64,000 nt of DNA from a virus: IMG/VR virus record IMGVR_UViG_3300030102_007483, positions 1-64,000 of that record; one strand, given 5' to 3'. The translations under genes were made by a program, and so were the position numbers. Position 1 is the stretch's first letter. Each line of letters begins with the position of its first letter. Positions 1 to 64,000 of the stretch are shown here, in pieces. The notes beneath the pieces were generated by a model that was not told the origin of the DNA, ran no database searches, and saw only the letters and a list, made by a program, of their open reading frames with translations.

Positions 1-343
1 ATTTTGGTGGAGTGTCGCGTGGTCGGGTTGTTCGCTCCTGTGGGTCATCGTCGATTGTTTGTTGCAGGCGTGAACGTATGGACACTGGAGCTTGGTTTAC
101 ATCGCCGTTGATACTGTATGGGTCATGTGGTTCTTCAATCGCCGCTTCTTGGATTAGCATTTTGACGACGCTTAGAAGCCCGTCGAGTCGGACTTGTTCT
201 TCTTCGACGCAACTGCGGAGGTTGTTGTCCCACTCGTCTTCGTTGTCGAGATTTGCCTGAAGGTGTAAGACCGTTCTGGCTTTTGTTGTGTCAGCGACTG
301 CGCGTCGGTATGCTTCGATTTGGTCCATGAGCATGTGGTACAT
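1..343 (-). CDS. Hypothetical protein, C-terminus cut by window
   Basis: An open reading frame of at least 114 codons starts with ATG at 343 and runs off the left edge. The start overlaps the stop of the upstream gene as TAATG, which is good evidence for translational coupling. The visible part begins MYHMLMDQIEAYRRAV, is rich in Asp, Glu and Gln, and has a helical, coiled-coil-like first 70 residues with repeated EEE and VRLDGLL segments. No family was recognised. It is the last visible gene of the leftward small-gene operon. Confidence 0.6.
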   Translation of the reverse strand, partial: MYHMLMDQIEAYRRAVADTTKARTVLHLQANLDNEDEWDNNLRSCVEEEQVRLDGLLSVVKMLIQEAAIEEPHDPYSINGDVNQAPVSIRSRLQQTIDDDPQERTTRPRDTPPK

Positions 344-792
344 TAGTCAACCTTTGAGATGATGCGGAGGCCGGAGGTGTTTTCGGGTTGAGCCTGTGAT
401 TGTGGGTCGTAGTCTTCGATGATTAGATCGCCTTGAAAGATCGTGTTGCCTTGGCGTTTGATTGTTGTGTACGGTTGGATTTCATTCATGCGTTCGGTGG
501 TTCTGTTGTGCCATACGTCTTGATAGTTGCCGCTGCGGATTTGATCGAGGTTGTATAGCAAGTAGTCGAATACGGGTTCGCTGCAGTTATCGATGAGGTA
601 GCGAAGAATGTGCTTTTGGCCGGAAGTTTGACGACGCATTTGGGTGCCGTCAGGGTCTTTTGATAGTGTGCCGAGCAAACTTACAGTTAGGTCGACTGGG
701 TAAATGCCAGCAGGGAGTTCGTTTTTGAACTGAGAGGCGTTGCGGTTCTGGTTGAACTTGGCAAGGATTGCTTTTTGTAGGTCGTCGATCAT
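343..792 (-). CDS. Hypothetical protein, 149 aa
   Basis: The ATG at 792 overlaps the TGA of the upstream gene (ATGA). This decides the start against the longer in-frame extension, which is low-complexity and has no ribosome binding site. The protein starts MIDDLQKAILAKFNQNRN and is mixed alpha/beta, with no signal peptide, membrane segment or metal motif. The central part, around HILRYLIDNCSEPVFDYLL, looks helical. I do not recognise a family. Its place in an early-type operon with SSB suggests a host-takeover or DNA-metabolism accessory protein, which is inference only. Confidence 0.7.
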   Translation of the reverse strand: MIDDLQKAILAKFNQNRNASQFKNELPAGIYPVDLTVSLLGTLSKDPDGTQMRRQTSGQKHILRYLIDNCSEPVFDYLLYNLDQIRSGNYQDVWHNRTTERMNEIQPYTTIKRQGNTIFQGDLIIEDYDPQSQAQPENTSGLRIISKVD

Positions 793-1187
793 GATGTTTT
801 GTCCGGGTAGTGGGTGAAAGCTTTGATGATTGGCTTGTGGGTGTTGGTTGTTGCGCAATATTTGGTTGTGAAAAGTGCAACGTGCGCAGAACGAACAGGC
901 TGTTGTGTTTTTGCGTCGATGAAAGTTGTGTGAACGTATGGGTTGTAGATCACTTGGGTTGTACATCGTCGTGAATCTTCGTCGGCTACGTGATACAGAC
1001 GGTGACCTTCTGCCATCGCGTGTACGTTTTTGCGTTGTTGTTGGCGTACTCGTTTGTTGCCAGCTTGACTGACTTTGAAGTCGACGCATTCGAGTGCAAC
1101 ATAGGGTGCGTGTTCATATACACGTCCGTTCTGTTGAATGCTGTAGCACTTTTTGCGTACGTTCCAATATACTTTTTCTTTTGCCAT
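789..1187 (-). CDS. Hypothetical protein, 132 aa
   Basis: The protein begins MAKEKVYWNVRKKCYSIQQ and is basic and rich in aromatic residues, with predicted beta strands in the first 60 residues. That N-terminus (K-V-Y-W-N followed by strand-type residues) recalls uncharacterised phage proteins that open with similar words, but I cannot attach a named family. The stop overlaps the next start by four bases (ATGA). The ribosome binding site is weak. A 119-base gap lies upstream (1188-1306). It holds a 7-bp inverted repeat (1264-1270 with 1288-1294) and no ORF I trust. Confidence 0.7.
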   Translation of the reverse strand: MAKEKVYWNVRKKCYSIQQNGRVYEHAPYVALECVDFKVSQAGNKRVRQQQRKNVHAMAEGHRLYHVADEDSRRCTTQVIYNPYVHTTFIDAKTQQPVRSAHVALFTTKYCATTNTHKPIIKAFTHYPDKTS

Positions 1188-1306
1188 TGGTTGTCCGTGG
1201 TGGTGAGGTGTGATTAGTTCTGATTTGCTGCGTACGGTCCTGTTGCGTTCCGAATGGGAAGGTGCAGGGTTTTGGGTCGTACGGATGACCCTGCGAACCG
1301 GAAGAG

Positions 1307-1489
1307 TTAGTCGAGGCGAGTGCCGCTCCGAATTTCGTAATGGTGTATGTCACCGGTTTTGATCCACTCGACGGAAGCCACAGTTTCCTCATTGACGACT
1401 CGCTCGATTGTTTGGAACAAGGCGTCTTTGAAAGACTCGGCTTTGACGTGGTCTTGGATGGTTACGATGTACGTATTGAGTTCAGTCAT
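1307..1489 (-). CDS. Small hypothetical protein, 60 aa
   Basis: The start at 1489 (MTELNTYIVTIQ) lies eight bases inside the end of the upstream zinc-ribbon gene, so I prefer it over the longer in-frame version, whose first 40 residues are Thr-rich and unlike a protein. The product is short and looks alpha/beta: strand, helix around FKDALFQTIERVV, strand, strand. No family was recognised. The overlap indicates coupled translation within the operon. Confidence 0.6.
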   Translation of the reverse strand: MTELNTYIVTIQDHVKAESFKDALFQTIERVVNEETVASVEWIKTGDIHHYEIRSGTRLD

Positions 1490-1667
1490 TGGGTGCCTCG
1501 GTTCCGTTGCGCGTGAGTGTGACTGGACGGTCACATTCGTAGCAGTAGTTGTTGTCGGATGCGCCCCAGTGGCCGACATCGTCGAAGACCTCGCTTGAAT
1601 TGTCGTCAATCCACGCCATGAGTTGTACGTTTGGGGATTTGCATTCGGCGCATACTACGTTCGGCAT
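1482..1667 (-). CDS. Zinc-ribbon protein, 61 aa
   Basis: Two CxxC pairs are visible, C6-x2-C9 and C42-x2-C45, in a 61-residue protein. This is the classic layout of a single zinc ribbon that would bind one zinc ion. Such small ribbons act as nucleic-acid or protein-binding modules in phages, but the partner cannot be read from sequence. Its end overlaps the start of the next gene, and it begins two bases downstream of the DUF932-like gene stop. Confidence 0.75.
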   Translation of the reverse strand: MPNVVCAECKSPNVQLMAWIDDNSSEVFDDVGHWGASDNNYCYECDRPVTLTRNGTEAPND

Positions 1668-1669
1668 GA

Positions 1670-2599
1670 TTACTTTGCCTCGCCAGCTTCGACGTATTCA
1701 CGGATCTGCAAGTCGAATGATGGGATGTAAGCCTCGGTTACAGAGCCGCCTGCGTCAGCAATCGCACGTGTTGCGTGGTCGATGCCAGCATAGTGTGCGA
1801 ATGCCCCTCGTGGTGCAGTGCGTTGACCGGCTGCAGTTACTGCTTGGTAGGCACTGAACAAGTCGAACTGACCGTGTTCGTCATGCAGGTCGCCATTGTG
1901 GCAAGCGTTCCAGTAACGGAAAGCAGCGGTGAATTCCTGAGGTTTGATTAGTCCACGGCTGAATAGAACACCCATGTATGCACCGAACAAGTCGTTGCGA
2001 ACCGGAATGTCCTTCCATGTTTGCAACATCTCGATGCGTTCACGGATTGGTGCGATCGCCTCTGTGCAGATTTCCTGAATCATGCCATTGAGTGTGTCGA
2101 ACACGTTGGTGGTTTGCTTGGCCTTGATCATGTATTCGCCGTTGAAGATACCGTTGGCGCATACTGTCGGAGCAGAACCGATGGCTGCTGCAGGTGCAAT
2201 GCTTTTGTCGAGACTGGACCGCATGGCGATGGTGATGGCATGCCCGCTGTGACCTGATCCGAAACCAATCATGCCGAACATTTGACTGTTGTTGCGGTTG
2301 AGAGCGTAGGTTTCGAAGATCGGATCTGCATCGAGCATGTTGCCCATGACATCACGGCAATGGTCAGCGAGTGTTGTGAAGCCAACGGGTTGCCACTGTA
2401 CGTTTCCGGAACGTGGATGGAAAGTGGGTTCCGGTGTTGGTACTGTTGCAAGCTGTGTGTAGTCACAACGATAAGCTTCGGGAGCGCCGATAGTCATGAT
2501 TTGCTGTGACTTTAGTTTTGGTAGAGGTGCAGGCCGTCGGCGTGGTAGGTCAGGGTTAAGCCGCAGAGTGGATAGTGGTGTGGATGGTGTTGGGTTCAT
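1670..2599 (-). CDS. DUF932-like phage/plasmid protein, 309 aa
   Basis: The middle of the protein has the feel of the DUF932 family found on phages and plasmids: a run containing GHSGHAITIAMRSSLDKSIA, then an AIGSAPTVCANGIFNGEY-type stretch and a helical C-terminal half. The molecular function of DUF932 proteins is not established. Two adjacent ATGs exist (2602 and 2599). A GGAG at 2608-2605 sits five bases before the second, so I chose 2599. That start overlaps the preceding TGA by one base. The C-terminal helical part carries no catalytic motif I recognise. Confidence 0.7.
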   Translation of the reverse strand: MNPTPSTPLSTLRLNPDLPRRRPAPLPKLKSQQIMTIGAPEAYRCDYTQLATVPTPEPTFHPRSGNVQWQPVGFTTLADHCRDVMGNMLDADPIFETYALNRNNSQMFGMIGFGSGHSGHAITIAMRSSLDKSIAPAAAIGSAPTVCANGIFNGEYMIKAKQTTNVFDTLNGMIQEICTEAIAPIRERIEMLQTWKDIPVRNDLFGAYMGVLFSRGLIKPQEFTAAFRYWNACHNGDLHDEHGQFDLFSAYQAVTAAGQRTAPRGAFAHYAGIDHATRAIADAGGSVTEAYIPSFDLQIREYVEAGEAK

Positions 2600-2856
2600 C
2601 ATGTCTCCAGTTGGATGATGGTTGATGGGTCTGGACATCGAACGTTGATTCGTTCGCACTGACCCGTTGCTGGGTGGTATCGGTGACGGAACTGGTGGAC
2701 CCAGCTGCCATCGATTTGTACGGTGCCCATGTACTGCCAGTGTTCGTGAGAATCGACAGGACCGGGCGGTTTTGTTCTGAACTTGGTGTTGAATACAACT
2801 GACCAAGCGCGTTCCCATTCGGGAGTGTTTCGCATCATAGAGTGGATAGCTGGCAT
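2599..2856 (-). CDS. Hypothetical protein, 85 aa
   Basis: A small protein beginning MPAIHSMMRNTPEWERAW and rich in Trp, His and Arg, with strand-like central segments (HWQYMGTVQIDGSWVHQF). Its start lies 22 bases inside the end of the upstream gene, and its stop overlaps the start region of the DUF932-like gene. This tight packing is the main support. No family recognised. Confidence 0.65.
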   Translation of the reverse strand: MPAIHSMMRNTPEWERAWSVVFNTKFRTKPPGPVDSHEHWQYMGTVQIDGSWVHQFRHRYHPATGQCERINVRCPDPSTIIQLET

Positions 2857-3149
2857 GGAGGTATCGTTCCTTTGCGTGGATTACGCGGTAGCTCCTGCAG
2901 TAAAGTCTGAAGTAGATTCACTGGTGAAGCGGGAATGATTCCATCGTATACAGCCAACAGCAGGGTAGCTTTGGTCGGTGACATTGGTAGGATACCGACT
3001 GCGTCCTCTGTGCCCTTCTTGATTAGAACTTGATTTGGTTTCGTTTGTTGATTTAGCCACTGCACGTATCGAGTGCGGTGGGGTGTGGTTTGTTTTTTGC
3101 GGAGAGGTACCGTGAAGCGGCGTCTCTCCTTGTCTTCATCGTCTGTCAT
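2835..3149 (-). CDS. Hypothetical basic protein, 104 aa
   Basis: Starts MTDDEDKERRRFTVPLRKKQ, with an Arg/Lys-rich N-terminal third followed by a hydrophobic helix-like segment (TKATLLLAVYDGIIPASPVNLLQTLL). That segment is amphipathic rather than clearly membrane-spanning. It lies directly downstream of SSB in the operon with a nine-base gap. No family recognised. The basic N-terminus would suit nucleic-acid contact, which is inference. Confidence 0.65.
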   Translation of the reverse strand: MTDDEDKERRRFTVPLRKKQTTPHRTRYVQWLNQQTKPNQVLIKKGTEDAVGILPMSPTKATLLLAVYDGIIPASPVNLLQTLLQELPRNPRKGTIPPCQLSTL

Positions 3150-3158
3150 TGGCGCTCC

Positions 3159-3542
3159 TTAGAATGGGATTTCGTCGTCTGTTTGATATGGCTGTTGGGG
3201 TGTTGCTCCGTTGGTTGTTGTTTGACGTTTGGATAGAAACTCGACTTTGTCACCGATGATCTCGAAGCTTTTGCGCTCGATACCCTCTTTGTCGGTGTAC
3301 TTGTTGGACCGGATTTTTCCGCGCACTGCGACCTTCGAACCCTTTGCGAGGAACTTGGCGCATGACTTCGCTGTACCTGCGAACACAACGACACGGTGCC
3401 ACTCGGTGTGATCGACCCATTGATTGTCGCGTTTGATTGATTCGTTTGTTGCTACGCTGAGGATGCAGATCTCCATGCCGTTTGGTGTCTCGCGGAACTC
3501 AGGGTCTGTGCCGAGGTTGCCTGTTAGGAATACTTCATTCAT
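3159..3542 (-). CDS. ssb: Single-stranded DNA-binding protein (SSB)
   Basis: The 127-residue sequence reads as a bacterial-type SSB. It has an OB-fold opening MNEVFLTGNLGTDPEFRET, the conserved W-H-x-V-V-V-F segment at about 48-54, the VAVRGKI strand, and an acidic tip ending D-D-E-I-P-F for docking partner proteins. It would coat single-stranded phage DNA during replication and recombination, forming tetramers if it follows the family. The polymerase, helicase and nuclease lie more than 50 kb away on the other strand. An AAGAAGG-type binding site precedes the start. Confidence 0.92.
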   Translation of the reverse strand: MNEVFLTGNLGTDPEFRETPNGMEICILSVATNESIKRDNQWVDHTEWHRVVVFAGTAKSCAKFLAKGSKVAVRGKIRSNKYTDKEGIERKSFEIIGDKVEFLSKRQTTTNGATPQQPYQTDDEIPF

Positions 3543-3638
3543 GTTGATACCTTCTTGGGTTTGTTGTTTGTACGGAACCTGTTTTTAGCCATGCTGGTTG
3601 ATAGGTGGTTTACGAAACAGGCAAAAGGGTTGACCACC

Positions 3639-4109
3639 TTATAGTTCTTGGCAGTTCGTTTGTTGGGTCTTGAATAGAGGTTTGTCTCTGTGATCTACGT
3701 GGTCGCCAGCTTCGTCATCGGAAAGAGTTAGTGCTGTGTAGAAAGCCAGACGGCGTGCGTTTTGGTTGTAGAAATCGTCTTCTTCGGTCGATGAATTTGA
3801 TATGTGGCAGCCTATGTCGAGTTGTCTGTTGATTTCGTCGACGAACTTTTTACGTAACTCGGCAGTGTCGGGTTCGGAGTGGTATCTGTCTCTTACGGTG
3901 GCAAGAGCGAGACCGTTGTACTCACACAGGAGTAGGCAATACGGGCTGAGGCCAAGACGTATAGTGTTGTTCATCTTGATGTAAGGTGAACACTCGAACA
4001 GTCCTTTGCCGTGTAGATAGCTTGCGATCCGTACCAGTTCGAGTGGTGTTGTTCGGTTGAGTCGCGCGCCGTCACGTTTGTCGAATGTGTAGATAATTAC
4101 AGGTGTCAT
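3639..4109 (-). CDS. Hypothetical protein, 156 aa
   Basis: The start at 4109 (MTPVIIYTFDKRDGA) forms an ATGA overlap with the upstream stop. The longer in-frame version adds a Thr/Gln-rich stretch without support. The protein is mixed alpha/beta, with acidic C-terminal third. No signal, membrane or metal motif is visible, and no family recognised. Downstream, 3543-3638 is a 96-base spacer before SSB that contains a ggtggt/accacc inverted repeat and no gene I can support. Confidence 0.65.
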   Translation of the reverse strand: MTPVIIYTFDKRDGARLNRTTPLELVRIASYLHGKGLFECSPYIKMNNTIRLGLSPYCLLLCEYNGLALATVRDRYHSEPDTAELRKKFVDEINRQLDIGCHISNSSTEEDDFYNQNARRLAFYTALTLSDDEAGDHVDHRDKPLFKTQQTNCQEL

Positions 4110-4333
4110 TGTGTGGCCTGTGGTTGTTGCGGTGGGTTGTGCAACTTGATTTGACATACAGTGCAGTCGAGCATGTCAGTTACAAGAATTTCTTTGATGA
4201 ACACTCGACCGGGTCCGAAACGAAGACGATCGAGGTGTGCTTTGATTACCCACATTGGAACACGCTCCTGCTCGAGGTGTTGTCCGCCGTCGATGTCATA
4301 CCAGTAGAGATTGAATAGTTCCATTGCGTCCAT
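4106..4333 (-). CDS. Hypothetical protein, 75 aa
   Basis: The start at 4333 (MDAMELFNLYWYDIDGG) has a GGAG eight bases upstream on the minus strand, which decides it over the longer version. The protein has strand-like segments (RVFIKEILVTDML) and a Gln/Pro-rich tail. Two cysteines three residues apart (C-T-V-C) near the end form half of a possible metal site only. No family recognised. Confidence 0.65.
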   Translation of the reverse strand: MDAMELFNLYWYDIDGGQHLEQERVPMWVIKAHLDRLRFGPGRVFIKEILVTDMLDCTVCQIKLHNPPQQPQATQ

Positions 4334-4346
4334 GGTTGCTCCAAAT

Positions 4347-4421
4347 TTAAGGGATGAAAAGGGTTGCGAATCCAACGAAGTAGATCGCAAGTAGAAGAGT
4401 TGATGCAAGGTCCCAGAACAT
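4347..4421 (-). CDS. Putative 24-aa membrane peptide
   Basis: A 25-codon frame starts at ATG 4421, which overlaps the preceding TGA by one base (TGATG), and ends at TAA 4347, fourteen bases before the next start. The peptide begins MFWDLASTLLLAIYFVGFAT and is almost entirely hydrophobic after residue 4, enough for one membrane helix. It exactly fills an 87-base gap in an otherwise gapless operon. There is no ribosome binding site, so translation would depend on coupling. Chance cannot be excluded at this length. Confidence 0.45.
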   Translation of the reverse strand: MFWDLASTLLLAIYFVGFATLFIP

Positions 4422-5020
4422 CAGCGCACGTTCGCGTAGGCGGAATGGTAGTCGAGTGACTGTTGCTTTTCGGTTTTGGTGTAAGTGCAACCGTTGCCAC
4501 CTGCTGCGATTCCTGCCTCGTTGCGTGCGATGGTGGACGGCGTTGGGGGTATGGGAGTGCCAACCATTTCGCCGTTGATCGATACAATAGCGTGACTGGT
4601 TGTTGGTTGTACGGTGATTCCTTCACGAGCGAGTTGTCCTGCACTGTACACGATTAGGTGTAGGTATTTTGCTGTTGCAGGTTGTACGTCACTTGATTGG
4701 AAGAACGTGCGTTCAACGGGCTCCTCGCCTGCCCGACGAGGTTCGTTTGTTGTTTGTAGCAGATGTCGGTTTTCGTCTGTGATCAGAGCCTGACCTGCCA
4801 AGCAGTTTGTGAAGTTTTCGATGACGATTGTTTTTACGTACGGCTTCGTGGAATCAGTGAAGGTCGCGACAAGCTTGTCGAATGTTGGGTGTGTGATTGT
4901 GGCCATGAAATCCTCGGGACTGCCCGAGATGCTCGTGCCGATGAAGTCGGGGTCGAAGTGACGTTTTGCGAAGTCTGTGATTTCAATACGTGATAGATCG
5001 ATTGGTCTGGTGATTGCCAT
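4421..5020 (-). CDS. DUF3228-like protein, 199 aa
   Basis: The order of words matches what I recall of the DUF3228 family: GTSISGSPEDF near residue 30, a strand pair leading to an NFT motif, then ALITDENRHLLQ, EPRRAGEEPV-type charged loop, KYLHLIVYSAGQLAREG, and a Gly-rich GGNG segment near the C-terminus. Function of that family is unknown to me. An AAGGAG six bases upstream of 5020 sets the start (MAITRPIDLS). The gene is in the middle of the leftward operon and couples to the 24-residue peptide. Confidence 0.7.
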   Translation of the reverse strand: MAITRPIDLSRIEITDFAKRHFDPDFIGTSISGSPEDFMATITHPTFDKLVATFTDSTKPYVKTIVIENFTNCLAGQALITDENRHLLQTTNEPRRAGEEPVERTFFQSSDVQPATAKYLHLIVYSAGQLAREGITVQPTTSHAIVSINGEMVGTPIPPTPSTIARNEAGIAAGGNGCTYTKTEKQQSLDYHSAYANVR

Positions 5021-5065
5021 GGTTGGCTCCTTGGTTTTGGGTTTTGCTTTGGGTGATAGCGTCAA

Positions 5066-5740
5066 TTAGTTCTGGGGGTTTTTGGAAGGTTCCAAGTTTT
5101 CGCGAATGAACGCGAGAGTGTCGAACTCCGCTTTGAATTCGGTCCACATTGCGGTGAGCTTGCATTGTTTGGCGAAGACATGATCGATGGTTCTGCATCG
5201 TGAATGACAATGGACCACGAGATGTGTGGAGTTCCATTCGGTTTCGCTTCCTTCGATGCTGATCCCGATCTCGTCGAGGATGTAAGATGCGCAGTATTTT
5301 GTGGTTGGTGTACCGTTGCTCCGGTCTTTGGGGAAATGGATGAACATGTTGATGTCGAGTTCGTCCGCAGTCTGCCAGTGTTTGCATGGTTCAACTGGGG
5401 TCACGTCAACTGATACTGCGAATCTTGCTTCGGGCGCTATGTAAGGATCGAACATGTCTTTGTACTTTTCGACACGCCCACGTATTTCGTCCTCGAGTAG
5501 TGATTCGATGCGCAGTTCGCAGTTGCCCTTTAAGCTCTGCAGTTGGGCTTTGCGTTCTGCGATATATGGTTCCATCTTGACTGCGAGTTCTGCCATTGCT
5601 TTGTGTATGGAATCTGGAAGCGCGGCGGTCTGAATGGCCTCTATGTTTTTGTTCATCACTCGTACGTGAGCATCAATGTGGTCTTCGCAATCTGACAGTA
5701 TGTTTCCGCATGGAAAGTCTGAGTTTTTGTAGCCGGACAT
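5066..5740 (-). CDS. Hypothetical protein, 224 aa
   Basis: A GGAG eight bases ahead supports the start at 5740 (MSGYKNSDFPCG). The first 110 residues look helical and charged (KAMAELAVKMEPYIAERKAQ), consistent with a coiled coil. The second half is alpha/beta with several His and Cys (VVHCHSRCRTIDHV). The Cys/His cluster could bind metal but is not in a recognised spacing. No family recognised. Confidence 0.7.
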   Translation of the reverse strand: MSGYKNSDFPCGNILSDCEDHIDAHVRVMNKNIEAIQTAALPDSIHKAMAELAVKMEPYIAERKAQLQSLKGNCELRIESLLEDEIRGRVEKYKDMFDPYIAPEARFAVSVDVTPVEPCKHWQTADELDINMFIHFPKDRSNGTPTTKYCASYILDEIGISIEGSETEWNSTHLVVHCHSRCRTIDHVFAKQCKLTAMWTEFKAEFDTLAFIRENLEPSKNPQN

Positions 5741-5761
5741 GAGGTTTGCTCCTGATTTTTT

Positions 5762-6094
5762 TTAGTCTGAAGGGAGTGAAATTGTGAATTGTTCGCACTC
5801 GGAAACGAATCGGGAACGTTGTTCTTCTGTGAAGCCGTGGCTCTCGCTGTACCCATCGATGATTACTTCTCGGAGGTTGAGTACGAGCTTCATCATTTTC
5901 CACGACATGTTAGAGATTTCTTCGTTGATGTCGTGCTTGATGTCGATGCAGTGAACTGTGTTGAAGCGTTCCAAATTTGTTGCCAAGACCTGCATCTTGC
6001 CGATCTTTCGTTGCTGCTTCATCAACGAATAGATTGTTTTGAAGATCCATTCGATGTCGTCCGTTGCGTCGTTGAAGCTGATGTGGTTTTTCAT
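5762..6094 (-). CDS. Hypothetical protein, 110 aa, first gene of leftward operon
   Basis: A GGAGG four to five bases upstream picks ATG 6094 (MKNHISFNDATDDIEW). The ATG at 6109 lacks such a site. The product is small, largely helical and rich in Met, Lys and Glu. It is the first gene after the GTAACC/GGTTAC box region and so is the promoter-proximal gene of the leftward operon that runs through position 1. No family recognised. Confidence 0.7.
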   Translation of the reverse strand: MKNHISFNDATDDIEWIFKTIYSLMKQQRKIGKMQVLATNLERFNTVHCIDIKHDINEEISNMSWKMMKLVLNLREVIIDGYSESHGFTEEQRSRFVSECEQFTISLPSD

Positions 6095-6132
6095 TGTTCC
6101 TCCGGACACTATGGGTAGCGTTTGATGTTTGT

Positions 6133-6158
6133 GTAACCACCAAGATGTAGGTGGTTAC
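6133..6158. repeat. 9-bp inverted repeat, operator-like
   Basis: Arms gtaaccacc and ggtggttac are separated by eight bases. It would lie in the 5' leader of the leftward operon, 39 bases upstream of its first start codon, and could be an operator or an RNA hairpin. Confidence 0.6.
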
Positions 6159-6368
6159 GCGATTGCTTCGGTACATCCTCGTGAATGGCTGAACGCGCCC
6201 GTTACCCACTTGTTTGCACCATGAATATTCTTGTGCGCGCGGTCGTGTGTGAAGCAATATTTGTTTGTTTTGCTTTGATGCACAGTTCTTGCGCGCGAAA
6301 GGTACATGTTTCTTTTTGTGGTTACAGTGGTTACACCTTTTGGTAATGTAAGTTGTACCTTTGGTATG

Positions 6369-6410
6369 GTGTAACCCAGTGTGGGTAACGTTTGGGTTAC
6401 TGGGTTACAC
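6369..6410. repeat. 12-bp perfect inverted repeat, operator-like
   Basis: gtgtaacccagt at 6369-6380 is the exact reverse complement of actgggttacac at 6399-6410. Two more GGGTAAC/GGGTTAC boxes lie between them. This is the densest part of the box array. Confidence 0.65.
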
Positions 6411-6683
6411 AGGAAACAAAAAGTGGAAAGGGAAAAAATACAAAATAAAAATCGCCAGTACTCTGATTGTGTCCACCCGGCCCCGTTGCGCCCTGCCACC
6501 AAGGCTGGGGGTTGGGTGGTTGGCAGTGGCTGTGAGTATCGGGGTGCGCGCGTTGGGATTGCCATTGAGTTGGTTGGTGTCTCCTGTGTGACTCGTTGAG
6601 ATACGATGCTTGGTATGGAGACGGTCGTCGTACACATCGAATAGAAGGTCATGGCAATGACTCCTTTGCGCTACGGGCGGCAG

Positions 6684-6719
6684 AAAAAAGGCCCCGAGTC
6701 GCCGAAGCGACCCGGAGCC
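6684..6719 (-). terminator. Intrinsic terminator, leftward
   Basis: On the minus strand a 13-bp GC-rich stem (6719-6707 with 6702-6690, two G-U pairs) closes a TTCG tetraloop and is followed by six T. It lies 17 bases after the stop of the leftward gene at 6737. Its core GTCGC-loop-GCGAC recurs elsewhere in this genome. Confidence 0.9.
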
Positions 6720-6736
6720 AGCGGGCAGGTACGTGG

Positions 6737-7723
6737 TTACTCGCTTGCGTCAAGGATGCGAGCAGCAAGGTCGTTGGCCACTTTGTGACGCTTGGCCATC
6801 TCACGAACCTCGCGGTTGTCGCGGCGAGCTTCATCGGCCTCATGTACGTAAGGCGTTTCAACTACCTGCGTTCTCTCGTACCGACCGGTTGCGGGGTTGT
6901 GCATCCATTGGTCGGACGGGAGAGCGTCCTCATCGGCAACAAGCTTCTTGACCGGAAAAGGCCCGAACACGCCGTGCTGGGTTGGGTCAGGACGCTCGTT
7001 CGACTTGAAGGACATCTTCGGGACATCCTCGCCAAGGAGGATGGCGTCCTCGATGGCCTTAGCAGCACCATCGCGAGACCCGCGAAAGGCATCGTACGGC
7101 TTGCCGGTGCGTTGAGAGACACCAGCAGGGACGAGCTTACGGAATGTTGAATAGGTCTCAACATTCGTAAGGAAGGAGAGGATGGCCATCACCTCCTTCG
7201 TCGCTGCCTTCAAGGCCTCGGTGTGGTTGCGAAGAACCAATGAGGCAGATGACTTACGACCGTCGGCCTTGGTTGGGGGTGTCATCTTCGCAAGCCAAGC
7301 AGCGAGGGCGATGTCCTCATCAACGAACAGGTGGGCGTGGGTCGAGCCATTGAACGCAAGTCCATTGGAACGAAGCTGGGCCAAGTTGCGTCGAGGAGCC
7401 TTCTCTTCGCTGAACATCCGCATACCCATAACGAACGGGTAAAGCGTGACGTCCTCCGCATCTTGGTCCTCTCGTGGCACCTGAAAGCCGCAACGCAACT
7501 CGGAACCCTTGAGCATCTGCATGACCTTCTCTTCCTGATGGTCGATTTGTCGCCATTCTTGGTCTTCACCGAAGAGGTCGTCGATGCGGGCATCGAGTTT
7601 GTTGCAAGCCTCCTTGAACGCCTTAGCAGCAGCTTTGTTCTTCTTCTCGAAGACCCGGATAGCTGAAGGAACTTCGTTGGATGCACGGACGATGCGGTTT
7701 GGTGTTGTCGATTTTGTTGACAT
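6737..7723 (-). CDS. Hypothetical protein, 328 aa
   Basis: From MSTKSTTPNRIVRASNE the protein is charged and largely helical, with Lys/Ala-rich segments near 30 (KKNKAAAKAFKEACNKL) and a strongly basic, helical C-terminus. No catalytic motif or family was recognised. An AAGGAAG five bases upstream supports ATG 7723. However, the frame stays open to 7939, where a much stronger ribosome binding site precedes another ATG, so a 400-residue form is possible. The extra 72 residues are Ser/Leu/Arg-rich and do not look like a folded domain. It is a single-gene unit with its own terminator. Confidence 0.7.
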   Translation of the reverse strand: MSTKSTTPNRIVRASNEVPSAIRVFEKKNKAAAKAFKEACNKLDARIDDLFGEDQEWRQIDHQEEKVMQMLKGSELRCGFQVPREDQDAEDVTLYPFVMGMRMFSEEKAPRRNLAQLRSNGLAFNGSTHAHLFVDEDIALAAWLAKMTPPTKADGRKSSASLVLRNHTEALKAATKEVMAILSFLTNVETYSTFRKLVPAGVSQRTGKPYDAFRGSRDGAAKAIEDAILLGEDVPKMSFKSNERPDPTQHGVFGPFPVKKLVADEDALPSDQWMHNPATGRYERTQVVETPYVHEADEARRDNREVREMAKRHKVANDLAARILDASE

Positions 7724-7978
7724 GAGCACTTCCTTAGTGGAAAACGGGACGCTACGCGCCCCAAGGTTGAGACAACGGACAAACTCCGAATTGAATATGA
7801 ACGTTGTCAAAGAGCACACCTGAGGTCGAAATGACCCCAAGTTCGAAAGCCGACCATTTCGGCTTGGTCTGAGAAACAAAACCCAAACATAGTAAGCCGA
7901 CGTGCTCAACAAACTGAGACGCGATTTACTTGTAAACATTTGGACCTCCTTTCTCACTGTCGTTGGGAAAGGAGGGCC
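7724..7978 (-). promoter_or_regulatory. Structured leader with sequestered ribosome binding site
   Basis: On the minus strand, AAAGGAGG lies five bases before ATG 7939. It is exactly complementary to cctcctttc just upstream, giving a 9-bp stem (plus coordinates 7945-7953 with 7967-7975). Translation from 7939 reads MFTSKSRLSLLSTSAYYVWV and continues in frame into the main gene. Additional hairpins follow, including aagccga/tcggctt. The GAGCAC of the early leader codons is complementary to the GTGCTC just before ATG 7723. This could be an attenuator or riboregulator, or an N-terminal extension. Confidence 0.5.
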
Positions 7979-8069
7979 AAGTTGAGCCGTAAAACACTAG
8001 TAGTAGTAGTGCAGAAAAATCCTATTGCAAAAGACTCGATTCCGGGTCGTAACCCCGGCAAAAAACAAA

Positions 8070-8087
8070 GGTCGCGTAAGCGACTCC
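8070..8087. repeat. Recurrent hairpin GGTCGCNNAAGCGACTCC, copy 1
   Basis: Stem GTCGC (8071-8075) with GCGAC (8080-8084), loop GTAA. On the minus strand it is followed by CTTTGTTTTTT, so it could end leftward transcripts. Confidence 0.6.
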
Positions 8088-8335
8088 AACTGCCGCCTTT
8101 AGGCGGAATCGAGCCCCAATCCCATAGGGTACGACTCGTTTTGCGAAAAACGACCGCTGGATTTTTCCCCGCACGCGTGAGGCTAAGGATAGTCCTTCGC
8201 GCTGCGGGAGTGAAGCGTAGGCTTTTTCCTTAGAATCTAAACAAGAAGTACGAAAAACTACGAGCGATAGTGACTTCACTCCGTCTAGCAGCGCAACAGA
8301 AATAGTGTCCGGATGTGGCCACCAAATAGACCGGA

Positions 8336-8355
8336 TGACCAAACTTGTTTGGTCA
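8336..8355. repeat. 8-bp perfect hairpin
   Basis: tgaccaaa (8336-8343), loop cttg, tttggtca (8348-8355). No T-run follows on either strand, so it is unlikely to be a terminator. Confidence 0.6.
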
Positions 8356-8382
8356 CCCCATGCGACTTGCTCCGCTGAGTGG

Positions 8383-8427
8383 ATAATCGCTGTTAACATG
8401 GATCACGTATCGTGATTCTGCGATTAT
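8383..8427. repeat. Nested double stem
   Basis: Outer arms ataatcgc (8383-8390) and gcgattat (8420-8427) enclose inner arms atcacg (8402-8407) and cgtgat (8411-8416) with a three-base loop. The sides are asymmetric: 11 unpaired bases on the left, three on the right. Confidence 0.6.
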
Positions 8428-8441
8428 ACACCTTAAATACT

Positions 8442-8459
8442 GGTCGCCTAAGCGACTCC
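8442..8459. repeat. Recurrent hairpin GGTCGCNNAAGCGACTCC, copy 2
   Basis: Stem GTCGC (8443-8447) with GCGAC (8452-8456), loop CTAA. It lies 372 bases after copy 1. The minus-strand downstream sequence (CCAGTATTT) is less T-rich than for the other copies. Confidence 0.6.
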
Positions 8460-8819
8460 TATATACAATTGCCCTTCTGGTTGACTGACCGAGGCAATCG
8501 ATCGAAGATCGAAAGAAGGGTCAGCGGGGGCAACGTGTTTGGTCGCGGGGGTTTGCCGGTCCAAAAAAGAAGCCAGAGTTCAGAGCGTTTCCCAGCGAAT
8601 GAAGATGTCCTTTCGTTCGTTCTGCGGTTAGTGATCCGCGAGGAGCGGCTTATCGAACTGGACGGAAGTGAGTAGAGACCAAATGTCCGAAAACCGAACC
8701 AGTGAGAATCGTGTAAGCTACTAGGATTATTGAGGTTTGTCGGCATGCCCGGCGGGCCGGTGGTCTCTAGTTACTTCGCGAGGAGGGTCGATAAGGGATA
8801 GCGACGAGTGGAAAAAACT

Positions 8820-8837
8820 GGTCGCGCAAGCGACTCC
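8820..8837. repeat. Recurrent hairpin GGTCGCNNAAGCGACTCC, copy 3
   Basis: Stem GTCGC (8821-8825) with GCGAC (8830-8834), loop GCAA. It lies 378 bases after copy 2. On the minus strand it is followed by CCAGTTTTTT, a plausible terminator tail. Confidence 0.6.
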
Positions 8838-8862
8838 GCTGATTGGCTCAAGTAACCAAACT

Positions 8863-9052
8863 GATCAATCCGCCCGGACGATCAAGTCACCACGCGACGA
8901 TGCTGGAGAAACGATGAAGCCCCCACGCGTTGATCCGCCACAACGATGAAACCGCCACGCCTCGATGCCGGAACAACGATCAATCCGCCACCCCGCCGCT
9001 GAGAGGAACTCGACGTGATCTTCGCAGATAGTTTGAATCCGCCACCCCGTCG
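8863..9052. repeat. Iteron-like tandem repeat array
   Basis: Degenerate repeats of the type acgatSaaNccSccacgc begin at gatcaa 8863, gatcaa 8880, gatgaa 8913, gatgaa 8945, gatcaa 8978 and tttgaa 9032. The middle four are spaced 33, 32 and 33 bases, about three helical turns. The last two share 'aatccgccaccccg'. Such arrays bind replication initiators or repressors. The adjacent downstream gene encodes a ribbon-helix-helix-like protein that could be the ligand, which is inference. Confidence 0.55.
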
Positions 9053-9069
9053 CTGGTCGTAGCAGTACT

Positions 9070-9075
9070 TATAAT
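9070..9075 (+). promoter_or_regulatory. Perfect TATAAT -10 box, possible promoter
   Basis: TATAAT at 9070-9075 lies between the repeat array and the first rightward gene. No recognisable -35 lies 16-18 bases upstream, so an activator would be needed. The 185-base leader that follows includes a gtggta/taccac inverted repeat near 9191-9203. Confidence 0.3.
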
Positions 9076-9260
9076 ACCGGAACCGGAGGTTGATAGTGGA
9101 GGGGGGGAGGGTACCCCTGTTGTGCGCCGTACCACCCATAATGCCGAGAGCGCTTTCCCGACCGGGCCTATTCCCCAACTGCCTTACCGCTGTGGTATTA
9201 CCACCTTGCTACGAAAGGGCTTACGTGGTACTTTTCTGATCCAACCCATTGAGGACCACT

Positions 9261-9878
9261 ATGCCACGACCCAAATCAGACGAGATCAAGCTAAATTTAG
9301 ACTCCGACACCCTTGAACGACTGGACAGACTGGTACCGATCGTCGCTTCATCGGCTGCTGCTAGAGAGTTTGGGGTCGAAGTCGACCGTAGACTGGTCTC
9401 TCGGGTCGCTTTGTTGCGTGGTCTGACCGCTATGGAGGCGGCGGTGCCTCAAGAATCGGCACCTACACCGCCAGAAACTCCTGTTATGGACGTCGCGCCC
9501 CCTCCTCCGCTGTCGATTCCGGTCCCGGAGCCCGAAAACGAGCCAGAATCGGAGTCTGAAGAGGTCTCGATGGACGTTGAGTCCGTCGAAGTTGGGGATG
9601 ATGGCTTGATTCGGCCCCCTGAAGGCTGGAATCTGTGGAGTTCTCGGGAACGGATCCCGCCGGAGCACGTAGATGTCGACAACCACTACCAAAAAGGTGG
9701 CTGGAACCGGTACTGGGGACGTTCTGGGGAGGAAGTTATTGCGTTTTATTGGACTCCAGAGCCGGAAAAGCAGGATTATCCGTCATATAAGAAGACTGAC
9801 GCCAACGGTAAGGAGATTATTGTGCAGAAAACCCCATATGGCCCCGGTCACATGATTCCCCACGGGTGGTCAGCGTGA
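9261..9878 (+). CDS. Putative ribbon-helix-helix DNA-binding protein, 205 aa
   Basis: A GAGG six to seven bases upstream supports ATG 9261. Residues 1-60 have a ribbon-helix-helix-like arrangement: a short strand (DEIKLNLD), helix (DTLERLDRLVPIVAS), and a second helix (RLVSRVALLRGLTAME). A Pro/Glu-rich linker (about 65-105) follows, then a Trp/Tyr-rich C-terminal part of unknown type with GWNRYWG. Such proteins usually bind DNA as dimers in the major groove and act as repressors or partition factors. The repeat array just upstream is a natural candidate target. The assignment rests on pattern only. Confidence 0.5.
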   Translation: MPRPKSDEIKLNLDSDTLERLDRLVPIVASSAAAREFGVEVDRRLVSRVALLRGLTAMEAAVPQESAPTPPETPVMDVAPPPPLSIPVPEPENEPESESEEVSMDVESVEVGDDGLIRPPEGWNLWSSRERIPPEHVDVDNHYQKGGWNRYWGRSGEEVIAFYWTPEPEKQDYPSYKKTDANGKEIIVQKTPYGPGHMIPHGWSA

Positions 9879-10333
9879 AACTGCAACCAACATCCGAAGA
9901 AATCGCGGCATATTTGGAAGAAATGAACCCTGAAGCCTTAATGTACGAGGGATTCGAGGATGCTCTGGTTGGATTTGCGAGTCGGTGCTCGACTCAGCCA
10001 CTCGCTTTGTACGATCGCGGGAAATGCATTGATATCCTAGTAGATAGCGGAATGAGTCCCGAAGATGCCGAGGAGTACTTCGCATATAACGTCGAAGGTT
10101 GCTGGGCTGGACCCAACACTCCTCTAATCGCCGCCTTTTGTCTTGAGCCGATAGGACTCCGGTACCCCATATCGAACTTGGAGTTGATTACAGAGACGGG
10201 CGGTGACGTCGAGGTATACGTCGGCAGACATACCGGGCCGGAATCCGTGACCGACTCTGCAGATACTGGGTCGGGTGGCGTAGACGGTGCATCCGAGTCC
10301 GGGGGTCCCGTCGGATCTAGTAAACAAACCTAA
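9875..10333 (+). CDS. Conserved phage protein of unknown function, 152 aa
   Basis: GTG 9875 overlaps the previous stop as GTGA, with GGTGG five bases upstream. A GTG at 9866 is the alternative. The core reads EEMNPEALMYEGFEDALVGF, then Q-P-L-A-L-Y-D and CIDILVDSGMSPEDAEEYF, ending in YNVEGCWAGPNTP. I recognise this word order from uncharacterised proteins common in environmental phages, with no known function. The last 50 residues are a Gly/Ser/Thr/Asp-rich extension that lies opposite the antisense YkgJ-like gene, so its composition may be constrained by that overlap. Confidence 0.7.
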   Translation: MKLQPTSEEIAAYLEEMNPEALMYEGFEDALVGFASRCSTQPLALYDRGKCIDILVDSGMSPEDAEEYFAYNVEGCWAGPNTPLIAAFCLEPIGLRYPISNLELITETGGDVEVYVGRHTGPESVTDSADTGSGGVDGASESGGPVGSSKQT

Positions 10334-10480
10334 ATGTCCGCACGATCCGTCAGGTTTAATTTTAAAATCAAACTGTTTATCCTCTTCCGGCAGCTCGATG
10401 TAGGGCAGTCGGTCCTTTATGTTGGCACAACAGCACCCACAAGATGTGCATTCAAACCTTTTATTGAGAGATTTATTCAT
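10124..10480 (-). CDS. YkgJ-type Cys-cluster (zinc/iron-binding) protein, 118 aa
   Basis: The sequence carries the hallmark cluster C11-x2-C14-x-C16-C17-C18 near the N-terminus, then C47, C64-x-V-Y-x-x-R-P-x-x-C74 and C97. This is the pattern of the YkgJ family, annotated as zinc- or iron-chelating, with unclear role. It is antisense to its neighbours: its last 210 bases lie under the gene ending at 10333. Its ATG (10480-10478) shares the bases CATG with the start of the rightward FmdB-like gene. Both reading frames look like genuine proteins, so the overlap appears real. Confidence 0.75.
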   Translation of the reverse strand: MNKSLNKRFECTSCGCCCANIKDRLPYIELPEEDKQFDFKIKPDGSCGHLGLFTRSDGTPGLGCTVYATRPSICRVGHGFRPGMSADVYLDVTARLCNQLQVRYGVPESYRLKTKGGD

Positions 10481-10664
10481 GCCTTTGTATGTATTTAAGT
10501 GTGATAAGTGCGAGGAAAAGATCGAAGTCTTACAGGCGTTCGGAGATCCTGAGCCCGATTGCCAAGACTGTCAGGTACCGATGATAAAGCAAGTTGCCTT
10601 TGCTTCGTTTATCTTGCAGGGGTCTGGTTGGGCAAAAGACAACTACGGATTGAAGGAAGACTAA
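10479..10664 (+). CDS. FmdB-like zinc-ribbon protein, 61 aa
   Basis: The start MPLYVFKCDKC is the standard opening of the FmdB-type ribbon. The pairs C8-x2-C11 and C28-x2-C31 would hold one zinc ion, and the ending GSGWAKDNYG is also typical of this family. These proteins are annotated as putative regulators, but their phage role is unproven. GAGAG lies upstream as a weak binding site. The gene is divergent from the YkgJ-like gene with overlapping start codons. Confidence 0.85.
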   Translation: MPLYVFKCDKCEEKIEVLQAFGDPEPDCQDCQVPMIKQVAFASFILQGSGWAKDNYGLKED

Positions 10665-10676
10665 ACTCGTTATAGT
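10650..10676 (+). promoter_or_regulatory. Possible sigma70-type promoter
   Basis: TTGAAG (10650-10655), 15-base spacer, TATAGT (10671-10676), followed by the leader of the gene at 10700. The spacer is short and the -35 lies within the FmdB-like gene. Confidence 0.35.
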
Positions 10677-10699
10677 ATTTTTAAGGAGAACGATCGATT

Positions 10700-11839
10700 A
10701 TGGCATTGAAGGAAACCAAATCTCCTCAGGAAATTATCAACGAGATGAAGGCAGAGGAGCGTAGTCGATTAGCAAAAGCCGAGATCGAGATGGAGGGCGC
10801 GACGATTAGAGGTGCTATGCCGACCTTTAAGAACCTCACCAAAACTATCGATTACGGTATGACAGGGGATTCCACCCCTCGCCGCGACCTTTCTCATCCA
10901 ACTGGTCAGATTTTTACGTTGCCCAACGGTAATGAAGTTGTGCTCGTCCCCGAGGCCGAGCTTCCAGAATTTTTGTTCGACGACACTGTGACAGGGAAGG
11001 ATACAAACGAGGTTCGCGAATACTATCCACAGCGCCGGAGGCCCGAATATGACCCGTCCACTTACGAAGAATATGTTCTGAAGAGGCGCAACGATCGATT
11101 ACGCAGAAGGAGAGTTAGCCCTCGTAATGAAGATGAGGGAGTCGATGCTCGACGAGTTATGGTCCCCGAAGCTGCCAAAGCCCTCAGAAAAGATAGAGCT
11201 TTTGGGGTTGAGGGCAGCTTTCCGGTTCATCATTTGGGTAATGGATTTTTCGTTCTGTTAGGTGTTGAGCAGCAGTATCAGCCTGATAAGAGTTCTTTCG
11301 GTACATATGAAATGACGTCTGACGGTCCTGTCCGCACCGACGACGGGCAACCAACTACGAAGTCTATCCCGATCGTATTTTATTCCGATCCAAATAAGCC
11401 CATTGAATATGAAGCCTTAGACGATTACGACAAGAAAACTGACACGTATAGTTACGTCAAAGACACGCGCCCCTCGTTTGGTGGTTATCTTTTGGACCCC
11501 TCGCGGAACTATGTCCGTCAGGGGTATCGGTCTGTCTCTGACACGCAGGTGCCGTTCTACAACGTTGATAAGTCTAAAATTAAGCCGGAGTTGATACCGG
11601 ACTTTACGGGGCGTGACGTTATCGAGGGGTACAAAGCTGCCAAGGCGGCATCTAGGTCTACACCTCCACGGGAGGTAAAGCCTCCTCGGGTGATGAAGCC
11701 TGCGCCGCCACCAGAGCCTCGACCAGAGCCTCCACCGTCGTTTCAAGGTCGTGAGGTACCTGTGGTCGATACCTTAAAGGGTCGACGTCGTAAGGCAAAA
11801 CGAAGATTTGCTGAGCGTCAGGAACTTACAGATGAATAA
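10700..11839 (+). CDS. Hypothetical protein, 379 aa
   Basis: AAGGAG lies 11 bases before ATG 10700. The protein is hydrophilic with an acidic/basic N-terminal helix (SPQEIINEMKAEERSRLAKA), an Arg-rich segment near 130-150, a central part with strands (HHLGNGFFVLLGVEQQYQ), and a Pro-rich then basic C-terminus (PAPPPEPRPEPPP, followed by KGRRRKAKRRF). There is no signal or membrane segment. No family was recognised. It begins a rightward run of genes that ends with a decoration-like protein, so a virion or assembly role is possible. Confidence 0.7.
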   Translation: MALKETKSPQEIINEMKAEERSRLAKAEIEMEGATIRGAMPTFKNLTKTIDYGMTGDSTPRRDLSHPTGQIFTLPNGNEVVLVPEAELPEFLFDDTVTGKDTNEVREYYPQRRRPEYDPSTYEEYVLKRRNDRLRRRRVSPRNEDEGVDARRVMVPEAAKALRKDRAFGVEGSFPVHHLGNGFFVLLGVEQQYQPDKSSFGTYEMTSDGPVRTDDGQPTTKSIPIVFYSDPNKPIEYEALDDYDKKTDTYSYVKDTRPSFGGYLLDPSRNYVRQGYRSVSDTQVPFYNVDKSKIKPELIPDFTGRDVIEGYKAAKAASRSTPPREVKPPRVMKPAPPPEPRPEPPPSFQGREVPVVDTLKGRRRKAKRRFAERQELTDE

Positions 11840-11853
11840 GTAGTTGTTATACT
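11826..11853 (+). promoter_or_regulatory. Possible sigma70-type promoter
   Basis: TTACAG (11826-11831), 16-base spacer, TATACT (11848-11853), with AAGGAG and the GTG start of the next gene following. Confidence 0.4.
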
Positions 11854-11874
11854 TGGTCGAACAAGGAGTTTACT

Positions 11875-12198
11875 GTGGCGGCGGATCCCGAAAAAGATAA
11901 AGATGAAGATGCTGACTTCGACGGTAAGAAAGTCGACGTCAAGGTTGTTAAGCGTAATCAGAGTTTGCCCTCTATGGTCGCCAAGAAGAAATCCAAAAAG
12001 GGCAGATTTGTTCGTGCCGGACGAAAGAAGGTCGGTGATGATACCCCGCAAAAAATGATTGACGCCGCTAAGCGTGATCTTCAAAAGGGGGACAAAAAAA
12101 GTTTTCCTGATTTGAACAAAGACGGGAAGATTACGAAGGCTGATATCCTCATGGGTCGTGGTGTGAAACCTGCAGGCAAAACAGACAAGTCTCAATAA
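11875..12198 (+). CDS. Lys-rich protein with EF-hand-like loop, 107 aa
   Basis: GTG start at 11875 with AAGGAG upstream. The protein is very rich in Lys and Asp. Residues 79-90 read D-L-N-K-D-G-K-I-T-K-A-D, which matches a calcium-binding EF-hand or dockerin-type loop (acidic or Asn residues at positions 1, 3, 5 and 12, Gly at 6). Only one loop is present, so a full EF-hand pair is not formed. The rest is disordered and basic. No family recognised. Confidence 0.65.
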   Translation: MAADPEKDKDEDADFDGKKVDVKVVKRNQSLPSMVAKKKSKKGRFVRAGRKKVGDDTPQKMIDAAKRDLQKGDKKSFPDLNKDGKITKADILMGRGVKPAGKTDKSQ

Positions 12199-12216
12199 AT
12201 ATTTGGAGAAGTAGAA

Positions 12217-12438
12217 ATGGATGAAGCGAAAGAAATGATTGAGGAGGAAAAATCAAAACTTCAATCACAGGCATTTGGTCCCAAAGGCGGCAAGTTGACT
12301 AAGCGTCAGGAAAAAACCATGAAGGCGCACTCTGAGCATCACAGCAAAAAACACATGGACTTTATGCGTAAAGAGATGCTGAAAGGCGTATCGTTCACAG
12401 AAGCCCATAAAAAAGCGCAAAAGAAAATAGGGAAGTAG
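12217..12438 (+). CDS. Small Lys-rich helical protein, 73 aa
   Basis: GGAG lies ahead of ATG 12217. The product is predicted wholly helical, rich in Lys, Glu, Met and His (KRQEKTMKAHSEHHSKKHMD). It resembles the small charged proteins scattered through phage head modules, with no known activity. The next gene begins two bases after its stop. Confidence 0.65.
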   Translation: MDEAKEMIEEEKSKLQSQAFGPKGGKLTKRQEKTMKAHSEHHSKKHMDFMRKEMLKGVSFTEAHKKAQKKIGK

Positions 12439-12440
12439 TC

Positions 12441-14414
12441 ATGGCTGACAAGGCTAAAAATATTTTGGGTAATCCGCCTTCGATACCTGACGAAGATATT
12501 GCGGCTCCGGACCAAAAGGCGATCGAAAGATTTGAGTCTCGTGAGACATACAAGGGATTTAAGATTCCTCGTATGAATCCAAACACGGGCAAACCTATGA
12601 CAATGCCGGAACGTCGAGCCTTTAGAAAAGCTATTGATGAGCGTGAAGCTTTTGCTCCATCATTTCAGAGGAAATTTCCTCGTGTGGCGGACGATATTAT
12701 CGGCGACACATTTCGTGGCGTTAAGAGATCTGCGAAAGACTCCGCTCGAGAAATGTTCAAAGAAGCCGAAGGTCTTAAGAAAGTTCCCGGCTTGGCGGCT
12801 GATGTTGGTGAAGGATTATTTGAGGCGGCCACTATTGTGCCCCGAACCAAAGCGGCGATTGCTGCCGATCCTGAGGGCGCTAAGCAGTTTGCTAGAGCCG
12901 TAATGTCTGGAGACCGAGAGGCAATACGGTCGATGGCTACAGAGGCTTCTGAGGGCGTTGCAGAGCCTTTCGCTACCTTTGGAGATGCAGTTTTGTCTGC
13001 GGATGCTCTCGAAAGGGGTGAGCCTCTTGAGGCTGCTGGGTACGCGGGCCTTGTCCTTGCACCTTCAGTCTTGCAGCTTTTGGGTAAAAACATTTCCAAG
13101 GGTTGGTTGAAGAGTGCCGCTGAGGCGGGCGAAGAGATCCCTGATGAAGCCGCAAGGAAGATGAACGACCTTGCGAAGCGTGTAGACGAAGGAAAAGTCA
13201 CAGACGACATGCAGGTCCGACGTGAGATCGCGGCAATCGAGGACACTCATAAAGCTGAGTACATGCAAAGCAAACCCTCAGGCGGCGAGCGTAAATCAGC
13301 TTTCGAGCCCTTCCCTGAGTATGTTCCGTCTCCAACCGGTATAACGTCTGATCAAAGTAAGAGGAACATTGAAGACGTCGTCAGTAAGGTCAGAGAAACC
13401 TCTGAGCGCGTTATGGGCAAGCCCCCCGGCAGCGGTGGCCGTAGCATTGAGGAGCGTTTAGCCTCAGAGGGTATTCCAGTCCGTATGCCAGCGGGAGTTG
13501 CTAGACCCCAGAGCACTGACGCTCTCATGAGAAACGCTATTAATAATTTTGATATGTTTGGTAGTGGCTTGGGCGGACCCACCAAACTCTACAGAGTGGG
13601 GCAGCCTAACTTTCCTGAAGGTTTTTCTTACATGGAAGCCAGTAGTCCAGAAGCTTTAGAGCAGATTTTGCTGACTAATGGCGAGCTTTTCGAAGAATTT
13701 ATCGACATGGGTGGACTTGCTGAAGCCACTGAAGGTGGTGTTAGGCGCGATATCTCGGACTTTATTTCTGAGGCGTCACCAGAAGAATCAGCGAAATATT
13801 TTGGTATGAAGGGTGGAGGCGGAGGATACCCCGGCGGCGGTGGTGGAGTAGCTGAATTTAGGGCGATGCAAGAGGGTATACGGAGCTTCTTGAAATCTTC
13901 GGACCCTGATGCATTGATACGACCAAATCCGTCACCTAAATTTGGTTTGTCGGATCAAGGACATCACAATGTCGTAGAGGATTTGGGTCCGCTTCTTCCC
14001 CAAGACAGAAACCTGCTTGAAGAGTTTGCAGGTAAATACAATTTGAGCGAAACAGAGTTGCGTCAGTTGCGGGATGAGTATGTAGCCTATGGGTATGATG
14101 ATTTCCCATCAAGATCTCAGCGTGGTTTTGAAGAAATCGACATCCCCGACGATCGCTCAAGAGGCGGTCGTAGCATCGACGATATTGAGGGACCGTCTGA
14201 GGCTGAGATTGAAGAAATGATTGGTAAGGATTTCCGTGAGGATATGCAGGAAGATGCCAAGCGCAGGAACTTTGAGCAATTTGGTTTGGAGGCGGTCAAA
14301 AATGATCCCACTGGACGGCTTGCTCGCAGGCGTCGGCAGAGGATGAAAGGTACAGAGCGGGATCGTCCTCGCGGTGGTGCTAGACGTCGAGATGGTTTGG
14401 ACGACGATAACTAA
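12441..14414 (+). CDS. Hypothetical large protein, 657 aa
   Basis: No family was recognised. The N-terminal 250 residues are helical and Ala/Glu-rich (ADVGEGLFEAATIVPRTKAAIAADPEGAKQF type), like ejected or internal virion proteins. The stretch from 260 to 400 is charged and disordered. A Gly-rich run (GGGGYPGGGG) lies near 460. The C-terminus is acidic then strongly basic (RLARRRRQRMKG). The size, helical N-terminus and place before a capsid-decoration-like gene suggest a virion component, which is inference. Confidence 0.7.
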   Translation: MADKAKNILGNPPSIPDEDIAAPDQKAIERFESRETYKGFKIPRMNPNTGKPMTMPERRAFRKAIDEREAFAPSFQRKFPRVADDIIGDTFRGVKRSAKDSAREMFKEAEGLKKVPGLAADVGEGLFEAATIVPRTKAAIAADPEGAKQFARAVMSGDREAIRSMATEASEGVAEPFATFGDAVLSADALERGEPLEAAGYAGLVLAPSVLQLLGKNISKGWLKSAAEAGEEIPDEAARKMNDLAKRVDEGKVTDDMQVRREIAAIEDTHKAEYMQSKPSGGERKSAFEPFPEYVPSPTGITSDQSKRNIEDVVSKVRETSERVMGKPPGSGGRSIEERLASEGIPVRMPAGVARPQSTDALMRNAINNFDMFGSGLGGPTKLYRVGQPNFPEGFSYMEASSPEALEQILLTNGELFEEFIDMGGLAEATEGGVRRDISDFISEASPEESAKYFGMKGGGGGYPGGGGGVAEFRAMQEGIRSFLKSSDPDALIRPNPSPKFGLSDQGHHNVVEDLGPLLPQDRNLLEEFAGKYNLSETELRQLRDEYVAYGYDDFPSRSQRGFEEIDIPDDRSRGGRSIDDIEGPSEAEIEEMIGKDFREDMQEDAKRRNFEQFGLEAVKNDPTGRLARRRRQRMKGTERDRPRGGARRRDGLDDDN

Positions 14415-14502
14415 TAGTTTTTGTTGCCGTTTTTCCTGCTCATGGTAGGATTTCTGTGCGTGATGATGCGCTTTTGTAACTCCTAAAAAGGAATGGAAAA
14501 TC

Positions 14503-15150
14503 ATGGCTAAGTTTAAGCAAGAACAAATTATCCCCGGCGTAACGAAGACTCGTTCGAACGCCATCAAGGTTCACTGTGGTGCTGCTATCGCAGAGAACGA
14601 CATTATCGTCGCTACTGGTATGGAGGGTGATTTCCTGTCATGTGTGCCTGCCGACAACACGGACATTACTAAGTGTCGTGGTCCCTTCTTTGTCGCCGAC
14701 TTTGCTGGTGCGTCAGGAGAGTTTCTCCCTCTTGCCCTGCCGTACAAGGTCATCACTGACAAGAACACCTCTGCCGCTGCTCAAGTTGGTGACGCCGTGT
14801 ACTTGAGCACTGGCGGAGATGTCACTCTGGGTGCCGTGCCTGCTGCAACTGCTGATGGTGCTGCCTTCAGCGCGAACGTTCGTGTTGGTCGGATCACAAA
14901 GGTTGACGCTAGTGCAGGAGCCTACGTCCTTGAGCCTAGTGTAGCTAACGGTGCTCCAATCGTGGGCAAGGTGACATGCAGCGGTACATCATCGACAGTC
15001 ACCGGTTTTACCGCAGAGCTTAATGGTGCTCCGGTCGTCGTGTCTATGGACGCAAACATCGCGACAACAGGCGCGGTCATTGCAGCAGGCACACTGACGA
15101 TTCACCATGCCTCGTCCACCGACGATGCTACATACGCCATCTTCGCCTAA
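14503..15150 (+). CDS. Head decoration-like protein (DUF2190-like), 215 aa
   Basis: A beta-rich, Ala/Gly/Thr-rich protein with an AAAQVGDAVYLSTGGDVTLG segment followed by VRVGRITKVDASAGAYVLEP. This resembles DUF2190-type capsid decoration proteins, which repeat the theme 'V-G-D-x-V-Y ... V-G-x-x'. It would trim the outside of the head lattice. The C-terminal 60 residues (about 150-215) look like an added beta domain. AAAGGA lies upstream. The gene is followed by a strong terminator. A second decoration-like protein follows the capsid gene at 24037. Confidence 0.55.
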   Translation: MAKFKQEQIIPGVTKTRSNAIKVHCGAAIAENDIIVATGMEGDFLSCVPADNTDITKCRGPFFVADFAGASGEFLPLALPYKVITDKNTSAAAQVGDAVYLSTGGDVTLGAVPAATADGAAFSANVRVGRITKVDASAGAYVLEPSVANGAPIVGKVTCSGTSSTVTGFTAELNGAPVVVSMDANIATTGAVIAAGTLTIHHASSTDDATYAIFA

Positions 15151-15170
15151 ACAGCGTAGACAAAGAAAAG

Positions 15171-15202
15171 CCCCCGGTCGCTTAGGCAATCGGGGGTTTT
15201 TT
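15171..15202 (+). terminator. Intrinsic terminator, probably bidirectional
   Basis: GC-rich stem (cccccg 15171-15176 with cggggg 15191-15196, extended inward with one mismatch), then six T. It lies between convergent genes. The minus-strand copy is followed by CTTTTCTTT, so it may serve the scaffold operon too. Inner core is again of the GTCGC type. Confidence 0.85.
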
Positions 15203-15204
15203 AT

Positions 15205-16143
15205 TTACTGACGAAGAAGAAGTTCTTGTTCGACCATGGCCTGCTTTCGCAGTTGGTCCATCATTTCTTCGAACGACCGTGGATCTCCGCCCTCTGTACC
15301 AGATGCTGTGTCGGGTCCCATGTTCATTAGCTTCATACCTTCGGGTACTGGCTCAGGCTCAGGTTCCGGCTCAGGCTCAGGTTCTGGGGCAGGTGGTGGA
15401 TACAACGCTCGTACCATCTTGACGGCATCTTCGGGAGTCACGTTAGCTCGTGCCAGTTCGCAGAAGCGATCGAACGCGTCGTCGTTTTCGTATACGTCTG
15501 ACGCAGTAGTCGTCAGCCATTTTTCGAGTTGATCGACTTGCAATTCTACTTGGTTGTTTTGGAACTCCTCCAGTTGTTGGTAGACCTCTTGATACTGTCG
15601 CAGTGCTTTGTCCCGCTCTTGTGCGGCCTTTTCGAGCGCGCTTCCATGCGACATCGATGCCTTCTCGTGTGCCTGCTCTGCTTCTCTACGCAAGGTTTGC
15701 AGGGCCGAGTTGTGGGCGATCTTAAGCTCATCGATTTCGCGTTGTTTGGCGACCATAGGATCGATATCGCCGTGCATCCATCGTTGGACCTTGATCTCGT
15801 TCTCTCGAACTGTTTTCATCAGATCATCAACGGCGCGACGTTCCTTAGCAAGTTCTTGAAACTTCGATGTGTATCCACGTTGGTAGTTCTGATACTTGCC
15901 TTGAATACCTTCGATGATCGTGTTTCGAATCGCTGGGTCAAGTTGCTGAACCCATTCTTTCGAGTTCAGATCTTCGATTTCGCCGTTCCACTCGAATACG
16001 GGGGGTGCTTCAACCTCTTCTTCAACTTCGACAGGTGTAGCTTCTACAGTCTCCTGTGGTTCGGCACTCACCTCCACTTCTGCGGCAGGTTCTGCTTCAG
16101 TTGTTTCTGGTGTTTCTACAGCTTCGTTATCTTCGTTGAACAT
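15205..16143 (-). CDS. Scaffold-like protein, 312 aa
   Basis: An acidic, Pro/Glu/Val-rich N-terminus (about 1-50) is followed by a long charged coiled coil (about 95-215, with words such as EKAAQERDKALRQYQEVYQQ) and a run of alternating Pro-Glu near 265-280. The C-terminus is Met/Gln/Glu-rich. This is the usual build of phage scaffolding proteins, which line the procapsid and leave before packaging. The position in the portal-terminase operon agrees. The Pro-Glu run comes from a 6- and 12-base DNA repeat (about 15350-15390) prone to length change. Confidence 0.65.
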   Translation of the reverse strand: MFNEDNEAVETPETTEAEPAAEVEVSAEPQETVEATPVEVEEEVEAPPVFEWNGEIEDLNSKEWVQQLDPAIRNTIIEGIQGKYQNYQRGYTSKFQELAKERRAVDDLMKTVRENEIKVQRWMHGDIDPMVAKQREIDELKIAHNSALQTLRREAEQAHEKASMSHGSALEKAAQERDKALRQYQEVYQQLEEFQNNQVELQVDQLEKWLTTTASDVYENDDAFDRFCELARANVTPEDAVKMVRALYPPPAPEPEPEPEPEPEPVPEGMKLMNMGPDTASGTEGGDPRSFEEMMDQLRKQAMVEQELLLRQ

Positions 16144-16146
16144 GAA

Positions 16147-16644
16147 TTACATTCCTCCTTCTGGTCCCATGGGCGGCATCATTGGAGGCGCGCCCTCAGG
16201 CATCATTCCTTGCGGCTGTTCCGCCATGGGTTGTGGCTTAGGTTGATCTTGTTTACGTGCTGCAATCATTTCAAGTTGCATAAGAACATCAAAGTCAGAC
16301 GCAATCATTTCAGCAAGTTCCTTCGGTGACTTGCCTCGTGTCTTGTCCAGTTCTTGTGCTGCGTCAAAAAGCATTTGAGCCCGCTCTGGCGTCACACCCA
16401 AAGTTTCTACCAGATCTTTGAGTTCGCCACCAGCATCACCGGGAGAATCCATTCCGGACTCTTTGTCGCGACGTTCTAACTCATCGTCGATCACCTTCAG
16501 TGCGTCGGTCGCCTTTTTCCCCGTTTCATCCATCGAGGCTTCACCCTCTGGCATAGGAGGTGCGTCGGCAGGTGCTCCGGGTTCCCCCGCGTACATTCCT
16601 GCTTTGCCGGGAAGGCGCTCACCAGTTTTTGGGTCAGTTGGCAT
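16147..16644 (-). CDS. Hypothetical protein, 165 aa, Pro/Met-rich
   Basis: Residues 1-45 are Pro/Gly-rich, 46-125 helical and charged, and the C-terminus is Met/Pro/Gly-rich (GMMPEGAPPMMPPMG). This combination is frequent in small phage head-module proteins. The gene lies three bases upstream of the scaffold start in the same operon. It could be a scaffold partner or minor head protein, but no family was recognised. Confidence 0.65.
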   Translation of the reverse strand: MPTDPKTGERLPGKAGMYAGEPGAPADAPPMPEGEASMDETGKKATDALKVIDDELERRDKESGMDSPGDAGGELKDLVETLGVTPERAQMLFDAAQELDKTRGKSPKELAEMIASDFDVLMQLEMIAARKQDQPKPQPMAEQPQGMMPEGAPPMMPPMGPEGGM

Positions 16645-16685
16645 GTTGGCTCCGTTTTGATTGTTACCAGTGTGGTGTAACTAAT

Positions 16686-16937
16686 TTATATATTGTTGTT
16701 GTCGATTTCAATCTCTGGGTCAACCAATTCGAAAGTTGCCTTGTGACCAATCGCTAGTATGAATTTATTTGGGAGTGTTCGTCGCTCTCCCGACTCTCTG
16801 TCTTCGTATACAAGACTGTCACGAACGGCGTCTTCTTTTATCTTCCTGAGTATTCTGTCGTTTTTTGTCGCAAGTCGTTTTGCGTATTGTACGAGTTGTC
16901 CGTCTGACAGTAGATTTCGTCTGCTTGGATCTGGCAT
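16686..16937 (-). CDS. Hypothetical protein, 83 aa
   Basis: Two ATGs sit side by side (16940 and 16937). AGGAGG lies three bases before the first and six before the second, so 16937 is preferred. The protein is helical and basic (VQYAKRLATKNDRILRKIKED) with an acidic, strand-like C-terminus. The start overlaps the upstream stop. No family recognised. Confidence 0.6.
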   Translation of the reverse strand: MPDPSRRNLLSDGQLVQYAKRLATKNDRILRKIKEDAVRDSLVYEDRESGERRTLPNKFILAIGHKATFELVDPEIEIDNNNI

Positions 16938-17398
16938 CATTTACCTCCTACAAGTTCCGCTGCGCTTTTTGTTTGTTTCCGACCTTCAGCGTTTAAACGC
17001 TTGTTTTCGGCGCTGACCTCTTTGAGAATTTTGTCGTTGAGGCTTTTTGCTTTTTTGCGTTTCCAACTGTTGTGCCGGATTGTATCAAGTCGTTCAGATC
17101 GTTGTGCGAGAGTTTCCTCTTGAATGTTTACCCGTTTACCGGGGAACCGCTCTTCGATGGTCGCGATGCATCGATCGTAGTCCTCTTTGGTTTCGGCTTT
17201 GCCCAGCACACCAAAGTCGACGGCGGCGAAAGATCCGGGGCCTTGTCCATGGATAGCGTATCGGAGTCCACGGAAACTCATCTTGCGTTTGCTGCCGCAC
17301 TCGGGGCAATCGTCGGGTCCATCTGCTCGCTTGTAGATTGCTTCCTCCTCAAAGAAGTCGCAACCAGTGCATTCGAGGTTGTTCATTATGAGGCTCAT
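16937..17398 (-). CDS. Zinc-ribbon head-module protein, 153 aa
   Basis: C10-x2-C13 and C31-x2-C34 form one N-terminal zinc ribbon (residues 8-38). A basic helical second half with many Arg/Lys (RHNSWKRKKAKSLNDKILKE) follows. Such ribbon-plus-helix proteins are common between scaffold and portal in phage head modules, with unproven role. The ATG overlaps the upstream TGA (ATGA). Confidence 0.7.
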   Translation of the reverse strand: MSLIMNNLECTGCDFFEEEAIYKRADGPDDCPECGSKRKMSFRGLRYAIHGQGPGSFAAVDFGVLGKAETKEDYDRCIATIEERFPGKRVNIQEETLAQRSERLDTIRHNSWKRKKAKSLNDKILKEVSAENKRLNAEGRKQTKSAAELVGGK

Positions 17399-18261
17399 GA
17401 TTCCTCAGGGTTTGTAAGTTCATCCGCACTGTCTAAGATACCAGCCAGACGGAGACGCTCGATTGTTGAAGACATATCAAAAAACGGTGGAATTTCAAAA
17501 GGTTCCACAGGAGCAAATCTCTCTGTTGGTTCCTCGTTCTGCCCTCGGTACTTTTGTTGATCGCCCGACCTTATATAAAATACTGCGCCGTCCTGATAGA
17601 CCTCTTTTTCGTATTCCTCGCCGTCTTTAGTTACGTAGTCGACTGATCTTGGTTTTTGATTTGCATATTTCTCGTTGTAATTCTTTTCGGCTGCGTCTTC
17701 CGCCGCAAGTTTGAGTGCGTTGGGGTCAGGGTCATTTACGACATCTTCGGGCAAAAACTGTTTGTAGATTTCTTCGTTTTCTTCCGCAAAGCTTTTACTT
17801 TTTTGTGGGTCCCCATCGCCATCGCCGCCATCGCCGCCATCGCCGCCATCTTCTGTTCCCGGTCCAGATCGACGACGATTTTCCTCGTCTCGCTTCCTGC
17901 CTGCGCGACGTTGTCGAGCCAAATCCAAAGCTTGATTCGTGCTGCCAATTTTGCCGACTGCCGACAAGAGAGCCCCTTGATCCGCTGGATCGTCGCGTTC
18001 TTCGTCAGTGTCTAAGTCAAAAGTAGCAGATTTTTCTTCTGGGTCTTTGTCTGCATCCAGATCGACTCCGGCGGGGCTGTCCGTACGCAATGGAGTTGCG
18101 TATCCCTCCTTGAATACGCCAGCGGCCTCAGCTTGTTTTTTCATCAATTCAGCCGATCGTTGTGCGACGCTTTTTTGTTTTTCGTCAATCAACTTCTTTG
18201 ACTCATCTCCAGCCTGTGGCTCTGACTGCCGCATGCCCAATTTAATATCTTCTAAGTTCAT
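17395..18261 (-). CDS. Hypothetical protein, 288 aa, low-complexity
   Basis: A hydrophilic protein with a helical N-terminal 55 residues, an acidic middle containing a GDGGDGGDGGDGDGDP run near 145, and a C-terminal part with strands (VYQDGAVFYIRSGDQQKYRG). The Gly-Asp run is encoded by a 9-base repeat at about 17813-17850. No family was recognised. It sits in the head operon, so a virion or assembly role is likely. Confidence 0.65.
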   Translation of the reverse strand: MNLEDIKLGMRQSEPQAGDESKKLIDEKQKSVAQRSAELMKKQAEAAGVFKEGYATPLRTDSPAGVDLDADKDPEEKSATFDLDTDEERDDPADQGALLSAVGKIGSTNQALDLARQRRAGRKRDEENRRRSGPGTEDGGDGGDGGDGDGDPQKSKSFAEENEEIYKQFLPEDVVNDPDPNALKLAAEDAAEKNYNEKYANQKPRSVDYVTKDGEEYEKEVYQDGAVFYIRSGDQQKYRGQNEEPTERFAPVEPFEIPPFFDMSSTIERLRLAGILDSADELTNPEES

Positions 18262-18530
18262 TACGCTTTCCTACTTTTTACTGCCGCTGCTAATTTTTGT
18301 CGCTTGGCCTTTTTCCTGTACTTGGCGAATTGCTTGCCTTCCTTGGTTGCCTTGCGTTTGGCTCTTGTGTCTGCTCTAGTTTCCGCTGGTGAGTCATCTG
18401 CATGATCGGCGGCAGGCTTGTACCTCTCACCAGTCGCGTCAGGTCCCTGTGTGCTGGGCTTACCCGACTTTGTGCGCCAATCTTCTCCCGTCCACTGTTT
18501 TAGAGACTTTTGTGACTTAGCTAATGCCAT
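18261..18530 (-). CDS. Small basic protein, DUF5872-like, 89 aa
   Basis: The start MALAKSQKSLKQWTGEDWRT and the following T-K-S-G-K-P-S motif resemble what I recall of the DUF5872 family, found in phages and giant viruses, with no assigned function. The C-terminus is a Lys/Arg-rich helix. The start at 18530 coincides with the last stop base of the upstream gene. Three such small basic proteins lie in a row here. Confidence 0.6.
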   Translation of the reverse strand: MALAKSQKSLKQWTGEDWRTKSGKPSTQGPDATGERYKPAADHADDSPAETRADTRAKRKATKEGKQFAKYRKKAKRQKLAAAVKSRKA

Positions 18531-18769
18531 CAGCTTGTGTATCCCCCGCCAGCTTTCTTGTATGCCTTGGCAAGCATCTGTGCCTTGCGCGCGGACCATT
18601 GACCCGGACGACCGCCCTTGCCGCCAGCCTTAATGCGATTGAAGATTCGTTTACGCATAGTCGGCTTGGTGTAGTTACCTGCCTCGTTAACGCGGCTCTT
18701 GCTCTTCCGTCCTTTGATGGCTTTACGCAATTTCGACCGTTTTGCTTTTCGTTTATATGCCATTACCAT
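18530..18769 (-). CDS. Small basic protein, 79 aa
   Basis: Very basic, with the words TKPTMRKRIFNRIKAGGKGG and PGQWSARKAQMLAKAYKKAG. I recognise this word pattern from small proteins that recur in environmental phage genomes, sometimes fused to the type encoded just downstream. The function is unknown. Nucleic-acid or capsid-interior binding would fit the charge, which is inference. Confidence 0.7.
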   Translation of the reverse strand: MVMAYKRKAKRSKLRKAIKGRKSKSRVNEAGNYTKPTMRKRIFNRIKAGGKGGRPGQWSARKAQMLAKAYKKAGGGYTS

Positions 18770-19071
18770 TTCACCTTGTCGGCCCAGTAGGCCGCGCTCA
18801 TTTTGCCCTTAGCAATATTCTTGCGATGACGATCCTTAAAACTCTTTCGTTTTTTCTTCATCCGATCGCTCTCACCCTTCTTGGGCTTGCCTGCGGTGCT
18901 CGCCCCTTGCTCACCAAACCGAATGAGTTTGAGTCGACTGCCTTCTTGCGCCAGTACAATATGACTTTTCTTGGGATGATCAGGCGTGCGTTTAGGTATG
19001 TTTACGCCCTTGAGCCTATGTTTTTTGAGTAAAGCTGCTTTGCGGAGTTTGTCTCTTTTCGATAGCGCCAC
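18763..19071 (-). CDS. Small basic protein, 102 aa
   Basis: The middle reads DHPKKSHIVLAQEGSRLKLI followed by R-F-G-E-Q-G, and the end reads HRKNIAKGKMSAAYWADKVK. This is a distinctive pattern shared by small phage proteins that I have seen annotated only as domains of unknown function. Overlaps the next gene by seven bases. It forms a trio of Lys-rich proteins between portal and scaffold. Confidence 0.7.
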   Translation of the reverse strand: MALSKRDKLRKAALLKKHRLKGVNIPKRTPDHPKKSHIVLAQEGSRLKLIRFGEQGASTAGKPKKGESDRMKKKRKSFKDRHRKNIAKGKMSAAYWADKVKW

Positions 19072-19080
19072 AAATCACCT

Positions 19081-20865
19081 CTATGCTTCACCGCGAATCG
19101 GCGAACCGCCGCCGCCCGGTAACGCGTCTTCCATTAGTTCCTCCGCTCCCGGTATAGGTTGCCCCATTTGTTCCGCAAACTTAGCCGCCTCCTCAGGCGG
19201 TAAATTTCTTAGCATAGCCTCAACCTCTTTGGCTTGATTTGCGGCTAACTGTGGTGCGCCACCGGCAGCACCTCCAAGCTTGGATTGTGCTTCGAGTTGA
19301 GCCGCGATTTGTTGTTGCTCTGCGGCCTGTTGCTTCGCCTGAAGAATATCCTCTTCTGGGATGAGAATACGATTGGGAAGTCCCATGTTGGACAGTATTT
19401 CTTCTGTGAGACGTCGAACGTTTACGTTTTCGTTTTGAGACAAGAATGGCAACATTTGAATCAGCGTTTCTGCCATCATGCCGGGGTTGCGTCTGATGGG
19501 GTTGTAGCTGACAATCTCGAAGTCAACATCGACATCGACCAAATCTTTGTGGCTCAACTCTTGCCACTTTGTCGATCCTGCAATTCGTACAAGACGATTT
19601 GTTTTCATGTACTTCTTACACAGATAGAATGCCTTCTTGGCTACGTCCTCCAAGGCGTCGTTTAGATGACCCTCTCGCGTGGCAAGACGAGTTCTAAGTT
19701 GGGCGTCAATGATCGCCATTTCGGTGGCGGTACGAGCACCTGCAACCTGCCCTCGAGCCGCTTCTGCAAGTGCAGAAATGAATGCCGCATCTTCTTCTTG
19801 TCGAGCGATGAACTCTTTTACTCCGTTTGGTGCCGCAGGCACTGGCATCTCGTAAAATAGCGTAGCGAGACTCCGAAGTGCCTCACTGTTGGACGGGTTG
19901 ACACCGACAAACGATCCAGCAGAGGCTTCTACTGCCTTGTTGAGGTCTTCTTCAGTTACTCGACCAGAGTCATACATGACACGAGGTACCTGCAGATAGG
20001 TAATCTGCTTCATGTGTGTCAGAAGATCGTTGATAGTTTCTTGTTGTCGCAGAACCAATTGAACTTCGCTCATACCCAGACAGTCAATACCTGACTGGTT
20101 GAGTGAGAACATGCTGTAAGGGATGTAATCAATCTTATCTTCAAACACTACTGCGTCAGCTTGCTTGATGTAGTGCTGCATCAGGCCGCGCTCACGATCG
20201 TAGTATTCGTACACAGTCACCCATTTGAATGCGTCACGAACCTGATCGGTAGAACTCTTTACGTTTTCGTCCAAAAGCCACTTCGGGTATCGATCAGGCT
20301 TTACCTCTTTGATTAGCTCGGACTTGTATTGTCCTGACTTCACTCGAGCCTTGAACTCATCGAACGAAATGACGGTAGCTTCGATCCAGTATCGAATGTC
20401 GTCTGTGTCACGAACGGTAAGGTCAAAGAAAACACTTGATGGGTTTACCGCTCGAATGATCGGTATATCTTTTTTTGCGTCCCACCCAGTCTTGAAGATT
20501 CCTCTCTTGCACAACACAGCGTCAATCAAAGCGGTTGCTGCCTTGCGTCGAAACTTATTTGCGTCAAACACGTAATCAATGAGACCAGTCACGGAGGGGG
20601 CGGCGTCTTGAGACTTGGGCGTCCGTGCCATGGCTCCTACAGATGGATTCGGTCCCAACAAGGAACTGATAGCCGTATCTGCAATCGCGTAGATGATGTT
20701 CTTCGAGCACAAGAATGAATGTTGATTCATTCCCGAAAGGTCACTATCCGAGGTAGTAAAAAACTTGCCTCGATAAAACCTTCGAGCTTTGTCGAAGTCC
20801 TTCTTCTCTGAACGCTTGTAGTGGTCCAGATGACGATCAATAAGTTTTGAGAGTTTCATTGTCAT
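19081..20865 (-). CDS. Portal protein, 594 aa
   Basis: Size, position beside the terminase, and layout fit a portal: a helical N-terminal wing, an alpha/beta core with the strands around PIIRAVNPSSVFFDLTVRD and YIPYSMFSLNQSG, then a long helical clip/stem region (QQETINDLLTHMKQI) and a Gln/Ala-rich C-terminus. Twelve copies would form the DNA channel at one vertex and dock terminase and tail. ATG 20865 is followed by another ATG two codons later, and neither has a strong binding site. Confidence 0.8.
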   Translation of the reverse strand: MTMKLSKLIDRHLDHYKRSEKKDFDKARRFYRGKFFTTSDSDLSGMNQHSFLCSKNIIYAIADTAISSLLGPNPSVGAMARTPKSQDAAPSVTGLIDYVFDANKFRRKAATALIDAVLCKRGIFKTGWDAKKDIPIIRAVNPSSVFFDLTVRDTDDIRYWIEATVISFDEFKARVKSGQYKSELIKEVKPDRYPKWLLDENVKSSTDQVRDAFKWVTVYEYYDRERGLMQHYIKQADAVVFEDKIDYIPYSMFSLNQSGIDCLGMSEVQLVLRQQETINDLLTHMKQITYLQVPRVMYDSGRVTEEDLNKAVEASAGSFVGVNPSNSEALRSLATLFYEMPVPAAPNGVKEFIARQEEDAAFISALAEAARGQVAGARTATEMAIIDAQLRTRLATREGHLNDALEDVAKKAFYLCKKYMKTNRLVRIAGSTKWQELSHKDLVDVDVDFEIVSYNPIRRNPGMMAETLIQMLPFLSQNENVNVRRLTEEILSNMGLPNRILIPEEDILQAKQQAAEQQQIAAQLEAQSKLGGAAGGAPQLAANQAKEVEAMLRNLPPEEAAKFAEQMGQPIPGAEELMEDALPGGGGSPIRGEA

Positions 20866-20871
20866 GATGAT

Positions 20872-21111
20872 CTACTTTTTAAACATCGCCTGAACTTTCT
20901 TCTTTTTCTCTTCTGAGGCTTTCTTGTCTTCGGCGAGGGCCTTTTTTTGATCCTCAGGAGACATTGCCTTAATTTCTTCCTCTCGTTTTTTCTTCTCCTC
21001 AGCCGCACCTTTTTTTGCGGCTGCCATCCGTGATTCAAAATCATCAGATCCGGCCATCCTGACCTTTTTTTCTGATGCCTTTTTTGCTTGGTCGTAGTCT
21101 GTGTCTGCCAT
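20872..21111 (-). CDS. Lys/Glu-rich coiled-coil protein, 79 aa
   Basis: Nearly all residues are Lys, Glu, Ala or Asp (EEKKKREEEIKAMSPEDQKK), predicting one long charged helix. It lies between terminase and portal with two- and six-base gaps. No family recognised. It could be a small assembly cofactor or a terminase-linked coil. Start chosen at MADTDYDQAKK just after the terminase stop. Confidence 0.6.
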   Translation of the reverse strand: MADTDYDQAKKASEKKVRMAGSDDFESRMAAAKKGAAEEKKKREEEIKAMSPEDQKKALAEDKKASEEKKKKVQAMFKK

Positions 21112-21113
21112 TT

Positions 21114-22778
21114 TTAATCCCAAATGTTTGATGCGGGTTGATAAAGAGATCGAGCGGCACGTCGCTTCGTTGCTTTGTGGCGATCAAGTTGTTGAATAGT
21201 AACGTGTCCCGGTAGGTAATCTGATTCTACTGAAACTGCAGCATTAGTAAAGTGTCTGCGCGAAAGAATATCAGCGGCCATAACGGCTGTACGTGCCCGG
21301 TCAAAGTGGTGAACTGTGCCGTCGTCGCCTCGAACACGTTTTTTTCGGGTGCCGTCATAGTTCAACAATTGATGCAGCATACCACGACTTCGTATTTGTA
21401 GTTCGTGTTGTCGTAGCATTTGTACCAGACGTGCCTCAGACTCTTGAAGACGTTTGCTGGTCGCGTACCATCCGGGGTGATTCCTGTCCGTCCACAGAAG
21501 GTTTCTTGTCCCTTGATCTTTTAGTATCGCAATGCAAGCAGTGGCGTTGGATTCGACTGCCAGTAATGCGCCAAGGTATCTTTTTTGTACCGTCTTCAAT
21601 CGTTGCGCAAATCGATCGGGTGATTCTCGATCCTCCCAAAACGCAATCTCTCGCCATTCGAGGGCGTCCCAGACTGTGAGCGCCGACTTGTCACCAGTGC
21701 TCCCAAATCCTGCGGGGTCTGCGGTAATCAGATACTTGTGACCCGGTTTTGGTCCTTCAAACTCATGACAAGCATATCGTCCCAAACTCGGATCCTGCTT
21801 GGCTCGCTCCAGAGATGGTTTTAGTATCTCTGCAGGCATCACGGGATTGGTTGTTCCCAGCCATCCATCGTACGCATCCGATGGGTACTTGCAGGAAAAA
21901 AGACGAGTGTCTCCAACAAACTCAGTGTTCAAGCCTCGTCTACGAAAGGCTAGATTGTACGCTGACATGCCATCGTGGCGTGACATGTACTCTCGCTCTG
22001 GTTGTGTTGGTTTGAAGGAGTCATCAAGTTCTCTGCAGCTTTCGTCCTCCCACCATTCTAGAAACAGTGGGTGGAATCGACTGGATCCCTCCAAGGCCGA
22101 ACGCCACATTTGTTCGTGATGAGATCCTGCTCGTCCCGGAGTTGACTCGAGAATAACCTTTGCGTTTGGTCGTTTGTTTACAGTCGGGAAGATGTTGATT
22201 GCAGCTTTGCGTTGCCACTGAGCTTCACCGAACTCGGTGATTACGAGTCGGTCAATCGATCGACCAATCGCAGGAGACCGGCCGCCTGCCGTCAATACCT
22301 TGATGCCTCCTCCATGAACGAACTGCATCTGCGTTGCGCCTGCCTTCCTACCCGGAGCCAGTGGCATGCGAACATCTTTTGGTAGACGATTGTAGGCAAA
22401 AAGTATTCGCTCGAAAATATCTTCGGCGGTGTCCTGTCGTTCTGCGATGAGCAATCCTTTGACACCACTCAGATACATGCAGTCTCTCAAAAGAAGCATG
22501 ACAGACACCGTCGTAATTTTTGCCTGACGGAACTTGTTGACCATGATCCATCTGTTTTCATCGTAGGCTTTCAACAGTTTTTTCTGCGTATGTGTGGGCT
22601 CCATGTACCCCGTTGACTCGTCTTCGCGGACAATCTGACACATAGATACAAAAGCGTCAGGCGTAGCGAACAAAGCTTTTACCTTGCCTTCATGTATGCC
22701 GGGTGCGCTGGCAAACTCTGCACCACTCGTTGTGGTGTCATTTTTATTCTTGTTGGTTTGTTTTCGCGATGTTGCCAT
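21114..22778 (-). CDS. terL: Terminase large subunit, 554 aa
   Basis: The packaging motor ATPase-nuclease is recognisable by its layout. A Q-motif-like N-terminus precedes a degenerate Walker A (KFRQAKITT, near residue 81), and a Walker B-like strand ends in RLVITEFGEAQ with the catalytic acid near 188. The RNase H-like nuclease has D353 in ITADPAGFGSTGDKSALTVWD, an acidic residue in LLAVESNATA, and the C-terminal D in HHFDRARTAVMAADIL. The Walker A lacks the usual Gly-Lys-Thr, as often seen in terminases. It heads the leftward head operon. No small subunit was recognised. Confidence 0.88.
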   Translation of the reverse strand: MATSRKQTNKNKNDTTTSGAEFASAPGIHEGKVKALFATPDAFVSMCQIVREDESTGYMEPTHTQKKLLKAYDENRWIMVNKFRQAKITTVSVMLLLRDCMYLSGVKGLLIAERQDTAEDIFERILFAYNRLPKDVRMPLAPGRKAGATQMQFVHGGGIKVLTAGGRSPAIGRSIDRLVITEFGEAQWQRKAAINIFPTVNKRPNAKVILESTPGRAGSHHEQMWRSALEGSSRFHPLFLEWWEDESCRELDDSFKPTQPEREYMSRHDGMSAYNLAFRRRGLNTEFVGDTRLFSCKYPSDAYDGWLGTTNPVMPAEILKPSLERAKQDPSLGRYACHEFEGPKPGHKYLITADPAGFGSTGDKSALTVWDALEWREIAFWEDRESPDRFAQRLKTVQKRYLGALLAVESNATACIAILKDQGTRNLLWTDRNHPGWYATSKRLQESEARLVQMLRQHELQIRSRGMLHQLLNYDGTRKKRVRGDDGTVHHFDRARTAVMAADILSRRHFTNAAVSVESDYLPGHVTIQQLDRHKATKRRAARSLYQPASNIWD

Positions 22779-22969
22779 AACGGTAACTGTATCACTGTTT
22801 ATGGTTGAGAAAATTTTTATGATTAAAAAACAGGGCCTTGCAGCTTTTTCACGCGTGATGTATACACATATTGCACCCAGATAGATGTGTCAGGTAGCCG
22901 CTACGGTCTGACGTAAGCATCGCGGGCAGGCGAGACAAACGTTTTTTAACCCCTCTCTGTGAGAACAAA
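22779..22969. promoter_or_regulatory. Divergent intergenic region with two adjacent palindromes
   Basis: Between terminase (leftward) and capsid (rightward) lie two perfect palindromes end to end: TCACGCGTGA (22849-22858) and TGTATACA (22859-22866). An AT-rich stretch 22808-22830 lies nearby. Together they look like an operator-promoter that could control both halves of the head module. No firm -35/-10 pair could be assigned. Confidence 0.45.
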
Positions 22970-24025
22970 ATGGCTATCAGTACTGAATTGCTGAACACCA
23001 CGTTCGCCGATCTGCGCGGACCTCTGGTAAATTCCTTTGTTCGTAGCAACGAGTTGTTCGAAGCACTCAATGCCAAGGCTCGCATGCCAATGGAAGGCGG
23101 AACGAAGATTGAACGTTCCTTCTCCGGTGGTGCGCCTGCCAAGGGTGTTGGTGTCTACGTGGGCGACGAGCTACTGAACATGACCCGACGTCAACAAATC
23201 CGTAAGTTTGAAGTTGAGCCCCACCGCTTGGTTATGGCTGTCAACATTCCTAAGAAGGAACTCAACCAAAACAGCGGAAAGCTCGCCATCATGCGGCTGA
23301 TTGAAGAGTACCCACAAACCTCTATGGAGGCCATGAAGGCAGACTTGAACAAGTACTTCCTGACTGGTGCCAGCCGTGGTTTGGCGTTCGCTTCTTCCGA
23401 ACTCTTTGGACTTCAGACCTTCAACGGTCAGTTCTCCTCTGGTATTGGAACTGGTGTAACCAACGGTCTTCTGGATTTTGTCGCACCTGCATCGCAGACT
23501 GATAAAGTGCAGAGTGTGACGAAGAGCAGCAGCTACTTCCACTTCAACCAATTCAACGACATCTCATCGTTCGGTGCTAACGGTATTACGCAACTGCGTA
23601 AGACCTATCGTCAGTGCTCGCACTTTGCTGGTGGCGTAGGCAAGGGTCCTGATCTTGTGATCATGGATGACGACACCTACACCAACTTCGAAGATGCTCG
23701 CCGCGATAACGTTCGTGTCACCCTCGTTGATGACAAGATTGACAAGAGCAACACCTTGGGTCTTTCCATGGGTCTTGCTTCGGTCACGTCTTCCATCGAC
23801 TTGGACCGTACTGACTCGACGTTCTCTGGCGTAGCTTCGGACGGTATCACCTACATGCTCAACACTGACTTCATTGAGTTCCCGATGCTCGAAGCACCGA
23901 ACATCAGTGAGTTCAAGGAGCGAGTTGGTGATCAAGATGTCGTAACTGCAATCTTCGCAATGCAAGGAAACATTATCTGCACCAAGCTCGTGGCGCAGGG
24001 AGTGGTTTCTGGCGGCGCGGTCTAA
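22970..24025 (+). CDS. Major capsid protein, 351 aa
   Basis: The length and layout fit an HK97-fold coat protein: an N-terminal arm, a possible E-loop around EGGTKIERSFSGGAPAKGV, a spine-helix segment (RLIEEYPQTSMEAMKADLN), and beta-rich P and A domains. The residues are Ala/Thr/Gly-balanced with no cysteine cluster. It would build the icosahedral head. The context supports this: divergent from terminase and followed at once by a decoration-like protein. The exact family was not identified. Confidence 0.82.
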   Translation: MAISTELLNTTFADLRGPLVNSFVRSNELFEALNAKARMPMEGGTKIERSFSGGAPAKGVGVYVGDELLNMTRRQQIRKFEVEPHRLVMAVNIPKKELNQNSGKLAIMRLIEEYPQTSMEAMKADLNKYFLTGASRGLAFASSELFGLQTFNGQFSSGIGTGVTNGLLDFVAPASQTDKVQSVTKSSSYFHFNQFNDISSFGANGITQLRKTYRQCSHFAGGVGKGPDLVIMDDDTYTNFEDARRDNVRVTLVDDKIDKSNTLGLSMGLASVTSSIDLDRTDSTFSGVASDGITYMLNTDFIEFPMLEAPNISEFKERVGDQDVVTAIFAMQGNIICTKLVAQGVVSGGAV

Positions 24026-24036
24026 GGAGGTACATC

Positions 24037-24585
24037 ATGGCACTTGGAAATAAATTCGCTACTGGCGGTGACATCGTCGACGGTCAGGATTCACAACCAT
24101 TCTGGACTCGCACCTATACAGATGAGCAATATCCTTTGGGTACTCTTCGTCTTGAGTCTGCCGATAATGTTGCGGATGCTGAGCACACTGATGGAACTGC
24201 CTTGGGCCTGAAAGGAGATCGCACATGGATCTTTGTGAAGGCAACGACTGCACTGACTATCTACGATTGCGCTATTGTTAAGGCAGCAGATACGGCAACA
24301 GCTTCTTTTGAGGTTGCTCCGTCGGATGCTGCTGGTGACAATGCACTCGATGTCGTTGGTGTGACGCAGACTGCGATTGCCGAAAACTCTTTCGGCTGGA
24401 TCGTTTGTGACGGTGAGTGTGTCGTCAATGGTAACGCCGGTATTACTGCGGGTCAGTTTCTTGACACGCACACTGGTGGTCAAGTAGACGACAGCACTGC
24501 TGCTGGAACGTTGATTGGTAAGGCTCTTTCAGGTACCGATACACCGGTTACTGGAACGATCCGCGCCCGGATTCGCCTGCCGTAG
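24037..24585 (+). CDS. Decoration-like head protein, 182 aa
   Basis: AGGAGG six bases upstream of ATG 24037. The protein is acidic and beta-rich, Thr/Ala/Asp-rich, with strands such as WIFVKATTALTIYDCAIVKA and a 'F-G-W-I-V-C-D-G' segment typical of small capsid-stabilising proteins that follow the coat gene. It would bind the outside of the head. A hairpin terminator follows. Confidence 0.6.
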   Translation: MALGNKFATGGDIVDGQDSQPFWTRTYTDEQYPLGTLRLESADNVADAEHTDGTALGLKGDRTWIFVKATTALTIYDCAIVKAADTATASFEVAPSDAAGDNALDVVGVTQTAIAENSFGWIVCDGECVVNGNAGITAGQFLDTHTGGQVDDSTAAGTLIGKALSGTDTPVTGTIRARIRLP

Positions 24586-24608
24586 CATTTGACTACGTGA
24601 TACACTTA

Positions 24609-24643
24609 GGGGGCGTGGCTTTCGGGTTACGCCCCCTTCGTCT
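24609..24643 (+). terminator. Hairpin terminator after capsid operon
   Basis: gggggcgt (24609-24616) pairs with acgccccc (24629-24636), followed by TTCGTCTTT. The T-run is weak, so partial read-through into the tail genes is likely and would lower their expression relative to capsid. Confidence 0.65.
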
Positions 24644-24654
24644 TTGGAGGTACA

Positions 24655-26526
24655 ATGGACGTTTCGCTCGCAGCACTTCGTAGTCGTTTATACGCCTTGA
24701 GGTCATGGGACTCAACCGGCACAACACTCGACAATCGGATCCGTGCTGCACTGAACTTGGCACTCGATCGCATCGCTGGAGATATTCCCGAAGCATTGGT
24801 GCCCGACGAGGAACACATCGTATTGTTGCCCGACGTAGATGGTCAGGCCGATGTCATTAGCTCTAAGGTTTGTACCTTCGATAATGACAAGCGTTTGCTG
24901 TATTTCGTGGACACTGCAGGCGTTTCGATTGGTGCTGCGGCAAGTGCCACCTCATGGACACCCACTGTGACTGGTGAGTGGGATGGGATCATGCACCTTG
25001 AGATCACGGACTCGACCGGCCGGATTCGTCGTCGTCAGAGTCGAGAGTGGTTCAAGGTGACTTCAAATGCGACTCTTTTTTATGTCGTTAGTCTTGACCG
25101 CCCAATGCCAGACATCATCGCGGCAAACGCAGGTCAGGATTTTCGAATCCATCAGCCGGAGTTTTTCTTCGCCGATGACGTCATGGAGGTTTTAGAGCCT
25201 GCTAAAATCTTTGATAGCTCACGCCAGAAAGTAACAAAAATTGCCACCTCATCCGCCAACCGTGATGATCTCTTTGATTTTCAGGGAAGCGCCACCGGTA
25301 GGCCGCACACTTGTTGGCGAGACCGGCACTTTCAGATACCAGCCCCTACTCAGGCTCCAGCCATTGTGGAAGTGGACATACGACAGCCAAAGATACCACC
25401 TCAAAAGGGTGCGGAAGTCAAAGCTGATGACGTCAAAAAACCGCCCGTAGAGAAGCCTCCACAAAAGAAAAACAGTTGGGCGTCAGCTTCAATCGCATAC
25501 GAAGGGTCGATCAGCGAAGCTGTCATTGTGGATGAATCAGCAAAGTTGCCCGAACCAGATGGCGCTTACAAATGGAACAATGAAAAGTCTTTGAGATCAG
25601 GTACTTGGGCTATTCGTTACACATACGTATGGGGCCGGAGAGACGACGAGTTTCAGCAGTCACCATCGATTGCTCCCGGAGGGGACGAAGATCATGACAG
25701 TTCGTTCGACTTGTCTTGGGCGTATGAGACGGGGTCAGTGACATCAACTGTTAGTCGATACACTGGTATCCATGATCCAGTTTGGGAAAGCGCACCCTCT
25801 CCTGTGACGGTGGTTGAGCAGAAGGATGTGAGCGCAGGGGTAGATGGTGCCCTCGTTCTTTCGGCTACAAACATCGACTCGATGCTCGGATTCGGGGACC
25901 CGGCATTCTTCCGGTTCAGCCGATCGGGACTGAGGATTCGTTACTACGTTGCCCATATCGATAAGACAATATCTGGTCGAGGAGAATTCAATTCTGTCGA
26001 GATCGGTGAGAAGTTTTATCTTCTCTGTGAGGTCGAGCCCACGTTTGATCATGTAGCTGCTCTGAGTGCCGCAGGTACGGCAGCGCCTTCTGGTTTGACA
26101 GGTATCGATCACCTGAAGGGTGGTCGAGTAGTTTGGAACGGTAGCCAGATTTATGATTACTATCGTCCCTTGAAGCACAGCACTGGATACTACGCGTGGC
26201 AGGTTTATCCGCAGCAAGATCAGCGATACGAGCTTGATTTTCGTGTTCTTCGTCTGCCTCGTAAGTTCGTGGACGCCCAAGATACTGCGCCTATCCAGAG
26301 GGACGCTGTTCCCTGTCTTATAGAGTTGGCGCTATACTATGTCAGTCTTGACGACGGTAACGATCAGACGAGCGCGCAGGCACATTTAAATCGATATCAT
26401 GAGTTGATGCGGGGGTTCAGGGATCGATACGCTAATGTGGGTGGTGCGGTCACACCCGTTCCATTTACTGGACATCGAGACCGTAGCCGCTATGGTACAT
26501 TTGGTTCACTTCCATTGGAAGATTAA
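24655..26526 (+). CDS. Tail adaptor-like structural protein, 623 aa
   Basis: GGAGG lies just upstream. The first 50 residues are helical (LAALRSRLYALRSWDSTG, then LDNRIRAALNLALDRIAGDI), which is how head-to-tail adaptor or gatekeeper proteins of short-tailed phages often begin. The rest is beta-rich, with strands such as YYVAHIDKTISGRGEFNSVE. A Pro/Lys-rich linker lies near 245-275. It would join portal to the tail tube. No exact family recognised; the call rests on position after the capsid genes and the fold-like pattern. Confidence 0.6.
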   Translation: MDVSLAALRSRLYALRSWDSTGTTLDNRIRAALNLALDRIAGDIPEALVPDEEHIVLLPDVDGQADVISSKVCTFDNDKRLLYFVDTAGVSIGAAASATSWTPTVTGEWDGIMHLEITDSTGRIRRRQSREWFKVTSNATLFYVVSLDRPMPDIIAANAGQDFRIHQPEFFFADDVMEVLEPAKIFDSSRQKVTKIATSSANRDDLFDFQGSATGRPHTCWRDRHFQIPAPTQAPAIVEVDIRQPKIPPQKGAEVKADDVKKPPVEKPPQKKNSWASASIAYEGSISEAVIVDESAKLPEPDGAYKWNNEKSLRSGTWAIRYTYVWGRRDDEFQQSPSIAPGGDEDHDSSFDLSWAYETGSVTSTVSRYTGIHDPVWESAPSPVTVVEQKDVSAGVDGALVLSATNIDSMLGFGDPAFFRFSRSGLRIRYYVAHIDKTISGRGEFNSVEIGEKFYLLCEVEPTFDHVAALSAAGTAAPSGLTGIDHLKGGRVVWNGSQIYDYYRPLKHSTGYYAWQVYPQQDQRYELDFRVLRLPRKFVDAQDTAPIQRDAVPCLIELALYYVSLDDGNDQTSAQAHLNRYHELMRGFRDRYANVGGAVTPVPFTGHRDRSRYGTFGSLPLED

Positions 26527-26569
26527 TTGGCTTGGTTCCCTTCGGGGAAGAACAACAAAGAGGTAGTAC

Positions 26570-27079
26570 ATGTCCGAAATCAAAAAATTCTATACAACTC
26601 TCACTGCAATTCCACGACCCAAAGTTGGGGATCGGTTTTATCGTACGACGCTCGTCAAACAATATGAGGAAGCTCTTATTGTCAGCATGCTCAGTCAGAG
26701 CGAGGACTCGGAAAACTGGTCTGCGACCCTCATGACTAAGAATGGTTTGGAGCAAGTGAGCGGGAACGTCGAGCACCGCAGTATTCATGATTGGATGCCT
26801 GTTGGTTGGCGTTTTGACGCTACGCTCGTCGGATGGATTCCGCCTGAGAGTGTTTTGCGAGACGACAGCAAAGATGCTGCAGATATCGAGGATCCCGTTG
26901 AGGCTGAAGCCGCAGCAACCACTGATGTGTTTGTAGTACCTGCACCGTGGGAGGGCGAAAAGTTCATGTCTTGGCGTTCGCGTGTGCTTAAGTCTGTGCC
27001 TGCACTCAAGGGTAAACGTGCGATCCAATCAAAGCTTTCCGACTCATGGAAGTCGAAGCAGTATGAAATCACTATTTAG
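26570..27079 (+). CDS. Hypothetical structural-module protein, 169 aa
   Basis: Alpha/beta protein beginning MSEIKKFYTTLTAIPRPK, with strands near DRFYRTTLVKQYEEALIVSM, an acidic stretch near 105-125, and a basic tail. It lies between the adaptor-like and nozzle-like genes with short gaps, so it is likely part of the neck or tail. No family recognised. An AGAGG lies upstream. Confidence 0.65.
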   Translation: MSEIKKFYTTLTAIPRPKVGDRFYRTTLVKQYEEALIVSMLSQSEDSENWSATLMTKNGLEQVSGNVEHRSIHDWMPVGWRFDATLVGWIPPESVLRDDSKDAADIEDPVEAEAAATTDVFVVPAPWEGEKFMSWRSRVLKSVPALKGKRAIQSKLSDSWKSKQYEITI

Positions 27080-27091
27080 TAGGGGTTGAAT

Positions 27092-29560
27092 GTGGCTGGA
27101 CCCACTCGTCAACAAACTAACTCTGTCATTGTACCTCCCGGAGAGGGCCGCAAAGCGTACGCTTCTGCCTCTCTTGCTTGGTTTGTGGAAAACCTTGAGA
27201 TGGAGGACGATGATTGTTTGAAGAGTGTAGTGGGTCCATCCATACTTAGAATTGGTGAGTCTGTTGAGGTAGAGACCTCACCACCACCCTCGCAGTCAAC
27301 AGTTTTTGTGCCTGATCTCAGCACTGGTGTGACGTGTGAGGGGGCGAACGATTTGGGTTCTTCGTTTGCTGATTTTGGTTTTAAAGCCGGAAGCAGACCC
27401 CACAGCATTTTTGCTGCAAACCTCATGAACGGTTCCGTCAATACTTTGATATATCGTTTTGGTACGCGACTCTTCCGCTTCAAGGGTGGTGTAGATGAGC
27501 CTGATGAGGTGATCGAGTCTGGCTTAAGTTCTGTCGAGAACCCCCGTTTTCCAGACCAATACGTGACCATCGGTAACACTATTGTTTGGACAAATGGAGT
27601 TGATCATCCGAGAGTGATGCTGTACACCGGGGATGTCTTTGACTTAGGATTCAAGATAAAGGCGTCAACACCAAGTGTCGCAGGTCCAACACAACCTGAC
27701 TTTGACGAAATACCACAATACTTCCCAAACTCTGTTGGATACTCATGGCCCGGTCGCATTGGAACGCCGGGTGATGTACTTGCGGGGAGGGAGGGATCAC
27801 TACTCAACGGTGGTTGGTACTATTATTTTCAGTTCGAAGATTTGTTCGGTAATCTCTCTGCGTTTTCGAGCCCAAGTGAGCCTGTATCGATCAACTCAAA
27901 TCAAGCTGATCCGTATGTGTCTGTCCGTAATGGTAAGCCGAGATACATCGCAGATACAGAATCGGCGGCTACATTTGCTTATGGCGGCCCCCGCACAGAG
28001 GCTGCTCAGGGCACGGAGATTGATGACCTGACTCGTAGGTTTCTTGTCCGTTTCAACGGTGACGCACCCGAAAATTCCGTCGCCGTCCGAGTCTTTCGAA
28101 CCCCTGACACCAAACATGTTGGTAATGATCCACAATTTTTGGCTCGTGTTCCGGGCTCAGGTCAGTTTACTTTCGATGATAACAAAAGTGATTCAGAGCT
28201 TGGTCTTGTTTGGGAAGAGACGGTTGAGACGCCTGTGTTCCGCGTTGCTTGTTCCCATCAAGGCAGATTGATTGTCGGTAACATTTCAGGCGATCCGGGT
28301 GCTGTTCGTCAGTCCCGTCCGGGTCTTCCGGGAACATTTAGTAAATTCGACATCGTTTACCCCGATGCGGGGGGAGCAGAGATAACCGGACTGGTCTCAC
28401 ACAATGGCCACCTGTTGGCTTTCACTGAAAACGCGACGTACGCCATTGGGCAAGATTTTAAGATGGCCCAACCAGTGTCACTGGGCGTAGGCTGCATGGC
28501 ACCAAGATCCATCAACGCATTGCCAGATGGTACATTGATGTGGCTTGGTAGAGACGGTTTCTACGGTATGAGGAGTTTTGGTCAGATTGTTCGCATGAGC
28601 ATGCCGATCGAACAATCCTTTAAGACTGACGTCAACTCTTCTCGAATGCATATGGCAGTCTCTGTAATCGACTCAGAAACAAAAGAGTATCGCTGCGCTC
28701 TAGCCAAGTCAGGTGAAACACATAATCGTCTGATGTTTTGTTTCGACGGAAAGTATTGGAGACGTCAAACTCTTGGAATTCACATAGCGGATATGTGTAA
28801 CAGCAAGGACTGGCGTAAGTACACTTTTGTGGCTGGATTAGATCCTAGAGAAAAAGACCTTTCGTTAAAGGCAAAATTTTCTGGTGCAACAAACAAAGAC
28901 ATATCGACTGCGGTAGAAAATAGGACTCACGACTACAGTAGAGTTTTTGTTCTCGACCGGCAGACTACTGATTACTTCGGTCCACCACGACGGATTAGGT
29001 ATCGATCGAGTTGGATACAAGCTTCGGAAAACGGGCTTGTGCCGACGAACGTACGAACCTTGTACGTTGGACTAAAGGATGCTTGGAACGGATTCGCGAC
29101 GGTCAGAATCTACAAAAATGGGTCATGGAAACCTTTCCAAGAAATGAAAGATCTGCTTCTGGTTGGGCCCGATGACGAGTCTGACGTAGTTAACGACATT
29201 GCAGGTAATGCGGTTTACGGAGAGTCGAAGGTGCATCGTCCGCGCTTGTTTTGGCGTCAGGTGCCCGTGGATCTACACAATGTAAATTCATGGGCCTTCG
29301 AGATTGAATTGATTGGTTGGCCATCTGGTATGCCCCTTGCAGCGTCAAGCATTCCGTCGTCCGTGGGCAAAAACGATAAATCCTCTTACATCGATCTTTT
29401 TGGGTCAAACAAAGATGGCATTGAATCCTTCAACGAGAAAATGCAAAATCCGAAGTCTCTGGAGCTTGGACGCCTGCGACTCGCTGCTTTTGCTTTCGAC
29501 GTAAGTATTGCTACTATGGGATCGCCGTTCGGTCGAGTTCCAAAGAGAATGGACGAGTAG
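27092..29560 (+). CDS. Tail nozzle-like protein, 822 aa
   Basis: GTG 27092 has AGGGG six bases upstream, better than the in-frame TTG at 27086. The protein is long and beta-rich, with repeated strand pairs (RLIVGNISGDPGAVRQSRPG, LLAFTENATYAIGQDF), and a propeller-like middle. This is the usual build of the nozzle (tail tube) protein of short-tailed phages, which forms the distal DNA channel as a hexamer. Family assignment is inferred from size, order and composition. Confidence 0.65.
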   Translation: MAGPTRQQTNSVIVPPGEGRKAYASASLAWFVENLEMEDDDCLKSVVGPSILRIGESVEVETSPPPSQSTVFVPDLSTGVTCEGANDLGSSFADFGFKAGSRPHSIFAANLMNGSVNTLIYRFGTRLFRFKGGVDEPDEVIESGLSSVENPRFPDQYVTIGNTIVWTNGVDHPRVMLYTGDVFDLGFKIKASTPSVAGPTQPDFDEIPQYFPNSVGYSWPGRIGTPGDVLAGREGSLLNGGWYYYFQFEDLFGNLSAFSSPSEPVSINSNQADPYVSVRNGKPRYIADTESAATFAYGGPRTEAAQGTEIDDLTRRFLVRFNGDAPENSVAVRVFRTPDTKHVGNDPQFLARVPGSGQFTFDDNKSDSELGLVWEETVETPVFRVACSHQGRLIVGNISGDPGAVRQSRPGLPGTFSKFDIVYPDAGGAEITGLVSHNGHLLAFTENATYAIGQDFKMAQPVSLGVGCMAPRSINALPDGTLMWLGRDGFYGMRSFGQIVRMSMPIEQSFKTDVNSSRMHMAVSVIDSETKEYRCALAKSGETHNRLMFCFDGKYWRRQTLGIHIADMCNSKDWRKYTFVAGLDPREKDLSLKAKFSGATNKDISTAVENRTHDYSRVFVLDRQTTDYFGPPRRIRYRSSWIQASENGLVPTNVRTLYVGLKDAWNGFATVRIYKNGSWKPFQEMKDLLLVGPDDESDVVNDIAGNAVYGESKVHRPRLFWRQVPVDLHNVNSWAFEIELIGWPSGMPLAASSIPSSVGKNDKSSYIDLFGSNKDGIESFNEKMQNPKSLELGRLRLAAFAFDVSIATMGSPFGRVPKRMDE

Positions 29561-29561
29561 T

Positions 29562-32153
29562 ATGCCCTTTATTTTTCCGAAACGTTTTCTCCGTCCTCGC
29601 GACGTACTCGATCCTTTTGAGTACAACCAAGACAAGGAGCCTGTTCAGGAACTTCTTGACGGAGAGTTGGACCGAACAAACTTCAACGGAAAAAGGTTGA
29701 AGAGTGAACTGAAGCCTCACCCCGAAAGTGACACCGGTCTTGGTTCAGAACTGGAATTTGAACGTAGTGTCGCCGAGGACGCGTACTATCAAATGTTTAG
29801 GGCCGAGTCCGAAGTACCGACAATTTTTGAGAGTGGCGAACCGACGGACACATCAGGCAAAAAAGCTGCGTTGGGGATACCAATTAATAAGTTTCGAGGG
29901 GTTCCAAATTTCTTTCATTTTGCTGGTAAGGAGTTTCGTGAGGATGATCTCAATAGCCAAGCTGAGGCTGAAACCGGATCTACAAATTTCTACACCAACT
30001 ACACGTCAGATCCCTTTGTAGTTCCTAACAGCGGAGAATGGGACGCGGTTACGGGGGCGTCCTGTGTTGTGCCTTCAGGTCAGGATAACCTCTACATCAA
30101 TGCTTTTCTTCAGTACGTATGGCAGGGATTCTTCGAGCCCAAGCCACCATGGCGATACGAAGGTGCCACCGCAAGAACTACACGGTTTTCCTACATGGGC
30201 AATCATAAACCCGCTAAAGGAAAGTGTGCCCAGAGAGAAGCTCAAAACTTGAATAATTTTGGTCCCAGCGACAACTGGGTTTTTTGGCAAACTGCTTATA
30301 GTTTTAATGCGGGACTAAAAACATTCAATGAGTCTACGGGTGAGGCGACATTCAAAACACCATTTGAGGGTGAGTTGTCGACGGGTCAAACGCCTATGAT
30401 TCAAGCTTATCCTTACGCCTACCCGTTGAACGAAGCCTCAGCCACGGAAGAGGCAGAAAGGCCCCAACTCGGAGGGTATCATCACATTTCGAAAGGTTTT
30501 TACCCGTGTCTGGTCCAATTTGCAATTCGTGTTGACGGTAGGATTCTAGACGACACAATTACGGGTAAAACATTTTCTTTTGAGGAATCGGCTCACGGAC
30601 TACGAATTGACGACAGTGCTCTCGTTGGCGATTCAGATGGTAAGTTTGTGTTCGGTCAACGCAGTGCTTCAAACTCTATGAGCTACGAGGACACAAAAAA
30701 CGCTCGCCCCGGACAAAAGATTCGTGCCTCCAGAGCAACAGCATGTGGCCCAGAAATCCTACCGGTCAGAATCGGCGCTGTTATCCCTGTGAGTCCCGGT
30801 TCTCACACGGTTGAAATCGTGGCTCGCAGACTTATTAGGAAACGTAAAAAGTTCGAGGTAGGTGATTTCGTTGGGGTTTTTAGTCGCCGACTGAACGTCA
30901 TGAAGCTACCAATTTTTCCGGTAAATGTCGACGGATCGTCTGTTGAATCAGCCGTGACCACCAAATCTTTGGTGACGGAAGATTTGATTGACAACAGTCA
31001 AAAGCGAGACTTCCAAGCTTTGGAGGATCGCGTCAATAACATTCGATCTTCCGATATTAAAAAACATTCCTTGCCTCACACGCACCTCCCATCGAAAGTC
31101 ACAAAATTTGCTTCGGTGGGCGTATCTCCGAGTTTCAGCGTAGGTGAGAATCGAGAAACCGTATCAAGCTGCGTGATTAGTTCTCGGTTTCCCGGATTCA
31201 AAAATTTACAGTATTTAGATAGGCGAGTCATCGACACGGCAAACCATGTGACAGCAGCGTTTGGGTTTAGCACTGCTTTAACTGGTGCTGGTTGGCAGTT
31301 GCTGCATGACGGAGAGTCTGGCTCTGATCAAGACTTTCTATCGATCAAAGACGAAACTGGCGGATCGTTGTCGATCGCCGAAAACGAAAAAATGCTGATC
31401 TTTGCCGACGTCGAAGTGCGCGGTATCCGGCCTGAGCTTGATATGAGGGTTTCGAGTCTTATCGAAAAATTCTTAGCTGGTGAAGCGCATCCGAGAGATG
31501 TGTCAGATTTTTATTCCTTTATTCTTCCCGACCGATATCTAGACTTATTTGCGTTGTTTAATATTGGTTATCGAACTGGAACCGACTCGTTTGACAACTG
31601 GACAATTGGGTCAAAGTTTGCGCCTGCAGTTATAAACTCATCGAATTGGTTGAACCGCACTGCTGCGTTCCTACCTTCGTTCGAGTTTGAGACTAAACAC
31701 ATGGTTGCTACTCAGGGAGGGAATGTTCAGTCGGAGGTTGGAATAGACTCCACAGTTCGTGTAGATTTGAGAGGGAATCAGGGTGCCCCGAATAATTTGG
31801 GTATTACCGTCCCCCTGATGCTTTGTCTTGACTCAAGTGATTTTGCCTCCGAGGCCGATCGTTCCATTACAGAAATAGGTGTTTTAGGCTGTACCGCGAT
31901 GCCTTTTTGGTGGGATGGGCTTGTTGCTCATAGCGCATCAAGTTGCACTAAAAGTCGCCAAGAAGGATTAGAGGCCGTGGTGCCTGACCCTGATGACGGA
32001 TCGGGGGCGGAGTTGAGCACGACAGAAAAAAGTTTTATGAACGCTTGGATGAGCCCCGCACGCAGCCTTGAGACGCCGGGACGTGGGATACTGTCTGGTG
32101 TTGACGCTCATATTGGTCGATGCCGACTTACCGTTATCAAAATGTTGAAGTGA
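29562..32153 (+). CDS. Large structural/tail protein, 863 aa
   Basis: The start at 29562 (MPFIFPKRFLRPRDVLD) follows the upstream TAG after one base. The longer in-frame version overlaps the previous gene and has no support. The protein is mixed, with a long N-terminal acidic part, several Ser/Thr/Gly-rich strands and an aromatic-rich region (WQGFFEPKPPWRY). The C-terminus (P-G-R-G-I-L ... G-R-C-R-L) resembles that of the next gene product, suggesting shared assembly. Likely a tail appendage or tail hub component. No family recognised. Confidence 0.65.
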   Translation: MPFIFPKRFLRPRDVLDPFEYNQDKEPVQELLDGELDRTNFNGKRLKSELKPHPESDTGLGSELEFERSVAEDAYYQMFRAESEVPTIFESGEPTDTSGKKAALGIPINKFRGVPNFFHFAGKEFREDDLNSQAEAETGSTNFYTNYTSDPFVVPNSGEWDAVTGASCVVPSGQDNLYINAFLQYVWQGFFEPKPPWRYEGATARTTRFSYMGNHKPAKGKCAQREAQNLNNFGPSDNWVFWQTAYSFNAGLKTFNESTGEATFKTPFEGELSTGQTPMIQAYPYAYPLNEASATEEAERPQLGGYHHISKGFYPCLVQFAIRVDGRILDDTITGKTFSFEESAHGLRIDDSALVGDSDGKFVFGQRSASNSMSYEDTKNARPGQKIRASRATACGPEILPVRIGAVIPVSPGSHTVEIVARRLIRKRKKFEVGDFVGVFSRRLNVMKLPIFPVNVDGSSVESAVTTKSLVTEDLIDNSQKRDFQALEDRVNNIRSSDIKKHSLPHTHLPSKVTKFASVGVSPSFSVGENRETVSSCVISSRFPGFKNLQYLDRRVIDTANHVTAAFGFSTALTGAGWQLLHDGESGSDQDFLSIKDETGGSLSIAENEKMLIFADVEVRGIRPELDMRVSSLIEKFLAGEAHPRDVSDFYSFILPDRYLDLFALFNIGYRTGTDSFDNWTIGSKFAPAVINSSNWLNRTAAFLPSFEFETKHMVATQGGNVQSEVGIDSTVRVDLRGNQGAPNNLGITVPLMLCLDSSDFASEADRSITEIGVLGCTAMPFWWDGLVAHSASSCTKSRQEGLEAVVPDPDDGSGAELSTTEKSFMNAWMSPARSLETPGRGILSGVDAHIGRCRLTVIKMLK

Positions 32154-32156
32154 CGT

Positions 32157-33107
32157 ATGCCTAAAATTCAATTGGACCTTTCGCCGTTTTCCGAGTCTGA
32201 AAAAATATTACGAACTACGGATCCTAAAGCTGCGGCTCGTGTGGATGAGCCGTATACAGAAAACATACATGCTCGCCCTGACGTCAGAGACGCGGCCGAA
32301 TCTGCGGAATTTGTTGTTTCGGGTTCAGCAATCAGAGAGGGATTGATGTCGGCCTCGAATGGATTGTTGGATTCTTTCAATCTGCACTCAGGCACAGAAA
32401 TTAGAGACATACACGTCATGCCTGAGCAAGCTTCGTATGCTCGAATGGAATCATATACAGACTCCTCGACTCTTTACGGAAACGGAATGGGTCAACGGAA
32501 CATGGGGGAAAAGAACGAAAGGTTTGTCACGCTTCCCGGTGTTACGATCCGTTGGTTTCAGCCCTTCGACACTACAGTCAGTCTGATGCACTGGGATTTA
32601 TTTTTTAGCTACAACAACTGGCAGGGCGAATACGTAGACAAAGAGGCGCGGTTTAGCAACAACGGCAGAAAAACAAAAATGGATCTTCAATGTATTCTAG
32701 ACGGTGAGTACATCCCGTTTACTAAACGAAGAATATCAGAAAATATGTTTCACCCTGTGTCTCCGGGATTTAAGAACACGGTTCCCGAAATTCCCGGTCC
32801 CGGACGTAATCTCTATAGTACCTACCCAGAAGGTTTAGAGAATAAACAAGGTGGTGGACCGAAGTATTGTTTTTCCGAAGCTCACTCGGCCGCACCATTA
32901 AGCCTTCATTTTGCACAAGCACTTACCAAAGGGTTTCACGAGATTTCCGTGCAGGTCAAAACAGTAAACATTGGAGGCGAGGCCGTGTATGTTCAGAACA
33001 TTGGATCTGAGCATCGTACTTCTCAAGTCCGTGGCCGAGGATTTTTCGAGTTATGTGCAAAGCTAAGTTTAGGAATCCGAAACGCTCGAGTGATTTCGCT
33101 TTTGTAA
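32157..33107 (+). CDS. Structural protein related to the upstream gene product, 316 aa
   Basis: Begins MPKIQLDLSPFSESEKILRT. It has aromatic-rich strands in the middle (VTIRWFQPFDTTVSLMHWDL) and ends V-R-G-R-G-F-F-E-L ... N-A-R-V-I-S-L-L. The ending parallels the C-terminus of the 863-residue protein before it, so the two may be paralogous tail components of unequal length. Function unknown. Three bases separate it from the upstream gene. Confidence 0.65.
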   Translation: MPKIQLDLSPFSESEKILRTTDPKAAARVDEPYTENIHARPDVRDAAESAEFVVSGSAIREGLMSASNGLLDSFNLHSGTEIRDIHVMPEQASYARMESYTDSSTLYGNGMGQRNMGEKNERFVTLPGVTIRWFQPFDTTVSLMHWDLFFSYNNWQGEYVDKEARFSNNGRKTKMDLQCILDGEYIPFTKRRISENMFHPVSPGFKNTVPEIPGPGRNLYSTYPEGLENKQGGGPKYCFSEAHSAAPLSLHFAQALTKGFHEISVQVKTVNIGGEAVYVQNIGSEHRTSQVRGRGFFELCAKLSLGIRNARVISLL

Positions 33108-33120
33108 ACGCGCTATACTT
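33092..33120 (+). promoter_or_regulatory. Possible promoter before the ejection-protein genes
   Basis: TGATTT (33092-33097), 17-base spacer, TATACT (33115-33120), within the end of one gene and 17 bases before the next start. A late promoter is possible. The -35 is poor. Confidence 0.35.
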
Positions 33121-33136
33121 CGCGGGGAGAGCAAAT

Positions 33137-33913
33137 ATGACACCCATTTTTCCGCCGTTCCATCCGATCGCAATCGTTTGTATTCTTGTTTTTGGGTTGA
33201 TGTGTCTGTTTCTCGGAGGCACCCTGTCGACGGATGTACTCTACGCTATAGACCCTTTTACGGGGACAGCCATAGCTTTGGGTGTCGCTAAAGTTGCCTC
33301 TGACGTCGTTAGCGGTTTGCGAGAAGCTAAGGCAGGTAGAGACGCCATTAAAAACCTTAGGGCAAGTCCAGAGTTCAAAGCTTTAAGTGCCGAACAAAAG
33401 AAAGCCCGAGAGCGTCAAGAAGCCGATTCATATGGCCTGAGTGCCGCCGCAAAGCGAAAACTTGGGATCGAATCCGGTAAGCAGTTCAAAGCCTCTGTCG
33501 CTAAGACTCAGGCAGATTTACAAGCCGGCAAAGCAGACCCAACAAAGATGGCTGGTAGCCGAGAATTGGTCGATAGGATCTCAGCCGGAGCGGCAGATAC
33601 GGCAGTCAAGACTGCTGCTGCAGCTGAGGAGCAATCCGGAAAGCTCGCTATGGCTCAAAAGGCTCAAGACTCCAAGACTATCGCTACCGCAGCCAGTCAG
33701 GCACAGGCCTTAATCGCGGCAGATGAGCAGGCAAAGCTGAAGCGAGATCAGGCGATTCTTGGTGGTGTATCAGACGCAGCAAGTATGGGCTTAGACGCGA
33801 CGTTAGGGTTGGCTCAAAATCAAGCTAACCGCCGCTTGGACGCATCAAAGGTCAACGTGGGCACCGATCCCAATATGATACCGGGGTCAACTAATACTGG
33901 GACGGGATTCTAA
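33137..33913 (+). CDS. Membrane-anchored Ala/Lys-rich protein, 258 aa
   Basis: GGGGAGA precedes ATG 33137. A longer in-frame start at 33053 overlaps the previous gene without a binding site. Residues 8-30 are a hydrophobic segment (IAIVCILVFGLMCLFLGG), followed by a long Ala/Lys/Gln-rich helix (about 90-240) and a Thr/Gly-rich end. This build fits an ejected internal virion protein that inserts in the membrane. The stop overlaps the ATG of the 964-residue gene by one base. No family recognised. Confidence 0.65.
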   Translation: MTPIFPPFHPIAIVCILVFGLMCLFLGGTLSTDVLYAIDPFTGTAIALGVAKVASDVVSGLREAKAGRDAIKNLRASPEFKALSAEQKKARERQEADSYGLSAAAKRKLGIESGKQFKASVAKTQADLQAGKADPTKMAGSRELVDRISAGAADTAVKTAAAAEEQSGKLAMAQKAQDSKTIATAASQAQALIAADEQAKLKRDQAILGGVSDAASMGLDATLGLAQNQANRRLDASKVNVGTDPNMIPGSTNTGTGF

Positions 33914-36807
33914 TGAGTGTAGATACAAGCGCGGTGATGAAAAAGATTCTCGCAACCGCAAGCGCGAGACGATCATCTAGAAAAACCGAGTCGGATTCCG
34001 GTGAGAGCATCGATTGGCTTAGTAGGTGGTTGGATTCTATTGAGTTAGAAGCGGATATTTTGGGGAGCATTGCGACTCATGAACTCAAGTCGTACAAGGC
34101 TGCGATCGAGTTCCACACCAACGTGGCCGGTCTCCAGTTCAAGTATGAACAACTTGAGACTTCGACGAACGTCGAAAGGGCGAAGATCTATGCGGACATT
34201 CTAAAAGCGCAAATCGCAGCACAAAAAACGTACTATTCGAAGACCCGCGTTGCAGACACTAATATCACAGGAGCTTTTTTGAACTCTGTCGGGGACAGCG
34301 CGGACCCGGTAATTTTGTTAAATAAAGCAGCAGATGCGTTGAAGGCTGGAATGGCCATCAATAATCTCAGTGGTAAACCGAACATTTCTCCCACTGATCC
34401 TGCGTTTACCGCAACAATGCGGGCACTTCTGGAGGGTGCGAATAGGCACAACGGAAAAAAACTTGTTGTGTTTGGTCGAGATGGACTCGTCGATATAAGA
34501 GCGACACAAGCAAATATTAACGCTCGGAAAATGTCGGGTCCCGAGATGACAAATTTAGTCAACTCGATGAAGGCGTACAACGCAAAACGACTGCAAGAGA
34601 TTGGAATTGACGAAGGCTACGAGGAGGCGATTACACTTGCCGATAATCGATATCAGGCTGCTGTAGCTAAGCTCCGAAAGGATCCAAATGACGCTGAGGC
34701 TTTGAATGATCTTGAGGCCATCAATGAGCAGATTGAATCGGGCAAGATCCAATTTTTGGCTGATGCAAATCTCGTTAGTAAAGAAGAAGCCGAGAAAGAA
34801 CTTGAGATCATCGATCTTAGAATGGATGCGGCAACAGAGGCTCGCACCGCAGCGGCGTACGCAAAGAGTAAACTTGGTGGCGATGATCAGGATGAAGTCC
34901 GCGAAGGTTTAGCGAAGGGTGTGAGCAACTCTGCATTTCGGGCATGGGCGGCAGATCATGGTTTCGATCGACTTGGTTCTGTTGATTTCGACAAGGACGG
35001 TAAAGTAGATGTCGACACCTACAAAGAGGGTGGCGACGATGTTGCTGCTCTGTTGGCGTGGCAGAAACAATCTCTTCGAAAACCGGGCAACTATGGATTC
35101 CGTGCCGTCAACTCTGGCGAGATCTGGCGTGTCGAACTCAAGGACGGCACCGAGGTAACAGGGCACCGCTTGCGTCGTCATGCGGCAGACCCTAACGGGG
35201 CGATTCGCATTGTTACGGCTGAGGGTGCTCGACTGATTACTCCTGCAGAGGCATCACAGGCACAGATTCTTCAAAGACAAAAAACCGGGTTGAGTCGTAT
35301 CGATCGACGTGCTCGACGAATGTTCAAGAAGAATAAATTTAAGTACGAAAAGCTGGGGGCTACTGCTCGATTCCGTGCGGGTGAAATGGCGAAAGCCGAC
35401 TTAGCCCAGACCGAAAATCTTGAGTACATCGTCGATCCTGAAACGGGTCAAGGTATTACGAAGCGGGAGTTTGAGACTGCAAAGCAGAACGCTCGTACCA
35501 GTGCTTCTTTTATTTTTGAATCCGACGGGATGATGTACATTGTCGATCCTGCGACAGCAAAGGTTTACTCCGCAGATTTTGCTGGAAACAAGTTTACGGA
35601 ACTCACAGATGATCAAAGGGACGCGATACGGGACAAGATTCCTGTCGACGGTCAACGCATGTATTTCGGTGTAGGCAAGGATGGCAAGCCTGTAAAGCTT
35701 TTCCGTACGGCCGATATCGAGGCCCTTGTCAAAGGAGAGTTGGAGATAGACGGTGACTTTTCTGGCTTCGACTCTGATGAGTTCAATGCGTTGTTGGAGC
35801 AAGACACGACGTTGGCCGGGCTCGGTTTTGAGATGTCTCCTGATGTTCCCGCTACCCCTGTTTCTGGTACGACATCGAGATTGGCTGGTTTCAATATTGT
35901 TGAGCAGGAAGACACTCGACGTATATCGGATGAAGATGAAGTAAAAGCAAACGATGCTCTAGACTCATATTTGGTTTTGGCTCCGGTAGGCGAGGCTCCA
36001 ACTATTGATGATGGACAGGACGACAACGTGAGTGGTCCCGGAGCGGTGGGCGGCGATGTAACTGCTGAAATGATTAAGTCGTTGCTCGATCCCAATAGAA
36101 CACCGGAAGAAAAAGCTAAGTTGTCTGAGATTTACAACGAGCGGTTTCCGGACCTTTACAGGACGGCCTTCTTCAATCTGGATACTGAAAGCCTTGATTT
36201 CGATCCGACGGATCCCACGTTTGAGCCGCCTCCACCAAAGGAGGAGCCGGGGCTTCCTCCAGCAAAGGGTACTTTGATTGATGCTGAGCAAGTCGATGAG
36301 TTTACTGCTGAAGAGATGGGAGTTGCTCCAACAGAGACTGCTCCGGGTGCGACACCTCCAGTGGGTGATGTTGCTCCACTCCCTACTAAGGCGCGACCTT
36401 CGACGGTCGATACTTCTGCTCCCGGAGTTGGAAAGAAAACGCCGAAGTCTTTGAAGTCAGTACCTATGATTGACGTTGGCGCACTGCCAATGGACACAAG
36501 CACTGGCGGTAAGTCAAAGATTGTTCGATCAACTCAACCACCTTCACCGGACATTGATGCTGGGTCAATGTCTATGTTCAAGGGTATGAACCTGCAGGGG
36601 GTTTTTGGGGCGGGCAAACAAGAGGACAAAACGTCAACTGATGAGAAAGCAGAGTCATCAGATGACAAACCTGATAGCATTGATTCTCCATCCGTTCCCG
36701 GAACAGGAGGAATTTTCGGTGGCCTCAGAGATCGTCGAAAGAAGAAACGTGAAAAAGAAAAACCTGAAGCAGATACGAATTCTGATGATGATGAGGTACA
36801 ACTATGA
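33913..36807 (+). CDS. Putative internal virion (ejection) protein, 964 aa
   Basis: Mostly helical and charged. Residues 60-110 (ELKSYKAAIEFHTNVAGLQF) and 220-330 look like long coils. A single EF-hand-like loop (D-F-D-K-D-G-K-V-D) lies near 359. Pro-rich, acidic segments follow from 740, and the C-terminus is Lys-rich then acidic. The size, helicity and place next to the giant virion protein fit internal or ejected proteins of short-tailed phages. No catalytic motif was seen. Confidence 0.65.
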   Translation: MSVDTSAVMKKILATASARRSSRKTESDSGESIDWLSRWLDSIELEADILGSIATHELKSYKAAIEFHTNVAGLQFKYEQLETSTNVERAKIYADILKAQIAAQKTYYSKTRVADTNITGAFLNSVGDSADPVILLNKAADALKAGMAINNLSGKPNISPTDPAFTATMRALLEGANRHNGKKLVVFGRDGLVDIRATQANINARKMSGPEMTNLVNSMKAYNAKRLQEIGIDEGYEEAITLADNRYQAAVAKLRKDPNDAEALNDLEAINEQIESGKIQFLADANLVSKEEAEKELEIIDLRMDAATEARTAAAYAKSKLGGDDQDEVREGLAKGVSNSAFRAWAADHGFDRLGSVDFDKDGKVDVDTYKEGGDDVAALLAWQKQSLRKPGNYGFRAVNSGEIWRVELKDGTEVTGHRLRRHAADPNGAIRIVTAEGARLITPAEASQAQILQRQKTGLSRIDRRARRMFKKNKFKYEKLGATARFRAGEMAKADLAQTENLEYIVDPETGQGITKREFETAKQNARTSASFIFESDGMMYIVDPATAKVYSADFAGNKFTELTDDQRDAIRDKIPVDGQRMYFGVGKDGKPVKLFRTADIEALVKGELEIDGDFSGFDSDEFNALLEQDTTLAGLGFEMSPDVPATPVSGTTSRLAGFNIVEQEDTRRISDEDEVKANDALDSYLVLAPVGEAPTIDDGQDDNVSGPGAVGGDVTAEMIKSLLDPNRTPEEKAKLSEIYNERFPDLYRTAFFNLDTESLDFDPTDPTFEPPPPKEEPGLPPAKGTLIDAEQVDEFTAEEMGVAPTETAPGATPPVGDVAPLPTKARPSTVDTSAPGVGKKTPKSLKSVPMIDVGALPMDTSTGGKSKIVRSTQPPSPDIDAGSMSMFKGMNLQGVFGAGKQEDKTSTDEKAESSDDKPDSIDSPSVPGTGGIFGGLRDRRKKKREKEKPEADTNSDDDEVQL

Positions 36808-37067
36808 CTGACGAAGAAAAGGTTGCGTCGATTGAGATAAAACCGAGTGCGGAAAACATTAAGGTTGAAGGCTCACCCGTGGCTGAAAAGGCTCGAAGGG
36901 ATGCAAGACGAGCCCAACGACTGAAAAAATTGATGCCGGTAGTAAAGGCTATGAGAGGTAAATCGTCTGAATCAACGAAGACCGCTTCTTCTTCGGACGA
37001 TAATCAGCAGTTTTCTGATATGCAGATTGCTATGCAAAATGTCGCGAATGCGTTTAAGCCGAGGTAG
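36804..37067 (+). CDS. Small helical protein, 87 aa
   Basis: The ATG overlaps the upstream stop (ATGA). Charged and helical, with a basic segment (KARRDARRAQRLKKLMPVVK) and a Ser-rich stretch. It sits between two large virion-type genes and is probably assembled with them. No family recognised. Confidence 0.6.
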   Translation: MTDEEKVASIEIKPSAENIKVEGSPVAEKARRDARRAQRLKKLMPVVKAMRGKSSESTKTASSSDDNQQFSDMQIAMQNVANAFKPR

Positions 37068-37070
37068 TCC

Positions 37071-38465
37071 ATGCGAGTTTTTGGGCAGACGCCGAAACCT
37101 AAGGTTGTCAATAAACCGCCGCAGCCTGAGGTTGTTTCAGCACCTAAATCACCGGAGTCAAAGACCGAAGGCGCTAAGCCGAAGGAACAACCGACCTTGG
37201 ATGCGGATGCGGGTACGCCTGCTTCGGTAACTATCGAGCCGATTGTTGGAATAGATGACGCGGTTAAAGCTGCGGAGTCGGTCTCCTACGAAGACAAACT
37301 AAAAGTTATCGACAGCAAAATTGACAGACTGAGGGAGGTTGTGCGGTCGCAGGATGCTCAGCGAGAAAGGTTTGGTTCACCGATTCTTACAGCCACCATT
37401 GCTGAGCGAGAAGCCCAATCTTTAGATAAAGATCTTTTAGAATCACAAAGGCTGGACAATAAAGACAAACTTCGGAATCTTCTCAAAGAAAGGTCAGATT
37501 TGGTTCGCGCAAACGTTCCCGGAGCCTTGGCGGCTGGTATGGCCCCAATCACACCAATCCTGCCCGACACGAGTCCGGATATGTTAGCCGGTCCCGTTTA
37601 CAATCGTAGTCCTCAGCGCCAAGAGGAAAGGCTTCGAGAGGTAGAAAGTAATATATTCACGGCGGATAAAATGTATTCCAAGCCGTCGATGGAATTTTCG
37701 ACTATGGGGCCGAGAAGAAGACAAACAGTAATTACACCAAGAAGTTTTGACAAAGATGGTAAACTCAGAATTGGTGACCCGCAGACATACGCAGTAAGTC
37801 GTTTACGAGAAGGATTCCTTCAAGACTTTGGACTGCGCGGTAAACGAGGTGAAGTCGATTTACTGCCGGATATTATTGATCCTATGGCGGCAGGAGCCTA
37901 CACACTTCTAGATCGAATTCTAACACCTACGCTGGATACTATTACTGGTGGTCCTGTGAGAGGTTTGGCTGGAGTACCCTCGTTCAGTGGTCAGATGTTT
38001 CCCTCGACCCGGATGAATCCAGATCGATACATTGACCCCAATACGGGAGAAGAAACCTTTTTTGCGCAAGGCAAGCCGCTTTCACTGACAGAACAACCAA
38101 ATCGACAAGGTGGAATTATTCGTGCTCCTCGTTCGCCAAGAAAAACTCGAACCGGCAAAACGTTGACCCCTGAGTTAATGCTTCAAAATGCTCGGAAGGC
38201 TTTGGAGCTAAGGACTAATATGATTATCTCCGCCCAAGGCGCAATATCGGAATTAAGGGAAAAGCTACGGAATGATCAGGTTGCTACATTGGATCAGCCG
38301 AACGCTTACGCTTCGATTTCTGCGTTCGAGGATACCATCGAACAGTTATCGGCAGAAAGCGATCAATTGCGACGTATCATAGGTGTTAGTATCCCACGGT
38401 CTGAGGCGGCGGAGGAAATCGCTCCAATGTATGCAGGATCTGGAATCGTACCAACAGAAGACTAA
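37071..38465 (+). CDS. Putative structural protein, 464 aa
   Basis: The N-terminal 70 residues are Pro/Lys-rich and disordered. Helical segments follow (SYEDKLKVIDSKIDRLREVV near 85, and LRNLLKERSDLVRANVPG). The middle is Arg/Pro/Gly-rich (FSTMGPRRRQTVITP), and the C-terminal 100 residues are helical again. No family recognised. The position directly before the 2847-residue gene supports an internal virion role. Confidence 0.65.
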   Translation: MRVFGQTPKPKVVNKPPQPEVVSAPKSPESKTEGAKPKEQPTLDADAGTPASVTIEPIVGIDDAVKAAESVSYEDKLKVIDSKIDRLREVVRSQDAQRERFGSPILTATIAEREAQSLDKDLLESQRLDNKDKLRNLLKERSDLVRANVPGALAAGMAPITPILPDTSPDMLAGPVYNRSPQRQEERLREVESNIFTADKMYSKPSMEFSTMGPRRRQTVITPRSFDKDGKLRIGDPQTYAVSRLREGFLQDFGLRGKRGEVDLLPDIIDPMAAGAYTLLDRILTPTLDTITGGPVRGLAGVPSFSGQMFPSTRMNPDRYIDPNTGEETFFAQGKPLSLTEQPNRQGGIIRAPRSPRKTRTGKTLTPELMLQNARKALELRTNMIISAQGAISELREKLRNDQVATLDQPNAYASISAFEDTIEQLSAESDQLRRIIGVSIPRSEAAEEIAPMYAGSGIVPTED

Positions 38466-38477
38466 TCGGAGACACTG

Positions 38478-41400
38478 GTGGCAGAAACTCAAAAGCAGAT
38501 GGAGGATCGTTTAGCTCGACTGAAAGCCAGCGACCCCGGCGATATGACGATTGATCTCGATGACGCTCCTGTGGGGGACAAGAAGCCTGCAAAGAAAGGC
38601 ACTGATGTTGACGAAAAGCCACCAACCGAAGATGACAAACTAGGTAAGTTTGAAAAATTCCCTGAGTTCGAGGAGATGGACATTGATCTCCTCACAAAAG
38701 ACCTTCAAATGAAACGGCTCGGTATTCGGATTGCGAGTGAGGCAGAATCGACAAAGCGAATAAATCCAAAGCTTGCGGCAGAAAAGAAAGAAAAAAACGA
38801 ACCTATTCTCGCGTCGGACGAAATCCTCAAAGCGCATGCAGAGCTTGCGGGATTTACTGTCGAAGATTTCAAAAAGGCTGCCGAGTTTCAGGAAGCACCA
38901 ATCCAAAATTTTTTCCGAGATATTGGAGATCAGGGTCGACCTGTCCAAGAAGTATTTGATGCCTACAAAACACAAGAAAGTCTGTGGTCAAAAACACAGC
39001 AACAACGAAAAGTGTTGGCTAGAGGTGAAAAGGTTCGAATCAAAGGTATCGAACGAGTGGTTACGGGGGAAAAGAAATTGTCCCCTGAAAAAAGAAAGGA
39101 GACACTTCAAGTTCTCCTAGCGGCTAAAGACCCCCGATTGAAGAGCCGAATTTTTACGGGTGACGCCGACAGCGGTGAGGCTGAAGATGCAATCGCCAAG
39201 CCGGGTCAGGCTGGGTACGACCGTCTCACGATGCAGGCGAACAAGCTCATCAATAAAGAACTCGCAGATGACAAGGAGCAGGCAGAGATTTATCAGAGTC
39301 ACATTGCGGCTCTGGGGCCACCAACGACGGGCGCGATGATTCGTAACACTCTTGGTGAACGAAAGTTTCAAGAGATGGTAAATCAGATCTCCACTCATAA
39401 GCTCAACAAAATGGCTAAACGCCAAGGTGTTCAGAGAGGTACAGAAGCATATGAGGAATTGAGAGCTAAATCCAATCGTGACGCTCTGTACGAGGCCGCA
39501 CTTCTAAGGACCGTGAATAAATACTATCTCCCCGGATTCGTGCAGTACGATCAGATTGACCCCGGAAACGTGCGTGGCGCGGAAGACACCAAGGATAAGT
39601 GGTGGATCACGCAAGCCATGAAAAACGCTGCGGATGTACGGATTGAGGTCGTCGGCTTGGACCCTAAGGGTATTCCTGTCTATCGACTTACATCGCCTAC
39701 ATGGCATATTTTTGAGATGGCGGATTCGGTTCAGGCAGGTATTGCGGGTGCCATTGAGCGATTGTCCGACGATGAGAGAGATGAGAGCATCTTGACTGCG
39801 ATTCGAGAAGGATCCCTTGATGGTATTCGTAATCGACGAGACTTCTTGAAGGCGGCGCTGTCGAGTGAGGCTGCTGAGAACGGTGGTCTGGCTTCGTTTG
39901 CTATGGGGTCTGCGGGGCTTGTTGCTGCCATCCTCACTCCTGATCTCTTTATGGGCGCTGCCGCAGTCGCACGAACAACAAAAAGGGTTGCGCAAATCGC
40001 GTCGGAAACTGCTGGGTTCCGTCGAGCCGCACCGGCATTGGTTGAATCTCTGGGAGATGGAGCGACAAGCTACGCTAAAACCGAAGATGTGCTGGAGGCA
40101 GCAGAGGCTGCTGTTGCTAGAGGCGATTATGACTCGGCACTACTGATACTCGAAGAAGCTAAAACTATAGCTAAAAAAGGCGACGAGGCCCTGTCCAAGG
40201 CCCGTGGTGAGAATGTTGAGATTGCACGAGAAGTAGATCGATTGGATGTCGACATCGCTGCTCGCATGGGCAAAAAGGTGCCGGAAAGCACGTTTGCAGA
40301 GGGTAAGAGAGTCGCGTCAAAGATACCCGGATCCTTCGGAGAAACAGCCCAGAATGTTCATATGGGCGCTCGACGGGTCATGTTGAGGGGCGAGTCACTC
40401 GATCAATTTACAGGATTTCCTGAGCTTCTGAGCTTCGAGAAGATGATCGATTCGTTGAAAGAAAGTGTCGACATTCTCAAGTCAGGCGACCTTAAAAACG
40501 CGTTCAATGCCAAACTTCGAGAGATGGTTGCAAACCCTTTTCGTAATGCCGTCGATGAACTTTTGACCGAAACAGGCGTAGGCGTAGGAGATATAAATCG
40601 GAGTGTTGGCCTTAGACAACAATCTTTGGATTTGATGACATTCTTAAACAGTACAAAGAGTACTAGAATTCTACGAGATGACCCGCAGTTGTATCGATCA
40701 GAGGTCATTCGCATCGCAAAGAAAATTGATTTCGATGACGCAGATAAAGAAAAGGCCTTCTTCAACGCGCTCGAAAAACGATTCCCAGACCTTTTAGACG
40801 AAGCTAATAATATTGGTAAAACACTGTCTAAAGTTTCCATCGCAGAGGCTCGTCAGGCCACATCGAGAGGGATTGCTGCAATTAGGGGGAATCTTGAGTC
40901 TCGCGCAGCCTCATCGGCGTTTATTCGCGAACGTGTGGCCGAACAGGCCAAGGTGGCGGCTGAACCTCTTTTGATAAAGCTAACGGATCGATATGCCGAA
41001 GTTGGTCGAGATCGACTCTCGCCTCAAGCTCTGCAGATTCAAGACGCTATTTTGGACATCTACCCAAACATAGACTCATCAGAAATACGAAAGTTTACTC
41101 GTATGATGGATCAAGAGGCGAAGAAGTTTGCAGATTCTAAAAAAGGTAGAACTGTTGCAGACTTCTACGCGGAGAGATTTGGTGGTATCAAGAAGGGACT
41201 AGACGACGTTGCCGATGAAGTAAAGCCGAAGGACGTTAAACCGGAGACACAGAAGGATCCCACGATTGATGAGGTTACTCCAAAGGATGTTGCTCCGGAA
41301 CCACAACCAGCACCACCAGCACGAGACCTTTTGGATGATGTTGAGGCCGGAAATATTTCTAAGTTGCCGAAGGGGCTTCAGGATGCTCTACGTGGAATTG

Positions 41401-44400
41401 CTAACGACGCGAAGAAAAGAGGCGGGTTTTCAGGACCAATTCAGGGTGTAAAACCTCAGCAGGTTTTGCCTGAGGTTGAAGACGCGTTCGCCGATTTGAT
41501 GAATGCTGATCGACGCACCCAAGAAGTAAGGCCAGCAATACACGTTTTAAAATCATCCTCGCCGGGTTTGAGTGCCCGTACTTTATATAATCACGTCTCT
41601 AAGATGACACGCATGGACGAAGTGTGTGATTTTTTAGCCCGTCATGCGGAGCTTGATTCCACCAGACTGTTGGCTCAAAAAATACTGCCGAACCTACGTC
41701 GTGATCCGGGACAGTTTCGTGTCATCAGCGGTAAAGTCGATGACGTCGACCTTAGTGTGCGAGACGCTCATGGATTGTATTTTCCTAACACCCATAGAAT
41801 ATTTATACGTGGCGCACAAAAACCGGCAAGATTGGGCGATGAAATTCCGATCGAGACGGGTCTGACCGAAGAAACTCTTATTCATGAGTTGCTTCATGCA
41901 GCGACGGCAGTGTTCATCCAAAAAAACCCGAACGCTAAAGTTGTTCGAGATTTAGATCAACTTATTTCCGAAGTTCGAACTGGTTTGGGTGATTTGATCA
42001 AACAGATGACTGATGCGGGGCGAGGCAATCAACTCGGCTCGGTTTCCTTCTACTCCAATAACTTTGACTCCTATGTTGGTTCTGCGGATGAGTTTCTTGT
42101 CCGCGCAATGACAGATCCAAAGTTCCAACGACTTTTGAAGCTAATTAAAGTAACGCCTAGATTAAGTATCTGGAATAAGTTTACGCGCGCTGTGGCATCT
42201 ATTTTTGGTATTCGCAAAGAAGATGAAACAACCGCTCTGTCACAGGCGTTGATTGCCAGTGAAAGAGTTATACAGAAGTCAGTAAAATTTGATCAACGAC
42301 CTGCGTCAGATGCTGAACCCATCGTTAAGGTTCTTCGCCCTACACAAGGCACACCCGGAGTCGATGTAGGTGAACAAGTGGGCATGATCGATGAGTTTAG
42401 TGGCTTACCACTGTATGCAGAAAATGCATTACCCGACAGAATTAAACCGGATGTTTTTATCACATCGCCCAAACTACGAAATCGCCCAGAAAATGGAATC
42501 ACTCTGCAGACAGACAATCTTAGCGACCTTATTTCTCTGCGTGATTCGTTTACAGAAACATTTTCTGGTGTTCGAATTCCTAGATCAGATTCGGAGCAAG
42601 TTGTTCGTGTTTCAAACAGCTTCATTGACGTTGGTTTGAGGGGTAGAGGATTCGGCACCGACCTTTATCTGAGGGCATTGAAGTACGCACAAAATGAGGG
42701 AGTCGGTTTTGTAAGTGATGTCAGCCCAACGGGCGAAGCTCTTCGGGTTTATGCGAAATTGCGTTCGATGGGAGTTGGGTTTCGTCGATTACCCGTTCGT
42801 CTTGCAGACGGTAGTTTAGGGGAGGCCTCGTACATAGACGCTGTGTCTCTGGCTAAAGTTGATCTGGATGATCTGGCGGTAACTCATGGTCTGCAAAATC
42901 GCTCAAGTATGTTTGGTCCATATGATAGTTTCGAAACGATTCCATCGAAGGTCCTGTACTCAAAACTAGCCGACACATCGGATCCTTTGGTTGTTGAATT
43001 TTTGGAGAACGGGCAAGCAATCATTCGCGCTATTGGTGAGACTGCGAGTGTTGATGATTTTATTCGTGTTCTTGGTCGAATCTCACGCAGAGATCTTGAT
43101 GAAAAGGGCATGAATATTGTTACGGATTGGCTCAAAACTAGAGGTATTAATGTCGGTTTTCAGGGTGCAAAGTTTACATCTGCTAACCCTGCTGACATTG
43201 AAAGGGCTGAGTCTGAGTTTGCGTCCGCCTTTGCTGCCTACGTTGACTCTGGTAGGGCAACGGACCCCGAACTTGTAAAGCCTTTCAACACAGTTCGTGA
43301 GTGGGTTTCAGGTAAATATACTGCTCTTAGGAGTGCTGAAGCCGATGGAGCACCGTTTGAAATCGACGATCGTCTGACACTTCAACTCGACAAGATGATG
43401 CGGGTCCCTTCAAAGCGTGTCGGCATGCCGAACATCGTAGGCATGCTCAAAGACGCACTCATCAAACCAGATTTGGGTGGGACATCAGTTGATGTTTTGG
43501 AGGAGATTGCTCGAGAAAGTTTCCGCTTGGGTACACCGATCAAAAAGAAAGACCTTCAAGAGCAGTTTACCAAGGCCTTGAAAGCGTACAACGCGGGCCG
43601 TAAAGAAGAGGCCGTCATAAGGTTACCGGGCCCCGTATCTATACGTGGGTGGAACGCTAGTTCAAGCACTGGCGCTAAAGAGTTTACCCTCGATGAGCTT
43701 GCCGACATACAACAAAGCTTGGAAACTGCAAAGCGTTTGGAGCTTCAGGAGGCCAGAAAGCTTGGTATGCCGACTGCGGCACGAGCAATTGAAGAGAAGA
43801 ATCCATCAGAGTTGGTCGATCAGTGGGTCACACAGAACCCAGTACAGGGCGCGTTCCGGTTCATGTATTTGGGTGGTGACGCGTTCGCAGATATGAGGCT
43901 GCTGCCTCCAGTCGTCCGTGATGCAATCATGGCCGGTACCCGAGCAGTGCAGCAAGCCATCGGTGATGCGATTACTCTGGTTGCAGAAAAAGACATTGCT
44001 AAGTTGACCCAACTTTTGACTGGTGCTCCGAATGTTCAGTTTACAAAAGGTGGTCGATCAGCAATCAGTGCTGGCCACGATCACATGGCGGCTGTTTCAT
44101 TAAACTTAGGGCGGTACTTCGCATCCGTGAATCAAACGAACTTGGGCATTGTACGAAACTTTGTTCAAAGAGTAAGAGTGTTGGACTCCACTGCGAAGGC
44201 AGCAGCAGAACTAAGTGCGGAAGAATTGGGCAAGGTATCCGAAATCGTTAATGATCTGATATCTGGAGATAAGGCTTCACGTTTTGTCACTGAGGTTTTC
44301 AAAGCGGCTGGATTTACGGGTAGTCGCATCGAGCCAAAGTTCTTTACGGAACCAGCTACAGGCCTTGATCCCGGCGGTCTGCTTGAAATATTGATGTATT

Positions 44401-47021
44401 ACAGCAACGTATCCGGTCGTGTTGATCCTTCGATGACGACTCAAGATGGTCGACAAGTGTTTGCTTTCTTCAACGAATCTATGAAGAACCGTGGTGCTCA
44501 GCGTGTGACATCGCAGAACATGTTTACAGGTCTTTACGCAGACATCAACGCAAAGTTTACAGACGACCCCACAGTAGCTAACCGGGTTGCGGTGTTGATT
44601 GCTGGGCATGGTCAAGCTCACGCGGCGAAAAAACGTTGGGTCGACCTTGGAGTGGCGGCGGACGAAGATCTGGCAAGATCAATGCGCCAATACATCGTCG
44701 GTGAGTCTATCGATCCCGATGATGTCGTTCGAGTCAAAAACGCTTTCGACTCTCTTGGTTACAACCCCAACATGGTCGAGGGATACGCTTTGGACGGCGT
44801 AACTATGTTTATACCCAGAGCCGGTAGAGAGCGTTTGAATATGGTTCTCGCTCAAGCTCAGGATCCTTCGCTGCTCAAAACAGACAATATGGATACTATT
44901 TCTGCCTTGAATGAAATCTCATCGGCGGGAGAAAGAATCATTACTGGTGCCGGTACAAACAGCACTACGGCACTTAGTTTCGCACTTTTTTACCGATACC
45001 TGAAAACACGAATGGTTCGTGGTCACTTTGTTCTTAAGTCTCGATATTTTTGGATGAACACATTTGATCACTTCAATCAAACGGCTCAACGCGCCGGGTT
45101 TAGAACTGCCGCGATATCAACGACTCGTATGTTCACGCAGAATGTCCTTTCAAACCCAATAGGTCAGGCGTTTGTTTTTGCGGCAAGAAGAACGGGTAAG
45201 GGAGATGCCGCAGAGGCTGCGCGTCGGGTTCTGCAAGAAGGTGGGGACAAAGCTGCCGAGTGGGCGGGTAAACTGACTCGCGGGTCAAAATGGCACATCA
45301 AACTCAATCCAATATTGGAGGGTGCGGAAGGCATCGTAATGATTGCCGGAAAGCCCTACAGGAACACAGATATTAGGCAAGCGGCTCTTGAAGCAGGTAT
45401 TTTTGCCTCATTCGACACCAGTCAGTTGGGTACAAAAATTCAAAATGTCGGGAACCTTTTTCTTCAGACTGAGGCGAAGAAGGGTCGACTGACAAAACTT
45501 GGAACAGATATCCTCGACGACGTGAAGGGAGCATCGGAAGACATCGCAGAAGCGTGGGCCGAACGAGAGCGACTCGGATGCATGATTACCCTGATGGAAG
45601 CGGGTATCGACCCGAGAACTGCCGCAAAGATAAGCATCGAGGCACTGTACGATTACGCAGGAAGCATGTCGAAAGGTGATCGAAACTTTTTGCTGAACAT
45701 ATTCTTCCCATTCTGGGCCTTCCAGAAAAACGCAAACCGACAAATTTTCGACGCGATGTTCAGTCCCGAAGGCGCTTACAGGCTCGGTGTCATGCGTAGA
45801 GCCTATGACAAGGGCAGTGAATACCTTAGTTATCTTACCTATGGTGCAATGGTCGACGAGAACGGTATTGCCGTCGACTCTTTGCCCCCAGAACTACGAA
45901 GCACATATTTTGCTTTCAAAAAGCAAATGCAAGACCTGTATGGTGAGAACGGAAAAATTCCAGCACCTATACAAGAGGAAATACGATTGTTTGTCGCGCA
46001 GTCCATGATCAAGACAACCGGCGGTAAAGTCATGCAAGGGTCTGTGTACTACGACGATTTTATCGATATTGCTGCGTCGATCAAGGGTGAGGATGGTAAA
46101 TCTGTGGGCTTAGATCGAAGAGCACTCGCTTCGTACTACATGCCTATTCCTGATAGGTCCGGACTGCAGACCTACTTTAGAGATCGCATTTCATTCCCTC
46201 TGCCCTACGCGCCAGAGAAGTTCGGTGAAACGCCTGTAAACTACGCTCCTCCCGAAGATTTTCAGAACACAACTAAAGCTTGGAATGATCTGTATCGACA
46301 GAAGAGAGCCGACGCTCCTTACATGGCTTTCTTTATGCCTGAACCCACTTATGTTGCAGCGTTCAATCACTTCTCGTACTTGATGGCAACTAAGATCCTC
46401 ATGATGCAAAAAATGGAGGACATGGGTGACCGTTGGTTTACGGACGAAGACGATGGTTCCGATGCCATCACACCACTTGCTGCAGTCAACGCGCTGCTGA
46501 GCCCCGCTCGTGCGCCGGTCCTTTCCGACGTTCAAGCAAGTTTAGGTACGGGTGGAGCGACGATTCCGAAAAGAATTGCCCAAGACCTTGTTCATTTTTT
46601 CGACTATCACCTGATTGATTTGCTTGAGTTAGATGAGTCCGAAGATATTTTTGATATTCAACTGCAACAACAACGGGATGAGGCCGAGGGTCGAGAGCCT
46701 CGGGATCTGCCGATAAAACCTATTGATGCAGCTATTGTGCCGACAAAACGATACTACATGATGCCCGGCGTAGCACAAATGTTGTTTATCAATAGTCCGC
46801 TTGGAGAGTTGAACGACATCCTCCTGAAGGCAGAAAAGACTCCGATGGAAAAAGCATCCGGCATAAGAGGTGACGTTCAAAAGTGGTTGAGAGTGTTCAC
46901 GGGTCTGGATCAAAGAGAAATTATCAGAGACAGGACGGTGATGTCAGAAAAGTTCCGGGCCGAAGATCAAACGTCTGACGTCACAAAGGAAAGGGCCAGA
47001 GAAAAAACTCAACTAGATTGA
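38478..47021 (+). CDS. Giant polyvalent virion protein with zincin and GNAT-like motifs, 2847 aa
   Basis: A GTG-started frame of 8.5 kb, the largest here. The visible parts, in order, are: acidic, disordered N-terminus (1-100); helical region; hydrophobic segment near 470-500 (ASFAMGSAGLVAAILTPDLF); coiled helices to about 950; H1136-E-x-x-H1140 in an E-T-L-I-H-E-L-L-H-A-A context, typical of zinc metallopeptidases; a GNAT acetyltransferase-like motif RGRGFGT near 1388-1394 followed by a conserved-looking A-L-R-V-Y-A-K-L; a helical rest; and an aromatic C-terminal domain (NIFFPFWAFQKNANRQIFDA, near 2410). Giant multi-domain proteins like this travel in the virion and enter the host. No RNA-polymerase motifs were seen. 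Confidence 0.75.
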   Translation: MAETQKQMEDRLARLKASDPGDMTIDLDDAPVGDKKPAKKGTDVDEKPPTEDDKLGKFEKFPEFEEMDIDLLTKDLQMKRLGIRIASEAESTKRINPKLAAEKKEKNEPILASDEILKAHAELAGFTVEDFKKAAEFQEAPIQNFFRDIGDQGRPVQEVFDAYKTQESLWSKTQQQRKVLARGEKVRIKGIERVVTGEKKLSPEKRKETLQVLLAAKDPRLKSRIFTGDADSGEAEDAIAKPGQAGYDRLTMQANKLINKELADDKEQAEIYQSHIAALGPPTTGAMIRNTLGERKFQEMVNQISTHKLNKMAKRQGVQRGTEAYEELRAKSNRDALYEAALLRTVNKYYLPGFVQYDQIDPGNVRGAEDTKDKWWITQAMKNAADVRIEVVGLDPKGIPVYRLTSPTWHIFEMADSVQAGIAGAIERLSDDERDESILTAIREGSLDGIRNRRDFLKAALSSEAAENGGLASFAMGSAGLVAAILTPDLFMGAAAVARTTKRVAQIASETAGFRRAAPALVESLGDGATSYAKTEDVLEAAEAAVARGDYDSALLILEEAKTIAKKGDEALSKARGENVEIAREVDRLDVDIAARMGKKVPESTFAEGKRVASKIPGSFGETAQNVHMGARRVMLRGESLDQFTGFPELLSFEKMIDSLKESVDILKSGDLKNAFNAKLREMVANPFRNAVDELLTETGVGVGDINRSVGLRQQSLDLMTFLNSTKSTRILRDDPQLYRSEVIRIAKKIDFDDADKEKAFFNALEKRFPDLLDEANNIGKTLSKVSIAEARQATSRGIAAIRGNLESRAASSAFIRERVAEQAKVAAEPLLIKLTDRYAEVGRDRLSPQALQIQDAILDIYPNIDSSEIRKFTRMMDQEAKKFADSKKGRTVADFYAERFGGIKKGLDDVADEVKPKDVKPETQKDPTIDEVTPKDVAPEPQPAPPARDLLDDVEAGNISKLPKGLQDALRGIANDAKKRGGFSGPIQGVKPQQVLPEVEDAFADLMNADRRTQEVRPAIHVLKSSSPGLSARTLYNHVSKMTRMDEVCDFLARHAELDSTRLLAQKILPNLRRDPGQFRVISGKVDDVDLSVRDAHGLYFPNTHRIFIRGAQKPARLGDEIPIETGLTEETLIHELLHAATAVFIQKNPNAKVVRDLDQLISEVRTGLGDLIKQMTDAGRGNQLGSVSFYSNNFDSYVGSADEFLVRAMTDPKFQRLLKLIKVTPRLSIWNKFTRAVASIFGIRKEDETTALSQALIASERVIQKSVKFDQRPASDAEPIVKVLRPTQGTPGVDVGEQVGMIDEFSGLPLYAENALPDRIKPDVFITSPKLRNRPENGITLQTDNLSDLISLRDSFTETFSGVRIPRSDSEQVVRVSNSFIDVGLRGRGFGTDLYLRALKYAQNEGVGFVSDVSPTGEALRVYAKLRSMGVGFRRLPVRLADGSLGEASYIDAVSLAKVDLDDLAVTHGLQNRSSMFGPYDSFETIPSKVLYSKLADTSDPLVVEFLENGQAIIRAIGETASVDDFIRVLGRISRRDLDEKGMNIVTDWLKTRGINVGFQGAKFTSANPADIERAESEFASAFAAYVDSGRATDPELVKPFNTVREWVSGKYTALRSAEADGAPFEIDDRLTLQLDKMMRVPSKRVGMPNIVGMLKDALIKPDLGGTSVDVLEEIARESFRLGTPIKKKDLQEQFTKALKAYNAGRKEEAVIRLPGPVSIRGWNASSSTGAKEFTLDELADIQQSLETAKRLELQEARKLGMPTAARAIEEKNPSELVDQWVTQNPVQGAFRFMYLGGDAFADMRLLPPVVRDAIMAGTRAVQQAIGDAITLVAEKDIAKLTQLLTGAPNVQFTKGGRSAISAGHDHMAAVSLNLGRYFASVNQTNLGIVRNFVQRVRVLDSTAKAAAELSAEELGKVSEIVNDLISGDKASRFVTEVFKAAGFTGSRIEPKFFTEPATGLDPGGLLEILMYYSNVSGRVDPSMTTQDGRQVFAFFNESMKNRGAQRVTSQNMFTGLYADINAKFTDDPTVANRVAVLIAGHGQAHAAKKRWVDLGVAADEDLARSMRQYIVGESIDPDDVVRVKNAFDSLGYNPNMVEGYALDGVTMFIPRAGRERLNMVLAQAQDPSLLKTDNMDTISALNEISSAGERIITGAGTNSTTALSFALFYRYLKTRMVRGHFVLKSRYFWMNTFDHFNQTAQRAGFRTAAISTTRMFTQNVLSNPIGQAFVFAARRTGKGDAAEAARRVLQEGGDKAAEWAGKLTRGSKWHIKLNPILEGAEGIVMIAGKPYRNTDIRQAALEAGIFASFDTSQLGTKIQNVGNLFLQTEAKKGRLTKLGTDILDDVKGASEDIAEAWAERERLGCMITLMEAGIDPRTAAKISIEALYDYAGSMSKGDRNFLLNIFFPFWAFQKNANRQIFDAMFSPEGAYRLGVMRRAYDKGSEYLSYLTYGAMVDENGIAVDSLPPELRSTYFAFKKQMQDLYGENGKIPAPIQEEIRLFVAQSMIKTTGGKVMQGSVYYDDFIDIAASIKGEDGKSVGLDRRALASYYMPIPDRSGLQTYFRDRISFPLPYAPEKFGETPVNYAPPEDFQNTTKAWNDLYRQKRADAPYMAFFMPEPTYVAAFNHFSYLMATKILMMQKMEDMGDRWFTDEDDGSDAITPLAAVNALLSPARAPVLSDVQASLGTGGATIPKRIAQDLVHFFDYHLIDLLELDESEDIFDIQLQQQRDEAEGREPRDLPIKPIDAAIVPTKRYYMMPGVAQMLFINSPLGELNDILLKAEKTPMEKASGIRGDVQKWLRVFTGLDQREIIRDRTVMSEKFRAEDQTSDVTKERAREKTQLD

Positions 47022-47100
47022 TACTTAGTGTCATAAGGTCGTTTATCTCTTATACATTTTTAGTGTTACAATGGTGCCACCGCTGCACCGGGAGTCATCG

Positions 47101-47532
47101 ATGGGCATCAAACAATTCACTCACTTCGGATATTCGTACAAACACAACGCGAGTTTGACCGATTCATATTCAGTCTTCGAGCTTACGGTAGACGCAACCA
47201 ACTCTCCAAATTCAGCAGCGGTTCCCTCAAGCTGTCATCTTGATTCGATCGAGTTTGAGTTGTCATCTACCGACGCCACAGAAAAAGTGACGATGTTTTT
47301 GGCTCGAGACTCAGCGGGCGTGGTTCCGATTACAACCGATCAGCTTTCAACAGCAGAGCAGGTACCTACAATTATTACCGGTTCTGCTGGCGGATGTAGC
47401 TTTACAATTGGTAAGGATTTTCACTTCGACTCAAGCGTTACAAACGCAACAATTGGATCTATTTATGTGGCGGCTAAGCTCCCTTCGGGCAAGAGCAGCA
47501 CCGCAAAAATTAGATTGAACTGGAGAGGATAA
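47101..47532 (+). CDS. Small beta-rich fibre-module protein, 143 aa
   Basis: GGGAG lies six bases before ATG 47101, preferred over 47071. The protein is beta-rich and Ser/Thr-rich, starting MGIKQFTHFGYSYKHNASL, with two cysteines. Its end (SSTAKIRLNWRG) has the alternating pattern of a strand that packs on a trimer. It is the first gene of the fibre module and ends one base into the next gene. Probably a fibre or tail-tip accessory. No family recognised. A TATACA lies at 47051. Confidence 0.6.
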   Translation: MGIKQFTHFGYSYKHNASLTDSYSVFELTVDATNSPNSAAVPSSCHLDSIEFELSSTDATEKVTMFLARDSAGVVPITTDQLSTAEQVPTIITGSAGGCSFTIGKDFHFDSSVTNATIGSIYVAAKLPSGKSSTAKIRLNWRG

Positions 47533-49481
47533 TGGGAAGTAGCTCACTTGTCGGAAATCTATTTGACGGATCTGTAAAAGCTGATGCCGATGGCAATGTC
47601 AGCATTTCTGGGGATCTGGTCGTAAGCGGTTCGACAACAACAGTATCGACATCGAATACTACATTAGCAGATCAACTGATCGAGTTAGGTTCGGGTCGAA
47701 CTGGGTCGGCCTCCGGCGACGCCGGAATCATCATTGAGCGCGGCAGCGACACCAACGTTTTTCTCGGATTCGACGAGAGTGAGGACAAGGTCACGTTTGC
47801 CACCACCTCCGCCACGGGTGCTTCTACTGGTGACCTCACACTTACTGACGCTGCCCTCAAGACGGGTGCAATCACAGCTTCTGGCGACATCTCCACAACC
47901 GGAGAGGTGAAGACCGCCAAGGTTTCATTCACCGATGGCGACGACGCAATCACAATCGCCGACGGTGGCGGCATCACAGCCAACACCAGTCTGACGCTCG
48001 CGAGCGGTGCCACAGTCACTGCAATCAATGACGAAGACAACATGACCAGCAACAGTGCGACCGCACTGGCGACTCAGCAGAGCATCAAGGCGTACGTTGA
48101 CGCTCAAGCAGGTGGCGGTGGTACCATGGATAACTGGGTGCTGGAGGACGACGACGGCACCGAAGTCACAGTATCCAACGGCAAGGAAGTCAAGTTCATC
48201 GGATCTGGTCTGACAACCAACTTTACAGATACCGACAACGGAACCGACGCTGACCCATTTGACCTCACGTTCACCGTGGATGCCGCACAAACTGGCATCA
48301 ACTCTATTCTCAACACAAGTTTGGTCGTAGGACGAGACGCAGACAATCAGATTAAATTCAGCACTGACAACGAGATCATTTTCCGAGTATCTGGCGGTGA
48401 TGGCGTCACAATGAAGGCCAGCGGTGAAATCGAGGCTACGTCACTGGATATTAGTGGTGACGCGGACATCGACGGCACGCTTGAAGCAGACGCCATCACG
48501 GTGGGCGGCACGGCTCTTGATGAGTTTATTCAAGACACTGTCGGTGCCATGGTTTCATCGAACACTGAGACTGGCATTGCAGTTACCTACGAGGACGGTG
48601 ACGGAACACTCGACTTTGTTTTATCAGCACCAACTTCTCTTGGAACCATCACCCAAGACACCGTGACGTTTACGTCGACGAACGCAAACGACCCTCAAGT
48701 CTTTATCAAGAACACGACTAACGATGCCAGTGGCCCTGTTCTGGTGCTTGAAAACGATCGAGGCTCCAACAACGGAGCAGACAATGACATTTGCGGAATC
48801 ATCGAGTTCAAGGGAACTGATGACGCTTCGGAACAGACTACTTTTGCGCTGGTGTCTGCCACCGTAAAGGATGCAAGCAACGGCGCTGAAGGTGGAGAGT
48901 TTGGTGTTGAAGTCGCAACTCACGATGGCGAGATGCAGTTTGGCTTGAAGATCACCGATGGTGATGCTGAGGATGAACTGGATGTTGAGATCGGTAGCGG
49001 TATTAACTCCGTCACTACAGCCGCAGGATACGTCAAGGGCGCCAATGGTGTATTGATTCCAGAGGGGAAATCGCTGCATATCGAAACGCCAATGCTTGCT
49101 ACAGCAGATCACACTGCGACCGGCATTACAACTCTCCTGACTGCCAGCGAAAACATCGCCCAAGGAAACTTGGTTTATGTATCTGGTAACGGGACGATTG
49201 GGATTGCCGACGCGGATGCAGTAGCTAAAATGCCTGCCATTGGAATCGCAGTTGCGGCTATCAATCAAAATCAGCCGGGGGCTGTGCTTCTGCAAGGAAT
49301 GTTCCGCGATGACACGTTCAACTTTACCGCGGGCAACAGATTGTTTGCGAGCACCACTGACGGCGGGATCACAGCGACTGTACCTAGCGGTAGCAATGAT
49401 GTGGCTCAAGCTGTTGGAGTTGCACTGAGCGACGACGTTATTTACTTCAAGCCCGACATGACACTGGTGGAAATCAGTTAA
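47532..49481 (+). CDS. Tail fibre-like protein, 649 aa
   Basis: The N-terminal 110 residues follow a pattern familiar from tail fibres of environmental phages: GNLFDGSVKADADGNVSISG, G-D-L-V-V-S-G-S-T-T-T-V, then DQLIELGSGRTGSA and D-A-G-I-I-I-E-R-G. Repeated Asp/Thr/Gly/Ala-rich strands with a possible beta-helix follow to the C-terminus. It would project from the tail and contact the host surface. The C-terminal 150 residues contain a further beta domain (GIAVAAINQNQPGAVLLQGM). No chaperone or enzyme motif was seen. Confidence 0.75.
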   Translation: MGSSSLVGNLFDGSVKADADGNVSISGDLVVSGSTTTVSTSNTTLADQLIELGSGRTGSASGDAGIIIERGSDTNVFLGFDESEDKVTFATTSATGASTGDLTLTDAALKTGAITASGDISTTGEVKTAKVSFTDGDDAITIADGGGITANTSLTLASGATVTAINDEDNMTSNSATALATQQSIKAYVDAQAGGGGTMDNWVLEDDDGTEVTVSNGKEVKFIGSGLTTNFTDTDNGTDADPFDLTFTVDAAQTGINSILNTSLVVGRDADNQIKFSTDNEIIFRVSGGDGVTMKASGEIEATSLDISGDADIDGTLEADAITVGGTALDEFIQDTVGAMVSSNTETGIAVTYEDGDGTLDFVLSAPTSLGTITQDTVTFTSTNANDPQVFIKNTTNDASGPVLVLENDRGSNNGADNDICGIIEFKGTDDASEQTTFALVSATVKDASNGAEGGEFGVEVATHDGEMQFGLKITDGDAEDELDVEIGSGINSVTTAAGYVKGANGVLIPEGKSLHIETPMLATADHTATGITTLLTASENIAQGNLVYVSGNGTIGIADADAVAKMPAIGIAVAAINQNQPGAVLLQGMFRDDTFNFTAGNRLFASTTDGGITATVPSGSNDVAQAVGVALSDDVIYFKPDMTLVEIS

Positions 49482-50671
49482 TGGGTGACTACTCACAAGT
49501 GCACGATGTTGGTGTTGCTAACATTGCACAAATCAACGACGTTCCCGTAGCTAACTGCGGTCAAGTAAACGACTGCACAAAGGCGGCAGCGGCATCAGGG
49601 GCCACTCGTTGGGTTGTTGGTATGTCCACATTCCGGGTTGGGTATGCAGCAAACAGCGACCGTACATCATGGACTTTTTATGACATGGTTGCAGGTACAG
49701 GACACCCGGATGCGATTGATTTAGGATTCGGAAAAGACTCAAGCGGCAATGGTATTTATGTCATGTCGCGCGACTCATCTAGCAAAGAACTATTTGTTAG
49801 CGGCACAGACGTAACAAACGTCGCAGACTGGAGTACAGTAAACCTAAGTCCCAACAGTGACATTACCACTGTGCGATGGCGCGCCGCATCAAGTGGCGCC
49901 ACTGCTGGCGTTTGGATCGCGGTAGGCGTGCAAAGTAATAAGAAAATTTATCGTTCAACTGACGGAGCATCGAGCTGGACAGCTATTAATCTTAGCGGGC
50001 TCACAGGCCACAACACCGATAAAATAAAAGGGATTGATGGTGATGGCGCAGGTAAGTGGATGTTTGGCCAAGAAGACAGGATTTATTACAGCACGGACGA
50101 TGGAGCTAACTGGGCGGTTTCGACGCCTTTCTCCGGCGACACAGGTGAAAACGCTGTTCATGACATAACTGGGATTAAGTACACAAATTCATCTTGGGTT
50201 ATTACATACGAAGTTGTGTTGTCAGGTGTCTTCCAAGCCAAGACTTACATTCGATCTTGCGCCGAGACAGACATCACAGATTGGAGTGATGGGGTCGATA
50301 CTGGCGCACCAAACCATAGCAGTGGAAATGTCGCTAGTCGAACATCAATTGCATCCAGCAACGGTCGAATTGCTATTGTGCCTCATAAATCACCAACAGT
50401 TGCAAGGGCAGATATTAACGGGAAAACAATCAGTAATGTCGCGGCAATCAACAAAGCAAGCGACACAGGATCTACTGATCGGTTCCGAGATATTGAGTGC
50501 GATGGATCAACATGGATGATTGTCACACTTAACGGTGATGTATACGAATCAACGGACAATGCAGAGTCGTGGTCTAAAACTCTTGACGACATGGGGTCAA
50601 CAAACGCTACAGGTGGTGTAACTGGTGATGACTCGATCGCAGTAACTTGCGATGTGTTCGGTCCACTTTAA
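49481..50671 (+). CDS. Asp-box beta-propeller protein, 396 aa (paralogue 1)
   Basis: Several Asp-box words are visible (S-T-D-G-A-S-S-W, S-T-D-D-G-A-N-W, S-T-D-N-A-E-S-W), each ending a propeller blade as in sialidase-like and sortilin-like folds. The N-terminal 35 residues (QVHDVGVANIAQINDVPVAN) are shared with the next gene and probably attach it to the tail. Asp boxes give a fold, not an activity. No sialidase Arg triad was looked for successfully. A receptor-binding role is inferred from its place after the fibre gene. Confidence 0.75.
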   Translation: MGDYSQVHDVGVANIAQINDVPVANCGQVNDCTKAAAASGATRWVVGMSTFRVGYAANSDRTSWTFYDMVAGTGHPDAIDLGFGKDSSGNGIYVMSRDSSSKELFVSGTDVTNVADWSTVNLSPNSDITTVRWRAASSGATAGVWIAVGVQSNKKIYRSTDGASSWTAINLSGLTGHNTDKIKGIDGDGAGKWMFGQEDRIYYSTDDGANWAVSTPFSGDTGENAVHDITGIKYTNSSWVITYEVVLSGVFQAKTYIRSCAETDITDWSDGVDTGAPNHSSGNVASRTSIASSNGRIAIVPHKSPTVARADINGKTISNVAAINKASDTGSTDRFRDIECDGSTWMIVTLNGDVYESTDNAESWSKTLDDMGSTNATGGVTGDDSIAVTCDVFGPL

Positions 50672-51843
50672 TGGGTGACATCAACCAAATAAGCGACGTA
50701 GCTCCTGCAAGCATCTCGCAGATCAACGACGTGCCATACGCAAACTGTGCGGAGGTCAACGACTGCACGTCGCCATCACTCGGAGCTACCCGGTGGGTCA
50801 TCGGTGCCGATGATGGACTCATTGCACACGCCGCCAACAGTGACCGAACTTCGTGGACCACATACGACAGCATCGCCACTTCAGACACAAACGACAATGA
50901 CTATGATATTGCGTTTGGAAAAAATAACAGCGGCGCAGGCATTTTCGTCTGCACACGAGACGGTTCAGTCCGTGAGCTTCAGGTTTCAGGCACAGATGTG
51001 ACCTCTACCGCCTCTTGGACCGACGTTTCAACGAACGCGGCAGCCGAGGGTGGATCAGCAAACAAGAAGCTCATCATGTCGGTTCGATGGGGTGCTCGAT
51101 CCGACGGGACTGCCGCAGGAACTTGGATGGCTGTGGGTCACCAAGGAGACCAAGACATTTATCGATCTACGGATGGGGGCGCGAACTGGAGCGCGATTGA
51201 CTTGTCTGGTTTGACGGGTCACGACAGTCAGGTTTTCATCAACGGTATTGCCAGCGACGGTCAGGGGAAATGGGCCTTCGCTCAAGGAAATCGGTTTTAC
51301 TACAGTACGAACGATGGGGCATCATTTGCTGTTTCTACACCTTTCGATAGCGGAGGTGGCAAAGGCGTTCCGGGTCGAATCCATGCAATCATTTTTACCA
51401 ACAACTCGTGGGTAATCATGTACAGCACTAGCTCCCAAGTTCATGTCCGCTCATGCGCGGCATCGGACATTACTGACTGGGGCACCGAGGTTCGGCTGAA
51501 CAACCTACTGCACATGTCGTCCAATAAACAAAAGGGACAAATGGCGGCTGACGCTTCAGGTCGTGTGGTTGCAACAACGAATAGACTCGAAGCTGATCTG
51601 TACTACTTTGACGTGAATGGCAAGGTCATCAGCAACAGCAACCTTGTGACTTTGAGTATGTCTGGCGATAATATTCAAGATGTTGCAACCGATGGCTCAA
51701 CATGGTTGCTCGCTTGCGCCGATGGTGATGTCTGGGAGTCCACAAACGCCGGTGCATCGTGGAGTCAGATCGCTAATAATCAAGGTGCGGACAGTGCTGA
51801 TGACTTTACATCTGTTACGTGTGACGTAGTTTTACCCCTATAA
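50671..51843 (+). CDS. Asp-box beta-propeller protein, 390 aa (paralogue 2)
   Basis: The start at 50671 (MGDINQISDVAPASISQIND) overlaps the upstream stop as TAATG. It is clearly a tandem copy of the gene before it: same N-terminal NDVP-Y-A-N-C module, same Asp-box words (S-T-D-G-G-A-N-W, S-T-N-D-G-A-S-F, S-T-N-A-G-A-S-W), similar spacing and the same C-terminal T-S-V-T-C-D-V. Surface loops differ, as expected if the copies bind different targets. An earlier ATG at 50647 would extend into the upstream gene without support. Confidence 0.75.
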   Translation: MGDINQISDVAPASISQINDVPYANCAEVNDCTSPSLGATRWVIGADDGLIAHAANSDRTSWTTYDSIATSDTNDNDYDIAFGKNNSGAGIFVCTRDGSVRELQVSGTDVTSTASWTDVSTNAAAEGGSANKKLIMSVRWGARSDGTAAGTWMAVGHQGDQDIYRSTDGGANWSAIDLSGLTGHDSQVFINGIASDGQGKWAFAQGNRFYYSTNDGASFAVSTPFDSGGGKGVPGRIHAIIFTNNSWVIMYSTSSQVHVRSCAASDITDWGTEVRLNNLLHMSSNKQKGQMAADASGRVVATTNRLEADLYYFDVNGKVISNSNLVTLSMSGDNIQDVATDGSTWLLACADGDVWESTNAGASWSQIANNQGADSADDFTSVTCDVVLPL

Positions 51844-51869
51844 TGGATTGAATCTAAGAGGAGCTATCC

Positions 51870-52259
51870 GTGAGCAGTAATCTAAAAATAGCGAGTTTTG
51901 ACTCAGCAACGCTTTCGTACAAAATTATTTCTGACTCTAGTATTGGCGCGGCTCCTATAGTCGATGTGACATCAGGTAGCGGTAAGATTTACGATATCAA
52001 TGTAGATACGTCATCTGGCATCAACAACGATTACTTTTTGAAGCTTTGGTTGACAACAGCGTCCGTTAGCATCGGAACTACACCGCCTGACGTAATCATA
52101 AAAATTCCTCAGGACAAAGTCATTCGAACCAACTATCCGGGTGGTTTGCCTTACACATCGCTAAGTGCTGCGTTGGTTTCTGGTGCGGAGGATAGTAATA
52201 CTACGCATACTACAAGCGGTAATAGTGGTACGGTCAACCTCACAATCGTCACGTCATAG
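51870..52259 (+). CDS. Small beta protein, type A copy 1, 129 aa
   Basis: GTG start with AGGAG nearby. Beta-rich, with a D-S-S-S-G-like turn, hydrophobic strands (YFLKLWLTTASVSIGTTPPD) and a C-terminal S-G-T-V-N-L-T-I-V-T-S. The type recurs at 52685, giving an A-B-A-B series with the B type. Probably tail-tip or fibre accessory subunits. No family recognised. Confidence 0.65.
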   Translation: MSSNLKIASFDSATLSYKIISDSSIGAAPIVDVTSGSGKIYDINVDTSSGINNDYFLKLWLTTASVSIGTTPPDVIIKIPQDKVIRTNYPGGLPYTSLSAALVSGAEDSNTTHTTSGNSGTVNLTIVTS

Positions 52260-52268
52260 GAGTTATCA

Positions 52269-52682
52269 ATGAGCGTTAGAGTAACCAATGTACCTCAAAG
52301 ATTAGCCGAAACACTTGTTATTGATTCGTCTGCGGACGCGACGACGGGTAATGCCTCTGGCGCGGCGGGCACAGGAGAAAACATTTTCTCTGGTACAAGC
52401 GGAGCGACCAAATTTTACGCGTGGAAAATTGATGGTACTCAGGCAACAACAGCGTTTTATGTGAAAGTCCAAGAGGCTACTACATACACGCAGAGCACTA
52501 ACTCCCATCCAAGCTATCGATTTTATTGTCCCGCTGGTCAGATCGTTCACTATCTTTTCCCCGAAGGTCAGACGTTTAGTACCGGGATTAGTTTTATTGC
52601 CACGACAACAGCAGCAACATCTGCAGCCAGCCAAACTGCTCCTACAGGGACAGTGTCAGTTACAGTTCTCGGTGGAACCTGA
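52269..52682 (+). CDS. Small beta protein, type B copy 1, 137 aa
   Basis: Characterised by a K-V-Q-E-A-T-T-Y strand, then Y-R-F-Y-C-P-A and FPEGQTFSTGISFIATTTAA, ending T-G-T-V-S-V-T-V-L. The phrase P-E-G-Q-x-[FY]-S-T-G is shared with the gene at 53052. It may form small beta sandwiches that attach to the fibre module. Function unknown. Confidence 0.65.
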   Translation: MSVRVTNVPQRLAETLVIDSSADATTGNASGAAGTGENIFSGTSGATKFYAWKIDGTQATTAFYVKVQEATTYTQSTNSHPSYRFYCPAGQIVHYLFPEGQTFSTGISFIATTTAATSAASQTAPTGTVSVTVLGGT

Positions 52683-52684
52683 TC

Positions 52685-53044
52685 ATGGCGGCGTCACTTT
52701 CACTGACAAAGTTTCATGACTCGGTCGACTACAAACTCGTGCAATGCACTGAGATTGAAGACGCTACCGTTTTTGTGAATGTGACTGGTGCTCCGGGAAC
52801 CCTTCATTCAGCTTCCATTGATTCGAGCAAGTCCAGTAGCAATCTTTCGTTGCATATTCTGGACGGTAAAGACACGAGCAACAGCGAGTTTATTATTCGA
52901 GGAACTGGTCTTGCTGTAAGGTCCGTTCAGATTCCTACTGGATTTACTTTCGACATGTTGAACTTTCGGGTATCTGCGAATAGCGCGGAAAATGATACTA
53001 CTGATTTCAGTGGGACCGTTAACGTAACTTTGGTTTGTAGTTGA
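52685..53044 (+). CDS. Small beta protein, type A copy 2, 119 aa
   Basis: Starts MAASLSLTKFHDSVDYKLV, with the same strand plan and end (S-G-T-V-N-V-T-L-V-C-S) as the type A protein at 51870. Divergence is high, so duplication is old. The gene starts two bases after the previous stop. Function unknown. Confidence 0.65.
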   Translation: MAASLSLTKFHDSVDYKLVQCTEIEDATVFVNVTGAPGTLHSASIDSSKSSSNLSLHILDGKDTSNSEFIIRGTGLAVRSVQIPTGFTFDMLNFRVSANSAENDTTDFSGTVNVTLVCS

Positions 53045-53051
53045 GGTTCGA

Positions 53052-53426
53052 ATGGCAGTTACCGCTACTACTAATATTACGGCTCTCGGAGGAATGCTGA
53101 TAACGGACTTCGAGGCCAACTCGTCCGTTGAGCAGCACATGACTGCGAATACTTCGGGTTTACTGTTCCTCATCGAAATCGACAATACGGCTAATGCTTC
53201 GACGTCAGCATATGTGCGCATCAAAGATGCTCAATCTGCGGGAGCAGAAGGAACTTTGGTTCCAACGTTTATGTTTTACGCCGCTCCTGCCTCTAAGGCG
53301 TCATATGTTTTACCTGAAGGTCAACTGTATTCCACGGGACTAACGATGTGGTGTACTACAAGTAACGCTCCGGCTGACACAACCTCTCCACAGTCAGCCG
53401 TGATAGTGAAACTTATCGCAACATAG
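53052..53426 (+). CDS. Small beta protein, type B copy 2, 124 aa
   Basis: Shares with the type B protein at 52269 the order A-Y-V-R-I-K-D-A, then F-M-F-Y-A-A-P-A and LPEGQLYSTGLTMWCTTSNA, and a strand-forming end (A-V-I-V-K-L-I-A-T). The pair of pairs suggests that an A-B unit was duplicated as a block. It is the last gene before the lysis cluster. Confidence 0.65.
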   Translation: MAVTATTNITALGGMLITDFEANSSVEQHMTANTSGLLFLIEIDNTANASTSAYVRIKDAQSAGAEGTLVPTFMFYAAPASKASYVLPEGQLYSTGLTMWCTTSNAPADTTSPQSAVIVKLIAT

Positions 53427-53434
53427 GACATAGG

Positions 53435-53833
53435 ATGTTTAAGATGGAACCTGTTTCGTGGACGGTGATTGCTGTTGTAGCCTCTCTTGGTGTAGGTTTT
53501 GGTGCAGGTTGGGGTCTCAAGCCTGATGCGAGTGTGAAGGCCATAGAGGCTCAAACAGAGGCCATCGAGCAACTTAATAATGGTAATCAGGCTCTGGTTG
53601 ACAAGGTACAAAAGGTTGCATTGACGGAGGCCGAAAAAGAGGCTTCGATCGCCGACAAGTTGACCGACATCCCACCGCCCTGCATCAAGGAGATTGGAGG
53701 AAATCCAATGTCAATGCAATGCATGTGGGCATTGTGTATCCGAACAGGTGAAACAGATCGGCAACGATGTGAGCCCGCTAAGTTGACGGACCAACTGCTC
53801 AGTACTTATAGTTGTTCTGATACCCCTGACTAG
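53435..53833 (+). CDS. Membrane-anchored spanin-like protein, 132 aa
   Basis: Residues 7-27 form a membrane helix (SWTVIAVVASLGVGFGAGWG), followed by a charged coiled-coil stretch (KAIEAQTEAIEQLNNGNQAL) and a Cys-bearing C-terminal domain with five cysteines. An inner-membrane spanin would have this N-in, C-out plan, used to breach the outer membrane of Gram-negative hosts. The cysteines are unusual for that role, so it may instead be another cell-envelope protein. Start may be 53444 instead. Confidence 0.5.
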   Translation: MFKMEPVSWTVIAVVASLGVGFGAGWGLKPDASVKAIEAQTEAIEQLNNGNQALVDKVQKVALTEAEKEASIADKLTDIPPPCIKEIGGNPMSMQCMWALCIRTGETDRQRCEPAKLTDQLLSTYSCSDTPD

Positions 53834-53843
53834 CGGAGTCGTC

Positions 53844-54140
53844 ATGGACCTCAAAGACTTTGTTGTACCAGCAGTAACAGTTGTTTTTGCTGCCGGTGTT
53901 TCTTTCGCTTCGTTTGAATCGTCCGCTCAAGAGGTGGAAGATATCGACGAGCGTCTCACCGTTCTCGAGTCTAACTTGGGCAAGCAAGAGGTGGTTGATG
54001 TCAAGATCGAGGGTATTGAAAAACGCCTTGATAAGATGGAAGATATTGTTCAGAAAATGCTGGATATTCAACAGAAACAGGCCGTTAATATCGCGCAAAT
54101 CTGCCAAGCAACAAACGCAAACTGCAGTAGTGGTAACTAA
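53844..54140 (+). CDS. Signal/membrane-anchored coiled-coil protein, 98 aa
   Basis: An N-terminal hydrophobic segment (FVVPAVTVVFAAGVSFASF, residues 6-24) precedes a coiled coil (DERLTVLESNLGKQEVVDVK onwards to about 80) and a short Cys-containing tail. A second spanin-like component or a periplasmic coil are both possible. It lies between the spanin-like gene and the endolysin. Confidence 0.5.
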   Translation: MDLKDFVVPAVTVVFAAGVSFASFESSAQEVEDIDERLTVLESNLGKQEVVDVKIEGIEKRLDKMEDIVQKMLDIQQKQAVNIAQICQATNANCSSGN

Positions 54141-54141
54141 T

Positions 54142-54729
54142 ATGAGACCAGAAATTTTGGACCACTCCGCCTCTCTCGGACACACAGTATTCGAAAGTGG
54201 GCAGTATAACCTCAACATTATTGGTATTCGGAATGCTGATCATCAAGCAAATCGTTTCGATGACACTATTCATTGCGTGTACAAAGACGAGAGTGGTGAT
54301 TGGATCCACAAGTCATGGCCTTGTACAACGGAGCCGGGAAAGTATTGGCTTGAGAACCCCACCAATGTGAATGGCACCGCAGTATTGGTTCCCGGACAGT
54401 ACCGAAGCGTGTGGAAGATTGATAAGCATCAAGGCAAGTATTATGCCCTGTGTCAGCGCAATGGAACCGTGAAGGTGTATCGTGACGACAATCGGGATGA
54501 AATTATCGACTGTGACCCTGATTCAATCACTGAAGGCTTTTACGGCATTAACATTCACAAGGCCGGTACTCAATCGACTCAAATCGATAGATGGTCTGCA
54601 GGGTGCCAAGTGTTCGCGAATGAATCAGATTTCGACGAGTTCATGGTTATTTGTGGCAAAGCTCGTGAGAACTGGGGCAATGCCTTTTCATACACTTTGA
54701 TTCTCGAACATGAGAAAGGTTCTGACTGA
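54142..54729 (+). CDS. Endolysin-like protein with L,D-transpeptidase-type H...SxGC motif, 195 aa
   Basis: The C-terminal half reads G-I-N-I-H139-K-A-G ... R-W-S152-A-G-C155-Q-V-F. A His followed by S-x-G-C is the active-site pattern of YkuD-type L,D-transpeptidases, where Cys is nucleophile. I recognise the word order (INRFDD-type start, PGTYW, ...GINIHKAG...SAGCQVF) from lysis genes of environmental phages. As an endolysin it would cut peptidoglycan. As a true transpeptidase it would remodel it. The position between coil and holin-like genes favours lysis. The stop overlaps the next start by one base. Confidence 0.65.
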   Translation: MRPEILDHSASLGHTVFESGQYNLNIIGIRNADHQANRFDDTIHCVYKDESGDWIHKSWPCTTEPGKYWLENPTNVNGTAVLVPGQYRSVWKIDKHQGKYYALCQRNGTVKVYRDDNRDEIIDCDPDSITEGFYGINIHKAGTQSTQIDRWSAGCQVFANESDFDEFMVICGKARENWGNAFSYTLILEHEKGSD

Positions 54730-55037
54730 TGGAAGCGTTGGTCGACTCACTATTAGCAGACGGCCATTTAGGAGTTTTTGCCGCGTTTCTGCTGTATCAA
54801 TTTGTAATGATGCAGCGCCGTTTGGATAAACTAGTAAGCGGATTTCAAGAGCAAGTAGAGCAGATGAGGTCGGAGTATGATGAGCGATCAGAAAAGATGC
54901 GTGACAGATACGACAACGTCATCAAAGAATATCGTGACCGAGAAGATACTCAGTCCAAAGATTTTTTAATTACGCGTACCAAAGTTCATAATGATATTGT
55001 CGCTAAGCTCGATCGAATACTGGATCGTGACAAGTAG
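54729..55037 (+). CDS. Holin-like protein (BhlA/UviB type), 102 aa
   Basis: A short N-terminal amphipathic part and one hydrophobic helix (LGVFAAFLLYQFVMMQR, residues 14-30) are followed by a highly charged helix with repeated Glu/Arg/Asp to the C-terminus. This matches the layout of BhlA/UviB-type holin-like proteins. It would insert in the inner membrane and let the endolysin out or depolarise the membrane. It immediately follows the endolysin gene. Confidence 0.55.
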   Translation: MEALVDSLLADGHLGVFAAFLLYQFVMMQRRLDKLVSGFQEQVEQMRSEYDERSEKMRDRYDNVIKEYRDREDTQSKDFLITRTKVHNDIVAKLDRILDRDK

Positions 55038-55043
55038 GTCATT

Positions 55044-55682
55044 ATGGAATGTGTAGTAGAAGAAGGGTCTGACTGTAAGCTTGATGTTGGATCACCAATT
55101 CGGATTTACGACAAGAAGCCTGTGCAAGAGGAGACAAAGCCCATGGCAAACGAAACGAAACAAGAAGCACCTCAGCCTGTCCCTGCACCAGCTAAGGCCC
55201 CTGACCCTGTTGCTGAGCCAGAACCAGAGGCTGTTGAGGCTGTGACTTCTCCGGCTGTTCCAGATCTTGTGGAGTCCGTGGGTGTAGCTCAAGACATCAC
55301 AGCGGCTGCTGACGCAGCCAAGTCACTCGGAGGGGACTATGCCCCGATGGTGGCGATTGCTTTGGCTGGCATGGCTGTTGCGGGCGGTTCGAAGGCATGG
55401 AGCTACTATCGTGATCGCGCTGAGCAGAAGCACGAACAAGAGATGCAGAAGCTCAAGATCGAAGCGCAGTCACAAGGTATGGACGGTCAACAGCCTCCAC
55501 CTTGCCAAGCAGCAAATCAAAAGCTGCAGGCTGAGTTGGACGAGATCAAGTCGAAGCTTAGTGCAGTGCAGAAAAAGACATCGATGATCTCGGCTGATTT
55601 TGATGGCGAAGATGTCGAGCGTCAGATCAAGCGTATGAAGAAGCGCATCGATGAGTTGTTTGAGATCACAGACCAGAAATGA
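55044..55682 (+). CDS. Membrane protein of the lysis cluster, 212 aa
   Basis: A Pro/Glu/Ala-rich N-terminus (about 35-75) precedes a hydrophobic segment (MVAIALAGMAVAGGSKAW, near 108-125) and a Lys/Gln-rich coiled coil (about 130-210). An alternative start at 55143 has GAGGAG nine bases upstream. I keep 55044 because the preceding residues look protein-like. It could be an additional spanin or holin-associated protein. The function is unknown. Confidence 0.5.
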   Translation: MECVVEEGSDCKLDVGSPIRIYDKKPVQEETKPMANETKQEAPQPVPAPAKAPDPVAEPEPEAVEAVTSPAVPDLVESVGVAQDITAAADAAKSLGGDYAPMVAIALAGMAVAGGSKAWSYYRDRAEQKHEQEMQKLKIEAQSQGMDGQQPPPCQAANQKLQAELDEIKSKLSAVQKKTSMISADFDGEDVERQIKRMKKRIDELFEITDQK

Positions 55683-56047
55683 TTGTAGCTGCGCTAGTAT
55701 TCTTTGGGACTCTGGTGATACTCCCTGCGGGTATCAGCTTCGCTGTGGAGCGAGAGGGTAAGCAGAGGGCGCCCAAGCCAACACCCGTGGCAGTTGTGCC
55801 GGAACCAGAGCCCGAACCAATTCCTAAACCCGAGGTAGTGGTTGAGCCTGAACCAGAACTCGTACCGACTACTGTTGTGACCATCGCACCGAAGTGTGAC
55901 GACGAAGAATCCATCGTCCGGCTCCGCGCAGCCACATTTGACTTCTTGTCCCAAACGCCGGATCTTCCTCCGAACATTTCGTTTGATGTGATCGACTGCA
56001 CTGAAGAGGGTATGGTTGATATCGAAATTATCGAGATACCGAAGTGA
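55679..56047 (+). CDS. Exported Pro/Glu-rich protein, 122 aa
   Basis: ATG overlaps the upstream stop (ATGA). A signal-peptide-like start (IVAALVFFGTLVILPAGISF) is followed by a Pro-Glu-rich stalk (about 45-75), then a small Cys-bearing acidic domain. The stalk could span the periplasm. Function unknown. It is the last rightward gene of the lysis cluster and converges on the leftward unit with only five bases between. Confidence 0.55.
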   Translation: MIVAALVFFGTLVILPAGISFAVEREGKQRAPKPTPVAVVPEPEPEPIPKPEVVVEPEPELVPTTVVTIAPKCDDEESIVRLRAATFDFLSQTPDLPPNISFDVIDCTEEGMVDIEIIEIPK

Positions 56048-56052
56048 TGCTG

Positions 56053-56307
56053 TCATACTTCTGGTATGTCGTGATAAAAAAGGTCGGCAGCCCGGTCTAA
56101 TAATTTTTCTGTAGCTTCGATTTCATCCTCAGATATGCCTGCTGCAAGCATCACGTTGCCGGAGTATAGACCGTATCCGCCCTCAATCTTGAGTATCGAT
56201 AGACCCTCGAAACCAAGATCAGTCAGGGCAACGAGTAGCTGCTCTATGTTTTCAGACACCACCATCAAGGAGTCTATTAGTTCTGCCGTATCCATGCTCA
56301 GAACCAT
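56053..56307 (-). CDS. Hypothetical protein, 84 aa
   Basis: The start at 56307 lies just after the regulator stop with AAGAAG five bases upstream. A start at 56364 would overlap the regulator gene by 56 bases. Helical and acidic (ELIDSLMVVSENIEQLLVAL), with a strand pair in the middle (GLSILKIEGGYGLYSGNVML). It may work with the regulator, as both share one transcript. No family recognised. Confidence 0.55.
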   Translation of the reverse strand: MVLSMDTAELIDSLMVVSENIEQLLVALTDLGFEGLSILKIEGGYGLYSGNVMLAAGISEDEIEATEKLLDRAADLFYHDIPEV

Positions 56308-56308
56308 A

Positions 56309-56608
56309 TCATCTTCTTGACCATCGTCCCGGACCACTTCTGGCATCGATGCGGGCACGTTCACCTAGATCTACAAGATGAGCTACCCAACTTTCATATC
56401 GAACAGGTTCGTTCTCACCTTTTTTGGGTGAAGAAGAAAATGCTTCGGCTAAGCCTTTGACGTGTCTCATAGTAGGTAATCTTGCACCTGATTCAATCCG
56501 ACTCACTTCTGACTGACTCAATCCTGCAGATCGGGCAAGATCAGCAAGAGTCCATTGTCTCGACTCTCGCGATTGACGCATAAATCTTGAAAAGGCACTA
56601 TCAGGCAT
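56309..56608 (-). CDS. XRE-family helix-turn-helix regulator, 99 aa
   Basis: Residues 6-60 read as a Cro/CI-type domain: FSRFMRQSRESRQWTLADLA, then A-G-L-S-Q-S-E-V-S-R-I-E-S-G (recognition helix), then LPTMRHVKGLAEAF. It would bind operator DNA as a dimer and repress or activate. It is divergent from the helicase gene, so the 94-base space between is its natural target. The start at 56608 (MPDSAFSRFM) is preferred to 56641 because it begins where the domain begins. This is the only obvious repressor in the window. Confidence 0.8.
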   Translation of the reverse strand: MPDSAFSRFMRQSRESRQWTLADLARSAGLSQSEVSRIESGARLPTMRHVKGLAEAFSSSPKKGENEPVRYESWVAHLVDLGERARIDARSGPGRWSRR

Positions 56609-56667
56609 ATCAACTCCAGATGAACCACTACGGTAGCCCATGTGTACTCATACGTCAACTTTAGGCC

Positions 56668-56696
56668 TTGACACCCTGTCACGATTAACATAAGCT
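56668..56696 (+). promoter_or_regulatory. Promoter for the replication genes
   Basis: TTGACA (56668-56673), 17-base spacer, TAAGCT (56691-56696). The expected start of transcription falls at about 56703, the A of the helicase ATG, and no ribosome binding site is visible, so the message may be leaderless. The XRE regulator gene lies on the other side. Confidence 0.5.
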
Positions 56697-56702
56697 CGTC
56701 CC

Positions 56703-58652
56703 ATGATTCAACAGCCTCACATAAGCTACATGATAGCCAACCCCGATAATCCTGATTTTTTGGAGCGCATCGAATCGTTGGTTCCGGGGTCACTTGTCTA
56801 CGGTCGGGCATCAGGTGCTTACCGGCGAAGCAGGCTAAAAAACTGTGATCCGGATACTAAAAATAACTTGTCTATCTGTGAGATTTACGCACCTATCCAC
56901 TGTGCTTGGCTGGTAGAAAGAATCTTGTGTCACAACAAGTTGAGTTTCTCTTCGATCGCTACATCGTATTCGGACAGGGTGATCACGGCTTGGTCAAACG
57001 AACCGATGAGGCGAGACTCTTTGGAGCGTCAAGGCAGATCGAGTTGCCGCAGATCTGTAGTTCGAGGTGAGCTTCGTCGAGACGTGCTAGACATCGCGAC
57101 ACCATATCAGTTTATGGGTGTTGAATGGTGTCGAACAAGACCTTGGGCAATGAACGTTTGGTCTTGCGGCTCGGGTAAAACACTGGGCGCTATCATGTCG
57201 GCTCTCTGTAGGAGCGAGTCAAAGGAGTCCGTTCTTGTCGTGTGCCCTGCAAAAGCCCGCCATGTTTGGTGGAGTCAGGTACAGGAGTATACTCACATCA
57301 AACCATTTAGAGTGAAACCTGCGTCGGAGAAAAGGAAGTCAGATCAGTCGTTCGACGAATACATGCGAGAGTGCAACATATTGAACGCCTACAACAAGGT
57401 GCCGTTTGTAATTGTTGGTGCTGAGTCTTTGCCTGACAACATGGATTTGATTCGAAAATTAGAACCTAAGATTCTTATTCTAGATGAGATACATACTCAT
57501 GGTAGTCGGAAGAGATGGACTGCAATTCATCAAGCCGATGGGTCTGTGTCCTTCAAACGAAAGAAGACTGCGGCAAGCAACAGAGCGAATTCAAAGGTAG
57601 ACCGGGAGAATCGCGCGGTTGCTGCAATGGATCTTAGTCGGATGAAGAGTTTGAATCTTCGTATAGGTTTGACAGCTACTCCATTGGATGACGGTCGTCC
57701 AAGAAGATTGTGGTCGCAGCTTGATCTGTTGTCACCGGGTGGATTTTCTCACAGCTACTCTAATTTTGCGCATCGATACTGTTCTGCGAGACCGGGTCAG
57801 TTTGGTGGTTTAGACGATACCGGCAGTAGCAACCTCGAAGAGTTGAAAGCTCGATGCTCCTTTTTTGTCCATGAGGTACCGTACTCGGAATCTCATGCAT
57901 CACTACCTGATACTCGAGTTCAGGTCATGTATTTGAGTTCTTCGGAACTGAATCGTGCGGAGAGGTGGAGTGAAGATCAAACGTTTGGTCAAGCAACAAA
58001 GGATTTTGTACGAGAAGCAAAAACAAATCCTCTTGCCCGTGAGCGGGTTGTAGAGGCCCGTCTTTCAGAAGCGTGCAGTCGGAAACGTAAGTACGTGGTG
58101 GGTGAAGCCATCGAAGGTCTGAAGGGAGGGGGTAAGGTCGTCATCTTTACCGCTCGGAGGCGCGAGACAGAGCTTTGGGAGTATGATCTGCGTCGTGCTT
58201 TGAAGAAGGGTGATGAGGCCTTAGGCGAGGTCCCAGTTTGGATGGCACACGGGGGTGTGTCTGAGACTGAGAGAGATCAGATGATCGATGCCTTTAGGGA
58301 AGCCGATGGTCCATGTTGTCTAATCGCAACTGGCCAAAGTGTCGGTACAGGTGTCGACGGCATGCAGACTGCGGATCTCGCCATTTTTGCCATGCTTCCG
58401 TGGAAGCCCGGAGATTTTGTGCAATGGAAGGGTCGGTTTGATCGACTTGGGGGAAGCCCAACCTTGCTCAAAGTAGTCGTCGCGCAGGGCACCTATGACG
58501 AAAGAGTCGTAGAGATACTTGTTGAGAAGTTTGGTCCTATCGAATCATTTTTAAAGGCCGATGAACTCGATGGTCTGGGGCAGAAGCTTCTGGGAATGGA
58601 GAACGAAGAGGCACTTGTGAGCAGCATCATCAGCAAACTGGAGGTTGTGTAA
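56703..58652 (+). CDS. SNF2/DExH-type helicase, 649 aa
   Basis: Superfamily 2 motifs are visible in order: Walker A with G-S-G-K-T near 155-159, DEIH at 261-264, motif III-like GLTATPLDD near 323, helicase C-terminal half with VVIFTARRRETELWEYDLRR, and motif VI Q574-x-x-G-R578-x-x-R581. It would use ATP to move on or remodel DNA, likely as the replication or recombination helicase. A 140-residue N-terminal region of unknown type precedes the ATPase core. Possible leaderless message. Coupled by TAATG to the 57-residue gene. Confidence 0.82.
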   Translation: MIQQPHISYMIANPDNPDFLERIESLVPGSLVYGRASGAYRRSRLKNCDPDTKNNLSICEIYAPIHCAWLVERILCHNKLSFSSIATSYSDRVITAWSNEPMRRDSLERQGRSSCRRSVVRGELRRDVLDIATPYQFMGVEWCRTRPWAMNVWSCGSGKTLGAIMSALCRSESKESVLVVCPAKARHVWWSQVQEYTHIKPFRVKPASEKRKSDQSFDEYMRECNILNAYNKVPFVIVGAESLPDNMDLIRKLEPKILILDEIHTHGSRKRWTAIHQADGSVSFKRKKTAASNRANSKVDRENRAVAAMDLSRMKSLNLRIGLTATPLDDGRPRRLWSQLDLLSPGGFSHSYSNFAHRYCSARPGQFGGLDDTGSSNLEELKARCSFFVHEVPYSESHASLPDTRVQVMYLSSSELNRAERWSEDQTFGQATKDFVREAKTNPLARERVVEARLSEACSRKRKYVVGEAIEGLKGGGKVVIFTARRRETELWEYDLRRALKKGDEALGEVPVWMAHGGVSETERDQMIDAFREADGPCCLIATGQSVGTGVDGMQTADLAIFAMLPWKPGDFVQWKGRFDRLGGSPTLLKVVVAQGTYDERVVEILVEKFGPIESFLKADELDGLGQKLLGMENEEALVSSIISKLEVV

Positions 58653-58825
58653 TGGACTTGAGCGATGAACGATTGCATCGAAGGCGGGTACCGTGGAAAG
58701 CTTTGACGAGAGAGGGGTACGAGCCGCGAAAGGTGATGCTCGAAGCCCAGAAACTCGGAATGTGGAAGCTTGCGACAAGCGCCAAACAAAGAATCGACAA
58801 TGAGAAACGAGTTGTCAATAAATGA
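58652..58825 (+). CDS. Small basic protein, 57 aa
   Basis: ATG 58652 overlaps the helicase stop (TAATG), and the stop TGA 58823-58825 overlaps the nuclease ATG at 58822 (ATGA). Both overlaps make this a convincing gene despite its size. The product starts MDLSDERLHRRRVPWKALTR and is basic and helical. It may be a nuclease or helicase accessory. No family recognised. Confidence 0.65.
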   Translation: MDLSDERLHRRRVPWKALTREGYEPRKVMLEAQKLGMWKLATSAKQRIDNEKRVVNK

Positions 58826-59808
58826 ATAAGATACTGATCGACGCGGGGAGAAGTAGTCGCGGGTGGTCACGGATAGGATCATTCTTCCGTTGCCCCCAAC
58901 TTTTTGCCTATCAAAACAGACTGAATATGAGTTTGATTCCTGCGAGCGCATTGACGCGTGGGAGTATGGGTCATGTGATCCAAGCGCATCAGCATGCAAT
59001 CTGGGGCGCTCGGACTGCATCTGGTGTTTGGGTGGACGAAACATGGTACGACGACCCCACTGTTTTTCTCGATCCTGAAGATGCCGTACACCTTTGGTGC
59101 GATACCAACGGTGGGCATGAGCATCTTGATCGAATGGTCGAAACGTTTCATCAATATATGAGTCAGTACCCCGAGTGTCCCGGCGATGTGATTGCTGTAG
59201 AATATCCAATTACTGCAGTGTTGGGAACAAAGGATAATGAATGGGGATTGTGGGTTGTTCACAAAGATGATCAACATTTCGATCGTCGGGTGGCATATGT
59301 AAAAGCATTCGATGGCGGGAAGATCATACCTGCCCCCCTGAACTGTCCGGGTCACCCAGACTGCGGATCAGCTATCGTTTTGACTAGACGTCTCGATATG
59401 GTCATCAAAGACAGCTCTGGTCGGATATTTATATGGGATCACAAGCATCAGGCGAGGGTCGCTGTGAACGGAAGTGTTGATGGCTACGCCGCAGATGGTG
59501 GCTTTGCTGCCTTTAGAATCATGGGTAAACAACTTTACGGTAATGATTTCGGAGGGATTGCTCTCAACCTTATTCAAACCCAGCAGCCATGGAAGGTAGC
59601 AAGACCTCTTGTTCCTTCGACACCTCACAGAGATAAGCATTTTGCCGACATGCTATGGAGAGCAGAGCATCAACTGGCGAGGCTCGATTTGGAGCTACCT
59701 GAGTTCTGGAACTGGCCAAAAGTACAGCACGAGACTGCATGCGTCGGTAGATACGGTGCATGTGCCGGAATCAAAATGTGTTTCCATGGCGAAGCGGCCA
59801 CAATCTGA
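58822..59808 (+). CDS. PD-(D/E)XK nuclease with Fe-S cluster (Cas4/RecB-like), 328 aa
   Basis: The RecB-type nuclease core shows D192 in R-L-D-M-V-I followed by D206-H-K208, the second half of the PD-(D/E)XK active site. Cys24 (FFRCPQ) near the N-terminus with C307, C314 and C320 near the C-terminus is the arrangement that holds a 4Fe-4S cluster in Cas4- and AddB-type nucleases. It would degrade or trim DNA ends as an exonuclease in replication or recombination. It sits between the helicase and a RecA-fold ATPase. Confidence 0.78.
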   Translation: MNKILIDAGRSSRGWSRIGSFFRCPQLFAYQNRLNMSLIPASALTRGSMGHVIQAHQHAIWGARTASGVWVDETWYDDPTVFLDPEDAVHLWCDTNGGHEHLDRMVETFHQYMSQYPECPGDVIAVEYPITAVLGTKDNEWGLWVVHKDDQHFDRRVAYVKAFDGGKIIPAPLNCPGHPDCGSAIVLTRRLDMVIKDSSGRIFIWDHKHQARVAVNGSVDGYAADGGFAAFRIMGKQLYGNDFGGIALNLIQTQQPWKVARPLVPSTPHRDKHFADMLWRAEHQLARLDLELPEFWNWPKVQHETACVGRYGACAGIKMCFHGEAATI

Positions 59809-59871
59809 CCGAAAGTAATCGCCGAGACTTGATACTATTCAAACCCCAAAGCAACCAATATTGGAGAAACC

Positions 59872-60849
59872 ATGACCAGTGCAGAACTGCCTACCGTAAT
59901 GATTACGGTTTACGGCAAACCAAAACAAAAGAAAACCAGTGACGCATTAGCGGCATTTCCTACCGCTCTTTTTTGTGGAGTTCCATCTGCAATTACACTT
60001 GTCGCACAGAATGAGTTGGGATTTACGCCTACGGTTCATCCGGATTCACCCAAGAACTTAAATGAGCTTGTGGGAATGTTGAGAATGATGGCCACTGATG
60101 GATCAGCAAAACCTTACGGTGCTGTTGTTGTAGATGATCTGAGTCATCTTTGTCAGAGGTCGATGCTTGAGTGGACCGAATCGGCACCTTCAGGTCGTAG
60201 CGGGAAAAAAGATCGGTTCTATCCATATCAGCAGTTGAATCAAATGCTGCTTGAGATTGCTCACATTTCGAGGCACTTGGGCGTTCACTTACTCATGAAC
60301 TTCCATGAACGGACTCCCGGCACAAATGCTGAAGGTCGTTTTTGTCCGGGCGGCCCAGATGTGCCATCGCGTAATCAGATCGAAACACTGCCATCATGGT
60401 GTGACATAAACGTTCGGGCGATGGTTGATCCAAATTACCCGGATCCTTGGTTCCCCAGTATTTATTATTGCGACCCGACAGACCCCGATTGGGTGACTGG
60501 AGACAGAACTGGAGTATGCACTAAGAAGACTCCCGGTAACATTCGAGAGATTTTGCGGGCAAGCGAGAGCAACTATCACCTTGCTCGGTTGCCGGGTCTT
60601 GAATGGCAGGATGAGGTTGCTCAATCCGTAGCAGACGATATGGTAGGTGGTGCCGCAGTTCAGGATGCAATCCAGTCTGCGGTGTCAGGTCGGACTGACA
60701 ACCCTCTACACCTCAGATGGGCGTGCCAAGATGGCATCGCTCGTGGTGTCTTGTTGCAGCAGGCGAAAACGTCACTGTTTGATTTCGAGATCAAAGAAAC
60801 CAAGACAGCAAACTCTCCGTCTATGCCACCTCCACCACCTAACAAATAG
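59872..60849 (+). CDS. RecA-fold ATPase with degenerate Walker A (Sak4-like), 325 aa
   Basis: GGAG precedes ATG 59872. A strand ends in V-Y-G15-K-P-K-Q-K20-K21-T22, a P-loop in which the usual second Gly is Lys. A Walker B strand A-V-V-V-D88-D89 follows. The size and layout match RecA/Sak4-type annealing or recombinase ATPases of phages. It would load on DNA and promote strand annealing. Whether it still hydrolyses ATP is open because of the P-loop change. The C-terminus is Pro-rich. Confidence 0.6.
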   Translation: MTSAELPTVMITVYGKPKQKKTSDALAAFPTALFCGVPSAITLVAQNELGFTPTVHPDSPKNLNELVGMLRMMATDGSAKPYGAVVVDDLSHLCQRSMLEWTESAPSGRSGKKDRFYPYQQLNQMLLEIAHISRHLGVHLLMNFHERTPGTNAEGRFCPGGPDVPSRNQIETLPSWCDINVRAMVDPNYPDPWFPSIYYCDPTDPDWVTGDRTGVCTKKTPGNIREILRASESNYHLARLPGLEWQDEVAQSVADDMVGGAAVQDAIQSAVSGRTDNPLHLRWACQDGIARGVLLQQAKTSLFDFEIKETKTANSPSMPPPPPNK

Positions 60850-60896
60850 TTTCAACCCCCCGGTCATAAGACCACAACCCAAAAAAGGAGCCATTC

Positions 60897-61493
60897 ATGG
60901 GCATCAAAATTTCTGGTAACGCATTTCAAGGTATTAGTTCGTTGGGATCTGCCGTCCCTAACGCGGGCTTTTATCCTGTCTCAATCGTACGTATTGAGAC
61001 TGGAGCAAACGACAAACCCGGAACTCGGAGGTTTCACGTCCAGTTCGATAATGGGTTCAAGATGTTTACGTTTGTGAGCCTGCCATACGACAACAGCGGC
61101 AACCTACTGCCGGGCCTCAGTGACAAGCAGGTACGTGGTCGAATGGCCGCTCTTCGAACTATTCTCGAGTCTCTTGGTTACACAAAAGAAAATATCGAGA
61201 CTGCAGATGAGATCAATGATGCATGGTTCTTGGGAACTATGAACAATGGTCGAGTAGCATACGTTGAGTTTGAGCCGGGTCAGAAAGGAGTTGCAGGGTC
61301 ATACAACGAGATCAAACGATTCCTTACTAAAGAACAATTCGAAGCTTTGAGTGAAGTAAGCAACGAAAAACCTGTAGAGACCGTGGATCAGAAACAAGCC
61401 GCGCCCGAACCGACAACTAATGGTGCCCCAGTACCTCCGTCTGGAGTGTCTTTGCCGCCGCCTGTTAGTGCTGCCCAGAACATCGTGGGCTGA
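60897..61493 (+). CDS. Possible ssDNA-binding (DUF669-like) protein, 198 aa
   Basis: The first 130 residues look beta-rich, with strands around GFYPVSIVRIETGANDKPG and FHVQFDNGFKMFTFVSLPYD, as in an OB-like fold, then a Pro/Ala/Gln-rich tail from about 160. Proteins of this kind follow RecA-fold ATPases in many phage cassettes and are annotated DUF669 or ssDNA-binding. I cannot confirm the family. AAAAGGAG precedes the start. Confidence 0.5.
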   Translation: MGIKISGNAFQGISSLGSAVPNAGFYPVSIVRIETGANDKPGTRRFHVQFDNGFKMFTFVSLPYDNSGNLLPGLSDKQVRGRMAALRTILESLGYTKENIETADEINDAWFLGTMNNGRVAYVEFEPGQKGVAGSYNEIKRFLTKEQFEALSEVSNEKPVETVDQKQAAPEPTTNGAPVPPSGVSLPPPVSAAQNIVG

Positions 61494-61496
61494 TTA

Positions 61497-64000
61497 GTGG
61501 CATCCTTCAACCCCAAAGAATGTGGCGCGCGGTGTGACGTCTGTCCGTTGGGGCCAGAAGGACCACTTCATAAAGATGAGTGGCGGCCTGTGGGTGGTGA
61601 GTTCCATCGACAGGCTGCCATCATCGCTGTAGCTGAATCCCCCGGAGCAGATGAGGTTCAGCACGGGAGACCTTTAGTTGGTCGAGCAGGTACAGAGTGG
61701 GCGAACGCTCTGGTGCAGGCTGGAAAAGGTAGAGTGGACGTCGACTTGGATCACGTCATCTCATGCAAGCCGCCGGGACAAGACTCTGGGTCGTGGCGTC
61801 GTATGGAAAAGGCACTCGACAGACTCAACAGAAGACGACTGAAGAATGGTGATGATCCTCTGCCTCACCCAGTCGAATGTTGTCGGCCTCGCCTTATGAG
61901 TGTGGTCGAGAAGTATGAAAACATTATTACCTTAGGTAAAACTGCAACGTCAGTATTGACGGGTCAATCAAGCAGCATCCAAAGTTTGCGAGGTGGCCCG
62001 ATGCAGATTGACGACGACTTTGATTGGGTGTCCGATCGTGGGACGAGAAAAATTATGCCCATGCTGCACCCGTCGTTTATTTTAAGGTCACCGAGTTGGA
62101 GGCATGTATTGCACTCTGACGTGGCCAAAGCATTTAGGTGGTTCGACAATTGTTTGCGCTGGACATCGCCAGATAGTCTGATCAACCCATCGCCTGATGA
62201 ACTTGCTGACTGGTTGTCCCAAAGCGCGCCGTTCTGGGCTTACGACGTTGAGACAGACGGGATCGAACCCTTAGAGTGCAATCTGCGAACAATCGCGATT
62301 GCTATCCCTGACATGGATGAAACGGGTAAAGCTGCTCGGTCAAACGTGTATCAAAATGCGAAGGCCGTAGGTGTCGGTCTGCTGTCGGTTGATGGTCGCA
62401 CACGAATCTACAACCCTGAAGATGAGAGAAAGATTTTGGATCTTCTCCGTCAGGCATTTACAGACGGACGAGTATGGGTTGGTCACAACGCAGGATACTA
62501 CGACAGGATGGTGGTCGAGACTCAACTCGGAGTCACACCCTACCCGCTTGTGGACACTCTTTTTCATGCACGTTTTAGGGCCCCAGATCTGCCGAAAGGG
62601 TTGAAGACAATTGGTTCAATACTGACCGATGTCGAGCGTTGGGAAACAACAGAAAAGGGAACACACATATCGACCGGTAGTCAGGATGACGATGAGCTAC
62701 TGCGATACAACATCGTTGATTCTACAGTCAACGCACGGATCGTTGTGCCCTTGATGGACGCTTCTGCTGCTGCTGGAGCATTCGAAAGCATATCACCAGA
62801 CATCAAACCTTCTGGTTGGTCAATCGCTCGACCGTGGAATCTAAATGAAATCGACCATGCCACACAAGAGATGTGTGTTGGAATGCACAAGTCGGGTGTT
62901 TGGGTCGATCAAAAGCTTCGTTCATTGTTGGAAGCGGAGTATGATGTATCAGTACGAAAACGCTACAAGAACCTGCAGTCACTGGCTCAGTGCGTTGGGT
63001 TGTCTAAATTGGACTCAGACTCGGTGAACGAGTTGAACCCCGGTAGCGCCGATCAAATTCGTAATCTGCTCTATGAGCGTTGGGGCTTGGGTATACCTGC
63101 ATCAATGGATGCGCGGGAGTTCTACACCGAGACGGGCGCTCCGGGTACTGGTGACGCGGTGCTGAGGGCGCATCTTGCCTCAGGTCGATTGACGGAAGAT
63201 CAAGAATCATTTGTTCGTGAGTTGAGACTGTATCGGAGGGAGAAAAACAAAATCTTGGGAACCGTTTTGATTCCACTGCGCAGACGCGATCAAGACTCTA
63301 AAAAAGGATTGGTCCATGAAGATGGTCGTGTCCGATCAACATGGAATGCTCACGTAACAAGTGTGGGCCGACTGAGTAGTAGCGGACCAAACTTACAGAA
63401 TATCGGTAACCGAAAAGGTCAGGGAAGACTGAAAAAGATTTTTGCCGCTCCTCCCGGACGAATACTTGTTGGAGCCGATCTCGATCAAGCGCACCTGAGA
63501 ATCACGGCTTGTTATTGGCAAATACCCCGTTTGCTTGAATGCTTTGCAACTGGAAAGGATCCCCACAATCTTCTTGCTTACGACGTTTTTGGTAAAGACT
63601 TTAAGAATGCAAGCGGATGGGGTCCGGATGGTTTCAGCTTGAACCGCAAGCCTACAGGCGGTGAAGCAAAAGCTATGCGCGATGTAATGAAGACCTTTCG
63701 GTACGCGTCAATCTATTGGGCAGACCCTACGACTGTATGGCAGGTACTGACTAGCACAGAGACAGATGATGGTCGTATGCCATACCTGAAGTTCGAGACG
63801 AGGGAAGTAAGGCATTTCCACAACAAGTGGCTCGAGGCAGAGCCTGAGTGGGAGGTGGCGTGGAAGAACATGCTGCAGCTTTATGAGAAGCAGGGCCATA
63901 TGTTTGAGCCGGTGTTCGGTCGCAGGTCAGGGCCACTGTCAGACGGTAAAAAGAATGAGGTCGTAAACTTCCCAATCCTCGCGGCAGAATCGTCGATTAT
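61497..64000 (+). CDS. Uracil-DNA glycosylase-like / DEDDy exonuclease / DNA polymerase A fusion, C-terminus cut by window
   Basis: GTG start three bases after the upstream stop; 834 codons visible. Residues 1-210 match a family-4-type uracil-DNA glycosylase: C13-x2-C16, C90 and C128/C129 as iron-sulphur ligands, E47-S-P-G-A-D-E, V-G-R-A-G, S-C-K-P-P-G and H191-P-S. Residues 245-410 are a proofreading exonuclease: D250-x-E252, D336 and Y404-x3-D408. Residues 420 on are polymerase A: motif A D661-L-D-Q-A-H666-L-R, motif B R728-x3-K732-x3-Y736. Motif C lies beyond 64000. The N-terminal glycosylase-like module recalls the phage SPO1 polymerase. Main replicative polymerase of this phage. Confidence 0.85.
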   Translation, partial: MASFNPKECGARCDVCPLGPEGPLHKDEWRPVGGEFHRQAAIIAVAESPGADEVQHGRPLVGRAGTEWANALVQAGKGRVDVDLDHVISCKPPGQDSGSWRRMEKALDRLNRRRLKNGDDPLPHPVECCRPRLMSVVEKYENIITLGKTATSVLTGQSSSIQSLRGGPMQIDDDFDWVSDRGTRKIMPMLHPSFILRSPSWRHVLHSDVAKAFRWFDNCLRWTSPDSLINPSPDELADWLSQSAPFWAYDVETDGIEPLECNLRTIAIAIPDMDETGKAARSNVYQNAKAVGVGLLSVDGRTRIYNPEDERKILDLLRQAFTDGRVWVGHNAGYYDRMVVETQLGVTPYPLVDTLFHARFRAPDLPKGLKTIGSILTDVERWETTEKGTHISTGSQDDDELLRYNIVDSTVNARIVVPLMDASAAAGAFESISPDIKPSGWSIARPWNLNEIDHATQEMCVGMHKSGVWVDQKLRSLLEAEYDVSVRKRYKNLQSLAQCVGLSKLDSDSVNELNPGSADQIRNLLYERWGLGIPASMDAREFYTETGAPGTGDAVLRAHLASGRLTEDQESFVRELRLYRREKNKILGTVLIPLRRRDQDSKKGLVHEDGRVRSTWNAHVTSVGRLSSSGPNLQNIGNRKGQGRLKKIFAAPPGRILVGADLDQAHLRITACYWQIPRLLECFATGKDPHNLLAYDVFGKDFKNASGWGPDGFSLNRKPTGGEAKAMRDVMKTFRYASIYWADPTTVWQVLTSTETDDGRMPYLKFETREVRHFHNKWLEAEPEWEVAWKNMLQLYEKQGHMFEPVFGRRSGPLSDGKKNEVVNFPILAAESSI

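Follow-up and report, generated by a model that had tools for sequence, protein, structure and literature searches.

In a large phage family, the uracil-DNA glycosylase (UDG) domain fused to predicted family A DNA polymerases has an intact set of iron-sulfur (Fe-S) ligands together with a repeatedly altered uracil pocket, a combination for which we found no description in the literature searched. Because the scaffold and the Fe-S ligands are frozen and the uracil pocket has been replaced many times, uracil excision is probably not the function that such a domain retains, at least in one large family of phages. For the polymerase studied here, we favor, with moderate confidence, a reading in which the UDG part, without catalyzing excision, serves the replicative polymerase as a DNA-binding or architectural module, with its Fe-S cluster kept.

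One open frame encodes a UDG fold, an exonuclease and a polymerase

The window analyzed here is the whole stretch from position 1 to 64,000 of record IMGVR_UViG_3300030102_007483; the full virus record is 71,672 bp. The polymerase gene begins with a GTG at 61497 on the + strand, three bases past the stop codon of the upstream gene, and continues past the end of the window. An earlier note, made from the window, had placed a UDG-like domain in frame with an exonuclease and a polymerase and had called for the gene to be extracted beyond 64000. In the full record, the gene reaches its stop at 64277 as a single 926-aa frame with no internal stop and no frameshift between the two halves, and about 90 relatives carry the same fusion, which bears the claim out. 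The gene and its domains are:

61497..64000 (to 64277 in the full record), + strand: UDG-exonuclease-polymerase A gene, open frame
61497..62141, + strand: N-terminal family-4-type UDG fold, residues 1-215 (profile, phmmer and fold matches)
62199..62786, + strand: 3'-5' exonuclease domain, residues about 235-430 (weak PF01612 match, E=0.0018, below cut-off; invariant catalytic residues)
63009..64000 (ends at 64277), + strand: family A polymerase domain, from residue about 505 (PF00476, PolA, E=1.7e-25)

An assembly chimera or frameshift is ruled out, since a 100% identical copy of the gene is present on another IMG/VR contig and all relatives whose gene is not truncated at a contig end or broken by a frameshift have the three domains in one gene in the same order.

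Residues 1-215 belong to the UDG superfamily and have a family-4-type fold. PF03167 (Pfam) matches residues 36-201 (E=2e-10), the NCBIfam type-4 UDG model NF040953 matches with E=2.7e-19, under its curated cut-off, and phmmer matches the T. maritima UDG TM0511 (E=1.9e-17). Residues 1-224 were modeled with AlphaFold2 at a pLDDT of 92, and the top Foldseek match of this model in the PDB is TM0511 (E=9e-15); the top fold matches are the T. maritima and T. thermophilus UDGs and M. smegmatis UdgX. Thus, the type-4 profile search and the structure model, both proposed in the earlier note, identify the N-terminus as a UDG fold. The full-length model (pLDDT 77, pTM 0.67) is too weak to position the UDG domain on DNA.

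Judging by its catalytic residues, the remainder of the protein is a predicted family A DNA polymerase with a 3'-5' exonuclease. The exonuclease residues D250/E252, N331/D336 and Y404/D408 are intact, and D250, E252, D336, Y404 and D408 are invariant across the relatives, as are the polymerase motif A/B/C residues D661, R728, K732, Y736, Y740 and D863. Three further observations concern these domains. H666 (window 63492-63494) occupies, in motif A, the place of the steric-gate Glu710 in E. coli Pol I; this column is His in 84/84 family members having it, and Glu or Asp wherever motif A was seen in another fused UDG polymerase. Motif C reads HDS, not HDE, in L002 (7481-7489, residues 862-864), likewise in several other phage polymerases. 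In the polymerase of the relative L060 (6001-9948), an insertion of 371 aa, which matches a LAGLIDADG endonuclease (PF03161, E=4.9e-6), sits precisely within the exonuclease motif HN/AGYYD and has a Cys at each junction; it is an apparent intein.

Fe-S ligands are kept and uracil-pocket residues are replaced

Positions were mapped by the contiguous motifs GRPFVG, NxxKC and HPS, with a TM0511 alignment and the UdgX papers (PMC10359453, PMC10776899). UdgX E52, F65, N91, K94 and H178 correspond to E47, L60, H86, S89 and H191 of the polymerase, respectively. The residues of interest are:

61533..61544, + strand: Fe-S cysteines C13 and C16 (CxxC), 88/88 relatives
61764..61766, + strand: Fe-S cysteine C90, 88/88
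61881..61883, + strand: Fe-S cysteine C129, 88/88
61635..61637, + strand: E47, motif 1 Glu, kept; Glu in 86/88
61674..61676, + strand: L60, at the uracil-stacking Phe position; Phe in 3/88, and in 28/29 cellular family-4 UDGs
61752..61754, + strand: H86, at the uracil-contacting Asn position; H 42, N 40, other 6 of 88
61761..61763, + strand: S89, at the Asn-supporting Lys position; Lys in 0/88, and in 22/28 cellular UDGs
62067..62069, + strand: H191, motif 2 His, kept here; H 65, S 19, A 3, Q 1 of 88

C13, C16, C90 and C129 are the putative ligands of a 4Fe-4S cluster. The earlier note had reported a near-complete family-4 signature. Its Fe-S cysteines, E47 and H191 are present, and C9 and C128 are extra cysteines. 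The label "near-complete" does not hold, because two residues that serve as criteria for family 4, the uracil-contacting Asn and the stacking Phe/Tyr, are replaced by H86 and L60, and the supporting Lys is replaced by S89. Motif 1, GE(A/G)PG, reads AESPG, so that Glu, Pro and the last Gly are kept and the first Gly and the A/G position are changed. Motif 2, HP(S/A), is present as H191-P192-S193 and is lost in some relatives. UdgX-type cross-linking was considered and rejected: the polymerase lacks the KRRIH loop, with its nucleophilic His, and GEQPG, and has C90-KPPGQ and AESPG.

In UdgX, the F65A, N91A, K94A and H178A mutants are all inactive; N91A and H178A stay folded, and F65A and K94A do not (PMC10776899). 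Three of these four positions are replaced in the polymerase, which makes ordinary uracil excision by its UDG domain unlikely, with the qualification that the mutant data are for alanine substitutions in a homologue and the polymerase has His, Leu and Ser. L60 alone would be no proof of lost activity, because F65A unfolded UdgX.

Conservation across the phage family

Two IMG/VR scans returned about 90 relatives. The Fe-S cysteines are invariant (88/88 family members), and Glu, Gly, Asn and His are all kept together in only 18/88 relatives, each of which carries an aliphatic residue in place of the stacking Phe. To count changes independently of the UDG domain, a tree of 59 members plus the distant relative L158 was built from the exonuclease and polymerase only. 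On this tree, position 86 changed at least 13 times, which is the 66th percentile of UDG sites and therefore more changeable than the median UDG site. G50, which varies within the family, changed 11-12 times, and position 191 switched between His and non-His at least 4 times; one clade has lost the motif 2 His and kept the Asn. On the same tree, 0 changes were counted at the four Fe-S cysteines and at those catalytic residues of the exonuclease and polymerase that were checked.

Median omega was 0.26 for the UDG domain, 0.24 for the exonuclease and 0.18 for the polymerase. The UDG domain of the family is under purifying selection, and its omega and invariant cysteines rule out decaying junk.

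As a control, we used 30 family-4 UDGs from cellular genomes of the same phylum as the metagenome-assembled genome (MAG) that contains L158. In these, the pocket residues are nearly constant (Asn 29/29, Phe 28/29, His 28/28), and Fe-S cysteines are lost in several, with Trp at C90 in 6. The phage family and the cellular UDGs thus show opposite patterns, with fixed cluster ligands and a variable pocket in the former and the reverse in the latter, a contrast that may be somewhat overstated because the 30 control loci are top-scoring and lean canonical.

A putative non-catalytic module of the replicative polymerase

The gene product would be the phage's replicative polymerase, in which an Fe-S UDG fold precedes a proofreading exonuclease and a family A polymerase. 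We suggest that the UDG fold was still an active enzyme when it joined the polymerase, which is the likely ancestral state and the one pictured by the canonical pocket of L158, and that it was then kept for a role needing the fold and the Fe-S ligands and not uracil recognition. The module probably holds or guides DNA near the polymerase and may thereby aid processivity, as vaccinia D4 does without catalysis. D4 is a UDG protein that is required for replication although its catalytic site is not, and it is a polymerase processivity factor independent of catalysis (PMC2630940, PMC1936997, PMC4450493). For the present polymerase, we infer Fe-S binding, the loss of excision and the DNA-holding role. 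Against this reading, E47 and H191, two catalytic contacts, are kept, and the 18/88 relatives described above have Glu, Gly, Asn and His intact.

A bolder extension can be offered tentatively, although we think it rather unlikely: phage family A polymerases would repeatedly have converted a fused Fe-S UDG to non-catalytic use in replication, in convergence with poxvirus D4, and in this family the 4Fe-4S cluster rather than the base pocket would be under selection, possibly for redox-responsive control of DNA binding.

Position 86 invites a different explanation, since it is nearly always occupied by His or Asn, a pattern more like functional alternation than free drift. This near-exclusive pair leaves room for altered base specificity: the domain could be an active glycosylase in which the H86 pocket takes another base (cytosine, or a deaminated or host-made modified base), with the fused polymerase refilling the site. 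That Glu and His are kept in the polymerase, that His or Asn in 82/88 suggests constraint, and that mutation of the equivalent residue in MUG shifts specificity (PMC10776899) are all in its favor. However, the stacking Phe is missing in 85/88, one clade lacks the motif 2 His yet keeps the Asn, and removing bases in front of a polymerase during replication would leave the template with abasic sites. Moreover, each of 16 virus records (this one and 15 relatives of 65-76 kb, possibly incomplete) has a single, fused UDG domain and no second UDG, and no base-excision-repair family was matched among the Pfam-scanned ORFs of the present record. We therefore consider altered specificity unlikely.

We are more doubtful that the domain is an ordinary active UDG coupled to replication, which would clear uracil from phage DNA. 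Good family-4 matches, the presence of E47 and H191, and canonical residues in the syntenic distant relative L158 and in Thermus phage phiLo would all fit such an enzyme, but the pocket Asn, Phe and Lys are all replaced here, and N91A, K94A and F65A each inactivate UdgX (PMC10776899).

The earlier note had also raised uracil sensing in the template. Stalling at template uracil is known from archaeal family B polymerases, and a read-ahead sensor of this type would bind uracil or another base in its pocket without cutting and so stall the polymerase. The fusion to an exonuclease and polymerase, and a fold presumably built to flip bases, are compatible with a sensor; uracil recognition needs the Asn and a stacking aromatic, however, and the full-length model gives no place of the UDG domain on the template. 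Because the uracil-binding Asn and the stacking Phe have given way to other residues here, and vary or are missing across the family, sensing by a canonical pocket is very unlikely.

Genome context and the question of modified DNA

The polymerase lies in a replication module with the order helicase, PD-(D/E)XK nuclease, Sak4-like protein, 198-aa protein, polymerase, 147-aa protein, SbcC-like ATPase and DUF927/primase-helicase. The genes upstream of the polymerase are:

56703..58652, + strand: SNF2/DEAD-type helicase, start of the replication module
58822..59808, + strand: PD-(D/E)XK exonuclease, weak match
59872..60849, + strand: AAA / Sak4-like annealing protein
60897..61493, + strand: 198-aa protein with no family match, immediately before the polymerase gene; L158 has a protein of similar size in this place

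Elsewhere in the window, the structural region contains a 2847-aa open reading frame (38478-47021), and a P22/SU10-like portal protein (19081-20865, minus strand) suggests a podovirus-like virion.

The suggestion of modified or uracil-bearing DNA is not supported, because none of the 16 virus records, which may be incomplete, has a dUTPase or a thymidylate-synthase/hydroxymethylase-type gene; a Pfam scan of the 71 ORFs of the present record also found no deaminase, nucleotide kinase or other base-making gene. Uracil- or hydroxymethyluracil (hmU)-type phage DNA to which the UDG domain is tied is thus extremely improbable, even though the hmU phage SPO1 carries both a UDG-like domain and a gene for a dUMP hydroxymethylase, and ctfzr933 (L133, 1-1425), which has a canonical fused UDG, has genes annotated as "pyrimidine hmase synthase" (pyrimidine hydroxymethylase) and thymidylate synthase near its polymerase. 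UDG-like polymerase domains should not be taken as evidence for modified or uracil DNA.

Comparison with known fused UDG polymerases

The UDG-exonuclease-PolA architecture itself is already known from SPO1, the PaBG/"Lupandier" phages and Thermus phage phiLo. The earlier note had pointed out that the SPO1 polymerase has a glycosylase-like N-terminus, and a Pfam match in gp31 (E=3.4e-22), on PolA, agrees with this. SPO1 is a weak guide for the present polymerase, however, since gp31 carries none of the Fe-S cysteines and a Ser stands in for the Asn. In Pseudomonas phage PaBG / Lupandier DNA polymerase I, the same domain order was described in 2020 and the domain was read as a repair activity (PMC7412058); unlike the domain studied here, it has no Fe-S cysteines and no recognizable E, N or H.

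The phiLo DNA polymerase I (AYJ74010), whose structure has been solved (PDB 9qhs), also has a four-Cys N-terminal UDG followed by an exonuclease and PolA. It differs in its canonical E, F, N, H pocket, found also in its relatives L166 and L167, and in its length of 1175 aa, and its polymerase part is only distantly related. L158, a 57-kb phage contig in a "Proteobacteria" MAG, is about 30% identical over residues 5-926 and has similar neighbors by eye from translations (helicase, nuclease-like, AAA-like, small protein, polymerase, SbcC-like ATPase), but its pocket is the canonical E, F, N, H.

Canonical residues are also present in the fused UDGs of Rctr197k, ctLwi270 and ctfzr933; a search with the Rctr197k polymerase returned distant polymerase matches only. 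MelJY34 keeps the catalytic residues and has His at the third Fe-S Cys. L156 and L157, relatives of ctfzr933, have lost the Asn, and L157 also lacks the cluster ligands and the His. In the Youna2 UDG four Cys are kept, but Glu and Asn have become Asp and Tyr, and Cozz has only an apparent UDG remnant with no Pfam match. From these sequences, pocket loss in fused UDGs has probably occurred in more than one event. Two annotations are split: the Youna2 polymerase (L203, 2201-5470) is annotated as two PolA genes about 680 bases apart, and the UDG-exonuclease and polymerase parts of ctLwi270 (L132, 1727-4364) are annotated as two genes.

Among free-standing enzymes, UdgX and the family-4 UDGs (TM0511 and T. 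thermophilus UDG) are the best sequence and fold matches and share the Fe-S ligand positions, but their N, F, K, H pocket is intact. Vaccinia D4 serves as an analogy only: it belongs to another UDG family, is a separate protein bridged by A20 to the polymerase E9, and is catalytically active. Further phage polymerases gave fold matches to the UDG domain, among them those of Bacillus, Enterococcus, Rhizobium, Erwinia and Achromobacter phages. UDG-like domains are thus widespread on phage family A polymerases. The pattern in the family studied here raises the question of what service a glycosylase fold gives to a replicative polymerase, and why the putative Fe-S cluster is kept.
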